NCBI RefSeq assembly: GCF_016097555.1
Contig: NC_054702.1
Span: 76,325,679-76,389,678, forward strand
DNA: 64,000 nt
Origin: Gigantopelta aegis
Lineage: Eukaryota; Mollusca; Gastropoda; Neomphalida; Peltospiridae
Direction: 5' to 3'
Part shown: piece by piece, positions 1 to 64,000 of the stretch
Layout: every line of letters starts with the position of its first letter
Position numbering within the stretch: the first letter of the stretch is position 1
Translations under genes and position numbers: made by a program
The notes under the pieces: model-generated
Seen by the model: only the letters and a program-made list of their open reading frames with translations
Databases searched by the model: none
Told to the model about the DNA's origin: nothing

Positions 1-1480
1 TTCAGTAACAAAATCTTATGTGGGCATTTAATGTTGTTTTAAAAAGTAACAAATTACAAAACAATTTTATATGGTACTAAGTCTTTCTATGGTGGCAATC
101 TTCAGTTATCAAAATAAAAGCTGCATTTTATTACCAAATAAAAATTAGTATGATTTTATTTGATATAATTATTTGGAAGAAGTAATATTTGCAAGGGTAA
201 CAGCAGTATATTGGGAGGACGAGGGCTGGGTGATATTAGGTAAAATACTCCAATACAGATGGCTAGCATTTTTCACACAAAGAAAGAATGTCTGTTTACT
301 GACATCCCAGCATATAGTGTTTAATCAGTGGAATTTATGTATTATGGCAAGTGCAACTTGATGCCACAAGCTGCATTTGACCACAGCTTTTAATATATAT
401 CTGAATATCAGTTGTCCAGCACATTGTCCTATCCAGTCAGTGTTTCACATCAATCAGGTCTGTGGGGAATGCATTTAAAAGACCCCTTGCTGCTAATCAG
501 TAAGAGTATCCTAGAGATAAAGATAAAAGATAAACTTGATTGCATGTGAAGAATTCCACAAGGGGAATATGTATGTGGAAGCAGCAGGTTTCCACTCACA
601 CTAACACATTAACCTTTGTCCTCTCCATACAACCCAGTCAAGTGGCATACCCAGGATAGCATACTTGAACCTTAGTCTATAAAAGCATAAAGTTAAAGGA
701 ATGCTCGAGGCTTTTGGACTGGTATGCGTATTCAATGATATATATTGTTTAATATTAACAAGTATATTATTATATGTAATTAATAAAACAGTTAAATGTG
801 ACGGCTATTATATATAATGGGCACTTTTCAATACAAAATAAACCACCATTGTCAACGTAGTTAAAATAACTGTATCATGTTTTGTCTATTCATAAACCTA
901 CGTACCAAAACGATAATCAGAATGTTTTCTTAGTTAACTGATCTATCGTGTAGTTGCCTCCACCTGTGATTCCTGACTGGAAGGTGTATATTTGGTAGGT
1001 AACCAGACGAGGCAATTAATTACTGCCATCTAGACACAAAAATATGTACCAATATTATTAATATCACAGGGTATGGTATAATAACATGCCACCCCTAAAA
1101 TGGTAATGGGCATTATCAGCTGTCATGCTTTATTACTGTAAATAATTTTGTAAAACTAAAATTACGTGTTTTTCATTTCTTGTCAGTATGTGTTGGTGGT
1201 CTGGGATTGCATCTTTCTAACACGTAAGGCTCATATTTGACTTGTCCTCCCCTTTAACACATCATCATCATTTATGTCTATTTGCAAACCCCATCCCCAC
1301 CCTACTCCACCCCACCAACAAGAGAAACATAGCTAAAAGACAAAAACCCAGCTCTATTTGTTTTGCTATTGAAGATCTAGTTTAAAAAAAAAAAAAGCCT
1401 GCATCCCCCATTTGAAAACTGGGGTATCTGCTTGTCATCATTAATAAATTGTTAAAACAGCTAATAAGAAAATCAGCATG
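1..1480. other. no gene seen
   Basis: AT-rich DNA with one decayed SINE piece (420-600). No convincing exon or RNA gene was recognised. Confidence 0.5.
420..600 (+). mobile_element. decayed SINE fragment
   Basis: AAAAGACCCCTTGCTGCTAA and AGCAGGTTTCC match the SINE centre in plus orientation; heavily diverged. Confidence 0.45.
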
Positions 1481-2016
1481 TAACTAATCATACTATGCCA
1501 ACTGGTGTTTGCCATGAATAATTCCTAGTCTGATAGATAATTGTAAAAGTATCGGTACTCTTCTATCAATCTTCATCTTTCTGTATCGCATGTTTAAATG
1601 AACAGATGCTAAATGTAGATCAGCTTTTGAAAATGTAGATCAGATTTTAAAACAAACAGCGCCACTGTATGACGAATCACAGACACACTTCTCTCCTCAT
1701 AAATAGTTCACCAAATGTAAATACACTGATACATGATACTGCTGATGGAAATCCAGTAACGACAGCTAGTGTTCAAACTGATCACAGATAACACTAAAAA
1801 AAATCAAATTATAATACTGCCAATAATTGTAGCATGACTCTACAATTATAAATAAACTGATTATATTTAAGTGATTAAATAAAAATATTTTTAGCTCATT
1901 TAAACATGCGATACAGAAAGATGAAGACTGGTAGAAGAGTGTAGATACTTTTACAATTATCTATAGGACTAGGAATTATTCATGGCGAACACCAGTTGGC
2001 ATAGTATGATTAGTTA
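1481..2016. mobile_element. 536-bp foldback element with about 120-bp arms
   Basis: The left arm, about 1481-1602, and the right arm, about 1897-2016, are near-perfect inverted repeats (outer TAACTAATCATACTATGCCA; inner GTATCGCATGTTTAAATGA). They enclose about 295 bp of unrelated AT-rich sequence. No coding frame. The outer TAA/TTA ends may include the target site. Confidence 0.88.
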
Positions 2017-2136
2017 ATAGAAAATATTATATTTAATTCATCAATGACAGAATGTGTTTTACTCCTTTTTAATAAGCAGGTCAAATTTATTTATCATTAA
2101 ATATGATAGTTGCACATTTTCAAATCCCATACAGGA

Positions 2137-2332
2137 TTTCTGACAGATATCCATAAACCTGGTGCATACACATGCACATGTCACATTATAATGATAATGT
2201 CACTGTGCATACCTAACACACCCTAGTACATTGGTTTCTGACAGATATCCATAAACCTGGTGCATACACATGCACATGTCACATTATAATGATAATGTCA
2301 CTGTGCATACCTAACGCACCCGAGTACATTGG
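2137..2332 (+). repeat. 98-bp tandem duplication
   Basis: Two adjacent copies of a unit beginning TTTCTGACAGATATCC and ending GTACATTGG, starting at 2137 and 2235, differing at about three positions, so a recent duplication. The unit contains ATGCACATGTCAC and a palindromic ATTATAATGATAAT. Confidence 0.95.
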
Positions 2333-2842
2333 TTACAATCAAAAACAGGTGACTCATAAGAGAATGTATGGTTGTAAATTCAAATGGAACATTAACATAT
2401 GTATGTGCTATTGTTAATATCTAAGCGATATAATGTGCAGTGTCCCATTACTGGTGGTTTGTTTAAATAAACAACAGACACAGTGTACACAATAATTTTC
2501 ACCTACATTCCCACTGACCCTTTAAGATATCACCTTAATCATGCAGAACATGAGACATCTCACCACTTCTCCTACAGAAATGCCAAGCCTTACTACTTAC
2601 TATTGCATATATTATTTAAAAAGAATGAAGATTTGTCTACCGATTGCTTCAATCAATAGCACTATCACTGACGGCACCTGTTAAAAAAAAAAAGAACTTA
2701 AGTTGTAAAGATGGTGACCCATTAAACAATAGGCCGGCTCTAGAATTTCTTATGGGACATTTTGAAACAGAAATAAAGACATTCCACTGAGAACAATAGC
2801 AAGTGTGTCAGGGATAGTCCCTGTGGCCTAGCTACAACTTAC

Positions 2843-3071
2843 CTTCTGAAGAGAAGTCACAGCAAAAAGGACAATTAATCAGGTAAAGTGTCAAGCGAAT
2901 TATCCGAGAAAACGAAGTAGCTATTCCAGACACAAGTGTGGCGATTAAGTGTCCCGACTTCACAGAAAGGTATCTGCAACCGTAGTGTCCACAGAGCTCA
3001 CAAATGTGAAGCAGATTGGCGCAACTCTGCTGACCCACAATAAAACAGGCTGAAATTCCCGCTTCAGTCAT
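2843..3071 (-). other. candidate first exon or 5'UTR exon, function unknown
   Basis: The minus-strand frame from ATG 3071 stays open (MTEAGISACFIVGQQSCANL..., Cys-rich) to a strong donor, CAGAAG|GTAAGTTG, with GT at 2842-2841. GC is higher than in the neighbourhood. I recognise no domain, and no partner exon was found to the left. It may be untranslated, a chance ORF, or the first exon of a gene extending beyond position 1. Confidence 0.3.
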
Positions 3072-3321
3072 TCATCAAGTGTTAGGGCTGGGCTGTCAGA
3101 GCCACAGTTTACACACACACAGACATATACATGCAACTGTACTGTCAAGAACCTGTCTTCTCATTTCAATATCTCAAGACATTAATCTTTGCAATGCACA
3201 AAAGGTTTTAAATTGTGTTAGTGCATGTTGAAAGATATAAATTGTAATATGATGTGCAAGGTGTGGAATGAATCTGTAAAACCAGCTTTTAAGACCACCT
3301 GCATTACATGTATGTAGTAGC

Positions 3322-3468
3322 GACCCTGTTTGGAACTTGTTTATTGATATATAACAAATACTGTGACTGTTTGGGAACTTGTTTATTGATATATAACACT
3401 TACTGTGACCCTGTTTGGGAACTTGTTTATTGATATATAACAATTACTGTGACCCTGTTTGGGAATTT
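3322..3468 (+). repeat. about 48-bp tandem repeat, three copies
   Basis: The unit contains GACCCTGTTTGGGAACTTGT and TTATTGATATATAACA; three whole units and a partial fourth. Confidence 0.9.
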
Positions 3469-3707
3469 CATTTTTGTAAATATAAAAAGGTTACTGTCCA
3501 CGACTTGATATGAAGCAATAAAAGTTCTGCAAAAATCAGCTAAACATTCATCTTTCTCATCTATCACCCTCCACCTATTATTGTCATTATTTCATATTTG
3601 ATAGTATTTAATGTTCATATTGAATAAAATTATAAGTTGTTAATGTACGTTCTGTATTGTCAAATGACACTTTTTCAAATTGAGCTTACTCATTAATATA
3701 AATTATG

Positions 3708-3914
3708 TTGGTGCAATGACTTTACACCTCCCAAAACTGTTATATCAAGGCATGGTATGTGCGGTCCTGTCTGTGACAAAGTGCATATAAAAGATCCAAT
3801 GTTAATAGAAAAATTTAGCAGGTTTTCTCTGAAAACCTTGCATCAAGTTTAACAAAAGCTGATGATTAATAAATCAATGTGCTCTAGTGGTGTCATTAAA
3901 CAAAAGAAACTTTA
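3708..3914 (+). mobile_element. SINE fragment, centre + tail B
   Basis: GGTATGTGCGGTCCTGTCTG, GCATATAAAAGATCC and TTAATAAATCAATGTGCTCT are legible; the head is missing and the centre has decayed. Confidence 0.85.
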
Positions 3915-4317
3915 ACTTTCTTTCATTCTGGGTTGGAAAAGATACTGGGATATGAACCTACTTCCTACAAGCTTTAATAAGCCTGACAGTCGAACTGCAA
4001 AACCATGTAGTTGATGTGTCATTGAGATTTAGCCATTTTAAAAGGTTTTTAAAAAATAAAATATTTTTACAATATTTAAATAACAATTTACTTACATTTC
4101 TTTGCTTAAAATTTGAATATCTCTATAACCAATGCATTTCTGAAAATTGTTCTGTTTGTAGTATCACAATATTGATTTTTTTTTCTAAAATAATTTGACA
4201 CATATAAATTTATTATTTCTTCCAACAGCCAAATGAAATTTGAAATAATTCAGGCAAAAGTCATTCCATATATATTTATCCATATATGTTCCAGTAGTAC
4301 TTTATATTATTTCATTT

Positions 4318-4445
4318 CAGCTATCTGGGCTGTTTGTCCAGGACAGTGGGTTAGTGGTTAGTGAGAAAGAAGAGGGTGTAGTGGTCTTACACCTACCCAA
4401 TGAGTCATTAAAATTAGCTCTGGGTGGGAGACGGTACCAGGGCAG
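4318..4445 (-). mobile_element. head-2-type SINE fragment
   Basis: GTCCAGGACAGTGGGTTAGT, GGTGTAGTGGTCTTACACCT and AGCTCTGGGTGGGAGACGGT correspond to a longer form of the head-2 leader. A shorter piece with TGTCCAGGACAATGGGTTAG lies at 49425-49530. Confidence 0.6.
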
Positions 4446-5074
4446 TCTTTATATTTAAAATATGTTACGGTTAAATAGTGCTTTTTTTTTTTAAATAGGA
4501 ACAAGCAGGATGTGTGTTTATTTTATTAGGTTGGGGGAAGCAAACTGAAGTCTTGCTAGGTCTGAAAACTCAGGTTAGTCCCTTGGATGGGAGCATGAAA
4601 ATAAAGTATTATTAATATGAAAAAAGTGAGATAAACCTAATCAGACTGGAAGCCTGGCAATTAGCCTAAGCATGCTGACAGACCAGATTGTAAGACCAGT
4701 GAACCATAGAGCAGTGGCCCACTGAGGATTCCTTGACTCAAGTACTTACTTCTGGTCAAGAGGACTCCATGTAACATCAAACCGGGTAATACATAAAACA
4801 TGTACATTCCATTACAGGGTTGTACCCAGACACTCACAAAGCCATACAAATTTAGCCTGCAGGGGAAATGTTCATGGAAAGGGTATACAAGGAATGGAAT
4901 ATCTATTTTATGACAGCTCAGTACATTTTATAAACCATGGCTAGTTGATATCCTAACACTTGGGTGTAGACAGCAAAGAAAGACACTTGTTGTTGCCATA
5001 TAGGCTATACCAGCCAGACAGTAGAAAGATAATGCATATGCACTTTACCAGAACCCATTCCTAGATTGTTTTTT

Positions 5075-5296
5075 CCTCTGTCCCAACCATTGCTCCATGA
5101 CTGGCATATCAAATGTCATGGTATGTGCTGTCCTGTCTATGGGAAATTGCATATAAAAGATCCCTTGCTGCTTATGGAAAAATATAGATTTCCTTTAAAA
5201 GACTACAAGTCAAAATTAACTAGGTTTTCATAGATCCAATAGCTGATGATTAATAAATCAATGTGCTCTAGTGTGGTTGTTAAAGAAAACAAACTT
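5075..5296 (+). mobile_element. SINE fragment, centre + tail B
   Basis: GGTATGTGCTGTCCTGTCTA and TAATAAATCAATGTGCTCTA; head 1 is reduced to a few bases. Confidence 0.85.
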
Positions 5297-5365
5297 CTTT
5301 TATATATTAATCATGAAGCATTGTTTGGTATAGGAAAGTTTAATAATTTTCTTGGGCTATTTTTC

Positions 5366-5485
5366 ATATCAGCTAGTGCATCACAACTGGTGTGTCAATG
5401 ACTGTCGTATGTGCTATCTTGTCTGTGGGATGGTGCATATAAAAGATCCCTTGCTACTAATGGAAAAATGTAGGAGGTCCCCCCC

Positions 5486-5516
<31 letters not shown>

Positions 5517-5619
5517 AACCCCACTATATGTCAAAATTACCAAATGTTTGACATCCAACAAACTTTTATTAATAAATCAATGTGCTCTAGTGATGTCATT
5601 AAACAAAACAAACTTTAAT
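5366..5619 (+). mobile_element. SINE fragment, centre + tail B, with poly-C/poly-A run
   Basis: Centre (ATAAAAGATCCCTTGCTACT) then, after ATGTAGGAGGT, a C run of about 27 and an A run replace the usual GGTTTCCTCT; tail B follows. Confidence 0.87.
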
Positions 5620-5697
5620 TTAGACATATTATGAACATGTTTATTCTAGCATTAGCCAAATTATCAGACTCCACCATAAAAAAATTGAGGACAATGA

Positions 5698-6021
5698 AGG
5701 AGGGAAATGTTTTATTTAACGACGCACTCAACACATTTAATTTACTATTATATGCCATCTGACATATGGTTAAAGACCACACAGATACTGAGAGAGGAAA
5801 TCGGCTGTTGCTACTTCATGGGCTACTCTTTTTGATTAGCAGCAAGGGATCTTATATATGCACCATCCCATAGACAGGACAGCACATACTACAGCCTTTG
5901 ATATACCAGTCATGGTGAACTGGCTTGAGCGAAAAATAGCCCATTGGGCCTACTGACCAAGACCGATCCCAAACCGACCGTGCATCAAGCGAGCACTTTA
6001 CCACTGGACTACATCTCGCCC
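5698..6021 (-). mobile_element. tRNA-derived SINE, head 1 + tail A, full length
   Basis: Read on its own strand: GGGCGAGATGTAGTCCAGTG (box A), a box-B-like GGGATCGGTC, a central domain with CTGTCTATGGGATGGTGCAT and ATAAGATCCCTTGCTGCTAA, and tail A (ACACAGTATCTGTGTGGTCT...GTTGAGTGCGTCGTTAAATA). No clear target duplication. Confidence 0.9.
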
Positions 6022-6354
6022 AAATTATTAACTGTTCCCCTAATTTAGATTATGAGGAGTCATTTAAGATATTACCATATTGAGCATTGATATTTAATCC
6101 TTTCAAATTTCCATTCTAAGGGGTTCTAAAAATTACTCTTCTTGAAGGGGAGCCGAAGTAATGGGGAAGCATAGTGATAGCTCCCTGTTAAACAATGAAG
6201 TCTGAATTATCATGCTAAATTTGCCAAAAAGAACACCATGTTTATCCTAAAGGTGCTTTTTTTTTGCACTTTGTTTGGCCAAGACAAATTTAATTTGGCT
6301 AAACATTTTCGAACAAAATTCACCATGTTTGTCAGATTAACCAGTTTAAAGTTG

Positions 6355-6541
6355 AAGTTTGTTTTTGTTTAACAACACCACTAAAGCACATTGATTTATT
6401 AATCACTGGCTTTTGGATGTAAATAAAAAACAAATTGTGACACAGTCTTCAGACGAAACCTGCTACATTTTTCCATTAGCAGCATCCTAGGATCTTTTAT
6501 ATGCATTTTTCCACAGGCAGGACAGCACATACCATGGCCAT
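6355..6541 (-). mobile_element. SINE fragment, tail B
   Basis: AACAACACCACTAAAGCACA, CTACATTTTTCCATTAGCAG and ACAGGCAGGACAGCACATAC are present; the head half is missing. Confidence 0.85.
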
Positions 6542-8290
6542 ACCCAAGCTCACAGGCAAGTGTTCTCAGTGCAATCATAATTATATATTGTGTATAAAAA
6601 AAAGTTAATATGTTAAATAGGTTAGGGATGTATATAAAACAGTATCAGTACAGGCAATTCCCAGTACTGCATGGTTATATAGCAAGAAGGATACTGAACA
6701 TGTATGTCATACATGTTACTAATCAATTAACACTTTTCCCAAAAAATAGTCTGACCAAACTGACATTCAGTGCAGCAAACAATGGATGCCATAGGCTATA
6801 AAATGTATTGATAACATACGATGTGGCAATCATCCATTTATCAATTTTAATAAACCTGGGGCCTATCAAGACGTTGCGTAATGAGAACTGCAGGAATGTG
6901 TATTATGTATTCCTGGTTTCTCACACTGTCTTACACACTGAACCTGTTTGGGGATAAGCTAGAGGCTACATGTAGATAGCCATATCATTCAGTGAATAGT
7001 CAAATATGACCATCCATTTAAATATATTTGACTGTTAAAGCAGTACAATCAAACTGGAGTTACAGCTGTTTGAACACATCAGTACTTAAATTAATTATTT
7101 ACAATTATATAGAAAAACAAACATACTGAAACACAAATGTCTAAGTACTCAAAAAGCAGGTGAATGTATATTCTGATGTTAAAAAAATTACATTTATCTC
7201 TTCATTTAGCAATTTGTGCCATAGTAAAAAAAACACAGTTAAAGAAGTAAAATATCTAGTTGTTGCTAATTCATCACATGAGAGCTAAAAGGTTGCAAGT
7301 GGCAGATACGACCTAAAACATCTTTTTTATATATTTGGAATCGCCATCCCCGATTACATATTGTCACAAAAAATCATAACTGTGTCCTTAATTGCATCGC
7401 TTATACAGAAGGATTTAAATGGTCGTAAGTGAATCACAGATACCAATTTGCACGAAAATAGACATAATTGACACATATGACTTTCCTCCGATTTGTTTGC
7501 TGTCCATTATGTGAACACGACTGGTCGTGTGTGGTAGATACATCCTTTTTAAATACAGTTCGTTATATAATTATGTCTGACATAGGTCGTAGTGTGCTAA
7601 ATACGACACATATGTATTCTTTGTTATCGGTCTGTGATAGAAATTACAAATGCGAAGTACAATAGAGCATACATTATGTCAATATTTTTATGTGCTTGAA
7701 TTATAAAAATAATATGACTTTTGTCGTTGTGAGAGCCCAGTCTATTTAAGAAAAACTTCTGTTTTTAATTGAAGCAAAGTTTCCAACATGTAATTTGTAT
7801 CTGTAGATACAATTTTAATTCATAATAATGTTGAATGTGGCATATACAACCAAAGTGCAAGCATAGTCACACTGATGTTGGATGTACATGTATTTAATTA
7901 TATGTTATGGTGATCAAGTTCTGCCTTTCAGCTGCATTTGAAGGTCTACAGGATTGCCCTAATGTAGGCATTGTGGATTAACAATATTGCACATACAAAA
8001 GTCATTGTAAGTTATCCAGGACAAAGTCCAGTAACAAAAGACAGTGTAATTAGACGTAAGGTTAAAAGGCGAATAAAGTGAATGTGGCTTCAACATAAAT
8101 GATAGCAAGATCTATTAACTTTGATTAACTTTACACTTAACAAATATTTGCAACAGAATATCTCTGTCCTGAGTCAGACCCCCCCCCCCCCCCCCCCCCC
8201 GATCCTATCGGAGGCCGGACTCTGGATAGGCGTGTTTGAAACCCTAGTGGTATATGGACTATGGACATGTTAAACCAGTTACTAAGCTAA
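6542..8290. other. no gene seen; weak repeated motif
   Basis: AT-rich. A loose motif GTGG[CT]A[GT]ATAC recurs near 7299, 7531 and 7836, perhaps an old tandem repeat. A poly-C run lies at 8180-8200. The 65-codon frame at 7468 has no support. Confidence 0.4.
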
Positions 8291-8297
8291 GCTAAGC

Positions 8298-8616
8298 AAC
8301 AGAATGTTGAACGTGAACATGACACAACACACACACCAAAACATTAGCATAACATAGCACGCACAACAGAAGCTGAACATGACGTAGCACACACAACAGA
8401 AGCTGAACATGACGTAGCACACACAACATAAGCTGAACATGACATAGCACACACAACAGGATATCAACATAACATAGCTCACGCAACAGAACCTGAATAT
8501 GATATATAGCATACACAATAGAACTTGGCACATCAATGACAAACAAGACCTGAACATAACATAGCCAAAAGCTGAACATGAGAAAATAATCACCATAGAA
8601 AATGAACGTGACATAG
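8298..8616 (+). repeat. about 28-bp minisatellite, left part
   Basis: The unit is close to CACACAACAGAAGCTGAACA plus TGACGTAG. About 11 units, continuing at 8827 after the SINE. Confidence 0.9.
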
Positions 8617-8628
8617 CACTTGCGACAG

Positions 8629-8814
8629 TTTATTTGTTTGTTTTGTTTAACGACACCACTAGAGCACATTGATTAATTAATCATCGGCTAATGGATGTCA
8701 AACATTTGGTAATTATGACTCGTAGTCATCAGAAGAAACCCGCTACACTTTTCCTACTGCAGCAAGGTATCTTTTATATGCACTTTCCCATAGACAGGAC
8801 AGCCTTTATCCAGT
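8629..8814 (-). mobile_element. SINE, tail B, 5'-truncated, inside a minisatellite, 12-bp TSD
   Basis: A perfect CACTTGCGACAG lies at 8617-8628 and 8815-8826. It holds tail B and half the centre only. The flanks are two parts of one minisatellite, so the insertion point within a repeat unit is exact. Confidence 0.93.
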
Positions 8815-8826
8815 CACTTGCGACAG

Positions 8827-9080
8827 AACCTGAACATGACATAGCACTCACAACAGAACCTGAGCATAATAGAGAACTCACAACAAAACCTAAACATGAT
8901 GTGGCACACACAACAGAACCTGAACGTGACATAGTACACACAACAGAACCTGAAGAAGAACATGACAGAACACACATACAACATACCATGGTCATGACAG
9001 CACACACAAGAGAACTTGAACATGACATATCACTCTCAATAGATGCAGAAAATAATTTAGCACACAACAGAAACCGGAAG
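8827..9080 (+). repeat. about 28-bp minisatellite, right part
   Basis: Units ACAACAGAACCTGAACATGA plus CATAGCAC. Units become irregular after 8960. All frames stay open through much of it, so the ORFs here are repeat artefacts. Confidence 0.88.
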
Positions 9081-9129
9081 ATTGATCACTTAACATTCAA
9101 CAAAACACGGAGAAAACACTGCACATAAC

Positions 9130-9625
9130 ATAGTCTGGAGATATCACTGAACACACATCAAACATAACCTGGATAGATCTCTGAACACAGTAGAACCTGA
9201 AGAGAACACTGAGCACAACAGAACCTGGAGAGATCACTGAACACACAATAGAACTTGGAGAGATCACCAGACACACAACGGAACCTGGAGAGACACACAA
9301 TATAACCTGGAGAGATCACTGGACACACAACAGAACCCGGAGAGATCACCAAATACACAATAAAACCAGGAATGTGCACTGAACACACAACAGAACCCGG
9401 AGAGTACACCCAAAACACAAAAGAACCTGGAATGATCACTGGACACACAATAGAACCTGAAGAGATCACTGGGCACACAACAGAATCTAGAGAGATCACT
9501 GAACACACATTATAACCTGGAGAGATCACTGAACACACAACAGAACCTGGAGAGTACACCCAACGCACAGCAGAAGCTGTAGGGGTTACTGTTCACTTAA
9601 TATAACCTGGAGAGAATCCTGCATA
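9130..9625 (+). repeat. about 29-bp minisatellite, second type
   Basis: The unit is close to ACACAACAGAACCTGGAGAG plus ATCACTGA, about 16 copies. It is a clear relative of the first array (shared CACACAACAGAACCTG), with GGAGAGATCAC replacing AACATGACATAG. Confidence 0.9.
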
Positions 9626-10896
9626 CTCAACAGGTGGACATGGTATAGTGTTCACTACTTCTGGATTTGGTATTCAGTATACACACCCTCATTAGAAATG
9701 TAAACCCTTTGAATGAGCTTCACTTAAAACCGGTGTATCCCAAACCAATAAGCTGCTAAACATAGTTTCTTCATTAAAGGATACCAGTTTCAGTTTGCTC
9801 AACTATTCTGGTTTGTCTGTTGCAGTAGCTGATAAACCAGGTTTTCTTGAAACTAGTGAAGTACACCCTGAGGCAGCAGAACCAGAAACTATCTGCAAAA
9901 GAACTCTCATGGCGCAAAGAACACTGCACACAACATGACATCAGCTTTTCTGATGACTAACCAGGAATGAATACTTGCCTAGAAAAAGAGGTTTTGTATG
10001 GACAAGTCGTCTGATTCTGATGCACCATCATCAAACAATGAACATGGAACACTACCACCAGTGTTTCTGCCAGATAGAAATGTTTGGGGTATGGCTCTAT
10101 GGAATTGAATGCAACCACAGTCAACAGAGATATGGGGGTCCTCCCTCAGAAAGAAAATGGTTTAAGTTTAGGGTTAGGATTAAGAATATCATACAGTAAT
10201 GATAAGTGTAATTAATTTGGTCAAAAACTTAACTTAAAAAATAAATTCTGCAAAAATATTTGTGTATGGTACCATACCCATTTTACCCTCTGGCACAAAC
10301 CCTACACCAGATAAGGTCACACAAAATCAGGGTGGGTCAAAGAAAACAAGAATTTCACGAGTAGTTTTTTCACATTATCATTTTGTTCAATTGGTGATTT
10401 TATTTATCGTATTATTATTAACAAAAGTAAAAACAAAAATTTCATTTAATATTTTGTTTAAGCGGTGCTTTTATTAATACGTACTTCTACTTGTATTCCT
10501 ACAAGCTTTCTCCTTTTTAAAAATAAATATGTGATTTGCAAAACTGAAATTTTTAGAAGTGATGGTTCTTTCAGAATAAATATTTAAATTTACTTGATAT
10601 ACTGTTGGTCGTAAATGACGCATTTAATTTAATCATGAATAACTGTTCTAACTAAAACTATTTAAGCAAATAGCTAAAACGCCTAATAAGCTATAAATAC
10701 CGCAAATATACAAAGAAATCGTAAATATGTTCAGCTTTCATTGTTATTAAAACAAATTTGACATCTTAACTACTGATAAGTTTTTCTTCATTATCTCGGT
10801 TTTTTAAAAATGAATTTTATGCACTTACGTCCTTCTGGCTCTCACGCGACGAATTGTAGTATTATACTACCCACTAATTGTATATTATTAAATGAA
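9626..10896. other. no gene seen
   Basis: The sequence up to 9960 keeps hints of the minisatellite (GAACACTGCACACAACATGA). The rest is AT-rich with no supported exon. Confidence 0.4.
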
Positions 10897-11262
10897 CACT
10901 GGAGTGAGTGGGTGGATGTGTGGATGAATCAGGATGGATGTGACTGGATGGATGGATGGATGGGATGAATTGATATGTGATTGGTTGGATTGATCAATCA
11001 ATGGATGACTGATGGATTGGCATGTGGGAAAATGGATGGATGGATAGATGGATATAAAGATGGATATATGGATGAGTGGTTGCATAGGTTGTAGGCGAGT
11101 CAATGACTGGATGGATGGATGGATGGATGGAAGGAAGGAAGGATGAAAGGATGGATGGATGGATGAATGAGTGGTTGTATAGGTTGTAGGTGGGTCAATG
11201 ACTGCATAGATAGATGGATGGATGGAAGGATGAAAGGATGGAAGGATGGATGGATGTTTGAC
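10897..11262 (+). repeat. (TGGA)n-rich degenerate microsatellite
   Basis: Imperfect TGGA/TGGATGGA tracts with interspersed larger duplications (GGTTGCATAGGTTGTAGGCG and GGTTGTATAGGTTGTAGGTG about 110 bp apart). Confidence 0.9.
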
Positions 11263-12077
11263 AGATGTTTTTAACTGCCATTATTTAGTCATCACTTCAA
11301 TGACCTACCACAACTGCTGTCAGTCATGGTGATAACCTGTGTTGTTTCATAAGGCATTACACTACTTCTAGACATCAAAATAACAGGAAATTGATATAAG
11401 GGAGGCATCTGTTTAAACACACAGCAATAATAAATCAGCCATTGATCAATGGTCAGGTAACACCCAAACCAGACCTGACAGCACATTGTCTGGGAAACGG
11501 ACTGGGAGATCACAAAACTGTGTGTTCAGAGGACCTGTCCTCCAGCATACAGACAACACAGCCACTTCTTAATGTGCAGCAAATGTTTAAATATTTAACA
11601 CATGTGATGGCAAATAAGTCATTAAACTGCACCATGTTTCCACAGGTTCACTAATAACACAAGACGACAATTCTAGATCAACATTTTAAGTTTGTTTCAA
11701 ATCCTTGAACTATGTTTACCAAAGGTTAAATTGGACTGTTTGTTCACACATGAATAGATTTTATTTGAGTCTACTGCTGTAGACTAATATGTATATTTGT
11801 TCATACTTGATCAATTTTGTTTTATTTTATGTAACGTGTGTCACAGTAATATATATCTGTTCGTACGTGAATGGATCTTATTTAATCACGTCTATAATAA
11901 CATATTAATATGGTTTAAACAATATTTATTTCACAAAAGAAATGGATATTAATATGCACTTTTAGAATGTATATTTGGATACATACTTGACTTACAAGTT
12001 TAGAATATTATATATGTATTTTTTTATAGCAAACACATTGATCTTTGGTATTATTCAATGACACAGAGGGTGACAGG
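11263..12077. other. no gene seen
   Basis: Two overlapping short frames on opposite strands near 11292-11654 have no domain or splice support. Confidence 0.4.
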
Positions 12078-12306
12078 TGTTGGATGGATGGATGGATGGA
12101 TGGATGGAATGGATGGATGGATGGAAGGATGGATGGATAGATGGATGTATATATGGATGAACAGATGTGTGGGCTTGGATGGATGGATGGATGAAAAGAT
12201 GGATGAATGGGTTTGGATGAATGGATGGATGGATGGATGGATGGATGGATGGATGGATGGATGGATGGATGGATGGATGGATGGATGGGTTTAGATGGAT
12301 GGAAGA
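12078..12306 (+). repeat. (TGGA)n microsatellite
   Basis: Long (TGGA) tract, purest at about 12221-12288. The tract is open in several frames, but it is not a gene. Confidence 0.95.
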
Positions 12307-12857
12307 ATGAAAAAAATGGAAACACGAAACACACCGAAATGTCAGACTAAACACACTGAAAAATGAATAGACACACAGTACTAGATTGTAAAATAGTTAT
12401 CTGAGGTGAGAGACCCTATTTCCACACGTCTGATACCTGAGATGACAAGACTGAGTAATGAAATAAGACCACAGCCCAGCTATCAGACCACAAATAAATG
12501 TTGAGGCAATACAAATCCTTCTGGGTCAGTCCCTTTCAGATAAGAACAGATCCTCTTCATGTGGCTTGACACATTAAAGCTGGTCATTTATCAAGTGCAA
12601 TCCCAAAGGGATGACAATAAAATTGCACTTGCTTGTCAATGTGGCATCTTGACCTTAAAAATTGACCTCTAACATACATGTACATTACCTGAGCATGCAT
12701 TCATATGTAGACTGTGGCAATGGTATCAGTCATTTAATTTGGAACATCTCTTTGTACAATATTTAACTGAATATAAAACATATTCTATCAGTAAAAATTA
12801 AATGAAATACCATTTAAAGACTAAATGTTTCCATACAAAAGCAAAATAGTTAAATGT

Positions 12858-13168
12858 TAAAGTTTGTTTTGTTTAACTATACCACTAGAGTACATTGATT
12901 TATTAATCATCAGCTATTGGATGTCAAACATTTGGTAAATTTTACATATAGTCTTAGAGAGGAAACCCGCTACATTTTTCCGTTAGTAGCAAGGGATCTT
13001 TTATATACACCACAGACAGGATAGCACATACCAAGGCCTTTAGAATACCAGTAATGGTGTACTGGCTGGATCGAGAAATAGCCAAACAAATGTCCCACTA
13101 ACAGGAATTGATACCACACCAATCGGGCATCAAGTGAGTGCTTTACCACTGGGTTATTTCCCGCCCAC
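12858..13168 (-). mobile_element. SINE, head 1 + tail B, full length
   Basis: Tail B (TAACTATACCACTAGAGTAC, ATCATCAGCTATTGGATGTC), the shared centre, and head 1 ending CACTGGGTTATTTCCCGCCC. Confidence 0.9.
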
Positions 13169-14204
13169 CCTTAAACAAAAGTACATCTGTAACTTTAAAA
13201 TCCTGTAATTTAAATGAATTTCAGCCAGAACTATTGGCCTCGGTCTGAAGCTTTAGGTATCATATTCAAAGATTGTTATACAAAATCACCACCCATTACA
13301 ACAAACATCTGCATATTGTATTACCCGGTATACATATCAGTATATATCAAGATTTAATGAATAATTCAAATGAATATCATAAATCAAATGTCATGTCAAA
13401 TGTCAAGGAAATCTAATTCTTAATGTCTGTATAGAACTCAAACTATTCAATGGTGATATTAAAAAGACAAGACATTCTACATATTTAAAGATACACTGCT
13501 GTTATGCTATTAAATGCACTGAAGACAATAACCACATGGTTACAAATATCTTTGGTTACAGTTGTTGAGAAAAATCAATAAACTTAAATGAATACTTAAA
13601 ATCAGGTGTTACTTTTAAGCTACATGAATGTATATAAAAGCTAGTCGAAGCCCAGACAGATGAGATGCATGCCCGTACAGCATGCTTGAATCTTATATAG
13701 GATTAACGTTGGAAATAAATCAAATATAATCATGGATTTTGTCCTTGACTGTTTTTACAGTACACATTTGGAATTTATTTATTATAGATAACTGCAAATT
13801 TGAACAACATGGTATTGCATATTCAAGTGTATTATATTTACAGTATAAAGTGCAAAAGAACCCAGATCAAAATACTGAAATTCTATGATAAAACGAGTTT
13901 CTAAAGATCACAATATTTAACATCTGATACCAGATGTTGCACATCCTGGAAAATGTTCTGCACCAGCTGGAGTGTCTAGACTCAATAATACTCAGACTTT
14001 CAATACGGAACTGGTGAGGTTCTATTTCTACACTGAATTGAATTGAATTGATTAATTAATAACTGTATCATATCAACAAGGTTTTACAATTAATTCTGGT
14101 GGGAATTTTAATACTGTGTGTTCATGCATAACCTTCAATTGTTCACACAATAAAGACACAATCATGACTGCCACACATATGAAGATGAGCATAAAATAAC
14201 AAGA
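13169..14204. other. no gene seen
   Basis: AT-rich intergenic or intronic DNA without recognisable features. Confidence 0.4.
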
Positions 14205-14385
14205 ACAGTCAAACCTGTTTTAGTGGCCACCTGTATTAAGCAGCCACCTGTTAAGTGTTCACATTTTGATACTCTCAAATCATCTAATAATTATAGTACA
14301 AACTGACCTTTATTCAGCAACTACCTGTCTTAAAAGGCCACTTTTTCATACTCATTTGATGGCTGCTTAACACAGGTTTGCCTTT
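14205..14385. mobile_element. MITE-like repeat with AGTCAAACCTGT ends
   Basis: The left part reads AGTCAAACCTGTTTTAGTGG and the right part GGCTGCTTAACACAGGTTTG. Internal segments CCACCTGTATTAAGCAGCC are inverted copies of the ends. A related repeat occurs at 59634-60061, split there by a SINE. Confidence 0.55.
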
Positions 14386-14888
14386 TAATTTTTTTGAATA
14401 GATATATAATGTAATAAAAGGTTTTAAAGGACAGTTATAATTTCCCCCATAATTATATATACATTTTCAGTGCAGTCAAAGTATGTGATATTTTTCAGAT
14501 CACATACTTTTAAGAATTTGATAACTTTCCAAATTAGATGTAAATTAATCGAGGTCACAGCACTAGGTTTATTGACATTTAAGTAAACGTACTAGAGGTG
14601 ACACTCCATAATTGACGTATGTCAAATAAAAACATTCAAATAGCAATTTTTCACTGAAAGCTGTCCAGTGTTCAGAAAACAAAAAACGTTATGCACTAGT
14701 TTATTTTGATCTAAGTATATCAAACACGACGTCATTTGAGTTTGACATCATATCCATTCAAAAAGACACCGCACCACATTCTTACGTCATTTGAATATCT
14801 AGTAATGGTAATGGCGGACTGGAATTAAAGTTGTGTGTACAGTTTACAAAAACATGTTGTATTAAGCTTGAGATTATATGATAAAAAG

Positions 14889-15196
14889 ATTTTTGTTTTG
14901 TTTAACGACACCACTAGAGCACATTGATTTATTAATCATCAGCTATTTGATGTCAAACATTTGGTAATTTTTACAGCCTTAGAGAGGAAACCTGCTATAT
15001 TTTTCCATTAGTAGCAAGGAATCTTTTATATGCATCATCCCACAGACAGGACAGCACATACTACAACCTTTGATATACCAGTCGTGGTGCACTGGCTGGA
15101 ATGAGAAATAGCCCAATGAGCCTACCAACAGGAATTGATCCTACACAGACCATACATCAAGTGAGCACTTTACCACTGGGCTACATTCCAGCCCCA
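14889..15196 (-). mobile_element. SINE, head 1 + tail B, full length
   Basis: Tail B (AACGACACCACTAGAGCACA), centre with ATGCATCATCCCACAGACAG, and head 1 ending ACCACTGGGCTACATTCCAG. It abuts another tRNA-like repeat on the right. Confidence 0.9.
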
Positions 15197-15430
15197 TGGC
15201 CTAAGCAGTACAGTGGTTACTCAATCAGACTTATAGGGTTATGGGTTCAAAATCCACTACTGGTTCAACCCAGAATGTGTTTTTTAACAACTCGGAGGAT
15301 AGGTACAAGGCCACCAAACTGATTTCTCTCGATCAACTAATCCAGTGTCCTACACAGACAGTCCACATGGCCAAGGTATGTGCCCAGGACATCATGCTTC
15401 AAAGTTATTGGATAAATTTACGAAAATAAT
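15197..15430 (+). mobile_element. tRNA-like repeat, third head type
   Basis: GCAGTACAGTGGTTACTCAA (box-A-like) and TGGGTTCAAAATCC (box-B-like) sit 45 bp apart, followed by an unrelated body. It probably belongs to another SINE family. A similar arrangement occurs at 40676. Confidence 0.5.
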
Positions 15431-15464
15431 GTCTCTTATTTTATGTTTAATGAAGCAATAGAAG

Positions 15465-15756
15465 GAAGGAAATGTTTTATTTAGCAATGCACTCAACACA
15501 TTTTATTTACAGTTATATGGTGTCAGACAGATGGTTAAGGACCACACAGATATTGAGAGAGGAAACCCACTGTCACCACTTCATGGACTACTCTTTTCGA
15601 TTAGCAGCAAGGGATATTTTATATGCACCATCAACAGACACCAGTTGTGGAGCAATGGCTGGAACGAGAAATAGCTCAATGGATCCACCAACAGGGATCG
15701 AACCTAGACTAATCGCACATCAAGCAAAAGCTTTACCACTGGGCTACGTCCCGCCC
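15465..15756 (-). mobile_element. SINE, head 1 + tail A, full length, 14-bp TSD
   Basis: Flanked by TGAAGCAATAGAAG (15451-15464) and TGAAGCAATGGAAG (15757-15770). Complete head, centre and tail A with terminal (GGAA)n-type end. Confidence 0.92.
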
Positions 15757-16644
15757 TGAAGCAATGGAAGATGGAAAAACATTCACAAAATTAAAATGGG
15801 GATTATTTCCTTTTTTCTGTGAAATGGCAAATATTGGCATAAAACAAAGGTCAATTTTAACATGTATTCTCACGGAAGATATAGTTAAAATATTATTTTC
15901 AATTTCTTAAAACAAAAACTTAAGCAAGATACCTGAAATGTTTTGCCACTGGATGAAGTGGCAGTCTTTGTTAACAGTAATTGAACATGTTTATTCTTCG
16001 ACAATCCCTTAAGTGAATAATCAAACAAGCCTGTTGTTTTTTCGGTCCTTTGTCAACATGAATGTGTGAGATGAAATGTTTTGCACTGTGAAGAAAAGAA
16101 ATCGATGGCACAGAATGCAGTAGGCCAATACCAGCCACTCAGAAATATGAATAAAGGATGGATGAACCGTTAAATCCATATAATTAAATAAAGAGATTAT
16201 TGACATTTATTAATCTTCATTCCAAAAGCACAGCTGAGTGAATATAATTTTTTGATATTCATTTGTATGTATATACTAAAAAATTGAATATATAGAAAAC
16301 ATTTTGAACATGTATGCATGTTGTTGGGTTTTGTTTTGGGTTTTTTTTGCTGTTTTTGTTTGGGGGAGGGGGGGGTTTACAGGACCCATGGAGTATATTT
16401 GAAAGTGGGGTGGGGGTCTGTCAGTATGATTTCCCAGGGTATGGAAATTTGATAGCCATGCAGAATCTGTTAGGAATATTCAGGGGAATGCTTGCTTGAG
16501 AAAAAATTTAATTTCAAGTGTTCATGCCATTCTGAATATAAAACTGCATATAAAAGTACCTTTGTTTTTAATTGTTAATATTAGCTTAGAATCAGAGGCA
16601 TTCTATACCATTTGTTTCGGTTTTAATAATTTAACATTAACATT

Positions 16645-17020
16645 TTAGACCACGTGTCTCAATTTTCATAAGTTGTTTATATATTTTTTGCTTAGACCAT
16701 GTTTATTTATTTTTTTAAAAGACAAATTTTCTAGACAATGTCTCAATTTTCATGTTAAAGTTATTTTCTATACAGAGTCTCAATTTTCCTATGTTAATGT
16801 TATTTTCTAGACAATGTCTCAATTTTCATATGATAAACTCATTTTCCAGAACATGGGCCCGTGCTTATAAAACTTAAAGTCTAGATTAAAGTCCAGACTT
16901 TAACGTAATGCTATTTGAATGGTGTTGCCATGACGTTAAAGTCTGGACTTTATTAAAGTCTAGACTTTAAGGTTTATAAGCACGGGGCCTGGTGTGTCAA
17001 TTTTCCTAATATGTTAAGAC
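16645..17020 (+). repeat. about 39-bp degenerate minisatellite
   Basis: The unit contains TAGACAATGTCTCAATTTTC followed by an AT-rich ATGTTAAAGTTATTTTC. It is seen about five times before the palindromic MITE at 16855-16991 and resumes after it (TGTGTCAATTTTCCTAATAT). Confidence 0.75.
16855..16991. mobile_element. palindromic MITE inserted in a minisatellite
   Basis: Arms GGGCCCGTGCTTATAAAAC and the inverted copy ending GTTTATAAGCACGGGGCC continue as AAAGTCTAGAC...AAAGTCCAGAC nearly to the centre, so almost the whole element can fold. TGG flanks both sides. It interrupts one unit of the surrounding repeat. Confidence 0.85.
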
Positions 17021-18744
17021 TCCTGATAACTGTGATCAAACAATGTGATGAGCATGTCCCACGCCCACCCTGAATAGCTCGTCTCGCATGTCAAGAATGG
17101 AATACGGTGTTGAAAAATGAGACCATTAGAATGCAGATTAAAAATCAGTGGAGCACAACAGAGATGAATACACAGCTCAGTAATACAGGAATGGTATGCA
17201 GTGGCCAGAAACACATACCTAGATTTACAATATCAGGTTGTAAATCTCACAGAAATACTCATTTGTGTGACTCTACTTCTCTGCAGGTGCATAATAAGAC
17301 TTCAATTAGCTTCTCTGCAAAAATATCTATTAGTGAATTTTATGATGCTCTGGGTGAGCAGAAATGTTCCCAAATTATCTATTATTAGACTTTAAAAATG
17401 GTAAAAATAGCTATTTCCTAATTAGATAGCAATTACTGTACAAAATTATTTTGCCAAATTAAAATAAAATTTTCAAATTGTTTTTAAAATTTGCAATTGG
17501 CGAATTTAATGAGTGCCAGAGCTAGTATATCCCTGAATCAGACAGACAGACTGTTGACCGCCCACCCCATTAATAGTTATTCCATCCAGATGTACTACAG
17601 ACACACCTGCATGCAACAGGTGATAAAAATAGAATTATTTCAAGTACAAGTACACAAAGATTCTTGTTTAACCAAATACAACAGGTGATAAAAATAAAAT
17701 TATTCCAGGTAGCGGTAAGCGGGCAATACGTTTATTATGCACCACCATACCTGACTGACTACTGTACTGTGAACACAGGTCACCGTGAACGCCTGAAGGA
17801 GTGAGTCATCTGTCACTGTACTGCACGCCACTCTCACGCTGTACATACTCTCATCTGTTTACATGGCAGGCAGCTTATTGATATTCATGTGCTAACTTAA
17901 GTAGGAGAAATAACATTACATTTATCACATTGCATAAGATTATAAGACTATCATATGTGGTCATGTGCGATAAAAAAAAGAAAAAAAGAAAAGTATACTG
18001 AGGTGTTGGAAGCTTTCGACCCAGGACAAGGGTATCTTTGTTATCTTTCAAACTGTTAGAATGAGAAAAACACCAAAAATATACTGAGGGTGACTAGTCA
18101 AAAGGTAATATTTTTCAGTGAGAGTGGCTATTAGATATCAGATATTTGGTAACTGTGTAATATGGTCTTACTAGAGAAACAACTCATAGCTATTCCGTAT
18201 GCTACTATCAGTACCTTTGATTAAAATCAAGGAACCTTTGTAATTTCCCACTGAAAAGAGAGCATACATCAATTTTGTACATACATGTACTTAGTACTTT
18301 TCCACTGAAAGGAAAGCATAGGCCAGAGATTTTGACATACTTTTGTACTTACCCAATGGAAGTAGAGCATACACAACAGCTTTTGACATACTAGTCAAGA
18401 AGCAACGATTGAAACAGGAAATAACGCAGCTCAGCAATTGTACGATCAATGCAACTACACTATGGTGTTCAAGCACTAATCTACCCTTGCAAATTAGTAA
18501 TCATTTCTCCTACTTTTTCAATCCTAGATCTCTGGTATAATCAAATGTCAAGGAAAGTAGATGCTGTTATTAATTAAAAAAAGGATTGATATAAATGACA
18601 GTTTTTGTATCAAGATGTATCACAATATGAGTACACAACATCATAAAACATATACCCGGTACTAACAATTTTGAGGAACAAACCAACAAAACAAAAACAA
18701 ATTACATATAACTTGGGAGTTTATGATATAGTATTTATTACAGA
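17021..18744. other. no gene seen
   Basis: Contains a partial relative of the 55.6-kb MITE (17430-17530) and decayed SINE-like words at 18120-18480. Short frames at 17107-17395 overlap each other without support. Confidence 0.4.
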
Positions 18745-18900
18745 TATAGTTTTGAGAAATGAAACCAAAGCCTGTATATGCTACTATACTCTTGTGGATT
18801 AGCAGCAAGAGGTCTCTTGAATTTCCACAGACATGACAGTTTTAACATAAATCTTGATATATACATGTAGCAGTGATGGAGTACTGCTGGAGTACTGATC
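18745..18900 (-). mobile_element. decayed SINE fragment
   Basis: GGATTAGCAGCAAGAGGTCT and CCACAGACATGACAG identify the central domain in minus orientation; the ends are not clear. Further decayed pieces may lie at about 18120-18480. Confidence 0.6.
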
Positions 18901-19083
18901 AATGGAAAAGGGGAAAATGGCAGGTACAATGAGGAGTACTGCGGTATATGTTACACCCCAAGAAAACTGTACACCATTAACTAATACTTGGTTGTGAACA
19001 AGAGCCTGTCCATCCACCCATCTTTCAATCTGCCTGTGTCTGTGTCTTTTCGACTGTGTGTGTTTGTCTTTGTCTTTTTGTGT

Positions 19084-19470
19084 ACCGGCCTCGGTGGCGT
19101 CGTGGCAGACCATCGGTCTACAGGCTGGTAGGTACTGGGTTCGGATCCCAGTCGAGGCATGGGATTTTTAATCCAAATACCGACTCCAAACCCTGAATGA
19201 GTGCTCCGCAAGGCTCAATGGGTAGGTGTAAACCACTTGCACCGACCAGTGATCCATAACTGGTTCAACAAAGGCCATGGTTTGTGCTATCCTGCCTGTG
19301 GGAAGCGCAAATAAAAGATCCCTTGCTGCTAATCGGAAGAGTAGCCCATGTAGTGACGACAGCGGGTTTCCTCTCAAAATCTGTGTGGTCCTTAACCATA
19401 TGTCTGACGACATATAACCGTAAATAAAATGTGTTGAGTGCGTTGTTAAATAAAACACTTCTTTCTTCTT
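19084..19470 (+). mobile_element. SINE, head 2 + tail A
   Basis: A different tRNA-like head (CCGGCCTCGGTGGCGTCGTG; box B GGGTTCGGATCCCAG) and an extra CTCAATGGGTAGGTGTAAAC block precede the same central domain (AAAGATCCCTTGCTGCTAAT) and tail A (CTGTGTGGTCCTTAACCATA). It is followed by a (TG)n tract at about 19481-19513. Confidence 0.9.
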
Positions 19471-19477
19471 TCTTGTC

Positions 19478-19480
<3 letters not shown>

Positions 19481-19513
<33 letters not shown>
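19481..19513 (+). repeat. (TG)n microsatellite
   Basis: About 16 TG units next to the 3' end of the head-2 SINE. Confidence 0.9.
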
Positions 19514-19514
<1 letters not shown>

Positions 19515-20020
19515 ATGCAAGCAAGCAAACGTGTGTGCGTTTGTGTATCTATAGCTCACATTCAAAAGTGATTAAAATAGATCTGTAATTGGCACCGCTA
19601 TCTTATCACCAAAACCCCAGACAGAAACTGACTTTCAACATCACCAATAAGACCATATGACATCCAGATTGAGATGAACCATGTAACATTACATATGATA
19701 TTATGTCACTCTCATACATTACATTGATTACATGTACTTGCCATCAATCTTGTTAGCTGCTCATCATCAAATACACTAAATCATTAGCACTAACATTCTA
19801 AGTTCACACTGACAGTGTCAATGTTCTCCTGGGCTTAGAAGTTATAAAACATTACATCAACAATTCACAGGTATCGAATTGTACCATAGCAATGTCCACA
19901 TGTGCAATGGCTGCCCGCCTTACTTGCCATTGTGCTCTTTAAAAAAAAAAGGATATTGTCGAAGGTAAGACAAATTATGTGGTGCCCTACCTAGTTTGCC
20001 TCTGTGCCCTTCCCATACAT

Positions 20021-20600
20021 GAATGAATGAATGAATGAATGAATGAATGAATGTTTAACGACACCCCAGCACAAAAAATACATCGGCTATTGGGTGTCAA
20101 ACTATGGTAAATGCAAAAACAATTGTTTTATGATCAACATGAATATAAAAATTCAACAGTTAAATAAAAACAGTGTAAAGGACTGTGTAAAAATACAAAT
20201 ATCACAGATAGATATAATTAAAATTTAGAATAAAACTCGGTGTCACGTAAAAATTGTAAAATACGTTCTGGATGGAATCGAAATGATTCCATCACATTAC
20301 TTTGGCCAAAAATATCTTTTCGAGTTTCATGAAGATGCTTACACTCCACCAAAATGTGGTTCCCATACATTACATGTTGTGTATGTAAGAAATAGAAAAC
20401 TAACATTGGTAATGTAAAAGGCATCCCTATCCAATAAAGTATATAGGCTATTGCCCAAGACATGAGGGTGAAATAATTTTTGTCTGAGAAAACTTGATAG
20501 AAAGTAAGTTGTCTTTGTACATGTTCCTCTTTTGACTCAAGGCAACACTTGCCATGCACCCCCCCCCCCCCCCCCCCCACAAAATTAAACTTCAACCTCT
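20021..20600 (-). mobile_element. 5'-truncated LINE remnant (I-like), with 3' tail C
   Basis: On the minus strand the C-terminal end of a non-LTR retrotransposon protein is readable: HILVECKHLHETRKDIFGQS then FHPERILQFLRDTEFYSKF, stop at 20220-20218. This is the typical post-RNase-H tail of I-type LINEs. It continues through a UTR of about 100 nt into a tail that reads (plus strand) AACGACACCCCAGCACA...ATCGGCTATTGGGTGTCAAAC, ending in (GAAT)n at 20021-20053. The 5' part is decayed or truncated and contains a poly-C run at about 20558-20578. Confidence 0.8.
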
Positions 20601-21004
20601 GAATTCAGCAATATTCAAGATAAAATAGTAGCTGTTAAATATAATTTTTAAGACCAAAATGTTATAACTGAGTATAAATTCATGCATTAATCCATGTACA
20701 ACTGAAACTTAGAAGTGGCATGTCACTAAATAGTACAGCAACCACAGGGTTCGATGTTGAGAATGCGTTATCTACAGTACTTTTGAAAGGTGCTTGCCAC
20801 AGGCAAAATGTTCACCTGTGGCAATTTTGATTATGCCTACAACCATTTTAAACCATTTACGTTTGCAACAAATGACAACAAAAATTAAAAACCAAACATT
20901 ATCCATTCACCTGAAGCCAATAATGTTTATCCAGCAGCAGAAAACTGCTATCAGTAAAGCTCCTAACCTAAGACAGTTTATGTTACAGCTACAGTAATTG
21001 CCAA

Positions 21005-21337
21005 CAGGGCAGGATGTACCCCAGTGGTAAAGTGTCTGCATGATGTGCGGTCGGTCTAGGATCAATCCCCGTCGGTGGACCCATTGGGCTATTTCTTGTT
21101 CCAGCCAGTGCTCCACAAATGGTGTTACAAAGGCCGTGGTATGTACTATCCTGTCTGTGGGATGGTGCATATAAAAGATCTCTTGCTGCTAATCGAAATA
21201 AGTAGCCCATGAAGTGGCGACAACTGGTTTCCTCTCTCAATATCTGTGTGGTCCTTAACCATATGTCTGATGCCATATAACCGTAAATACAATGTATTGA
21301 GTGTGTCATTAAATAAAACATTTCCTTCCTTCCTTTC
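21005..21337 (+). mobile_element. SINE, head 1 + tail A, full length, 13-bp TSD
   Basis: CAGTAATTGCCAA (20992-21004) and CAGTAATTGCTAA (21338-21350) flank it. Box A ACCCCAGTGGTAAAG and box-B-like GGATCAATCCCC are legible; tail A ends AAATAAAACATTTCCTTCC. A good reference copy. Confidence 0.93.
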
Positions 21338-21582
21338 CAGTAATTGCTAAGGGTGCTGTCAATACATTCAAGTCCTGCAACCATCTATGGTGTAACAGCT
21401 TTAGGGATCAAGCATCCCAAGTGCATTCTGTGATCAATAAGTATTTTGAAGGCTTTACTAGTAGTATACATGTGTATAATATGTCACTAAAATAACATAT
21501 TTAGGCTTACCCTGTCCATTTCTAAATTAGCCAAATGCTTTTTTTTTTTTTATACAAAGTGGCTACAACATTTAGTCTTTGG

Positions 21583-21909
21583 AAGGAAGGAAATGTTTTA
21601 TTTAACGACACATTCAACATATTTTATTTTTGGTTATATGGCATCGGGACATATGGTCAAGGACCACACACATATTGAGGGAGGAAACCCGCTGTCACCA
21701 CTTCATGGGCTACTCTTTTCAATTAGCAGCAAGGGATCTTTTATATGCACCATCCCATAGACAGGATAGCTCATACCACTGCCTTTGATATACCAGTCGT
21801 GGTGCACTGGCTGGAGCAAGAAACTGCGCAATGGGCCCACTGACGGGGATCGATCCCAAACCGACCATGCATAAAGTAAGTGCTTTACCACTGGGCTACG
21901 CCTCGCCCC
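21583..21909 (-). mobile_element. SINE, head 1 + tail A, full length, 11-bp TSD
   Basis: A perfect TTAGTCTTTGG lies at 21572-21582 and 21910-21920. Complete head 1, centre and tail A, in opposite orientation to the copy 250 bp to the left. Confidence 0.93.
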
Positions 21910-22049
21910 TTAGTCTTTGGTTAATAAAACATACTTTAAATTACCAAGTTGGCTAAACCAAAATTCATTCCATTGTGAACCTGAATATCCAATGCTGCTC
22001 TTCCACACTAACCATTATAAATATATATTTACTGGTGCACCTTCAAATA

Positions 22050-23010
22050 CCGTATATCTTCGCCTGTAAGTCGATCTCGGCTATAAGTCGAGTCCCTAAT
22101 TTCAAGCCCTGAAAACGTATTTTTTTATTGACCCGTTTATAAGTCGACCCATGAAAAACTACTTATAAATATTGAAATATTTCTTATTTTCAGCACATGA
22201 GAACAATAATATTTGAACAAAAGAAAATTATTTTACAAACTACGGTTTTCATGTTTTGTACATCGCAATATAATCAAGACTATTCCAATCAAACTATCAT
22301 TATTACATAGCATCAAAACGAAATATTTCCTTAGTAGAGAGTGAAAGCTGTTTGACTGTTACTGTATAGTACTCTACAGATGGTTTTGTGCACAGACAAC
22401 AACTTTATTTATAAACACTGACAACAGATCACTACGATAAAAACTGAAAGTATCACGTTTTGCCGCCATATTAATACATGTAAGGAGGATAACTCTGGAA
22501 AGTACACTGGTTTTTGTACCAAATGATGTGTGTCCCTATTGTTCTAGATAGCGAACTGCAGAGATCAGTCTATTTTAAGGGAAAGCTCAGTAGTATTCAT
22601 GAAGTTAATCACCGCCAAAACATTGTTTGAACAACCATTAATGCCAGTGACCAGATTTCAAAATAAACTCAGGCAACAGGTAGTTAGTATTGTTTACATT
22701 TTTACTATTAGTGATGACTGTTAATTTAACTAAGTGGACTGTTGTCTTGGCATGTGAGTGAGATCGTACGTCTTTTCGCATAACCAAAACCGTTCTAATG
22801 CCAAAAAAAATAGGTTATAAAAAATAAATGTGTCAAATTAACATATTTGAGTATAAATACATGGCATACTTCAACAATAAAACTTGTAAAATAATCCCCA
22901 AAACAGTAATATTTTTTGTTGAATTTTTTTACCCTCTTATAAGTCGACCCCCCAAGTTATAAAATAATTTTTGGGTGAAAAAAATTCGACTTATAGGCGA
23001 AGATATACGG
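22050..23010 (+). mobile_element. 961-bp non-autonomous DNA transposon, TA target
   Basis: Terminal inverted repeats CCGTATATCTTCGCCTRTAA (about 24 bp, one mismatch) are flanked by TA on both sides (22048-22049, 23011-23012). Subterminal TATAAGTCGACCC motifs recur inside both ends (near 22138 and 22940). No transposase frame is present. Target and termini suggest a Tc1/mariner/pogo-type derivative; orientation is arbitrary. Confidence 0.85.
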
Positions 23011-24721
23011 TACTCTATATTTTAAACTATTTAAATACTAGGGTTTTTTTTCCAAATGTATATGAATATCTCTCAACTCAAAAAACAAATGAAAAAACTA
23101 AACATTTGAGCTAAGTCATGAAAGATAACCTGATAGCCACAATATCACATGTCTGAATAAACTAAATACATGCATGGTTTTCTGCTATAAATAGCACTTA
23201 AATGTTAACTATTTAAACATGTTTAATTATTTTGGGGATTGGCAGAAAAATCACAATGCTTAAAGTACAAACAATTCCACCCAGGATGGGACCAATGTTT
23301 AAGGACAAGGCCACACTCCTCAACAACAAGTGTTTCAATCCAATACATGTAGGCCAAAGGTCAGGTTTTAATAGCAGATAGCTGACAAGCTGACAAGCTG
23401 ACAAGTTGACACTTAGATGCAAAAACTTGACTGGAATGCTGACCAGAATGTAACATGAAACTGGAAAATGACATCAAGACTACAATATCTAGGAGGGATA
23501 GCTGTCAGGTTGGTCATCTTGGAAATGTACCTGTCATCAAGAACAACACATGAAACTGTTACGATAAAGGGTGCTCTGAATCTAGTGGTTTTCAATCACT
23601 TAACGCATATGGTATGGTAATGCAGTGTACCTATGTAGTGTGCACACATAAAAAATGCTATTTAAACTTAAAGCAGATACAAAAGTCATAAGAATTTTAA
23701 CATTATTATAAATTTTAAATGTTTCAACAAAAAAAGCCAGTATAATGTACTTGAAGGATTTGACTCCTCATAAGATACCACAAAGGCAAAACTAATAACA
23801 GAAAGAAAATAAATGTAAAACAATTGTGAATAAATTTTGAATTAAAAACATCCCAGCACAAACACCAGGGCATAACAGTTGAATTTTTCAGACAACCAAT
23901 ATGTCGTTTGTGTGTTTTAGTGTTTACACGAACGATTTTCTTCAGTAGTTCAGATACAAATGAAAAGGTTAATGGGCAACGATAATCAAACAAGAATCTA
24001 AGATGAGTGATTTCCATAGCTTTTCTCCATCAAATTTTCTATAATAAATACTAAAATATACTTTTGTGTGCTAGGACTAACTTGAAAGCTGCCAGGCGAA
24101 AATAAAAATTAAGTTTGCTCTAACCCAACCGACCCACGAAAATCGACTGGTGTCCAAATCTGTTTTGACATCTTTTGGGGATGAATTAAAAATATATATA
24201 TCTTTAACCAGTTTCAGTATAGGCCTATATTGATCTGTAGATGGTATTTGTCAAACATTTTAAAACCTTAATATAATTTAACCAAAATTTATTAACGTTA
24301 GTTTTGATTCATTGGAAATTAGAAATTCTGTAAAATGCTATTCATAGTAACAAGAACATGATTTTTCCACGACGGTGGCATGAGGTCTTGCACCACAGTA
24401 CATGTTCGTAATACATGGTACATGCTCTGTGACAGGCAAAACAGGTTTTAAAAAAATCAATCTAATGGTAGCTGCACAAGTACCTTCGTGTGAGCCAGAC
24501 GAGGCTATGTATTGGCATACTTGACAGTCACAAAGTTAATATTGGTTTAAACAATATTTATTTCTGTTTATTTTAATAGATGGGATTGGTCAACAGTCAT
24601 AGCCTATATATAAAGACATTTCCCTACATTTTACAATTGAAATATTAGCTGGTCAACATGCATTTTAGAAAGTACAAGATGTGCATTTAGTGTTGAAAAA
24701 TGCAAAACTACTGTATATTTA
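23011..24721. other. no gene seen
   Basis: AT-rich. A small CTGACAAG triplet repeat lies at 23383-23409. No exon recognised. Confidence 0.4.
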
Positions 24722-25075
24722 ACCTGTCAAAATATAAATATTTGTATATAGATTAGAACAGAGAAACAAGAAGAATAAAGGAGAAGGTGAACAGTTTTAT
24801 CAGTCAAAATGTTTGCTTTCAGCAATGAAATTGTGTGAATTGCTTTGCAGTTATGACTGTTTTCTTGTAGTGTTAAGTTGGGATCACCATATATTAATGT
24901 GTTGATATTTAAATTTAAATTATTTAACCTGGATAAATAGGGCTGGCACACACTATTATATAGAGGGTAAAATAACAGGAAATGTTCCGAATCTTCAATG
25001 TAATGACCACAGGTACAATGTGGACTTTCTCCAACGAAGTTAATATTAGTGGTCATTTTGTCCGACACTAGGTAC
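24722..25075 (-). mobile_element. LINE C-terminal fragment
   Basis: The minus-strand frame reads MTTNINFVGESPHCTCGHYI then EDSEHFLLFYPLYNSVCQPY. The C-x-CG-x(n)-ED-x-EHFL-F-x-PLY pattern is the C-terminal zinc-binding region of many non-LTR retrotransposons. It ends at about 24727. It is isolated, 5'-truncated and old, and differs from the LINE remnant at 20 kb. Confidence 0.75.
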
Positions 25076-26488
25076 AGTCACTTCAATGCCATCGCGTTTG
25101 CTATTGATAGACCTGATTCAGTCTGAAAGAAGCTATACAAGTGTAGAACTCTATGGAGAATCCATAATTGGCTGACTTATTCAATTGAGTTGGAATAGTA
25201 GTGAGAGAGATTTTCATGACACCCGTCTATAATTTTTAAAAACATATTTAGTTTTCATCAGTGTCATTAAATTGCATCATTATATAATATAATATTCTAA
25301 GAAACTACCCATAAAGGTTCTGTGACATGCTTCAAACAAATATCGTGACATCAGGAGTTAGAATTTCAGCAAATGTGCTGGCGTAGGTAGCATTTTATAA
25401 AGAAAATATACAGTGGTCGTGAAGGAAATACGTGGACACGTTAACAATGGAGAAAAAGCTTGTTAGAACATTACCATCAAGCACATATGATGTCCATCTA
25501 GGTCTGGGATTTCCCACTGCACGCAGTTTTTCAAAACATTGATGATATTAGCCAACACATGTTTGTTTGGATTTTCTGATGAGAGATTACAGCTTTTGCA
25601 CGAACGATCCATCGTTTATGTTGATATTGGTTTTGCATAACCGACAGCCGGAAGACAAAATCGTTTGTGCCAAATTATATGCACTGAAACACTGTCTATT
25701 GGGTATTAATGTGATCAAGTAAATCTAATTTTTCTCAAATGACTGTATAATTTTAACATGTGGTTTAATGAATATTCAACACGCATTAAGTGTTTTACAT
25801 AAAACTCATTTTATTAAACAGTAGTTCATTGAAATAAGCACATGAATGCAATTTTTTGTTAGCAATAGGCCCAAGTTGTGACTGAACAACTGTAATTGAG
25901 TAATGTCTGTTACTGTGCATGTTTTTTTAACTAGACTAGCTTAGTACTGATGTCATGAATAACAGATGTAAACTATTTGAAGTCGAGTGTTCATAAAACA
26001 AATACCAGTGTCCACAATGTAGACAATTCTGCCTTGTTGACTTGATACACACACACACACACACACAGATGCAAGAACACCTCAAAACAAACAAAGCACT
26101 CCTTACAAGTGCGACTTGCTGGTTACGTACAAACTAAATTATTTCAATCACTTATTCACTCACTTTAACTCAATTCGGAGATGTGTAGATGCACTTATTA
26201 ATACACACCACTCCTCAAAGTTTAGGAATCTAAGGTCAACATTCATAAGGCCATCCATAAAAAATATATATTACTTTGCTATAACTTATCAGTTCAGTTT
26301 TGGGTTAGAAATAGGATTGTTTTTGTTGGGGGTATTTTGGTTATTTTAAAACATTTAATATATTTAAATATGAAATGAAAAGTAGGATTAGATCAAATAG
26401 AAAATAATATTTTACAAACAAAGGGCCAATTAATTTACAGAGGCTGGGGTTTTTTGTTTACTTAAATGCAGGTAACTACATGTACATA
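25076..26488. other. no gene seen
   Basis: AT-rich with a short (AC)n at 26046-26068. No supported exon. Confidence 0.4.
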
Positions 26489-26574
26489 CAGAGATACCTC
26501 TCTAAACCAGACATCCTTGGGACCAATAAAAATGTCCGGTTTTAAGAGGGATCTGGTTTAGAGAGGTTTCACTG
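26489..26574. mobile_element. 86-bp MITE, CAGTGAAACCTC family
   Basis: Ends CAGAGATACCTCTCTAAACC and the inverted GGTTTAGAGAGGTTTCACTG, flanked by TA on both sides. Related termini recur at 35404, 60107 and 62342. Pogo/Tigger-like by target and terminus, non-coding. Confidence 0.8.
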
Positions 26575-27211
26575 TATATTGATATGCTTAAACATCACAA
26601 ATTCAGACTTTTTTGTTTGTATTTGCTGGCCAGACATTGTAAAACAGATCTTTTTATCAGGATTATGCCATCAACTTATTTCTCATAGCTACATGTACAT
26701 CTTGTATCCAAGTACTAATAGACACCGAACAACAATATCTTGCCCACTAATTTTACCTGTTGCCCGGAGATAAAACATATGTCCTACCCAACAACCAAAT
26801 ACAATGTACAATCACAATATGTATCTAAGCAACATGTTTTTCTAATCTAAACTTTTAACATGGTCTGTGTACAAGCTTCATGTGATTGTAGTATAGACAG
26901 CACAATTTATATACCAGAGGATTAAAGTTGGGGAAAAAACATTTCACTGCTGCATGGTAAATGATTTGTCCCTCAAGGCCACAAGAAATAAATTTGTTAA
27001 CACTTATCTCACCACCAATTATATTATTCATAACAATAAAGTAATTACATGTCTACCCACAATGTCCATGATGCTTTGGAATAATGATAACTTTTTAAAG
27101 AAATTAATGTTTTAGCTTAAGTCACTAATCTGACTCACATACACATGCATGCTCCTTTATATTAATACTGGAACACTTTTTATTTTCCAAAAATTGTTTT
27201 CGTTTTTTGTC

Positions 27212-27350
27212 CTACAATACAAAAACACATTTTTGTGAAACAAATAAAATGCCCAAGAGACTGACAAAACAAATGCTTTTTTTTTTTTTTTTCTACAATA
27301 CAAAAACACATTTTTGTGAAACAAATAAAATGCCTAAGAGACCGACTCAC
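27212..27350 (+). repeat. 58-bp direct duplication, 81-bp spacing
   Basis: CTACAATACAAAAACACATT...AAATGCC[CT]AAGAGAC occurs at 27212 and 27293, separated by a T15 run. Confidence 0.9.
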
Positions 27351-28161
27351 CACTAAAATAATTTGTGCAATACAGCAAAACAAATCTGAAGGATATTGCC
27401 TGGAGGGATATAGCATTAAAAAAAACTAATATTCTGCCATATCTACTGTGCAGATATAAAAATTCTAATCTCTGGTCTTATTAAAACATAGCAACATTTT
27501 ATTACTTTATTATCCTTTTTATTATTCTGTGGGTTGTTTGGGTGTTCCTGATAAAATGTTTGTCAAGATACTCAGTAATCAACACCCTCGGCTGACATTT
27601 GAGACGGAATATTTAGTCACGCTTCGAGTCAGTGTGTCAATTGCATTGTCTTTTGCTGAAAGCTCTCCACCACAAAACAAGACGACACTAACAAAATTGG
27701 TAGTTGAGTGTGAAACTGACCTCAAACATGTCTCCCATAAAGTTAAACCAAAAAAAGAAACAAAAAGGATTAGATAAAATTCTAAGTTAGAAAGCAGAGT
27801 AGACACATTTTAAAAATTGATTTTTTTTCTTTAATAAAACAAATAATAAAAAATTGTTTTACTTTTACTAATCTAAAGGTAAATATAGTTTCACACAGTT
27901 TCGGCTAATTTTCACAAACAAAAGGAGTTCTGTTTAACAATGTTTAATACCAGTAAATTCAAGAAAAACTGAATTGTTTAATTAATTTTAAATTTGTTTA
28001 AGGTAATAAACTGTAGCTGTTGGAAATAATTCATATATTATATTATATAATATAATTTATATAGTTTTATAAAAGATTAAACTTAAAACTTAAAACAGTG
28101 CTTAACTTTTTAGTACATGTTTAACAATCTATAAACAGTCATTGCTTTTGTTTGAATTTAT

Positions 28162-28650
28162 TCATGGACTTGGGTAATGGTGTGAACTTCCAATTCTATC
28201 AAAGACAGGTGATAAAACTGCCACATGTGTATAGCAACTAAATGTGAATCCATTCCAGTGCACTGGGGTGCTGTTAAAACGAATGTTCACTTCTGGTACA
28301 CATCCAGCAATCCCAAGCTGCATGTACATGTAAAACTTGTGACAAGCCCAAATACGGTGTATCCCGAACAATCCCTGTGATCCTACAATATACAGATACC
28401 AACTGAAGTGGCTATTTCACCTCAGCTCTGGCAGCCTGCTCATTGTGTTCCTGTGTTTAAGCAACAGATTACGAGACAGGTAGTAGGCACACGGAATGTT
28501 TACCCAAAACCACCTGACCCAGTTTCGTGGGATGCTCAATGGTTAATTTGCCATGACTTCAAAGTGCAACACCCGGTTCGACAACCATTAGCCAGGTTCC
28601 ACATAATGAAGGGTGTAATCAAAGAAAATGACACATTATTGAAAAAATAA
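28162..28650. other. unassigned GC-richer block with open frames on both strands
   Basis: A plus-strand frame (28408-28650; QLWQPAHCVPVFKQQITRQV, DPVSWDAQWLICHDFKVQHP) and a minus-strand frame (28371-28162; GIAGCVPEVNIRFNSTPVHW) lie end to end. Composition differs from the AT-rich flanks. I recognise no domain and see no clean splice signals. It could be an exon, a decayed transposon or chance. Confidence 0.25.
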
Positions 28651-28757
28651 CAGTAGACTTAAACTGGTTACCTACATGAATACTTGGTATGTTGTGAACT
28701 GTAATCCAATATACAGTGAAAACAGTATAAAACCAACTTTTAAGAGTCTTTTATATA

Positions 28758-28985
28758 CTGATAGAAAGAAATAACAGAACACATCAAATTGTAGACCAAA
28801 TTTAATTAACTACTAGCGTAGTAATGTCTGTATTTCATACCAAGTTGTAATGTGGGACTGAATGTCTGTAGTGTTGAATGTGCTGCCTATATGTTTCCAG
28901 TCAACTTCTGACAATATGAATCGATTTTTGATGCAGTCATTGTTTGTTGTTGATATCTGTGTGATCCTTTATTTCTTTCCATCAG
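28758..28985 (+). mobile_element. 228-bp MITE, copy 1 (CTGATRGAAAG family)
   Basis: Begins CTGATAGAAAGAAATAA and ends with the inverted TTATTTCTTTCCATCAG; TA flanks both sides. It is clearly homologous and identical in length to the copy at 61575-61802. No coding capacity. TA target and CTG/CAG ends suggest a Tc1/mariner-driven MITE. Confidence 0.92.
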
Positions 28986-29562
28986 TATATCAATAATATA
29001 ATACCCAAGGCCTTTTTAACCGTTTTTTTTTAATCCTTCTGATTGCTTCTCCTTTTTTAATCTGCACTGCCAACTGCCATCTTTATACTTATCCAATGTC
29101 ACATCTTATAAGCATCTTTTTGCATTCATGTCCAGTCGACTATTGTACACACATCATGTTAAATATTGCTTATAAAGATGAATTCCATAAATAAAACATT
29201 CATGGGTGTGGCCATATTTTAAACACAGAAGAGGTTATATGCACAGTCAGTATGTATACCGTATATCATTGGCTAATGAGGCCTGGCTATCTATAGGACG
29301 CTCATACTTTGGGGGCAATCCCAGTGCATGGCCACCACACAACAGATTACATATAGACTCCATCACTTTAGAGTATTCAGATTTTAAAATCTGTTTTACA
29401 TGAACATAGGCAACAACTTAGATTGTATTGTATTCCTACAATGTTGTCATAGAGAAATAAATAAGACATCAGTCTAAATGTTATGTTCATCAAGAAGGAT
29501 CTGCTTATTCACTTTAAACATATTAATATTAATACATAACAATACATGCCTTCTGTTTCAAA

Positions 29563-29897
29563 AGGAAGGAAGGAAATGTTTTATTTAATGACGCACTGAA
29601 CACATTTTATTTACAGTTATATGGTGTCGGACATATGGTTAAGGACCACACAGATATTGAGAGAGGAAACCCACTGTTGCCACTTCATCAGCTACTCTTT
29701 TCGATTAGCAGGAAGGGATCTTTTATATGCACCATCTCACAGACAAGATAACACACACCAAGGCCTTTGACAGACCAGTCGTGGTGCACTGGCTGGAATG
29801 AGAAATAGCTCAAAGGGCCCGCCGACTGTGATCAATTCCAGACCAACCACACACCAAACGAACGCTTTACCACTGGGCTATGCCATCTATACCATCC
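29563..29897 (-). mobile_element. SINE, head 1 + tail A, full length, 13-bp TSD
   Basis: CTTCTGTTTCAAA (29550-29562) and CTTCTATTTCAAA (29898-29910) flank it. Full tRNA-like head and tail A. Confidence 0.92.
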
Positions 29898-30123
29898 CTT
29901 CTATTTCAAATTCACGAAACTAACTGTACATTGTTTTATACAGTTCTCAACAATTTTCATAAATTTCATGCAGAACACATGTGATTTATTGTTAATTTTT
30001 ATAAGAAAGCTCATATGCATAAAATTTATAAAAGCGTACCAGTGTATCAAGACACCATGTATTTAAAGAAGACACCAGCTTATATTTAAACAATAATAGA
30101 CTGTTTGCATGTATTTTGCATAA

Positions 30124-30399
30124 ATGCAATGCACACCACCACTTGACCACCAGTCAATTACTGTTATCACTGGGCATCTTTGTCCAGAGTTTGTAACAAT
30201 ACATCACAAAATGGTGATTGTGAACAACATGGGAGGGACACCTTCATTTGCTAACAACAGTAATGAGCCAGGCAAGGAGGACAGCTATAAATTGTCCAAG
30301 GGCTATTGGGAATCAGTGAGGCACAACACTACAGCTACCTCTGGCTTGGAAACAGTAGATGACAGGTCATCTAATCTGACTTTGCTGGAAGGTCCCTGA
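30124..30399 (+). other. unassigned open frame
   Basis: 91 codons (GHLCPEFVTIHHKMVIVNNM, PGKEDSYKLSKGYWESVRHN) in a slightly GC-richer block just left of the Tc1 element. No known domain and no strong splice sites. Confidence 0.2.
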
Positions 30400-30598
30400 C
30401 CCTTATAATCAAACTTGTATTGTAAAGTACAGCTATTAAAATACCCACCAGGTCAGTGGCCATTATTTCAATCCCTAGTAAGTAAGTAGTACTGAAACTA
30501 CCATCTCAACTCTGTGTGTCCACCGTGTATTAATTTTAAAGTATTCATATTTATTTTCAGAAGGTATTTAAATATATATATATATATATATATATATA

Positions 30599-32117
30599 CT
30601 GAACAAAATAAGAAACTTCCGCTAACTTTGCTTGAACATAACTTGATGAAAACAAACCGGGGGAATAATTGTTATACATGAGTTTAAAGAGTGTTCCATG
30701 ATCCATCGTTTGGTGCAAAAATCATGGCCATAGGTTAACAGAAACTGGGAAAATTTTTGACCAAGTGTGATAGGGGTTAAAAATAAAAACACGCACTTAA
30801 TAACGGGTATGACCGCCTCTTGAATTGACCACTGCAGTGCATCACAGGGGCATAGCATTGACTAAAGTGTTGATTTCTGCCTGTGGAATATTGTTCCATT
30901 CCTGAATGAGTGCTTGACGAAGTTCGTTGACGTTAGCTGGTGGGTTGGGACGACGCCTCAATCGTCTGTCCAGACTATCCAAGGCATGCTCGATTGCGGT
31001 TGAGATGAGGACTTTTAGCGGGCCAGTCATCAGTGAAATCAATGTTATTTGTCCTAAGAAAATTTACAGTGTCTCTAGCTGTATGAGAGGTGGCATTATC
31101 ATGCTAAAAAATCGAAATGTTGGCATTGTTATGGAACAGAGGAATGACGTGATGAGCAAGAATGTCATCGCGGTAACGTTGAGCATTTAAATTGCCATCA
31201 ATGACGACTAGTGGTGAACGATAACCATGGGCAATGGCTGCCCAGACCATGACAGAACCCCCACCCCCGAAACAATCTCGTTCAATAACACAACAGTCAG
31301 CATAGCGTTCATTTCTCCTACGGTAGACGCGCACCCTGCCATCACCACATAGTAAAGAAAATCTGGATTCATCCGAAAAAAGAACTGTATTACAGCGTCG
31401 TCGTATCCAACGTGTGTGTACACGTGCCCAATTAAGACAATGACGTTGCGTTAAAATGCATCCGACGTAAGGACGTCGTGCATGTAATCCGTTCTCCCGC
31501 AGACGATTACGAACAGTTTGCCCACTGATTCGGTTATTATGAAGCCCAGTGTGTTTGCAGCAGTAGCAGTGGCAGTTTGGAATCGACTGCGCAAATGCGT
31601 GTTCATGATATAGCGGTCTTGACCACGCGAACGTCCACGACATGGCAAGTCATTGGTGCTTCCTGTCGTTCGAAATCTTATGCGAAGATTTCGTATCGCT
31701 CGACTAGAACTCCCAACATGCCTTGCAACGTCTTCTGTCGACATGCCAGCATCAAGCATGCCAATCGCCCGTTCGCATAAATTATTGGGTATTCTTGGCA
31801 TACTAAAAATGCTAGAATGTAAAAAACTTTAATTTTTTTACAAATTTTGAACCGTTTTCGTTCACTTGACAACAATGTCAGTAAGACAAGTAAAACAAAT
31901 TGACTGAATACTACACGGGACATGTCGAACCATGCATGCACGTGCAAATTGAATTTCACGTTGTCGACGATTAACAGTGCAAAAATAATCGACAACATTC
32001 ATGAATCCTGATAATACAGCTCAAGGCTAATACTACCTATATAATTTCATTACACAATGAATTCTTTAACACAACAAATACTATATGTACAAATCGGAAG
32101 TTTCTTTTTTTGTTCAG
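30599..32117 (-). mobile_element. Tc1/mariner-superfamily DNA transposon, inactive
   Basis: A 1519-bp element with 23-bp terminal inverted repeats (CTGAACAAAA...GAAACTTCCG, one mismatch), flanked by TA and sitting inside a (TA)n tract that continues on both sides (about 30572-30598 and 32118-32144). It carries one transposase gene on the minus strand. TIR length, TA target and the DDE motifs place it in the Tc1 group. Confidence 0.95.
30842..31801 (-). pseudogene. Tc1-like transposase, broken
   Basis: Starts MPRIPNNLCERAIGMLDAGM with a helix-turn-helix DNA-binding region (STEDVARHVGSSSRAIRNL), then GQTVRNRLRENGLHARRPYV, VLFSDESRF (first Asp), HDNATSHTA (second Asp), DWPAKSPHLN and IEHALDSLDRRLR (Glu), giving a DD34E-like catalytic triad. 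The C-terminus is EWNNIPQAEINTLVNAM. The frame shifts near 31550, there is an in-frame TAG at 31106-31104 just before HDNA, and it shifts again by one base near 30998. Three lesions imply a modestly old, dead copy. Confidence 0.93.
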
Positions 32118-32159
32118 TATATATATATATATATATATATATGTTTAGTCTCCTATCAG

Positions 32160-32570
32160 TCCAACCAGAGAGCACTATAGGTTTCATATTCATTCTTCTG
32201 TCTGTCCATCTGTCTGTCCATCTGTCCCACATATAGATCTTTCCGGATGTTTTTTTTTTTTTACAATGTCTTGAGATATTAAGCTGAAATTTTGTGTATA
32301 GCATTATTGACAGTTATGGACTTTGAACTTAGAAGATACAAAAAAACAAAAACATTTTCAGACCCTTTTTTGGGGGCAATGCCTAAAGATACTGAGTTGA
32401 CATTTTGTGTTCGGTTATAGATCAAGTTTGTCTTTCATTACAATTTACCAATTTTTCACACAATTATGGCCCTTAACTTACAAGATATGAAAATTTGTTT
32501 TCCAGACGTTTTTTTGGCTTAACTAATAAATGAGAGGATTCATAATGACCAATTCATAAAATAAAATTAA
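32160..32570 (+). repeat. old dispersed repeat with internal periodicity
   Basis: CTGTCTGTCCATCTGTC is followed by CCACATATAGATCTTTCCGG and repeated blocks (GATATTAAGCTGAAATTTTG, GATACTGAGTTGACATTTTG; TTATGGACTTTGAACTTAGA, TTATGGCCCTTAACTTACAA) about 110-115 bp apart. I recall this type from molluscan genomes, but its class is not known to me. Confidence 0.5.
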
Positions 32571-32636
32571 AAAATGCAACATATATTTCCTAAAGTTGTA
32601 AAAGATATTTCTGTAGATAGTTAACCATTTAAAATA

Positions 32637-32929
32637 AGGGCGGGACGTAGCCAAGAGGTAAAGTGTCCACAGTTTGTTTAGGATCGATCACTGAGCTATT
32701 TCTTCTTCCAGCCAGTGTATACCACAAACTGGTATATCAAAGGGCAATGTATGCACTATCCTGTCTGTGAAATGGTGCATATAAAAGATCCTTGGCTACT
32801 AATGCAAAAATGTAGTGGGTTTCCTCTGTAAGACCATATCAAAATTACCAAATGTTTAAAATTCAACAGCCAATAGTTAATAAATGTATGTGCTCTAGTG
32901 ATGTCATTAAACAAAATAAATGTTAACAG
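32637..32929 (+). mobile_element. SINE, head 1 + tail B, 9-bp TSD
   Basis: TTTAAAATA at 32628-32636 and 32930-32938. Head 1 is GGGCGGGACGTAGCCAAGAG; tail B ends CTAGTGATGTCATTAAACAA. A short deletion removes part of the head. Confidence 0.9.
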
Positions 32930-33258
32930 TTTAAAATAGGTCATACTACATAATATGTTACATGGTACAATAGTAAATTGGCCTTAAGACTGCTTGTATG
33001 ATTACAGACTAACATTTTTCAATACTTCCAATACAGTAAATTATCTGTATTTCAACTACAGGAACAGCAAATCTAGTCATTATTGCTAATCAATACAGAA
33101 TACATAACTTCACATACAGTTGCCACACATGGCTGTATCAGCCAGCAGCTGTACTCAATTAATTAACTATTTTACCAGAAAGGACACTTAATGCTATTAC
33201 AGTACTTGCAATACTTTGTTAAGCAGAATATATTATTACCCTGCAGTTTTGTTTTGAA

Positions 33259-33400
33259 CAACCCCTGCAATTAAGAAAATGCCCACAGCAAAAAAAAAAA
33301 AAAACACATACCATTGATAAACACCTAGAATATAGTCTAAGGCAAACAAGTGCCATGAAGAATTAAAAAAAAAACTTGCTGTGGGCAATTGCAGGGGTTG
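33259..33400 (+). mobile_element. MITE with CAACCCCTGCAATT termini, copy 1
   Basis: Left end CAACCCCTGCAATTAAG, right end CAATTGCAGGGGTTG. Inner arms (TGCCCACAGCAA / TTGCTGTGGGCA) extend the palindrome. Homologous to 62863-63013. The target duplication is not clear here. Confidence 0.82.
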
Positions 33401-34214
33401 GACAATATATATTGTATTGTTTAATATGAAATGGCATTATTTTGACATGTGTATTGAGCAATAAATGTTATAGCAAAGTGTTGATTCAATGTGATCCATT
33501 TAAAAATACGAACTGTAAAGGTGTGTCAGATACAAGTAAAGTGATATTCCATAGGCAAATCAACAGATATAATAGGATAAATTCCATCTGTACTTGGGTG
33601 ATGTGGTGACCACCTTGTTCAACCTGTTCAGGCTGAAATAACTCTGGTATGTTTTGTCAGATTGAGTTTACATTCCCACACAAAACAGGCATACAGTAGG
33701 TAGGAGATTCAATTACTGTAAATAATGTAATGTTTGTAACCAAGAAGTTATTGTAGAAAAACAAAGAACATCTGTTGGCATAATATATATACAATAGATT
33801 CAGCTGTAAAGGTTTAACTGTTTTTATTAAATAAATTACAACATGATATTTAATATTGATTATTCAATCTTAGTTAATAAATCAATGACATTTTATGACA
33901 CTGTACCAAAAAATAGTTGATTTACAGTTCACAATCCAAGGTCAGTACACTTAAGTGATTCAGTCACCATTCATAGGTAATCACTGGGGTGTAAATAAAA
34001 ATACACATACCTGTATTAGATATAGGTAAAATATTGAGCGATCAATTGAAAGATTAAATGAAATTAGATAGGAAGTACATGCAAACACAACAGAACATAA
34101 AAGCAGATCCTATTTCTTATTCAAGTGCTACATTTTTTATGCTTATGGTATTCTTTAGAAATAGGTTTACTTTTTCTGTAATATGATGAACCATGTACTA
34201 GTAGCAGGATGGAA

Positions 34215-34515
34215 GGTATATGTAAAGGAAAGGAATATTTGTTTAAGATCACCTCAGCACATTTTAAACTATACAGCCATTTGGTATATAATATAATTTT
34301 GTATATATAATAAAAGAGAAAAAGAGAAAATCTGCCCCCACCACATAGGTTACTCTTAATAATAAAACAGTACGGCAGCTTTTATAGACAGGGTGCCAGA
34401 ACTTAACATGGTATTTAATGTACCAGTCATGGTGCACTGGTAGGATTGGAAAAAACAGAATCCACTGAAGGTGATCTATTCAAGTACTTTACCACTTAGG
34501 TTTATCTCACCCTGG
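34215..34515 (-). mobile_element. SINE, head 1 + tail C
   Basis: Tail C (AGGAAAGGAATATTTGTTTA, ACCTCAGCACATTTTAAACT) joins a decayed centre (CCAGTCATGGTGCACTGGTA) and head 1 (AGTACTTTACCACTTAGG). The same tail type ends the LINE remnant at 20 kb. It is followed by (GTAG)n. Confidence 0.75.
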
Positions 34516-34568
34516 TAGGTAGGTAGGTAGGTAGGTAGGTAGGTAGGTAGGTAGGTAGGTAGGTAGGT
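34513..34568 (+). repeat. (GTAG)n microsatellite
   Basis: About 14 units of GGTA next to the head of the SINE at 34215. Confidence 0.95.
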
Positions 34569-34700
34569 ATATATGAACAATTATACCTGTATGCTACAGT
34601 AAGAAAAAAACACATCTGTTAAAAAAACCTCAGATGAAAGCAATGATTGTTTAACACCCCAGCACTGTTCAAAGAATAGCTTTCTGATGATATTTGGTTG

Positions 34701-34704
<4 letters not shown>

Positions 34705-34755
<51 letters not shown>
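34705..34755 (+). repeat. (GA)n microsatellite
   Basis: About 25 GA units, pure. Confidence 0.95.
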
Positions 34756-34757
<2 letters not shown>

Positions 34758-35403
34758 CCCCACTGCTACAACACTTGCTATTCAAACTCAAGTAAAACTT
34801 TAAAAATGAGTGGTGATTACTTCCATGAGTATATGGTGTTATTAAATTACAGCAGTTTGAGGACATATGGGTGTTTTTTTGTTCAGTACTAACATTTTAG
34901 TAATCCAAGAATCAAACCTAAAACAATGGTATTCAAAAGTGGCCGTATAAAATTATGACAAGTGGCGATTCTAACAGTTGAAAAGGTTTAATTGTACCGT
35001 GATATTCTGTTTTCAGGTTAATCATATTAATGTGTAGTTTCTCCTCTTCAAATAGGAACTGTATTAAAATTATTTATGCACATATATAAATCCCAAATAC
35101 TTGTGAACACGATGGGGTGACATCATCAGAAATTTCCTTGACAACACAGCAGTTTAGCCGGATTTTGAATGATTTATCACCCTTGTACCGGCACACATGA
35201 AACTACAATATATTGTAACTGTTTGCAGAGTACAAACCCATTTGATTTATTAACACAGCATTATGACCTGGTTCTGGTGAAGATTATAAAATCTTTATAG
35301 TCAACCTGGCTCATCATTTACTGTAGTCTCTCAAATGCATGTACGAATTGCATGTATCAGATGCTAGAATATATTATTGGTAATAGTTGGCAATTGTGTA
35401 TAT

Positions 35404-35545
35404 TCAGTGAAACCTTCTAAACTCAATCACACTCGGGGACCTAATATTATCCGATTTAGACAGAATCCAGTGTTTAAAGGGTTGCATTTTAAAATATTCT
35501 GCACTGTGAAACTTGGTCGGGTTTGACAGGATTCTGGTTTGTTCA
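35404..35545. mobile_element. decayed CAGTGAAACCTC-type MITE fragment
   Basis: Starts CAGTGAAACCTTCTAAACTC. Related motifs (CACTGTGAAACTTGGT, GATTCTGGTTTG) follow, but the right end is unclear. Confidence 0.4.
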
Positions 35546-36632
35546 GGGTCTGAAATATGTCTCGCCACAAAATCTGCATGGAACAGTCACTGAACTAATG
35601 AACACCGCCTCTTTTGTAGGAATGACTGGTCTGCTGATTTGACTAACGAAGAAGAAGAAGAAACTCCACCTTCAATTCGAGCCTAGTTTTGAAATGGTAA
35701 AAAGCTAAGAGCATCAACAATTTAAAAATTACTAAATCTATCTAGATACTAAGGTCCAAACCTTATCAAATAGCTGCGAGTGACTAGCTGACAAATCAGT
35801 TGCCCTCTTGAGAATCTCACCTTTTTTCTTTTACTCCAGAAAATAGCATATACATCTCAGGGTTTAATTTGTATAGTGTTTCATTTGTTTATAAAAAGTA
35901 GTGCCCCCACCCCCAATTTTGATCAGGGTACGGCCCTGCCCTTACCAAACTTTAAAATGATTTAACAGGCCTACCAAAGGTTTCTTGGTAAACAGATATG
36001 ACAGTGGCCCAGTCTACATGTATGTGCACATGTATTTGAAATGCCAAACCTAGCTGGTGGTTACAGGGACTACAAATGAATAAATAATATCTGGGTGCGG
36101 TCACTGCAGTGTATTGTGCATGCTCTAGTTGACATAGAAAGAAATGCTGAAGACACTGATAATGTTCTTGAACTGGAAGAGAAACAATAAAGACATTGAA
36201 GACAGATTTATGTACTTATAGTCCTGCTTCAATTTAAATACAAACTTTTAATTAACTTATTTCAAATTTATTTCTGCTTTAGGTGAATGTTTCATAATGT
36301 ATAATCTGCATATGCAGGAGTCCATCCTGTTAAAATGTCTACTTTGAGCTACCTGTAATCAGATATACTATTTAAGTGAAAGGTAATTGAGTGGATATTT
36401 AATTTTATTTTAATTATTTACATCTTTTTTTTAGTCTACCTTTGAACTTGGAAACAAAATCCACATAAAATATGATCTTGCAGCAAATGTTGAGAATGAG
36501 ACGGTTGAAGAGACTGTCCTGGGTTTACATCTGTTTCCAACTAATATCTAGCCTTTCAAATGGCTAAAATTACTTACATATATTCTTATTCAAAATGTCA
36601 GTGTCTGTGTATACAATGTGTTTCGTGTTATT

Positions 36633-36750
36633 CTATTGTTTGTAGTAGACCAAACTGTCTTTTACCTCCAAATAGTTCTGTATGAACTGTATGTATAAAA
36701 AAACTTAATATTATGAAATAAAATAAAATCTATGCTACTACAAACAATAG
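36633..36750. repeat. 16-bp perfect inverted repeat
   Basis: CTATTGTTTGTAGTAG (36633-36648) and its exact inverse (36735-36750) enclose 86 bp. It could be a small MITE, but flanking duplications are not evident. Confidence 0.6.
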
Positions 36751-37360
36751 GACTGGAAACATATGATATATATACAGAAACTGATATGCTACACAATAAA
36801 CTGTACTCAAGATGTAACTTTTTATGTTAAAAAGAATTTATTATTTAGAATTATGTTACAATGTTGCAAAATAAGGATAGTCCATTTATCAATATTTCAA
36901 AAATACCTTTACCTGGACCAAGCTACATTTGTCATCCAGTCACTGAATGAAATCAAAATCACAAGATGGATGGGGTTGGGGGTAAGGTTTTATATCTATT
37001 AATTTGCCTTTCATGTGGGGCAGCAATGTTTTATCTTCATTCATTAAGAGTTGGAAGGCAGCGTCCCCAGTCCCACCTGTGGATTACTATAACCAAACTG
37101 GAATCCAAAGCAATGAGTACTGAAAGAAATAAAGACTTCACAAGTCTCCTGCTGCAGGAGTGTACTTCGTCTAAAACAAGTGGGGTTGCAGTACTATAAC
37201 AGACCTCACCATTTAAAGAGAGCTATCATTCTCACTCCCCATCAGTGCCATCACTCTCCTGATGTTAGTACAAGGAAAGTAGTTTTAGCTCCCCTTGGCA
37301 TTTGATTTTATATGGAATCAATTTGGTAATATTTAAAGTTAAATTACTAGGGACTATAAT

Positions 37361-37521
37361 CATGGGCGTATGGGGACTCTTTGATTTAGGGGGGCTGGAG
37401 GGGTTGATTTGCCCGAAATTTTACCCAGATAAAAACTGCCAGAATTTCCCCCACTGTTTTCCCCGAATTTGGGGGGGGGGGGCATTTGCCCCCCATACCC
37501 CCCCTGGGTCGTATGCCCATG
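37361..37521 (+). mobile_element. 161-bp hAT-type MITE with perfect 8-bp TSD
   Basis: ACTATAAT occurs immediately on each side (37353-37360 and 37522-37529). Termini are CATGGGCGTATG and the inverted CATACGCCCATG-like end (12 bp, two transitions). The inside is GC-rich with G and C runs that would pair. An 8-bp duplication is characteristic of the hAT superfamily. Confidence 0.88.
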
Positions 37522-38193
37522 ACTATAATCTAATTTGGCAAAGCTATTAATAACTACCTTAATTTTTTTTAGGCACGGTCTGCTGCAATTTACTGAGTTA
37601 GCAAGGTAGACAAAACTGGGCATATTTCTGGGGACATCACTGCCTCAACCACGCCCACATCACCCCTTCCTGGGGGGGGGACCAAGTCAAAACAGGTGGA
37701 TAGATTAAAATCTTAAAAAGAATACATAGGATACAGATGGAGACGGATTGGGGTGAAAACGTATGCTACCACAGTGACACTAAGTGAGTGAGATAAGAAA
37801 CCTACTTTGTGTATCCCAGTCGTGGAGCATTAGTAAAAAAAATTAGTTCGGACGAAGGAAAACTCAACTGTTTCACTTTGGTAAATCGATCCTATGACAC
37901 CTAATAGCAAATGTATTTAACGGACCCGGTGATTACGTATTGCCAATACTTGTCTGTACACATTCGTTGCTGTACTGTCGTTACCGATGCTGATAAACAC
38001 GCCACACGTACGTATGCAAGTAGCTTGAGATCTACCACGTATTTTGATGTAAATCAGTCAAGCGTATCCGTCCCCCGTCTGCACGTCACTGTCACTGCAC
38101 TGGCAGGTAACATCAGACGACACGGCTGAGATTTACCGCCAACACAAACTCGTCATCGACCTGTGCAGAAACATCCACACTGTGACAACTTAC

Positions 38194-38390
38194 CTTAAAA
38201 TGGTCCACTGTTAAAACAATAAATTCCCCTTTTCTTCCGCCGCTGCGCCAGAACACTTGAATACGAGACAAGTCTTTTTGAAACGAAATCACCTTTAAAG
38301 CGATATCACAATCTCTTTGAATAAAGCAATGGCCGCGAACACCTGAAGGATACCTGTATCAGCGCCCCCATGCGACAGGCACGTCAATTA
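38194..38390 (-). promoter_or_regulatory. candidate CpG-rich promoter and noncoding first exon
   Basis: About 37900-38400 is unusually GC- and CpG-rich for this window and largely free of repeats. On the minus strand, a segment containing GTTCTGGCGCAGCGGCGG ends in TTTTAAG|GTAAGTTGTCAC, a near-perfect donor (GT at 38193-38192). Upstream is GTTCGCGGCCATTG, resembling a core promoter with CCAT/CCAAT-type sites. No coding frame is evident. If real, the gene runs leftwards and its coding exons have not been found in 3-38 kb. Confidence 0.4.
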
Positions 38391-38569
38391 TTTGTAAGGC
38401 GGGACAGTGACAGTATATAATTTGACCCGTGTCAACAATAACCACAAATGAAAAAAAATAACTTGTTTTAAAGGAGAAAAATATAATATAATATTATATC
38501 TTTTAAAAAGAAAAGAAAAATTAAGTAAACATTATGTAGAGGAGAAATCGGTTTAACCAAAACATGTCA

Positions 38570-38725
38570 TGCCAACAGGCGCGTGTGCAAGGATTTTAGC
38601 ATGGGAGGGCCTATGGCGAGCGAATTTTATAGGGGTGTCGAGACATGCTCCCTCGGAAAATATGTTGAAAAAAAAGGAACAAAATTTACTTGAGCAGGTA
38701 GAGGTTTCGACCCCCAAAACACATC
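38570..38725 (+). repeat. interspersed repeat, copy 1 (GCGTGTGCA ends)
   Basis: Bounded by GCGCGTGTGCAAGG and CGCTGCACACGCG, which are inverted. Inside, in order, are AATTTTATAGGGGTGTCGAG, GGAAAATATGTTG, TTGAGCAGGTAGAG and CGACCCCCAAAAC. The same order of motifs occurs at 40196-40375 and, in part, at 50727-50828. Confidence 0.6.
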
Positions 38726-38741
38726 CGCTGCACACGCGTTT

Positions 38742-39225
38742 GGCTAGCCCGAGTACTCTGACTGTAGAGGGCTAGACGGACATTGGTAGGTAGGGCTGAA
38801 TATATGTCCAAATGTCCGTCTAGCCCTCTTCAGTCAGTAAAGTTTGTTTTATTTAACGACACCACTAGAGCACATTGATTTTTTATCTTATCATCGGCTG
38901 TTTTTTAGAGGAAACCCGCTGTCGCCACAAAATGGGCTACTCTTCCGATTAGCAGCAAGGGATCTTTTATTTGCACTTCCCACAGGCAGGATAACACAAA
39001 CCATGGCCTTTGTTGAACCAGTTATGGATCACTGGTCGGTGCAAGTGGTTTACACCTACTTATTGAGCTTTGCGGAGCACTCACTCAGGGTTTAGAGTCG
39101 GTATCTGGATAAAAAATATCATGCCTAGACTGGGATCCGAACCCAATACCTACCAGCCTGTAGACCGATGGCCTAACGACGACACCACCGAAGCCGGTTC
39201 TACAGTCAGAGTACTCGGGCTAGCG
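38742..39225 (-). repeat. SINE (head 2 + tail B) between 25-bp inverted repeats
   Basis: GCTAGCCCGAGTACTCTGAC (to 38767) is inverted at 39200-39225. A second hairpin (AGAGGGCTAGACGGACATT and its inverse) occupies 38764-38830. Between them, about 38838-39199, is a minus-strand SINE with tail B (AACGACACCACTAGAGCACA) and head 2 (GGCTTCGGTGGTGTCGTCG on its own strand, with box-B-like GGGTTCGGATCC). Confidence 0.75.
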
Positions 39226-39710
39226 CTTGGCTAATTACCACTGGATTTTTTTGGTGGGTTTTTAAAATACAAATTACACGACAATAGATCGATAAAAGGT
39301 TTTATTTGGCATGAGTGAATTGGAACCTTGATTTATATTATTACCTGAAGGGCCACGGAAAACTGTGCCAGAGAGTTATTATCGTAAGTGGTGTTGGCTG
39401 AAGAATCAATTTGACATTATGAAATAGCTGTACAACTATGTACAATATTGATTGCAACTGGTACATTTTCCTGTGTATCCATTTCTTGCAAAGATCCAAA
39501 TCGCCAGGTCTGTTTATTTATTTTTCTTAAAAAAATAAGTAATACATTTAGATGGTATAGGGGTCGGGGCCAGACGTGGGAAGGGAGGACTGCCCCGAAA
39601 TAATAGACTGCCTCCCCAATCAAACAACCCCCTCACCCTTCTCCAACTGCTGTCATCTTCCGACGCCATAGGATGGATCGGGAGTGAACGAGTTACTTGC
39701 AGTCCAGGTT

Positions 39711-40000
39711 AAAAGTTAAAGTTTGTTTTGATTAACGATACCACTAGAGCACATTGATTTATTAATTATCGGCTGTTGGATGTCAAATATTTGATAATTT
39801 TTACATATAATCTTAGAGCAGAAACCCGTTATATTTTCCCATTGGTAGCAAGTGATTTTTTATATGCGGCATCCCACAGACAGGACAACACATACCACGG
39901 CCTTTGATATACCAGTCGTGGTGAACTATGGGCCCACCGACGGGGATCGATCCTAGACCGACCGCGCACTAGGCGAGAGCATTACCACAGTCTAAGCATA
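39711..40000 (-). mobile_element. SINE, head 1 + tail B, internally deleted
   Basis: Tail B and centre are complete, but the piece between GTCGTGGTGAACT and ATGGGCCCACCGACGGGG has lost about 25 bp compared with other copies. Confidence 0.88.
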
Positions 40001-40195
40001 CTTGCTAGGAACGCCAACACAACACTTTGTCTGAAGTAATTGAGTAGCGACGTGGCAATATGTTTAAGTACCACTTTTAAATACGGTGGTATTCAGACTG
40101 ATACTTGGATGGTAAGTAGGGTTAAGGGATCTTAGTAAGTAGAAGTCTAAAATGAATCTTTTGTGTCTCGTCTTTACAAAGGCGGTTACAGGAAT

Positions 40196-40231
40196 TATTG
40201 CGCGGGGTCTAGCCTGTGGCCAGCAAAATTT

Positions 40232-40271
<40 letters not shown>

Positions 40272-40375
40272 CGAGTTAAGTACCATGGGAAAATATGCTG
40301 GGGTAAAAGAAAAAATATCTTGAGCAGTGGGAGATCCTTGAACCCCCCCCCCCCCCCCCCCCCGCAAACGCGTCT
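40196..40375 (+). repeat. interspersed repeat, copy 2, with G36 and C21 expansions
   Basis: Same motif order as 38570-38725 (AAATTTATTGGGG, GTCGAG, GGGAAAATATGCTG, CTTGAGCAGTGGGAG, GAACCCCC, CGCAAACGCG). The short G run has become 36 G (40235-40270) and the C run 21 C (40343-40363), about 72 nt apart and complementary. Confidence 0.6.
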
Positions 40376-40675
40376 GATTATTATTATTTTTTTAATAAAA
40401 AAAACCCCACCCAAAACAAACAAAACCCCTCCTAAAAAAAATGATAATCTGTGCTCATTTTTACTAAGCTTGTTTTGGGTGTTCTCCATTTGTCCTGAAG
40501 CCGTCGGTGAAGAAAAAAGTGAATGAGGAGTAAACACAAAAACACCCAGGAGTAACCAATACGTATTAAGAGGACACCCACCCTGTTTTGAACAAGTGAT
40601 CAATGACCGCCGTGCAGTATATGAAAGGCTGTTCTAAAGTTCAAATAAATAAATAATATCTTTAAATCGGAATAG

Positions 40676-40940
40676 TTGACCTCAGTAGCTTACTGGTTAA
40701 TCCATTGGACTTATGGCTGGAAGGAGCTGGGTTGGCATCTAGTGACCGATACAACCAAGAGCAAGAGAGAGTTTTATCAGAGGCGTGGGCTCGGGAGTCA
40801 AACCTACCGCCCCTGCTCCAAGCAAAATTTCTTTTTAAAAATTATTTTCTGGGGAAGTACGACTCGAACTCACTAAAAACGTCGCTTGATACAATAGAAA
40901 GACCTCCTCTGCACATGCTCCTGAGAGGGGAGGTATAAGT
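40676..40940 (+). mobile_element. tRNA-like repeat, third head type
   Basis: GTAGCTTACTGGTTAATCC (box-A-like) and GGAGCTGGGTTGGCATCTAG (weak box B) open a GC-rich segment. No shared body with the 15197 copy was confirmed. Confidence 0.4.
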
Positions 40941-42832
40941 CCAGAACACCGACTTTTACAAACAATTAACCAATGTCTTGGACAATGGGCTTCTTCTGTT
41001 ACCATTTAGCCCTTGTTTTAGAATTTCCAAATGGTAGCCAACTAATAGACACTGTTAAAAAATGTGCGCAAGTGTTGTTAAACCTTTTTGTTCTTTCTGT
41101 CTATAGGCTTTAGTTCAAATGTTTGCAAGTGACCATCTCACCCTACTACAAAAACCCTATACCGACTGAGTTGAACTAGTGTAAAACGCTATTCGTTTTT
41201 AAAGTGTCCGCGCAAAACAAACCCGTAACTAATGGTAGTTTGGAGACTGTCATCTTAATTGTACTCTCATCTCTCACAATCCCACAAAAGACGAAACGAA
41301 ATTCACCCGAGCCTTAACACGAAAGGCATTGCATACATATATAGAAAAGTTCATACAGGCAGTTGCAGTTCTTCAAGTGGGTTAACTCAGTGGAAATGTG
41401 AATGCTATACACAAACCATGTTTTTAAAAAAACTTTATTTCTTGTAAATTCAGTACTTTTAAAATATTTCTGATATCCTTTTAATAGTTCTAAAGTCTTT
41501 CATAACTCCATAGGAAAGGCTTCTGTACTTTCATTGGTATTATCAATACTGTTGAACTTTTGTTTTTATTTTAATCTGTACACAAGGTGAGACGTACAGT
41601 AACTAAATAATTTGTCTCTGTCAGTCTGCCAATTATAGATGTGTTCTAATCACACCAACAGTTGTAATTTGTAATAATTTATAAGCCACTAAATAACAGA
41701 TGTAACTTTTGTAATAGTTGTTCAATAATTTATTTTGTTTTACTGACATAGGTAAAATATAATTCTGATAAAATATTTCAGAACATTCACTCTCTTGTAA
41801 CGTTATCCAAATGTGTTACAGGTTTGTAACTTAACCAAACTTAGTGTCCATTGTTACGGGTTGAAAGTAGGGTCTGCGCTTTTAACGTTTATGAATATAA
41901 TATTCTTTTACTGAAAGAAACACAAAAAAACCTAACAATTAACACAGCGTATTTTAAACTACCCAGTCACTATAAACATTTTGAAAACTCAGTATGTACA
42001 GTCTTTTTATACACAATATATTTTATTTTCATATACGTATTTCCATCATCCTACACTCAAAATTAGTTGTAATCCATGTAAAAAATGCATGATTCGTTTG
42101 CAATCCTATAAAACTGTTTGGTAGTATATGCTAATATGAATAAATGTTGCTATCCAGTTTCGGGCATTTTTGTTTAATTCGGGCAAAAGCCAGCCTGACC
42201 CCCTACAAAAATGGGAGCCCGTACGTCTGTGTTGCTAGGGGATAGTTGGGTGGGCAGCGTATGCATTTGAAACAAACAAACAAACAATGTTGATGAAATA
42301 TTCCATACAAAATCAACATTCTTTATATATCGTTTTCGGAGGCGATGGGGGGGGGGGGGGGGGGGGTACCCAAAATGTCAGTTTACTTAGTGCTATAGGT
42401 AGCGATATTTTAATCGTTAGTTCTGGTTTATTATTTATTTGTTTATTTTTATTTATTTTTATTTATTTTTATTTTTACTGTTTTACTGTTCCAACGACCT
42501 ATACGTAGGGTTACTGTTGTGACTGTATAATCCATTTTAATTTGGTTTGTTTTATTTCTTCACTGTTAGGTTGATATGCTTAAAAAGTATGCCATCTTTT
42601 GAATATGAAATTTTATATGTAGCCTACTATTCCCTTGATTTGTTACTCAGCTACTTCTTCAAGTAAAGGTCAATTTAGAAAGCATCACGTGTCGAAGAAG
42701 AAGAAGTAGAAGAAGAAGTAAAAACACTTATACAACACAATAACCAATCAATTTGTCTCCCACCTTTCCCCCTTTCTAAGCTTCCTTTTAAAGATCAAGT
42801 CAGTAATCAATCTTTATTCTATGCAGCATGGA
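40941..42832. other. no gene seen
   Basis: AT-rich. Poly-G at 42348-42366, TTTA-type repeats at 42427-42477 and a GAAGAAGAAG-type tract near 42696. Confidence 0.4.
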
Positions 42833-43075
42833 CTGATTTGATTGTTTTGTTTAACGACATCACTAGAGCACATTGATTTATTAATCATCGGCTATTGGAT
42901 GTCAAACATTTGCTTTTTTGACATATAGTCTTAGAGAGGAAACGCACTACATTTTTCCATTAGTAGAAAGATATCTTTTATATGCACCATCCCACAGACA
43001 GGATAGCACATACCACGGCCTTTGACATACTAGTTGTGGTGCATTAGCTAGAACGAGAAATAGCCCAAACCGACG

Positions 43076-43148
<73 letters not shown>

Positions 43149-43283
43149 TAGATGATATTCGAGATATGGCACGCGGGTTAAGGTTTAGATTTATTATGTT
43201 TACGACACCACTAGACCACATTGCTTTATTACTCATCGGTTATTGGATATGTCAAACATTTAATTTTCAAAGGAAACCCCCTA
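42833..43283 (-). mobile_element. SINE tail B copy, (GA)n, second tail B fragment
   Basis: A first SINE (42840-43078) stops at AGCCCAAACCGACGGGAAG and is followed by (GA)n to about 43144. A second tail B piece (ACGACACCACTAGACCACAT) occupies 43198-43283. The GA tract appears to have grown at the junction. Confidence 0.8.
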
Positions 43284-44609
43284 CGAGTAGTCTAGTATAA
43301 ACTCTAGTACTATCCTCTAGCTATATCTTGGCTTGACGGGCGCCTTTGCAGAGTGGGTGGGGTGGCATTCGAACCCCATGTTCACAGCGAATTTTCGTTT
43401 TTATATATATTTTCCATCGGATCAGAAGACATTAATCGTTCATTGTACAGATGATGTGTGCAATGAGGCTATTTAAATCTATGTAGCATAGATGTGAGAC
43501 TTGGCGCCCATCTGTAAACAAATATATACCATATCAAAGAATTCGTATGGAATTTAGAGCATTAGAAACCTTAAGACTGACGACATGCTCTAACTTGATA
43601 GCAAAATTTGTCTTTTTATAACAATAGAGAAAATGTATTTATGAAGTGGTTATCACTTTCGTACAACTCTAATCCATGCATCACCAGACACACCAAATTG
43701 TCCTTCATACAGGCATACAATTAGTTCAGTGATCAGCTCCACTTCGGAGATATAATGGGTGTATGCATGTACGGTCGTGTCCAGACTATATCGTGTTAAA
43801 ATGTCTCCAGATTGCTTTTTCACATTGTGTATTTTCAAGTGTGTATGTTGCTATTGTGAGAATCAGCTGGAACTATTAATGGTGCGTTCCCACGATGCGA
43901 CTTGAAGTAGGCTTAACATTAAAACAATAGTCCACGCTTTTAAGATTTTTTTTTTATTACAGAAAAAAGTGTCATTTGGAAGGTAAAACTGCTTCAACTC
44001 CCCGACAACTTGCAATGTACAGCTAAAATCGATACAATTTAAATTTTCTTTTTTGCAAAACTTTTGTTTGCTATGTATCTTACTACCAGTTCCTGCTATG
44101 CACGTACTATGGGGTGGGTGGGTAGGGGGTGGTTGGTAGTAAGCTATAACTGACCACCATTTCCATCCTTTAATATAGGCAACAACCATAATGTAGGTTC
44201 AGTAAAATCAAAACAAACACGATATTAAAGAATAGCACTTTACATCATGCAGTGACGTATCATACAGTAATTTAAATAACAATAATTATAATAATCTATA
44301 TATCGATATTTTACATTAGCCAGCTTGTTCAATATGGTTATTGGCATCATTTTATACGATTTCGATCATTTTGTCTGCGACTGTTTCTATTGGTTGATTC
44401 CAACTTTCGTTAATTTCCAGCATGTGTCAGGTAAATTCTGTTTTATGTAAAAATTACAGTTCAGTGGTATCTCTTTATTACACGACAGTTTAATTTTACA
44501 GCCCAGCATGAATCATTATGTAGGCTATTTTGTCTATCCTTTGCGCATACCACGTAACTATACAAAATATATAACATGTCAACAGCATTTGTCATTTTAC
44601 AAATCTGGC
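43284..44609. other. no gene seen
   Basis: No repeat copy or exon recognised; overlapping minus-strand frames near 43653-44189 lack domain or splice support. Confidence 0.35.
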
Positions 44610-44815
44610 TATTTGTCGTTTCAGCCAGTACACTATGGCTGGTATATCAAAGGCCGTGGTGGTATGTGCTATCCTGTCTGTGGAATGGTGCATACAAAAG
44701 ATCCCTTGCTACTAATGGAAAAATGTAGTAGGTTTTCTTTCAGTATTACCAAGTATTTGACATCCAATAGCAGATAATTAATAAATCAATGTGCTCTAGA
44801 AAGAAACATAAACTT
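44610..44815 (+). mobile_element. SINE, tail B, 5'-truncated
   Basis: Starts CAGCCAGTACACTATGGCTG and ends AATCAATGTGCTCTAGA. The last bases of tail B are shortened. Confidence 0.85.
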
Positions 44816-45874
44816 ATCAGCTAAAGTCTACGATGTTTAAACAGGGAAATACCGTCTAAAAATAACTAGAGCTTACCTCGATAACTATTATTTCTCAGAC
44901 GTACGTGCGTTTTTAGAATTATGAAAAATGCATTTTGGGGTATTGCAAAAACCTGGATGACCAGAACCACTGCAGGTGTACAAAAATGAATATTCTAAAT
45001 AATAAAATATAAGTATAGTACTTCTAATTTAAAATATCAAAAACAGCTGTAATAGTGAAAAATACATAGTGTTTAAAAACTAGGGTCTGTCACTTTAATA
45101 CATACCAATGTTGTCTATTGAAAGCACCTAACAATCGGACAGTTGCAATGCACCTATAGAACGAGCGGTTATTATAATCCTAGACAAACGAAGCCGAACG
45201 GTTTAATTATGTTTTCTGTTAACGAATCATTAAACTGATCCATTGTGACATTTCCTACTGTGAAGTGTGATACGTTTTCTTGAGAAAAACGTCAAACCTA
45301 TTATGTACAATAAACACACATTTATAATGTAGCAAATCTTGGAAAGCAATCACCATTTAATTTACTACAGCGATGTAGATACGCACATATTATGTTTACG
45401 GCACGTACAATGCATAAGTTTATTTTGGATTTTGATTATGCGTCTTTATTATGAACATCTTATACCATAACCCTATATTAACGACAATCAAACAGTTTCA
45501 TTTTGTTATAAAGTATGCTATGGATAGGCTATATATGTCGATTTCCGGTGCTGATGATTTGGTATAGGCGAGTACAGAATAAGGCACATCGCCTTTGATT
45601 TCCCTCACGCCCCAAAAACGAAATATTTTTTTCATTAATTCAGTATTGCACATTAATCCAAGGACAGTGACATAATTTCAAAGACTTACTGCATGAGCAC
45701 AAGCTTTGTTTTGAAACAACAATATTTGATTTTAAGTCTGTATAGGAATTCCTGAGCAAAATTGAAATACACGTTTGAAATCTCCTGTCTTCCCAACTGT
45801 CTTTCACCACTATCCAGTTGCCCAAGATGTTAATGTATTCTTTGATTATCCTCGGTAGACTCACATGAATATTT
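44816..45874. other. no gene seen
   Basis: AT-rich flank downstream of the 419-codon gene; nothing recognisable. Confidence 0.4.
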
Positions 45875-46010
45875 CTCGTTCCAGTTAATGATCCATACTT
45901 GGTATGTGCTGTCCTATCTTCTCTCTGAAACTGTGTATTAAAGGTTTTCCTGATAACAAGAAGGAATATAGCTTATGTGGCAATAGCAGGTATTTCTCTC
46001 TAAATCTTTG
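45875..46010 (+). mobile_element. decayed SINE fragment, tail A type
   Basis: CTCGTTCCAGTTAATGATCC, TGGTATGTGCTGTCCTATCT and GGCAATAGCAGGTATTTCTC follow the central-domain order. Confidence 0.6.
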
Positions 46011-46030
46011 ATCTAAGCATAATAATCACA

Positions 46031-46396
46031 AATACCCAATAACTGCGATTAAACAGTATATTGCAGTGTTTAAAAATAAAAATGTCTTTCCTTTCTTTTC
46101 TTCTTAGACCGTTGGAATCTTTTTTGGAGCCATATCGATGTATGTGCCCGTCAAATGTAACCACAATTCTTCATTGCTATCCACCATTTTGCGACGTCGA
46201 TATACACCCAATAGCTGCGATTAAACAATATAATGAGGTATTTAAATACAAATGACTTTCCTTTCCCTTCTTCTTGTACTTCAGGAATCTTTTCTGAAAC
46301 CATATCATAACGACTTGCTCAGTCTAATATCGATGTATGTGCCCGTCGAATGTAACCACAATTCTTCATTGTTATCCACCATTTTGTGACGTCAAC
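46031..46396 (-). repeat. tandem duplication of the 3' end of the 419-codon gene
   Basis: Two adjacent diverged units, about 46031-46205 and 46206-46396. Both carry the string GCGATTAAACA, a pyrimidine run with TCTTTCCTTTC, and then the segment covering the last codons of the gene (shared CGATGTATGTGCCCGTC and TGTAACCACAATTCTTCATT). The unit nearest the gene supplies the present stop codon and 3' flank. The outer unit keeps a copy of the last codons, whose frame closes early at the equivalent of CGYI-stop. Confidence 0.85.
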
Positions 46397-47226
46397 ATCT
46401 TCCTCTTCGACCTCCTTCAAAGCCTCTTGGCGAGCCCTCAGAAACTGAGCTGTCGAGACGGTCTTTGCCCACCTTTCCGCCCTGGACAACACCCTTTCGT
46501 AATCTGTCTTCGGTTCATCAGAATCAGCTTTTGTATCCTTTTCTTTTTCTGTAGTTAGTTTTGAAATCGTGCTCTCCTTCCTTATTAACCGCTTACTGGC
46601 CGCCTCTCTGTTCAGCTGCTGCCACAGACCCGGGTCAGCAAACCTGGTGTTGAGAGTATGAGAGGCGCGCACAGTTGGACTTGTATATGGAACCCCGTGA
46701 TGACCTCTCTGAAAAATCATGGCCGTCTTTATCAGATGTCTTACCGCCAAGTTCTCGTAGGACGTCTGCCTACGACTCAGATGTTCAAGATATTCATTCG
46801 TGTTTTCCTTAACATATTTAAGATATTCCGTCAAAGCTTTATGCTCGACTTTCTGTAAGTCCTCTTGCTTCTTTCGAAATCTAAACGTCGATTTACCTTT
46901 CACACCAGAATCAGACGAATCACCATTCAGCTCCTCGGACGACAAGGGTGTTTCCCCATTGTTTGAAGTGCTATTTTCAAAATTGTTTGTGCCATTATGT
47001 GCTTCAAGCAACTTGTTCCGAAATATTTTTCTTCTTTCCGTTCGTTCAAATTTCCTGGTTTTAAGTTCTTCAGAGATGAAACCAGCTTCCCTAAGAGCCT
47101 TGTCGTGACAACTAAAGTGACTTCTGCGAGGAAGCAGCGCCTCAATTTCCTTCTTAGTCAACTTTATTACCCAAGGGCTAGCCTTTCTAGAGCTCTCTGC
47201 AGACTGTACACGTCTGTATTTTGATA

Positions 47227-47272
<46 letters not shown>

Positions 47273-47578
47273 TCGATCACTACAGGTTGTACTTATATTT
47301 TCCTTATGGGACACTTCTGTTGCATCACTGACAATTTTCTTGGTCTTGCTTGAAAGCACTTTCTTCGAACTACTTGAAACTGTTTCCTCAATTCCACTGT
47401 ATTTGTTAAACGATGCTGGACTGTGTGGCTTCTGGTTCTCAGGTAATAGTTGCTGCTCATTTATGGGTGTATAGCTGACATCATGCTTTACACTTACAGT
47501 CAAATCATGTTCAGTATTCCGAACCGTTGAATCAGCTTCTGTATCTTCTGCGATACACGGGAGTACGTTAATGGACAT
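46319..47578 (-). CDS. uncharacterised 419-residue intronless protein with poly-Asn tract
   Basis: Unrecognised. A single open frame runs from an ATG (A at -3) to TGA 46321-46319. The first 130 residues are low-complexity Ser/Thr/Lys-rich and contain 15 Asn (residues 103-117) encoded by an AAT repeat. A conserved-looking block follows at about 134-190 (PWVIKLTKKEIEALLPRRSH, then CHDKALREAGFISEELKTRK). A helical, probably coiled-coil segment lies at about 232-290, then HGVPYTSPT (294-302) and an alpha-helical C-terminus (RVLSRAERWAKTVSTAQFLR). There is no signal peptide or membrane segment. The H-x-V-P-Y-T-x-P-T motif recurs in the 489-residue gene 4.6 kb away on the same strand. Just downstream, the last coding bases and 3' flank are duplicated in tandem. 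An upstream AACAG at about 47622 could end a 5'UTR intron. Confidence 0.85.
47228..47272 (+). repeat. (ATT)15 microsatellite inside coding sequence
   Basis: Fifteen perfect ATT units, read on the minus strand as AAT = Asn in the 419-residue protein. A pure trinucleotide tract of this length should vary in length between individuals while keeping the frame. Confidence 0.95.
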
Positions 47579-48772
47579 GATGGTGAACTTTCATCACGTG
47601 TTTACACCCCGTTCATCACTGTTAATATTATTATTTGAAAGAAAAAAAATGTACGTTTCCTCCAAAACGTATCCCCGCACAGTACCAGGTGACTATATTC
47701 GACCAAATATGAGCCCACTGAATAAAACAACTAATAACGTTCATACCTGAGTTTAGTAAAGTTTCGACAAATATTCCATTGGCTCGATGGTGTTCATTCG
47801 TCATCTGCACCTTCTAGAATAATGTTTCAAGTTGGAAAATAATTGAATTTAACTATTGTATCCACTTGATTAGGCCTTGCCTTATTTTACAACATTAGGC
47901 ATCCAACAGGAACCATTTTAAATACACAAGCGTAGCATTATACGAATGTTTTAAATGGCAAAAATAAATTTAAAAGTATTAAACCTTTGTGCCATTTCGA
48001 ACGAAGAAAACAGTTTTAAATGTTTTAAGCATTTAACATCCAAATACATTCACATATATTACCCGATGTCTTATTTATATGTCTTGAAAGAAAGTTGATT
48101 GGTTGTGTTCAGTCGGCAGCTACAATGTTTACCCGGCACTACAGACCGTAAAATAGTACGAACAATTCCTCAAGGTACGCGTTGTCATATAGGAAACCTA
48201 CGAGTGGTCGCTCTAGTACTTATATATCAAATAAACAACATTAGCGTTTCACGTGAGCCAATATATCCAGTGATCAAGAACGCGCCAGGTCGCTGTTGGA
48301 CCTTTTAAACACGTCGGCAAGTACCTATTTGCCCGGCAGTGAACGGTTCAAGAAGATTGTGTCGGTAAAGGTTTTTCAATCCGGACAATGTTTCTCAGCT
48401 GGAGTCCCTGGTTTCAATATTTGTATTGCGTGTAATGAGCGTCTTGGGATTAAATTCGATTTATTTCATGTATTGTTTATTTTAGCTGTCGTTTCTAGGT
48501 CGGCACAAATATACTCAAACACTGGAAAGTTTGGCTATACACCTTTCCCCTAATGCCACTAACACGCAAACTTTCCATTAAAACATTTCATGGTGAAAAT
48601 GTTGTCCTGCAAAAACACACAACACACCCATACAACTGACCCGAGAATGTTATTTATGGCTACATCTTATAAATGAATAGCAGGTAAACAATAAAGGGTT
48701 AGTACAATAACATATGGTGTGTTTAGGCAGGTCTGTGCGCTGCTATTTAGGAGGAAGATGGAAGTCGATACC
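47579..48772. other. upstream region of the 419-codon gene, no exon recognised
   Basis: Moderately GC-rich near 48100-48560. May hold the promoter or a 5'UTR exon of the 419-codon gene (minus strand). No clear TATA box was chosen. Confidence 0.3.
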
Positions 48773-48784
48773 TGGTCTGTAAAA

Positions 48785-49048
48785 ACTTTTGTTTTGTTTA
48801 ACGACACCACTAGAGCACATTGATTTATTAATCATCAGCTATTGGGTGTCAAACATTTGGTAATTTTTACAGTCTTAGAGAGGACACCTGCTATATTTTT
48901 CCATTAGTAGTAAGGGATCTGTTACATGCACCATCCGCACATACCACGGTCTTTGGTATACCAGTCGTGGTGCACTGGCTAGAGCAAAAAATAGCCAAAT
49001 AGGCTCACCAAAGGGGATCGATTCCATACTGACTGCGTATCAAGCTCT
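48785..49048 (-). mobile_element. SINE, tail B, 12-bp TSD
   Basis: TGGTCTGTAAAA at 48773-48784 and 49049-49060. Head 1 is partly missing after GACTGCGTATCAAG. Confidence 0.92.
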
Positions 49049-49154
49049 TGGTCTGTAAAAGAATTACTACAAATGGGATACATTTTATAATGGCTATTAA
49101 AATCCGTTGTAGGATCCAGGGGATGGTTACAGGGCTACCGTCCAAAAGGCCGAG

Positions 49155-49300
49155 ATGGAATCCATTACATGCACATTCCCATAGAAAAGACAGTATATAA
49201 TATTTGATATACTAGTCGTGGGGCACTCGTTGAGAGAAGTCGAGCCGTAACACGTCATTCTGGGTGCGAACGCAGTATCTACCAGCCTTAATTAAGTCCG
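49155..49300 (-). mobile_element. decayed SINE fragment, head 2 type
   Basis: TACATGCACATTCCCATAGA and GATATACTAGTCGTGG, then head-2-like GGTGCGAACGCAGTATCTAC. Confidence 0.55.
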
Positions 49301-49368
49301 ATAGTTTATTCATTCATTTCAACTTACTTTCGTGCTTATATCCAATTAAGTTTCAAGCACGTTGTCCT

Positions 49369-49370
<2 letters not shown>

Positions 49371-49422
<52 letters not shown>
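49371..49422 (+). repeat. (AC)n microsatellite
   Basis: About 26 AC units between two SINE-like fragments. Confidence 0.95.
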
Positions 49423-49424
<2 letters not shown>

Positions 49425-49530
49425 CAGCTATCTGAGCTATCTGTCCAGGACAATGGGTTAGTGCTTAGTTATTAATGGCGAACCATGTACCTACCAGCCT
49501 TATGTCTTGCAACCACGACACCATCGAGGC
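49425..49530 (-). mobile_element. head-2-type SINE fragment
   Basis: ATCTGTCCAGGACAATGGG then CCTACCAGCCTTATGTC and CACCATCGAGGCCGGTT, the complement of a head-2 tRNA-like start. It follows the (AC)n tract. Confidence 0.6.
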
Positions 49531-49615
49531 CGGTTAATTAAGTCCGGTCGTTTAATCACTAAGCCACTGAAATCGGTGTAAACGAAATTTAAGCCCGGTA
49601 GGAATTCAATTCCTA

Positions 49616-49947
49616 TGAGAAAAAGAGAAATGTTTTATTTAACGGCGCACTCAACACATTTGTTATTTTACGGTTATATGGCGTCAAACATATGGTTATA
49701 GACCACACAGATAATGAGAGGAAACCCGATGTTGCCACTTCATGGGCTACTCTTTTCGTATTAGCAGCAAGGGATCTTTTATATGCACCATCCCACAGAC
49801 AGGTTAGTACATACCACGGCCTTTGATATACCAGTCGTGGTGCACGGGCTGGAATGAGAAATAGCCCAATGGGCCCACCGACGGGGATCGATCCCAGACC
49901 GACCGCGCATCGAGCGAGCGCTGTACCACTGGGCTACATCCCGCCCC
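49616..49947 (-). mobile_element. SINE, head 1 + tail A, full length, 10-bp TSD
   Basis: TCAATTCCTA at 49606-49615 and 49948-49957. The head is close to consensus (GATCGATCCCAGACCGACCG in the window strand), which makes it one of the younger copies. Confidence 0.93.
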
Positions 49948-50087
49948 TCAATTCCTAAGAAAACAAAACCCACACAAATAAATCAGGTATGAAAGTCCGG
50001 GTATAATGACTGGTGTTCTTGAAACAATAGCCTCACCCTTTCACCTCTCACCCGTTTAAACGGAAAAGTGCAGCTTTTTTATAAACC

Positions 50088-50356
50088 CTGATAGTGGACC
50101 CATTGGGCTATTTCTCGCTCCAGCCAGTGCACCACGACTTGTACACCAAAGGCCGTGGTATGTGCTATCCTGTCTATGAGGTGGTGCATATAAAAGATCC
50201 ATTGCTGTTAATCGGAACAGAGTAGCCCATGAAGTGGCAACAGCGGGTGTCCTCTCTCAATATCTGTGTGGTCCTTAACCATATGTCTGACGCCATATAA
50301 CCGTCAATAAAATGTGCTGAGTGCGTCGTTAAATAAAACATATCCTTCCTTTTCGG
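50088..50356 (+). mobile_element. SINE, tail A, 5'-truncated
   Basis: Begins inside the centre (TGGACCCATTGGGCTATTTC) and runs to GTGCGTCGTTAAATAAAACA. The tRNA-like head is missing. Confidence 0.88.
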
Positions 50357-50726
50357 TAAAAGTAGATTATTTAACGGCAGAGAGTTGAGCTCTTTTTCTT
50401 TCAACCAAATGTCGAAATTACCATACAGTAGACATACATGATATACATGATATACTTTTTTTTTAGTTATACAAAGTTTCATTAAAATATTTATGGTGCT
50501 TTAACAATATCATATGGTGTTTCTGTCTAAAAGTATTTCTTCTTTGAAATAGTAATGTTTCACGTGGACTTTATTTTTGGGTGTATAATCGATTCATGCT
50601 GTACTTCGTAGTCCCAAAATTTGAAATCTTATCTGGAGACCAACAAACGCTTATATTTATGATCACTTATGGATCATCATAAGTCATGGCGATTTAGCAA
50701 GTACTTGCAGAAACGTACAACCAACA

Positions 50727-50828
50727 AAGTGTGCGCGTGCGCGTTTGGAGGAAATTCGAATTATGTTCATCCGGATTCTTTGAGCAAGCATATTTCGACC
50801 CCCAAACCGCCTCCTCTTGGACACGCAC
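50727..50828 (+). repeat. interspersed repeat, copy 3
   Basis: Has TTGAGCAAGCATATTTCGAC and CCCCCAAACCGCC in the same order as the copy at 38570, bounded by GTGTGCGCGTGCGCG and GGACACGCAC. Confidence 0.5.
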
Positions 50829-50917
50829 CTGCTAAGGTTTGGAACACGCCAAACCGTCAAATGAAACCACTGATTTACCATCTGTAGACATTAAAACAAC
50901 AAAAGAACAAAGAATAT

Positions 50918-50953
<36 letters not shown>

Positions 50954-52080
50954 TGTATATATATTCTGTGTCCTTTGTTGTCTTAATGTATATAACACAA
51001 AATATTCTGAGCAAGAAACTCCAAGTTTCAACCTGAAGAACCGTTCAATGTTTTTAGGAGGTCATGCACCTTTAATCTTTAAGTGTATTTATGAAAAACA
51101 CTGTTAACAGTTTCAACAGTCAGTCCTTGCACCGAACACACCCAATACCATACTTAAAAACAGGTAAAAAAAAAAGAAGAAGCATTTTGTCATCTGTAAG
51201 TAAACCAAACTAAAGTTCACTTGGTAAGTCAGTGTACATTAAATTTTGTCTTGCGCGTCTACTGGAAATATGTTACCACATATATACAAAGAAAGTATGT
51301 TTTGCCTTATATAAGCTTGTAAATTTATTTTTGCATGGTTAATTCCACATACCATATCAATATATATACTGTGCATATCACAATAATTGTATTGGAAAAT
51401 ATACTGCCTTTATTCATTTACATCTTGAAACAACAGTACATACGCCACATACGATCTATTGACATACAATTCAATCACATTTCAAATTGTGCACTCACTC
51501 CCTTCGATATAGCGAAAAATTGCATTATATATGTGCAAATCATAATTTAAATATAGATTAGGCCTAATAAATGTATTTCCAGTAAGTCTACCACAGTTAC
51601 GTGCTTGTGTGTGTACTATACATAACCTAACATCAAATCGGGGGGGGGGGGGGGGGGGGGGGGGGAGGGGATTTATAAATGACCATGGCACAATACTACA
51701 AGCTTTTCTCCAACTAGAAAAAAAATAAAAATAAAAATAATATCTGATTAGCTGTAGTTTCTTTACAACGCGTACGGATTTTGGTGACGAAAGAGTGTGA
51801 ATAATACACCTCGCAGACCATCACATAAACAAATGAAAACCTGGGTGCCCGAATATTCTACGTTGGCTTCATTGACAATATTTGGGATCGCAGGAACGCC
51901 ACAGAGAATTTTTAAATGGTAGGGATAGGGTAGCTCATTATGTCTTTGGTCTTTGGTGGATTTGAGGATCTCGAAATTAGTATGGCAGCCTAACTCCACT
52001 GCCCTGTTCAAAATTTACCACACACTTCTCGACATCTATGGATTTCACTTTCTTGAAGTTGATATAAGGATTATACAAGC
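50829..52080. other. no gene seen
   Basis: Contains a (TA)n palindrome at 50926-50962 flanked by complementary TTGTTGTCTT/AAGACAACAA-like words, AT-rich DNA and the poly-G run at 51640. Confidence 0.4.
51640..51670 (+). repeat. poly-G run
   Basis: 31 bases with a single A. Similar runs occur at 5479, 8180, 20558, 37467, 40235, 40343 and 42348. Confidence 0.95.
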
Positions 52081-52086
52081 TTTATT
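52081..52086 (-). terminator. poly(A) signal of the 489-codon gene
   Basis: TTTATT on the plus strand is AATAAA on the minus strand, about 70 nt after the stop codon. Position and hexamer are right; there is no transcript evidence. Confidence 0.5.
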
Positions 52087-52157
52087 TTGTGTTTTCTGTT
52101 ATTTCTGTTATTTTTAAATACACGAGTATATACAATAAATCACATTGAAATATCCGT

Positions 52158-53627
52158 TTAAGTAGCTGCAGATCTCCCTGAACCCGATAAAACGCGGGCC
52201 AGACTGCCTTGTTTCAGAGACACAAACGTCATCCGTTGCCTCCAACAGTTTAACTTCTTTTCTCGTTCCATATCCTCATCCTGCGCTTGTTTAATGAAAG
52301 CTACCGAATCCCGGTGACTGTGAATCTTTGATCGCCTTGGTGTCATCGCGTCTGCCGAGATGGTCAGCGGGGCTCGTGTCATTCGAGCACTCACGTTTGC
52401 TACACCAGTGTTTTTGTCGTACGCGAGAAAGGTCTTTCCTTTAAGTCTGTTGGCATCCATGTACAATCCCCTTGGGCTGACCCTCGAGTTAAATGCAGTG
52501 GGAACAGTGTATGGCAGGTCGTGAAAACCAAGGCGCACAATGGCCATCTCAATGGCCGATCTACTGGTTGTGGGTAAAGAGTCAAACCTCCGCGCACCCG
52601 CTTCCATGTACGGATCAGGCATATCGGTAGTTCCTGGAGAGTAAACAGAATTTTCTCTTATCTCTACTTTTCTAATACCACCGTGGCCGTCGCTGCTGTA
52701 GGACTCCTCGTCCTCTTCGTAGTACGTGTCAGACTCCATGTCCACCGACCTGTTCATCGTCATCATGTTGATGCGTTGATTCCTCTCCGAGCCAGACTCT
52801 TCGTCCACTTGTACTCTGAACATTCGAGCTTTCCTGTCGATAGCTTTGCCCATCACTTCTCTTACGGTCATTCTCTTAGAGGGTAGTCCTTGTAGAGATC
52901 TCTGAATCGCAACAATATTGTTGATTTTTAAATCGGACGAAAGTGTCGGCGATTTGAAATTTGTGCGACGTCGCACTAGAGCCATCTTTTCACGGAACTG
53001 ACTCTGCTTTTGTCCAGGAACCTCTGTTGAAGGAGTACTTTTAGCTTTCTTCTTGGAGGATATTGGTTTCATGATGAACTTCCCTTGTTTGTTTTGAAAC
53101 TTGACATCCATCGAGTCTGAACCGAGTTTTAAGAAGACGTCCTGCTTCATTCTGACTCGTCTGTCGGATGAATAATCCGCTCTTTGGTCCATAACGCCGT
53201 CGTATGATCCAGTGGTACATACGGAATGTGCGCTTTTTATACTATTTATCCCCTTTCCGTGTCTTGAAAAATCTGGCGTGGAAGTTGTCAAGCCTTGAAC
53301 GGTCTTGGGTCTATTGAAGTTCGTGACAAACCCACCCTTCCGTAATCCAGCACTACTATATATTCGTCCAGTCACAACTGCATTATTAGCTTTGTTTGCC
53401 CCCTTGTTTTGCGTCTGGAGTTTCTCAAGCTGCTTCTTAACAATGGTTTCTTCGTGAAAGTAGTTACTCATCGTTAGTAGGAAATCGTCATAGATCTTCT
53501 TACATTCTGCTTTGTAAGCTCTCTGATTTGCGGCAGATGCCACAAGTCCCCCGTTTGGAACAGTGATGTCTAAACCAAACGTCGTGGACAAGTCTTTAAT
53601 TTCTAACACTGGCATTCGAACATCCAT
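52158..53627 (-). CDS. uncharacterised 489-residue intronless protein
   Basis: Unrecognised. One uninterrupted 490-codon frame starts at an ATG in good context (A at -3, G at +4) and ends before a likely poly(A) signal, AATAAA on the minus strand at 52086-52081, about 70 nt past the stop. GC content is much higher than in the surroundings, as expected of real coding sequence. No signal peptide or membrane segment is seen. The protein is basic and serine-rich, with a short helical stretch at about residues 35-75 (ECKKIYDDFLLTMSNYF then KKQLEKLQTQ), an acidic run at about 298-312 (ESDTYYEEDEESYSSD), a conserved-looking block at 358-380 ending HDLPYTVPT, and a charged helix near 440-470. The last block resembles HGVPYTSPT of the intronless gene at 46319-47578. 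A TATA-like TATATATAAAA lies about 65 nt upstream of the ATG. It looks like a lineage-specific protein, perhaps cytoskeletal or ciliary, but that is a guess. Confidence 0.85.
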   Translation of the reverse strand: MDVRMPVLEIKDLSTTFGLDITVPNGGLVASAANQRAYKAECKKIYDDFLLTMSNYFHEETIVKKQLEKLQTQNKGANKANNAVVTGRIYSSAGLRKGGFVTNFNRPKTVQGLTTSTPDFSRHGKGINSIKSAHSVCTTGSYDGVMDQRADYSSDRRVRMKQDVFLKLGSDSMDVKFQNKQGKFIMKPISSKKKAKSTPSTEVPGQKQSQFREKMALVRRRTNFKSPTLSSDLKINNIVAIQRSLQGLPSKRMTVREVMGKAIDRKARMFRVQVDEESGSERNQRINMMTMNRSVDMESDTYYEEDEESYSSDGHGGIRKVEIRENSVYSPGTTDMPDPYMEAGARRFDSLPTTSRSAIEMAIVRLGFHDLPYTVPTAFNSRVSPRGLYMDANRLKGKTFLAYDKNTGVANVSARMTRAPLTISADAMTPRRSKIHSHRDSVAFIKQAQDEDMEREKKLNCWRQRMTFVSLKQGSLARVLSGSGRSAAT

Positions 53628-54563
53628 TTTCCTTTTCTTTTTTAGTTAACTCCACGAATATTAGTTTGTGAACACACTATTATTTTTTTTTATATATATA
53701 TCCTCACGTAATTCAGTTTCATGTTTGTTGAAAGATATATTTATTTATTATAATTATAGGAGAAATTTGCATATATCCATTAGAATCATATTTTTTCTTT
53801 AAATACTATATACTGAAAGCCAGCAGTGGTTTATTAGAATGAAAGTTGAATGAGAAAGGTTCCGTGTTTTCTAAGCGATGTGGTCCTCACTAACAAGGTA
53901 AAAACAATCAGTGAACTTTCCTTGCACGCACTCTTTGTTGTCCAACGCACGTAGTCTTGTTACCCGTGCTTACTGTGCGAAAATCTTGATCCATAAGATT
54001 ATCCCTTTACAAACGCTTAACACGGGAACGAAACGGTAATAATCCATGCTGACCTGCCATTGTAAAAGATTATTAACAGAATCTTGCACTCTAGATTAAG
54101 AGAGATTAGTTCTGAACAGAAATAATGGTATTTTTTTTTTATTTTTTTTTTTTTATCCAAACAAGACTAATACTTGTGCTGTCACTAATAACAGTAAATT
54201 ACTTAATTTGTCATGACGTCCTTGCATTTTCGTTCACACCGTACAAAAGGTATCATGGATTTAACATTGTAAATATTATCAGAATCTCAGCACGTTTGAA
54301 CCTTTGAACTATATTACAAGGGCCTAACGGAATTACATCTTATTCTGATCGGGTGGAATGAGATTATCATAGAAAAGGAAGAAAAGAAAAAAAAGAAAAG
54401 AACACCAATCCAAAACTTAAAATTCATTATTGTAATTTTAAACGCCTACACGCACAAGCCATTTGAGTAGAATTTATACAGTACAAATGGACATATATTT
54501 ATGATGTATCGTGCAACTTCGAAGCTGAAGTATCATGAATAAATCAAAAGGAAAACAGAAAAC

Positions 54564-55080
54564 ATTGTATCAGTGGTATTTGTAGATACTGTTTTATTTT
54601 ACCTAATTTTGAGACCTACTTGTCGATATATATAATAAAAACCCTGATTTTTTTAATCTGACATTTTTACAAAAACAAAACATTGTTCATAGAAAACCGT
54701 ATTGAATATAACATGTTACTGTACATCAAGGAACAACATTGTAACAGTGATATTTGTAGATGCTATGTTATTTTACCTAATTCTGAGATCTACTTGTCGA
54801 TATATATAAAACTAAACCTGATTTGTTTTGAAACCCGACATTTTTACAAAAACAAAACATTGTTCATAGAAAACCGTGTTGAATATAACATATTACTGTA
54901 CATCAAGGAACAACATTGTAACAGTGATATTTGTAGATACTATGTTATTTTACCTAATTCTGAGATCTACTTGTCGATATATATAAAACTAAACCTGATT
55001 TGTTTTTAAACCCGACATTTTTACAAAAACAAAACATTGTTCATAGAAAACCGTGTTGAATATAACACGTTACTGTACAT
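54564..55080 (+). repeat. 176-bp tandem repeat, nearly three copies
   Basis: TATTTGTAGAT starts recur at 54576, 54751 and 54928. Units share ACCTAATTCTGAGATCTACT, ACAAAAACAAAACATTGTTC and CATCAAGGAACAACATTGTA. Units 2 and 3 are almost identical, unit 1 is more diverged. A 108-codon frame crosses two units with a repeated peptide; this is repeat-derived. Confidence 0.92.
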
Positions 55081-55625
55081 TGTTTGGATACTTGTAATTA
55101 AATACTCTAAAAGTAAACAATATGCTGTATTTATTTGTATTTATATCAGCAATTATAATGTTATGGTCATGGTCAACACTAATATGCTTCTATCATTGTT
55201 ATCAGTCTTGTTTGTGTCATTAACTGTGATGTCTGTGTTTACTGTCTATGTCTTTATCAGTTTTGTTTTCATATCATTAGAAGTGTTCTGGTCAATGTTA
55301 TTATGTTAATCAATTTTGTGGTCAAGGTCAACGTCATCGCATGCGTCTTACAATTGTGGCCAGTGATATTATCAATGTGATTTTGAATATTATGGTGACT
55401 ACCAGTGCTAATTTTGTATTTTAATATGAGACGTGTAGTCCATTCTTTAGTACCAGTACACTGATATAAATAAACAAGAAGATACTACTCCATGTACAAT
55501 ATATAAAAATATGTAAAAAAATATACAATACTCTCTGTTGGTTTAACCTAAAATTATTAAATAATTCTACCCCATTTTTAAATGGCATAAACATTAAATA
55601 GTTTATTGTCATACTGATAGTTTGC

Positions 55626-55812
55626 GGGGCTAATTCTGGCACTCACCAAATTCGCCAATTTCAAAAACAATTCGCAAAAAAAATAATTAATTTAATAAAA
55701 TAATTTCATGTAATAATCAATATTTTGTTATAAAATAACTGGATTTCTGCAATTTTTAAAGTTCAATAAATAATTTGGCAAAATTTTCTGTTGACCCAGA
55801 ACTAGCCCTAGC
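55626..55812. mobile_element. MITE-like element with GGGCTARTTCTGG ends
   Basis: Left GGGGCTAATTCTGGCACTCA and right CCCAGAACTAGCCC are inverted relatives about 187 bp apart. A partial relative (GGCGAATTTAATGAGTGCCA) lies at about 17430-17530. The target duplication is unresolved. Confidence 0.55.
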
Positions 55813-58023
55813 TGATTTTGAGATTCAGCACCTTACCTCCCTAGTACATTGTGTGTAGTTGTTACTTGATCATAGCAAACTCTCACACTATCACATGTTA
55901 GCTAATTGATTACTGATATACATCAGGAAATGTTAGCAAATTTAAAATGTAGGGATGACATGATATATTAACAACATATTTTTACATGTGTACAACATAA
56001 AAATGTATAAGGTTGAAAGTCATGCATAGTCACTTGAAAATAATACATTACATAATAATAAATTTTTGTTATTGATATACAAAATCTGTACATGATATTT
56101 GCAATTGTAATTTTAACAAATTATTTGACTGGTATGAATAGTTAGTTCATTGTTAATAATATGTTTTATTCAATCAAACAATTTGGTACATGACTGTTTT
56201 TTTTTTAACATACAGAAATTATTTATTGTGAAAAATGCATTTAAAAAGTGTTGAATATACTTGCATTTGTTATGAAGAATTTTACTTTTTGAATACAGGA
56301 AATTTTATTTCTGGACATCTAATTTTCAAACGTTTATGGGGGAGTATCGCCCTTGACTGCTAGGATCTCAGGCACTTCGCTCCCTTGAGCTTAGCCCACC
56401 ATACTCTAGACCACTGCCTGCAAAATGTCCTGCACACACACCTTCTAATGCCTCATGCCTTCCATGCTTGTTCATTCCAAGATTTTTATCTGATTCCACA
56501 CCCCTCCCTTCGCCAAAAATTCTAGCTATGGCCCTGAATCACCTACAAATTATCCCAGCATTCCAGAACTCTGAAGTTCTGATTCACTATTATGTTACAC
56601 TAGATATAACTTGTGCTACACACAGGATACTGGTAGTTTAGATGGAGTCGAGTGACATGGCGGTTATATTTTTTGGGAAAGCCCAAAATATGACTGCTGT
56701 GTCTCATTAGCCAAAGCTATATATACGGCTGTCATGTACATAGCCACTTGTATGTTAAGTAGCAAGAATAACGACCTCCATTGCAGTTGTATTTATGAAA
56801 TTGATCTTTGTATGCAATATTTTGCATGATGTGTGTATGATAGTCGACTGAACCGGAACACAAAATGATCCTTGTGAAGGGCGGCATCAGGGAAGTACAA
56901 AGAAGATGGTCGGCATTGCAAATGAAAAGAAAAGTGATCAGAATAATTGGAAACTGTTAAAAAGACCTTGCAAATTATATTATAGATTTCTAAAAAGTAT
57001 TTTAAAACAACCTAAAAGGTTATATAAAAGGTACTTTAAAAAGATGCAGTATCATATAAATTCTGGCATGTACAAAATGGTATTCATCTTCTGTAGATAT
57101 TAGGACAACCAACAACCCACCATTGGCATGTTCAGGAGGCCAAGTACTCGTGGATAATTTGACTGATCCCATGGTTTTCTATCGTATCACATTACTCTAA
57201 TAATGTCAGGATACAAAAACAGTCAAGTTTTGCTTGCCCTCCTGAATGTAGAAATAAATATTTTAAACAAGTAACTGTGGATTAAATTTACAATGTTTAA
57301 ACACCTGCATTTAAGGCAAACAGGCATTGTAAATTTCAACTTTGTGTTTCAACCTGAGCTATTATACAATGTTTATGGCGAATTGTATAAAGAGATTTAA
57401 TTGTGGATTTGTTTCTCAATGATCACAAAATCTTTTAGACACCTCATTTATATTATCTGTCAGGTTCCAAGGTAGGAATGTTCTTTAGAAATATGAAGTA
57501 ATAGAGATACAGATGAGATTGTTTTTACCGTGCAATACAACATTTACTACATGAATAATGATGTATATTTAACCATATAAATAATAAACTACCTTCATGA
57601 TTTTCACAATTTCTTTTGTGTAATGTATCGGTAAATTAAAGAATATTTTATAGTAATAATTCCTTACTTAAAATTGATGATTTTCAACAATGTAAATACG
57701 TTAAATAATGTGGCTCCCTTTTATACAAACAAATTAATGACAAAAATGACACCCAACCATCACCAAAAAAATAATGGTTATTAGTACTTTAACTCTAAAT
57801 AATCTAGAACTATAATTCATGCACTTCCAAAAAGGTTTTGCGCAGACAGAATTATAGCAAAATAGCTACCTGTCTTCAATTAATACTTACCATGAAAGTA
57901 TACTACTATCAGAACTATTATCAACTAAAATCAATGTATTACAAACTGTTTTTATAGTAAAGTCCTGTTCAGAATGCATAGCAGATTTTTTAAATTCTCA
58001 TGAAATATAAATCTTCACTGTAA
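55813..58023. other. downstream flank of GALM, no gene seen
   Basis: AT-rich; presumably holds the GALM 3'UTR at its right end. A GC-richer piece at 56335-56530 is not assignable. Confidence 0.35.
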
Positions 58024-58104
58024 TTAATCAATGAGACCAAATTTGTAAGATGTCGTCTGTCGGTATGTCTCGCCTGGATGCAAAATAATGTTTGGAAAAT
58101 GTTT
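58024..58104 (-). CDS. GALM: GALM terminal exon
   Basis: The acceptor is TTATTTTCAG|AAACAT. It encodes [20 protein letters not shown] then KFGLID and TAA, matching the family C-terminus (LRPGEEYDHTTWFKFSV). It was found by frame and motif because it is too short for ordinary ORF calling. It lies about 1.3 kb beyond the previous exon, across a stretch with (AT)n tracts and a hAT-like terminus. I could not pick a convincing poly(A) signal. Confidence 0.92.
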   Translation of the reverse strand, partial: KHFPNIILHPGETYRQTTSYKFGLID

Positions 58105-58144
58105 CTGAAAATAATAATCATAAAACAATTACAATGACAATGAC

Positions 58145-58183
<39 letters not shown>

Positions 58184-58356
58184 CCCATAAACAAATGTAA
58201 AATAGTGAAACTTTTTAGCTAAGGTAGGCCTCACACAAATATATGATGACTTGCAGTGGAATATTGGCAATGATTTGTAGAACCCTTAAAAACCAAAGCA
58301 TCAATATTTTTTTACAAAATTATAATATATTTAATATATTAATTATATATACACCA

Positions 58357-58421
<65 letters not shown>

Positions 58422-60919
58422 TACACTGGTATATATACACACACATATATATATATCAAAGATGGGGCGATTACTTGACAAAAGTAATCGATTATGATTA
58501 CGATTACTTTAGAATGTCACAATTATGATTACGATTACAAGATAATTGAAAGTAATCGATTACGATTGCAAATACATTGTCTAGCAATCATGATTACAAT
58601 CATGATTACATTTCCACAAATGTACACAAATAATGAAATGATGTTACCACCATGAAGTTATGCACTTTATTTTACAACCATACCAACTTCATTCATTGAA
58701 AGACATAATGGATAATTTTTTATTATTTATTAAATTATTTCAAACATTTATAAACATATGTATACTGCATGGAGGGAATCAGTTTCGAAAACCAGATTAT
58801 TGACGAAAAGGTACCCATAACCATAGGTATAATTATTGTATCAATGCATAACATATATATTTTGTTATATTATTGAAATAAGCCATAATTAGTAATTGCA
58901 AACTGTCTGATCACTATTACTTGTTGTTTTATATTTTTTGTAGAACGTATACCATTTAATACCATCCACAAATTAAAACAAATTATTATTTTTATTAAAT
59001 CTATAAATGAAGAAATAAAAAACTAAAGAAAAGAACAAACAAGTAAATAAATAATTAAATTGATATCTGCATACATATACAAGTTGCTCATTGCATTTAA
59101 TTGTTGACATTCTAATAATGACTATTATTAATGAATCGATTTGCAGTCATGCTTGCTTTGTGCCATATTATAAGGATCCAATATATATATATATATATAT
59201 ACACATATATATAAAAATAAAAATGATAAAAGAAAACAAGTGTACAGTATATATGTATTTAAAAAAACTATTTTAAGAAATAACTATCCTTTTACATGTT
59301 TCATCTCATCTTCAGAAAGGAATTGCTAAATAACTGCTAAATATGACATCATACATTATATAAATATATTATTCTAGTTTTCTTTAAAAATAAAACAATC
59401 GTCAGAAAGAGAAATGTAAGTAACATCTGCATGCCTCAACTTACGTGATTGACACTGTCAGGATAGTGTTGTGCCTCCCAGGCGAACGCGCAGTATGCCC
59501 CGTACTTGGCGCCACCCTTGCCCGCCATAGACGGCACAGCATAGGCAGTGTACAGCTGGATGGCTGGCTCCGTGGTGTAACACTCCAGGTAACGACCTGT
59601 GCCTCGGTGCTCCGCTCTACAACAAACACAAATACAGTCGAACCTGTGTTATATAGCCACCAAAAGGTAGATTTAAAAAGTTGCCTTTTGATATAGGTGG
59701 TTGCTTAATACAGGTAAGTTTATACTATACAGGTGGGGTGGGACGTAGCTCAATGGTAAAGCGCTTGCTTGATGTGCGGTCGGTGTGGGATCGATCACCG
59801 TGAGTGGGTCTATTTCTCGTAGCCAGTGCACCACGACTGGTATATCAAAAGTCATAGTATGTTCTATTCTGCCTCTGTGATGCTGCTAATGGAAAAATGT
59901 AGTGGGTTTCCTATATAAGACTATATGTCAAAATTACCAAATGTATGACATCCAATAGCCGAAGATTAATAAATCAATGTGCTCTAGTGGTGTTGTCAAA
60001 CTAAATAAACTTTAACTTGACACAGATGGATGCTTAATACAGGTGGTCTCTAAAGCAGGTTTTGTATATGGATACTAATTATATTTATAAATATTCAATA
60101 TATATAAAGTGAAACCTCCCCTAAAGTGGACACCATTGAGACCAAGTAAAATGTCAGGTTTAAGGGGTATCTGGTTTTGAGAGGTTCTCTTTTGTACTGA
60201 TATATAAACAGCGATTGTGAAAAACTTTCAGTTTACAGAGAATTCCGGTATTAAGAGAGTCTGGTTTCGAGAGGTTTAACTGTATATGTAAATGAGCATG
60301 AGAAAAATGTATAATGTTTTACCTTGCGGCTTGCTGAAATTGTCCAGTGTGGTTTAAGTTGTAGTTACAGTTAAATCCATTGCCACCAGGAATATCATTT
60401 ATAACGTCACCAAGACGAACCATCTTCCGCAGATCCTCAGGAAGACCATCAAGACTGCGGATTTCTCCTGAATAATGCAAAGGAAAGGAATGTTTCTTTA
60501 ATGACACCCCAGCACATTGTTTAATCAGCAGCTACCAAATGTATGGTAACTCTTACATCTCCTGAATAAAGAACAACCAAACAACCCCAACCCCACATAA
60601 CAAGGGAAATAAGTAGCAAAATGTATTGACAATCAAAAGAAATGCAAATATAAATTTCAGCTATAAAATTAAATTTAGTTTTTGAGATGAAATTATCACA
60701 AGAGAAGTATAGGTTGCATCATAACACAGAATTGGGCATTTATAATCAAGTGAACTTATTCTAATTCCAAACAACCACAACCCTAATTTGCATTTCTTTT
60801 GATGTTCAGTATAGTTACTAATAATTAATATCTAGTTTATTTTCTAATTCTGTCAATTTATTTATTTTACTTTATTTATTTATTTATTTATTTATTTATT
60901 ATTATTTATTTGTTATTTT

Positions 60920-60952
<33 letters not shown>

Positions 60953-63900
60953 TGAAGTAAAATCCCATTTATACGATGTTTATTAAAAATTTCCAACAAA
61001 CCAATGTAACTGCATGAATCTGTTCTGGGATTAGCTTCTATCCTGAGTGGTGTTGCATACCCAGGATACTGTGACTGAATGTTAGTTGGATGTGAACATA
61101 AAAATATTTACCCTGCAATATTGACCACTGTGTGTATAAGGACTGTTTAAAGCAAAGTAACAAATGGCTACTAACAAACCACTGACCTGTTGGAATAACG
61201 TTCTCATCAACAGGTAAGTAAGTATCTGCTTTGATGGTCATAAAATGGTCGTCAATCTTCCCACAACCCTAAATATAAATGAGAATATGAAGTTTAAAAT
61301 ATGATATACACATATACAGATGCAGCACTTCAGATTGTAATCAAATCATGATGCTCAAAAGACTGCTGTAATTGACAAGTTAAAAAAGGTGCTCAGTATG
61401 CAGTGCACAAATTAAGTGATAATATTTCCATCAGAAACAATATGACTACCATTAATTTCTTCATTTATTTATACAAGAAAGTAAGGGTTTTAAATTTAAA
61501 TAATCCTAAAAGACTCTGAAGGACCTAAATACCATAAACATACATAACTAGTCCAACCTATTCACAGACATATACTGATGGAAAGAAATAAGGGAACACA
61601 TGGAATTGTAGACCAAATATAATTCACAACTAGCATAGTAATGTCTGTATTTCATGCCAAGTTGTAATGTGGGATTGAATGTCTGTAGTGTTGAATGAGC
61701 TGCCTATATGTTCCCAGTCAACTTCTGACAATATCAATTGATTTTTTATGCAGTCTTTATTTCTTGTTGCTATCTGTGTGATCCTTTATTTCTTTCCATC
61801 AGTATATTAAGAAAATGTCTTTTCAAAGCTGATACATTTTACTGCTTACAAATTGCTCTTAATTAGTATTCATATTTAATATTTTAAAAAATATTCAAAT
61901 TATTCATAAAATTTACATACTTTAAAATTAAAATTTAGCTAAGGCAAGCATAGAACATTTCCTCAAAAACATATATTCTATAACTCTAAATTGGAGTATA
62001 AAAATAATACTTACATGGCCTCCTAGATTGAAATAGCTGTGACTTGTCAGCCCAACGGGTGTGGGCTTTGTTGTAGTAACAGTATAGTCTATTTTAAGTT
62101 GGTTGTCATCGGTCAGCTCGAAGACAACTGTTGAGGTTACCTCCCCTGGAAACTTCTCCTCACCATCAGGACTGACATATGTCAGTATGAGTTTATTGTT
62201 CTCAACGCGAGCAGTCCACATTACCTACAAAATGAAGATACAATTATACCTACTCATCCAGATACCTCCATTATTCTGCAACCTGTCTAATGAGACACTT
62301 TAATTAATATTCTCCCGAAGATCTAATACATGTATATAGTACAGTGAACCCCCTCAAATCCGGAATTTCCTCAAAACTGGACTTTTTTTCACAGTCTCTT
62401 TTTAAATATTAGTACAGAACATAACCTCTCTAAACTGAAAAGCCCTTAATATCTTATTGTGTTTTACCTGGTTCCATGGAAGTCATGTTTAGTTTTACTG
62501 TACATACTAGCCTGCAGGTCTACATACAGAGACCAGTTTTTAAAAACTCTAAGTTGTTGCTTAATACATATTTGACTGTCTATTATACCAAATAAACTGT
62601 TAGTAAATTGTATATTTATGCAAATCAATATATTGTAAACACAACTGAATGATTATTTGTAAGAAACATTGTTTCTTTTGTTTAACGACACCACTAGATT
62701 ACATTGATTTATTAATCATCGGCTGTTGGATGTCAAACATTTTGACATATAGTCTTAGTTAGGAAAACCCACTACATTTTTCCATTAGTAGCAAGGAATC
62801 TTTTATATGCACCATCCCACAGACAGGATAGCACATACCATGGCCTTTGATACCAGTCGTGGCAACCCATGCAATTAGGAAAATGTCCATGGCAAAAAAC
62901 ATTGAAGTAGAAAAACAAATTGAATATAGTGCACAGCCAAAAGATGCTGTGGAGAATTGGAAACTGGCAATCTTCATGGCATAACTGATTGCCATGGGTA
63001 ATTGCAGGAGTTACATGGTGCACTAGCTGGAATGAGAAATAAAGAAAACATTGTCTACAAAGTGTCCTCATGGTAGATCTCAAAATGGACCATGACACAA
63101 GGTTACTTGCTTTATCAAATCCCTTGAATCCACCATGTAGAAAGTTGGGCTCATTGTTCACAGGTAGAACATATTCTTTCCCATCCAACGAGAACTTTCC
63201 ACCTGCAATACGATTGGCTACTCTTCCTATCAAACCTCCAATATATGCAGGATTTTTTTCATATCCTGAAAAAAACGGAAATTTTTCTTTTTAAAAAAAC
63301 CCAATAGAGTTCTATGATGATGTATGCCATATGTGTTACAACTGACATGGTAGCACTAGAATGATAGTGACATCAGAATATTTTTTTTGTTAAGAACACA
63401 ATAATTTTCATAATAATCTTTTAATAAAGGTGTGTCAAAACATAATTTGTGGGACTATTATGGATTCAAATTCCTCCATTGCTGTTGAAAAATAAGCCAA
63501 GGAAATGTTGTAAATAAAACATTCCTTTCATTTGTAAACAATAAAACCATATATTCAAGTGACGTCAAAATGGAAAACTACGATGGATCGAACTGAAGAA
63601 GATCGATGCTATGACTTTTTACACTAAGTGTTCTTCCATAGAACTTGAAAAAGCGGCCTGTAAAAAGCTCTAAAATACACCTCAGAGGTCGTAATTCTCC
63701 ACACACTGTCCCAAACCATCCACTCACCCTGCGCTGTCTTATTTCCAACAGGCTGTATTTTTTCTTAGCAGGCCTTATTTTTTTCTGGCTGAAATCTTAA
63801 AAAATAACAACAGCATACAATATTTTACTTCCTATTTCCAGCCCTGTTCCACCACTTTACATGCCATCCATATCTATAATTCAATTTAATACCCGTACCT

Positions 63901-64000
63901 TCCATGTCATCAAAGCCTAGACAGACGTCATCAAGTTTTCCGTGTTTGTCAGGAACCACAATGCTAGAGATAGTTCCTCCATAATCTAGAATCTGAACAG
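58024..64000 (-). CDS. GALM: galactose mutarotase (aldose 1-epimerase), seven exons, N-terminus outside window
   Basis: The enzyme interconverts alpha- and beta-anomers of aldohexoses such as galactose and feeds the Leloir pathway in the cytosol. Minus-strand exons in transcript order are 64000-63899 (open at the window edge), 63265-63111, 62224-62015, 61268-61187, 60467-60323, 59616-59445 and 58104-58024 (stop TAA 58026-58024). Phases join cleanly throughout. About 315 residues are visible; the family is about 340 long, so roughly 25-30 N-terminal residues are missing. Family motifs seen are [23 protein letters not shown] (His), [23 protein letters not shown] (catalytic His), [27 protein letters not shown] (catalytic Glu) and the C-terminal [14 protein letters not shown]. 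Two positions differ from the vertebrate enzyme as I remember it: GFDHNF reads GFNCNYN, so the substrate-binding Asp is Asn, and FCLETQ reads FAWEAQ. One intron has a GC donor. Introns hold several transposons. Identification is very secure; whether this is the main enzyme or a diverged paralogue is open. Confidence 0.96.
58146..58182 (+). repeat. (AAT)n microsatellite in GALM intron
   Basis: About 12 AAT units, 40 bp from the acceptor of the terminal GALM exon. Confidence 0.9.
58358..58452 (+). repeat. (AT)n tract in GALM intron
   Basis: About 45 bp of pure AT, then a second AT tract, flanked by inverted ACACCAGTATATA / TATACACTGGTATA, so the whole can fold. Confidence 0.9.
58455..58620 (+). 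mobile_element. hAT-like transposon terminus with GATTAC subterminal repeats
   Basis: CAAAGATGGGGCGATTAC directly follows an (AT)n tract. Many GATTACGATTAC / GTAATCGATTA copies in both orientations follow within 160 bp. Such subterminal arrays next to a CARRGRTGGGGCG-type end are familiar from hAT elements. No matching right end or transposase was found, so this is a solo or truncated end. Confidence 0.5.
59445..59616 (-). CDS. GALM: GALM exon with catalytic glutamate
   Basis: 172 bp. The acceptor is TTGTTGTAG|AGCGGA and the donor AATCAC|GTAAGT. It encodes [20 protein letters not shown] through [12 protein letters not shown], which aligns with vertebrate LETQNWPDAVN, where Glu is the general base. 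GC content is clearly higher than in the flanking introns. Confidence 0.95.
59732..60018 (+). mobile_element. SINE, head 1 + tail B, in GALM intron
   Basis: GGTGGGACGTAGCTCAATGG (box A) through tail B (TAATAAATCAATGTGCTCTA). It lies in the intron between the exons ending at 60323 and starting at 59616, and splits an older MITE-like repeat (ACAGTCGAACCTGT at 59634; TTAATACAGGT after it). Confidence 0.9.
60107..60282. mobile_element. 176-bp CAGTGAAACCTC-type MITE in GALM intron
   Basis: Begins AAGTGAAACCTCCCCTAA and ends GGTTTCGAGAGGTTTAACTG with TA on both sides. Internal GGTTTTGAGAGGTTCTC suggests a second, internal terminus, so it may be a dimer. Confidence 0.7.
60323..60467 (-). CDS. GALM: GALM exon beginning GEIRSLDG
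   Basis: 145 bp. The acceptor is TTATTCAG|GAGAAA and the donor GCAAG|GTAAAA. It encodes [20 protein letters not shown] to [11 protein letters not shown]. The substrate-binding loop reads NGFNCNYNL where vertebrate enzymes have NGFDHNFCL. The acceptor lies inside a 12-bp direct repeat created by a retroposon insertion (see findings). Confidence 0.93.
60476..60557 (-). mobile_element. tail-C-only retroposon at GALM exon boundary, 12-bp TSD
   Basis: The 82-bp insert reads TTAATGACACCCCAGCACAT and AAATGTATGGTAACTC in the window strand, the same tail as the LINE at 20 kb. TCTCCTGAATAA flanks it perfectly at 60464-60475 and 60558-60569. The left copy contains the acceptor and first bases of the GALM exon 60467-60323. 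Confidence 0.85.
60855..60950 (+). repeat. (ATTT)n tract in GALM intron
   Basis: About 20 ATTT units with one interruption (TTATTATTTATTTGTTATTT). Confidence 0.9.
61187..61268 (-). CDS. GALM: GALM exon with ADTYLPVDE motif
   Basis: 82 bp. The acceptor is TATTTAG|GGTTGT and the donor ACAG|GTCAGT. It encodes [20 protein letters not shown] and then DENVIPTG, matching the family's [17 protein letters not shown] segment. Confidence 0.94.
61575..61802 (+). mobile_element. 228-bp MITE, copy 2, in GALM intron
   Basis: Same family as 28758-28985, with ends CTGATGGAAAGAAATAA and TTATTTCTTTCCATCAG and TA on both sides. It lies in the GALM intron between the HSYFNLGGH and ADTYLPVDE exons. The two copies differ by scattered substitutions without large indels. 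Confidence 0.92.
62015..62224 (-). CDS. GALM: GALM exon with SPDGEE and HSYFNLGGH motifs
   Basis: 210 bp, 70 codons, phase 0 at both ends. The acceptor is TTTTGTAG|GTAATG and the donor CCAT|GTAAGT. It contains [11 protein letters not shown] and [11 protein letters not shown], the second holding a catalytic histidine of the family. Confidence 0.95.
62342..62500. mobile_element. 159-bp CAGTGAAACCTC-type MITE in GALM intron
   Basis: Begins CAGTGAACCCCCTCAAATCC, ends TTTAGTTTTACTG, TA on both sides. More decayed than the copy at 26489. Confidence 0.6.
62668..63050 (-). mobile_element. SINE, tail B, head lost, interrupted by a MITE
   Basis: Tail B (AACGACACCACTAGATTACA) and centre run to CCAGTCGTGG at 62862 and resume TGCACTAGCTGGAATGAG at 63019. 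The CAACCC MITE lies between. Confidence 0.88.
62863..63013 (+). mobile_element. MITE with CAACCCCTGCAATT termini, copy 2, inside a SINE
   Basis: Starts CAACCCATGCAATTAGG and ends GGGTAATTGCAGGAGTTA. It splits a minus-strand SINE exactly within the otherwise conserved CCAGTCGTGG|TGCACT string. Flanks CGTGG and CATGG suggest a 5-bp target duplication with one change. It lies in the GC-AG intron of GALM. Confidence 0.85.
63111..63265 (-). CDS. GALM: GALM exon with IGRVANRI and LHGG motifs
   Basis: The acceptor is TTTTTTCAG|GATATG. The exon encodes [19 protein letters not shown] through [15 protein letters not shown]. The only end that joins in frame to the next exon (GFDK|VMWTARV, matching vertebrate GFDKVLWTPRV) is after GATAAA, giving the donor AAA|GCAAGT, a GC-type donor at 63110-63109. 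A GT two bases further (63107-63106) would break the frame. Confidence 0.93.
63899..64000 (-). CDS. GALM: GALM first visible exon (partial)
   Basis: It reads from the window edge as [18 protein letters not shown] and ends GFDDMEG with the donor GAAG|GTACGG (GT at 63898-63897), phase 1. It matches the family region just before the IGRVANRI motif. The true exon start is outside the window. Confidence 0.93.

Follow-up and report, generated by a model that had tools for sequence, protein, structure and literature searches.

The locus considered here raises the question of how a gene can keep an open reading frame when an 82-bp insert lies at the edge of one of its exons, with an identical splice acceptor on either side. 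The window, by which we mean the whole 64-kb stretch of Gigantopelta aegis DNA that was analyzed, carries on its minus strand a gene for an aldose 1-epimerase (GALM). The encoded protein matches the Aldose_epim profile (PF01263, E 6.3e-85) over profile positions 13-299 of 299, and it matches PDB entry 1snz (3.6e-92), an aldose 1-epimerase that we take to be the human enzyme. When the exons are joined with the acceptor nearer to exon 5 (the inner acceptor), they encode 314 residues without interruption from the window edge to a stop codon; the start codon lies about 2.4 kb beyond that edge in a further exon. The exons, all recognized by joining the frame, are as follows.

63899 to 64000, minus strand: GALM exon continuing beyond the window edge, "exon 1" here
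63111 to 63265, minus strand: GALM exon 2, with a GC donor
62015 to 62224, minus strand: GALM exon 3
61187 to 61268, minus strand: GALM exon 4, with the phase-1 donor ahead of the affected intron
60323 to 60467, minus strand: GALM exon 5, 145 nt from the inner acceptor; also supported by Pfam and a catalogued protein
59445 to 59616, minus strand: GALM exon 6
58024 to 58104, minus strand: GALM exon 7 and stop codon

The intron after exon 2 is of the GC-AG type, with the donor AAA/GCAAGT at 63111 on the minus strand (here and below, a slash marks the splice boundary).

A catalogued protein, P0001 (344 aa), which is of unstated source and may be a homology-based prediction rather than an RNA-supported one, is 100% identical over the 314 residues and spans the inner junction without insertion. 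At this junction, IPTG/EI, neither gap nor insertion is seen in 23 of 23 aligned proteins, namely P0001 and 22 relatives selected from the 120 listed (7812 of 7997 scored proteins passed the cut-off). The closest proteins among the matches listed are those of Haliotis, Littorina and Patella, at 58-60%.

Anatomy of the insert and its flanking repeat

Both strands of the window were searched for the 12-mer TCTCCTGAATAA with no mismatch allowed, and it is present only twice, at 60464-60475 and 60558-60569 (mean of 0.01 in shuffled sequence), with a spacer of 82 bp. Because the bases outside the two copies are unlike, the identity ends after exactly 12 bp, and the insert measures exactly 82 bp. 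On the gene strand, either copy reads TTATTCAG/GAGA, the acceptor and the first bases of the exon. An earlier note on this DNA had described just such a perfect repeat around an 82-bp insert and had identified it as the acceptor with the start of the exon, and both descriptions hold. The parts are listed below.

60464 to 60475, minus strand: inner target-site copy, TTATTCAG/GAGA; acceptor AG 60469-60468, exon 5 start 60467, GALM frame kept
60476 to 60557, minus strand: 82-bp insert between the target-site copies, delimited by flank comparison
60476 to 60534, minus strand: 59-bp SINE-type 3′ tail, the gene-proximal part of the insert, by repeat-family match; its last 3 bp (GCA) are not common to the family
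60479 to 60490, minus strand: 12-nt pyrimidine run TTCCTTTCCTTT, inside the insert and upstream of the inner AG, read from the sequence
60535 to 60557, no strand assigned: distal 23 bp of the insert, without clear family match; antisense 13-mer to a SINE-like copy in the window
60558 to 60569, minus strand: outer target-site copy, preceded by the old upstream sequence; acceptor AG 60563-60562, from which the exon would begin at 60561, with TAA after 13 codons

A 12-bp pair at such a spacing is, taken alone, not rare. After low-complexity filtering, the window contains 73 pairs of 12-bp direct repeats spaced by 60-500 bp, often in clusters such as that at 8370-9604. At the same spacing, a set of 50 first-order Markov sequences gave a mean of 2.24 pairs and a maximum of 5. 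The expectation of about two such pairs per window in Markov sequence would suit a reading in which the 12-mer recurs by chance and nothing but ordinary intron separates its copies. We reject this reading as exceedingly improbable on the Markov comparison together with the flanks: the pair is more than a chance occurrence because it exactly brackets a repeat-family sequence, the exon-side end of which is the family's 3′ end, and it contains the acceptor. In the GALM paralogue described below (L041), moreover, just one other 12-mer near the exon is similar; it lies 156 bp away, matches the exon start at 11 of 12 positions, has no AG ahead and was rejected as a duplicated acceptor.

The perfect 12-bp duplication is of the kind that accompanies a 5′-truncated non-LTR retroposon insertion, and the pre-insertion (empty) site would carry one TTATTCAGGAGA. 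RNA folding of the 82-bp insert is unremarkable (z -0.74).

The tail family and the origin of the insert

Within the window, the gene-proximal 59 bp are similar (75-84% over 30-50 bp) to other tails and to the 3′ termini of longer SINE-like repeats, and a genome search with the tail returned at least 123 matches, the query site included, with 40 of 211 candidates scored. A per-locus majority taken over up to 20 loci of this genome agrees with the tail at 55 of 56 comparable positions (56 of the tail's 59), a value that is flattered by the choice of loci for their similarity to the tail; at the single position off this consensus, the base of the insert is found in 3 of 20 loci. The insert thus shares the 3′ end of a dispersed family, as is characteristic of non-LTR retroposons, with the qualifications that the terminal GCA is unshared and that many of the genomic matches are tandem rather than dispersed. 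No tRNA-derived head is present, which makes the insert a tail fragment at most and not a complete tRNA-derived SINE; the longer SINE-like copies in the window are, judged by eye, presumably tRNA-derived. A scan of 58000-64000 against Rfam gave no match to the insert or to the longer SINE-like copies, and a scan of viral contigs for the tail gave none in a set that may omit records of the window's own genome. SINE families of molluscs are on record in the literature, going by citations in the part of PMC11203168 available.

The earlier description of the element as tail-only is apt for these 59 bp and fails for the other 23 of the 82 bp, which are not recognizable tail. This distal part (60535-60557) has no family match except one antisense 13-mer, CATACATTTGGTA: insert positions 13-25 match 59935-59947 in antisense, upstream of the tail of that SINE-like copy, and this is the only match between the insert and the longer copy at 59735-60035. 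The 13-mer might reflect a 5′ inversion of the twin-priming type, for which the match is too short to decide.

Elsewhere in the window, a SINE-like copy at 48773-49060 (match 48788-49045) has a 12-bp direct repeat, TGGTCTGTAAAA, on either side, at 48773 and 49049.

Many relatives of the tail occur in arrays. In the 20 genomic regions fetched, we observe at least 8 tail copies in 10 regions, 4 or 5 copies in 3, 3 copies in mixed orientation in one (L020), 2 in another (L018) and a single tail, within the 600-800 bp fetched, in 5. Tandem Repeats Finder reports units of 64, 81 and 109 bp in 3 of the 20 regions, L009, L010 and L012 (C9:61057800-61059300, C1:23342300-23346700 and C11:19846800-19847900), which are tandem arrays of the SINE-type 3′ tail. 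The units have the tail in common but not the spacer, as if one tail had repeatedly given rise to satellites. A gastropod satellite of comparable kind is PcH-sat of Patella caerulea, the 179-bp unit of which derives from Nin-SINE according to the portion of PMC11121367 available. Both are tandem arrays of SINE sequence in a gastropod, but as far as that portion describes PcH-sat, a Nin-SINE unit of 179 bp stands against 3′-tail units of 64, 81 and 109 bp here, a distinction made by description and not by sequence.

Tandem arrays account for many of the best genomic matches (at least 8 copies in 10 of the 20 regions), and the distal 23 bp resemble filler. Both observations would fit an origin without retrotransposition, in which a piece of a tail array was captured in a staggered break and fill-in made the 12-bp repeat. 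We nevertheless consider such a capture improbable, as the insert terminates at the family's 3′ end with a duplication of SINE size, single tails exist in 5 of the 20 regions, and the copy bordered at 48773/49049 is a second SINE-like sequence in the window with a 12-bp repeat around it. Insertion by retrotransposition is what we infer.

Two acceptors and their splicing signals

From the inner acceptor, exon 5 is 145 nt long and reads (G)EIRSLDGL, and the GALM frame continues. From the outer acceptor, the exon gains 94 nt, and translation in the phase of the upstream exon proceeds for 13 codons and then meets TAA. The full-length protein requires the inner acceptor because the outer reading stops after these 13 codons. 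The stop after about 13 codons and the need for the inner site had both been foreseen in the earlier note, as had the source of the inner site's upstream pyrimidines: the run TTCCTTTCCTTT at 60479-60490 lies within the insert, and P0001 spans the inner junction.

The signals ahead of the two sites are divided. Over positions -23 to -4 (20 nt), pyrimidine content is 0.85 for the inner acceptor, the highest of the 7 acceptors scored, and 0.75 for the outer; the ranking is the opposite in the 11 nt closest to the exon, with 0.82 for the outer versus 0.73 for the inner. The outer acceptor has two exact YTNAY motifs within 60 nt, one of them just 6 nt from the exon. In the 60 nt ahead of the inner exon there is no exact YTNAY, as is also the case for exons 2 and 6, and the element offers two candidates of relaxed form.

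60502, minus strand: candidate branch-point A in GTCAT, in the element, 35 nt upstream of exon 5; putative function
60525, minus strand: alternative candidate branch-point A in CTGAT, in the element, 58 nt upstream of exon 5; putative function

The insert also contains an AG 30 nt ahead of the inner exon. It intervenes between the CTGAT candidate and the inner acceptor, and, lying five bases past GTCAT, it is probably too near to that candidate for use.

The usual choice in splicing is the first AG downstream of the branch point. The original branch point precedes the outer AG, and first-AG selection would make it favor the outer site; the inner site therefore probably needs a branch point borne by the element in addition to the pyrimidines, a point that the earlier note leaves aside. 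Judged from these signals, mixed splicing at both acceptors is plausible. We also considered whether the outer site, where GTAAGA occurs 5 nt past the AG, might serve recursive splicing or a microexon, and rejected this for want of evidence; a 5-nt exon would break the frame. The locus has the same acceptor twice at a distance of 94 nt, once behind the old upstream signals and once behind element-derived ones, and would be a good test of competition between branch points and pyrimidine tracts.

We think it likely that the acceptor was duplicated by a retroposon-type insertion, which also brought a new pyrimidine tract, and that splicing to the inner copy yields the productive mRNA and leaves the protein unchanged. 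In the proposed sequence of events, target-primed reverse transcription would have copied an RNA with a SINE-type 3′ tail into the GALM intron at its 3′ end, in gene-sense orientation, and the 12-bp target duplication would have placed the acceptor TTATTCAG/GAGA on either side of the 82-bp insert. Productive mRNA would come from the inner copy, where the original AG and exon bases are retained, and this copy would draw the pyrimidine tract TTCCTTTCCTTT, and presumably the branch point as well, from the 3′ end of the element. The intron would then be longer by 94 nt and the protein as before. The outer copy would retain the old upstream signals, and transcripts spliced there would meet a stop after 13 codons.

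The paralogue, known systems and the age of the insertion

A comparison for the pre-insertion state is provided by a GALM paralogue on C4, on the same strand and upstream of the window gene (L041, C4:76397500-76404200, with matches within C4:76397865-76403697). It starts 5.7 kb past the start codon of the window gene and 11.6 kb from the insert, and with exon identities of 46 to 60%, it is an old duplicate and not an empty allele. Its corresponding intron, ACAG/GTAAGA ... TTTACAG/GTGAAGTC, is identical to the affected intron in position and phase. In this intron, we found no significant match to the element (best E 0.20) and no second copy of the acceptor, which supports the view, advanced in the earlier note, of a retroposon-type insertion with an acceptor-bearing target duplication. 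A protein search of the assembly (14 matches, 18 of 18 candidates scored) found no second copy of the window gene; besides that gene, its matches were the C4 paralogue and, on C1701, two GALM-like stretches.

The intron of the paralogue at an equal place and phase also sets the insert apart from introners. These elements recruit splice sites from target duplications, and most of their families bear signs of DNA transposition, according to the part of PMC9860276 available. As described there, introners resemble the GALM insert in that a splice site comes from the target duplication of an insertion, but they make a new intron, whereas the GALM insert lengthens an existing one and has a retroposon-type tail. 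Direct repeats near splice sites have also been addressed in a study that, in the part available, proposes insertion-made repeats at intron borders (PMC11782384).

The closest precedent is the canine merle SINE in PMEL. In the available portion of PMC7349775, the merle allele is described as a SINEC_Cf in PMEL/SILV at the boundary of intron 10 and exon 11, and the 15 bp of its target duplication are placed where exon 11 begins and include the original acceptor. The tail of the SINE serves as the pyrimidine tract, and tract length sets the choice of acceptor (PMC7349775, PMC6091007, both as available in part). On these accounts, the two cases share a SINE-type insertion at an acceptor, a target duplication that carries the acceptor and a pyrimidine tract from the end of the element. 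The merle SINE is antisense and gives poly(T), whereas the GALM element is in sense orientation with a 3′ end that is itself pyrimidine-rich; the competing site is a cryptic one within the SINE in merle, as those portions have it, and the outer duplicate in GALM. The effect of merle, again as reported there, is seen in RNA and phenotype, whereas the GALM case is described here at the level of DNA. Our literature searches on mollusc galactose mutarotase splicing, and under several wordings of "duplicated acceptor", returned nothing, which says little.

The insertion looks young, since the duplication is preserved at 12 of 12 positions and the tail is near a consensus that is biased toward it. 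If so, the intact frame is weak support for the tolerance proposed in the earlier note, as the locus would look no different shortly after an insertion that did damage. Alternatively, the insertion could be a recent damaging allele, hypomorphic or null and possibly heterozygous, in which the outer acceptor is used often. The perfect duplication and the 55/56 tail, in suggesting youth, would leave little time for the frame to decay; the paralogue, 5.7 kb past the start codon on the same contig, could buffer loss of the window gene; and a merle SINE at an acceptor moves splicing off the original site when its tract is long, according to the portion of PMC6091007 available. Set against these points are the shortness of the insert and the strong element-derived tract of the inner site, and we hold a damaging allele to be unlikely, if a reading to be taken seriously. 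Predominant use of the inner copy with an unchanged protein remains the reading that we prefer.

The GALM case changes no general view, as its kind is already known. If RNA confirms use of the inner site, it would be a clean natural case of a retroposon that landed on an intron's most sensitive bases and was rescued by its own target duplication. A broader and rather doubtful proposal is that the sense-strand tail of this abundant gastropod SINE-type family, with its branch-point-like GTCAT and terminal pyrimidine run, acts as a portable acceptor module. Were this true, a functional 3′ splice site would be re-created by any insertion with an AG in its target duplication, exon-edge insertions would survive preferentially, and the GALM exon would be one of many.
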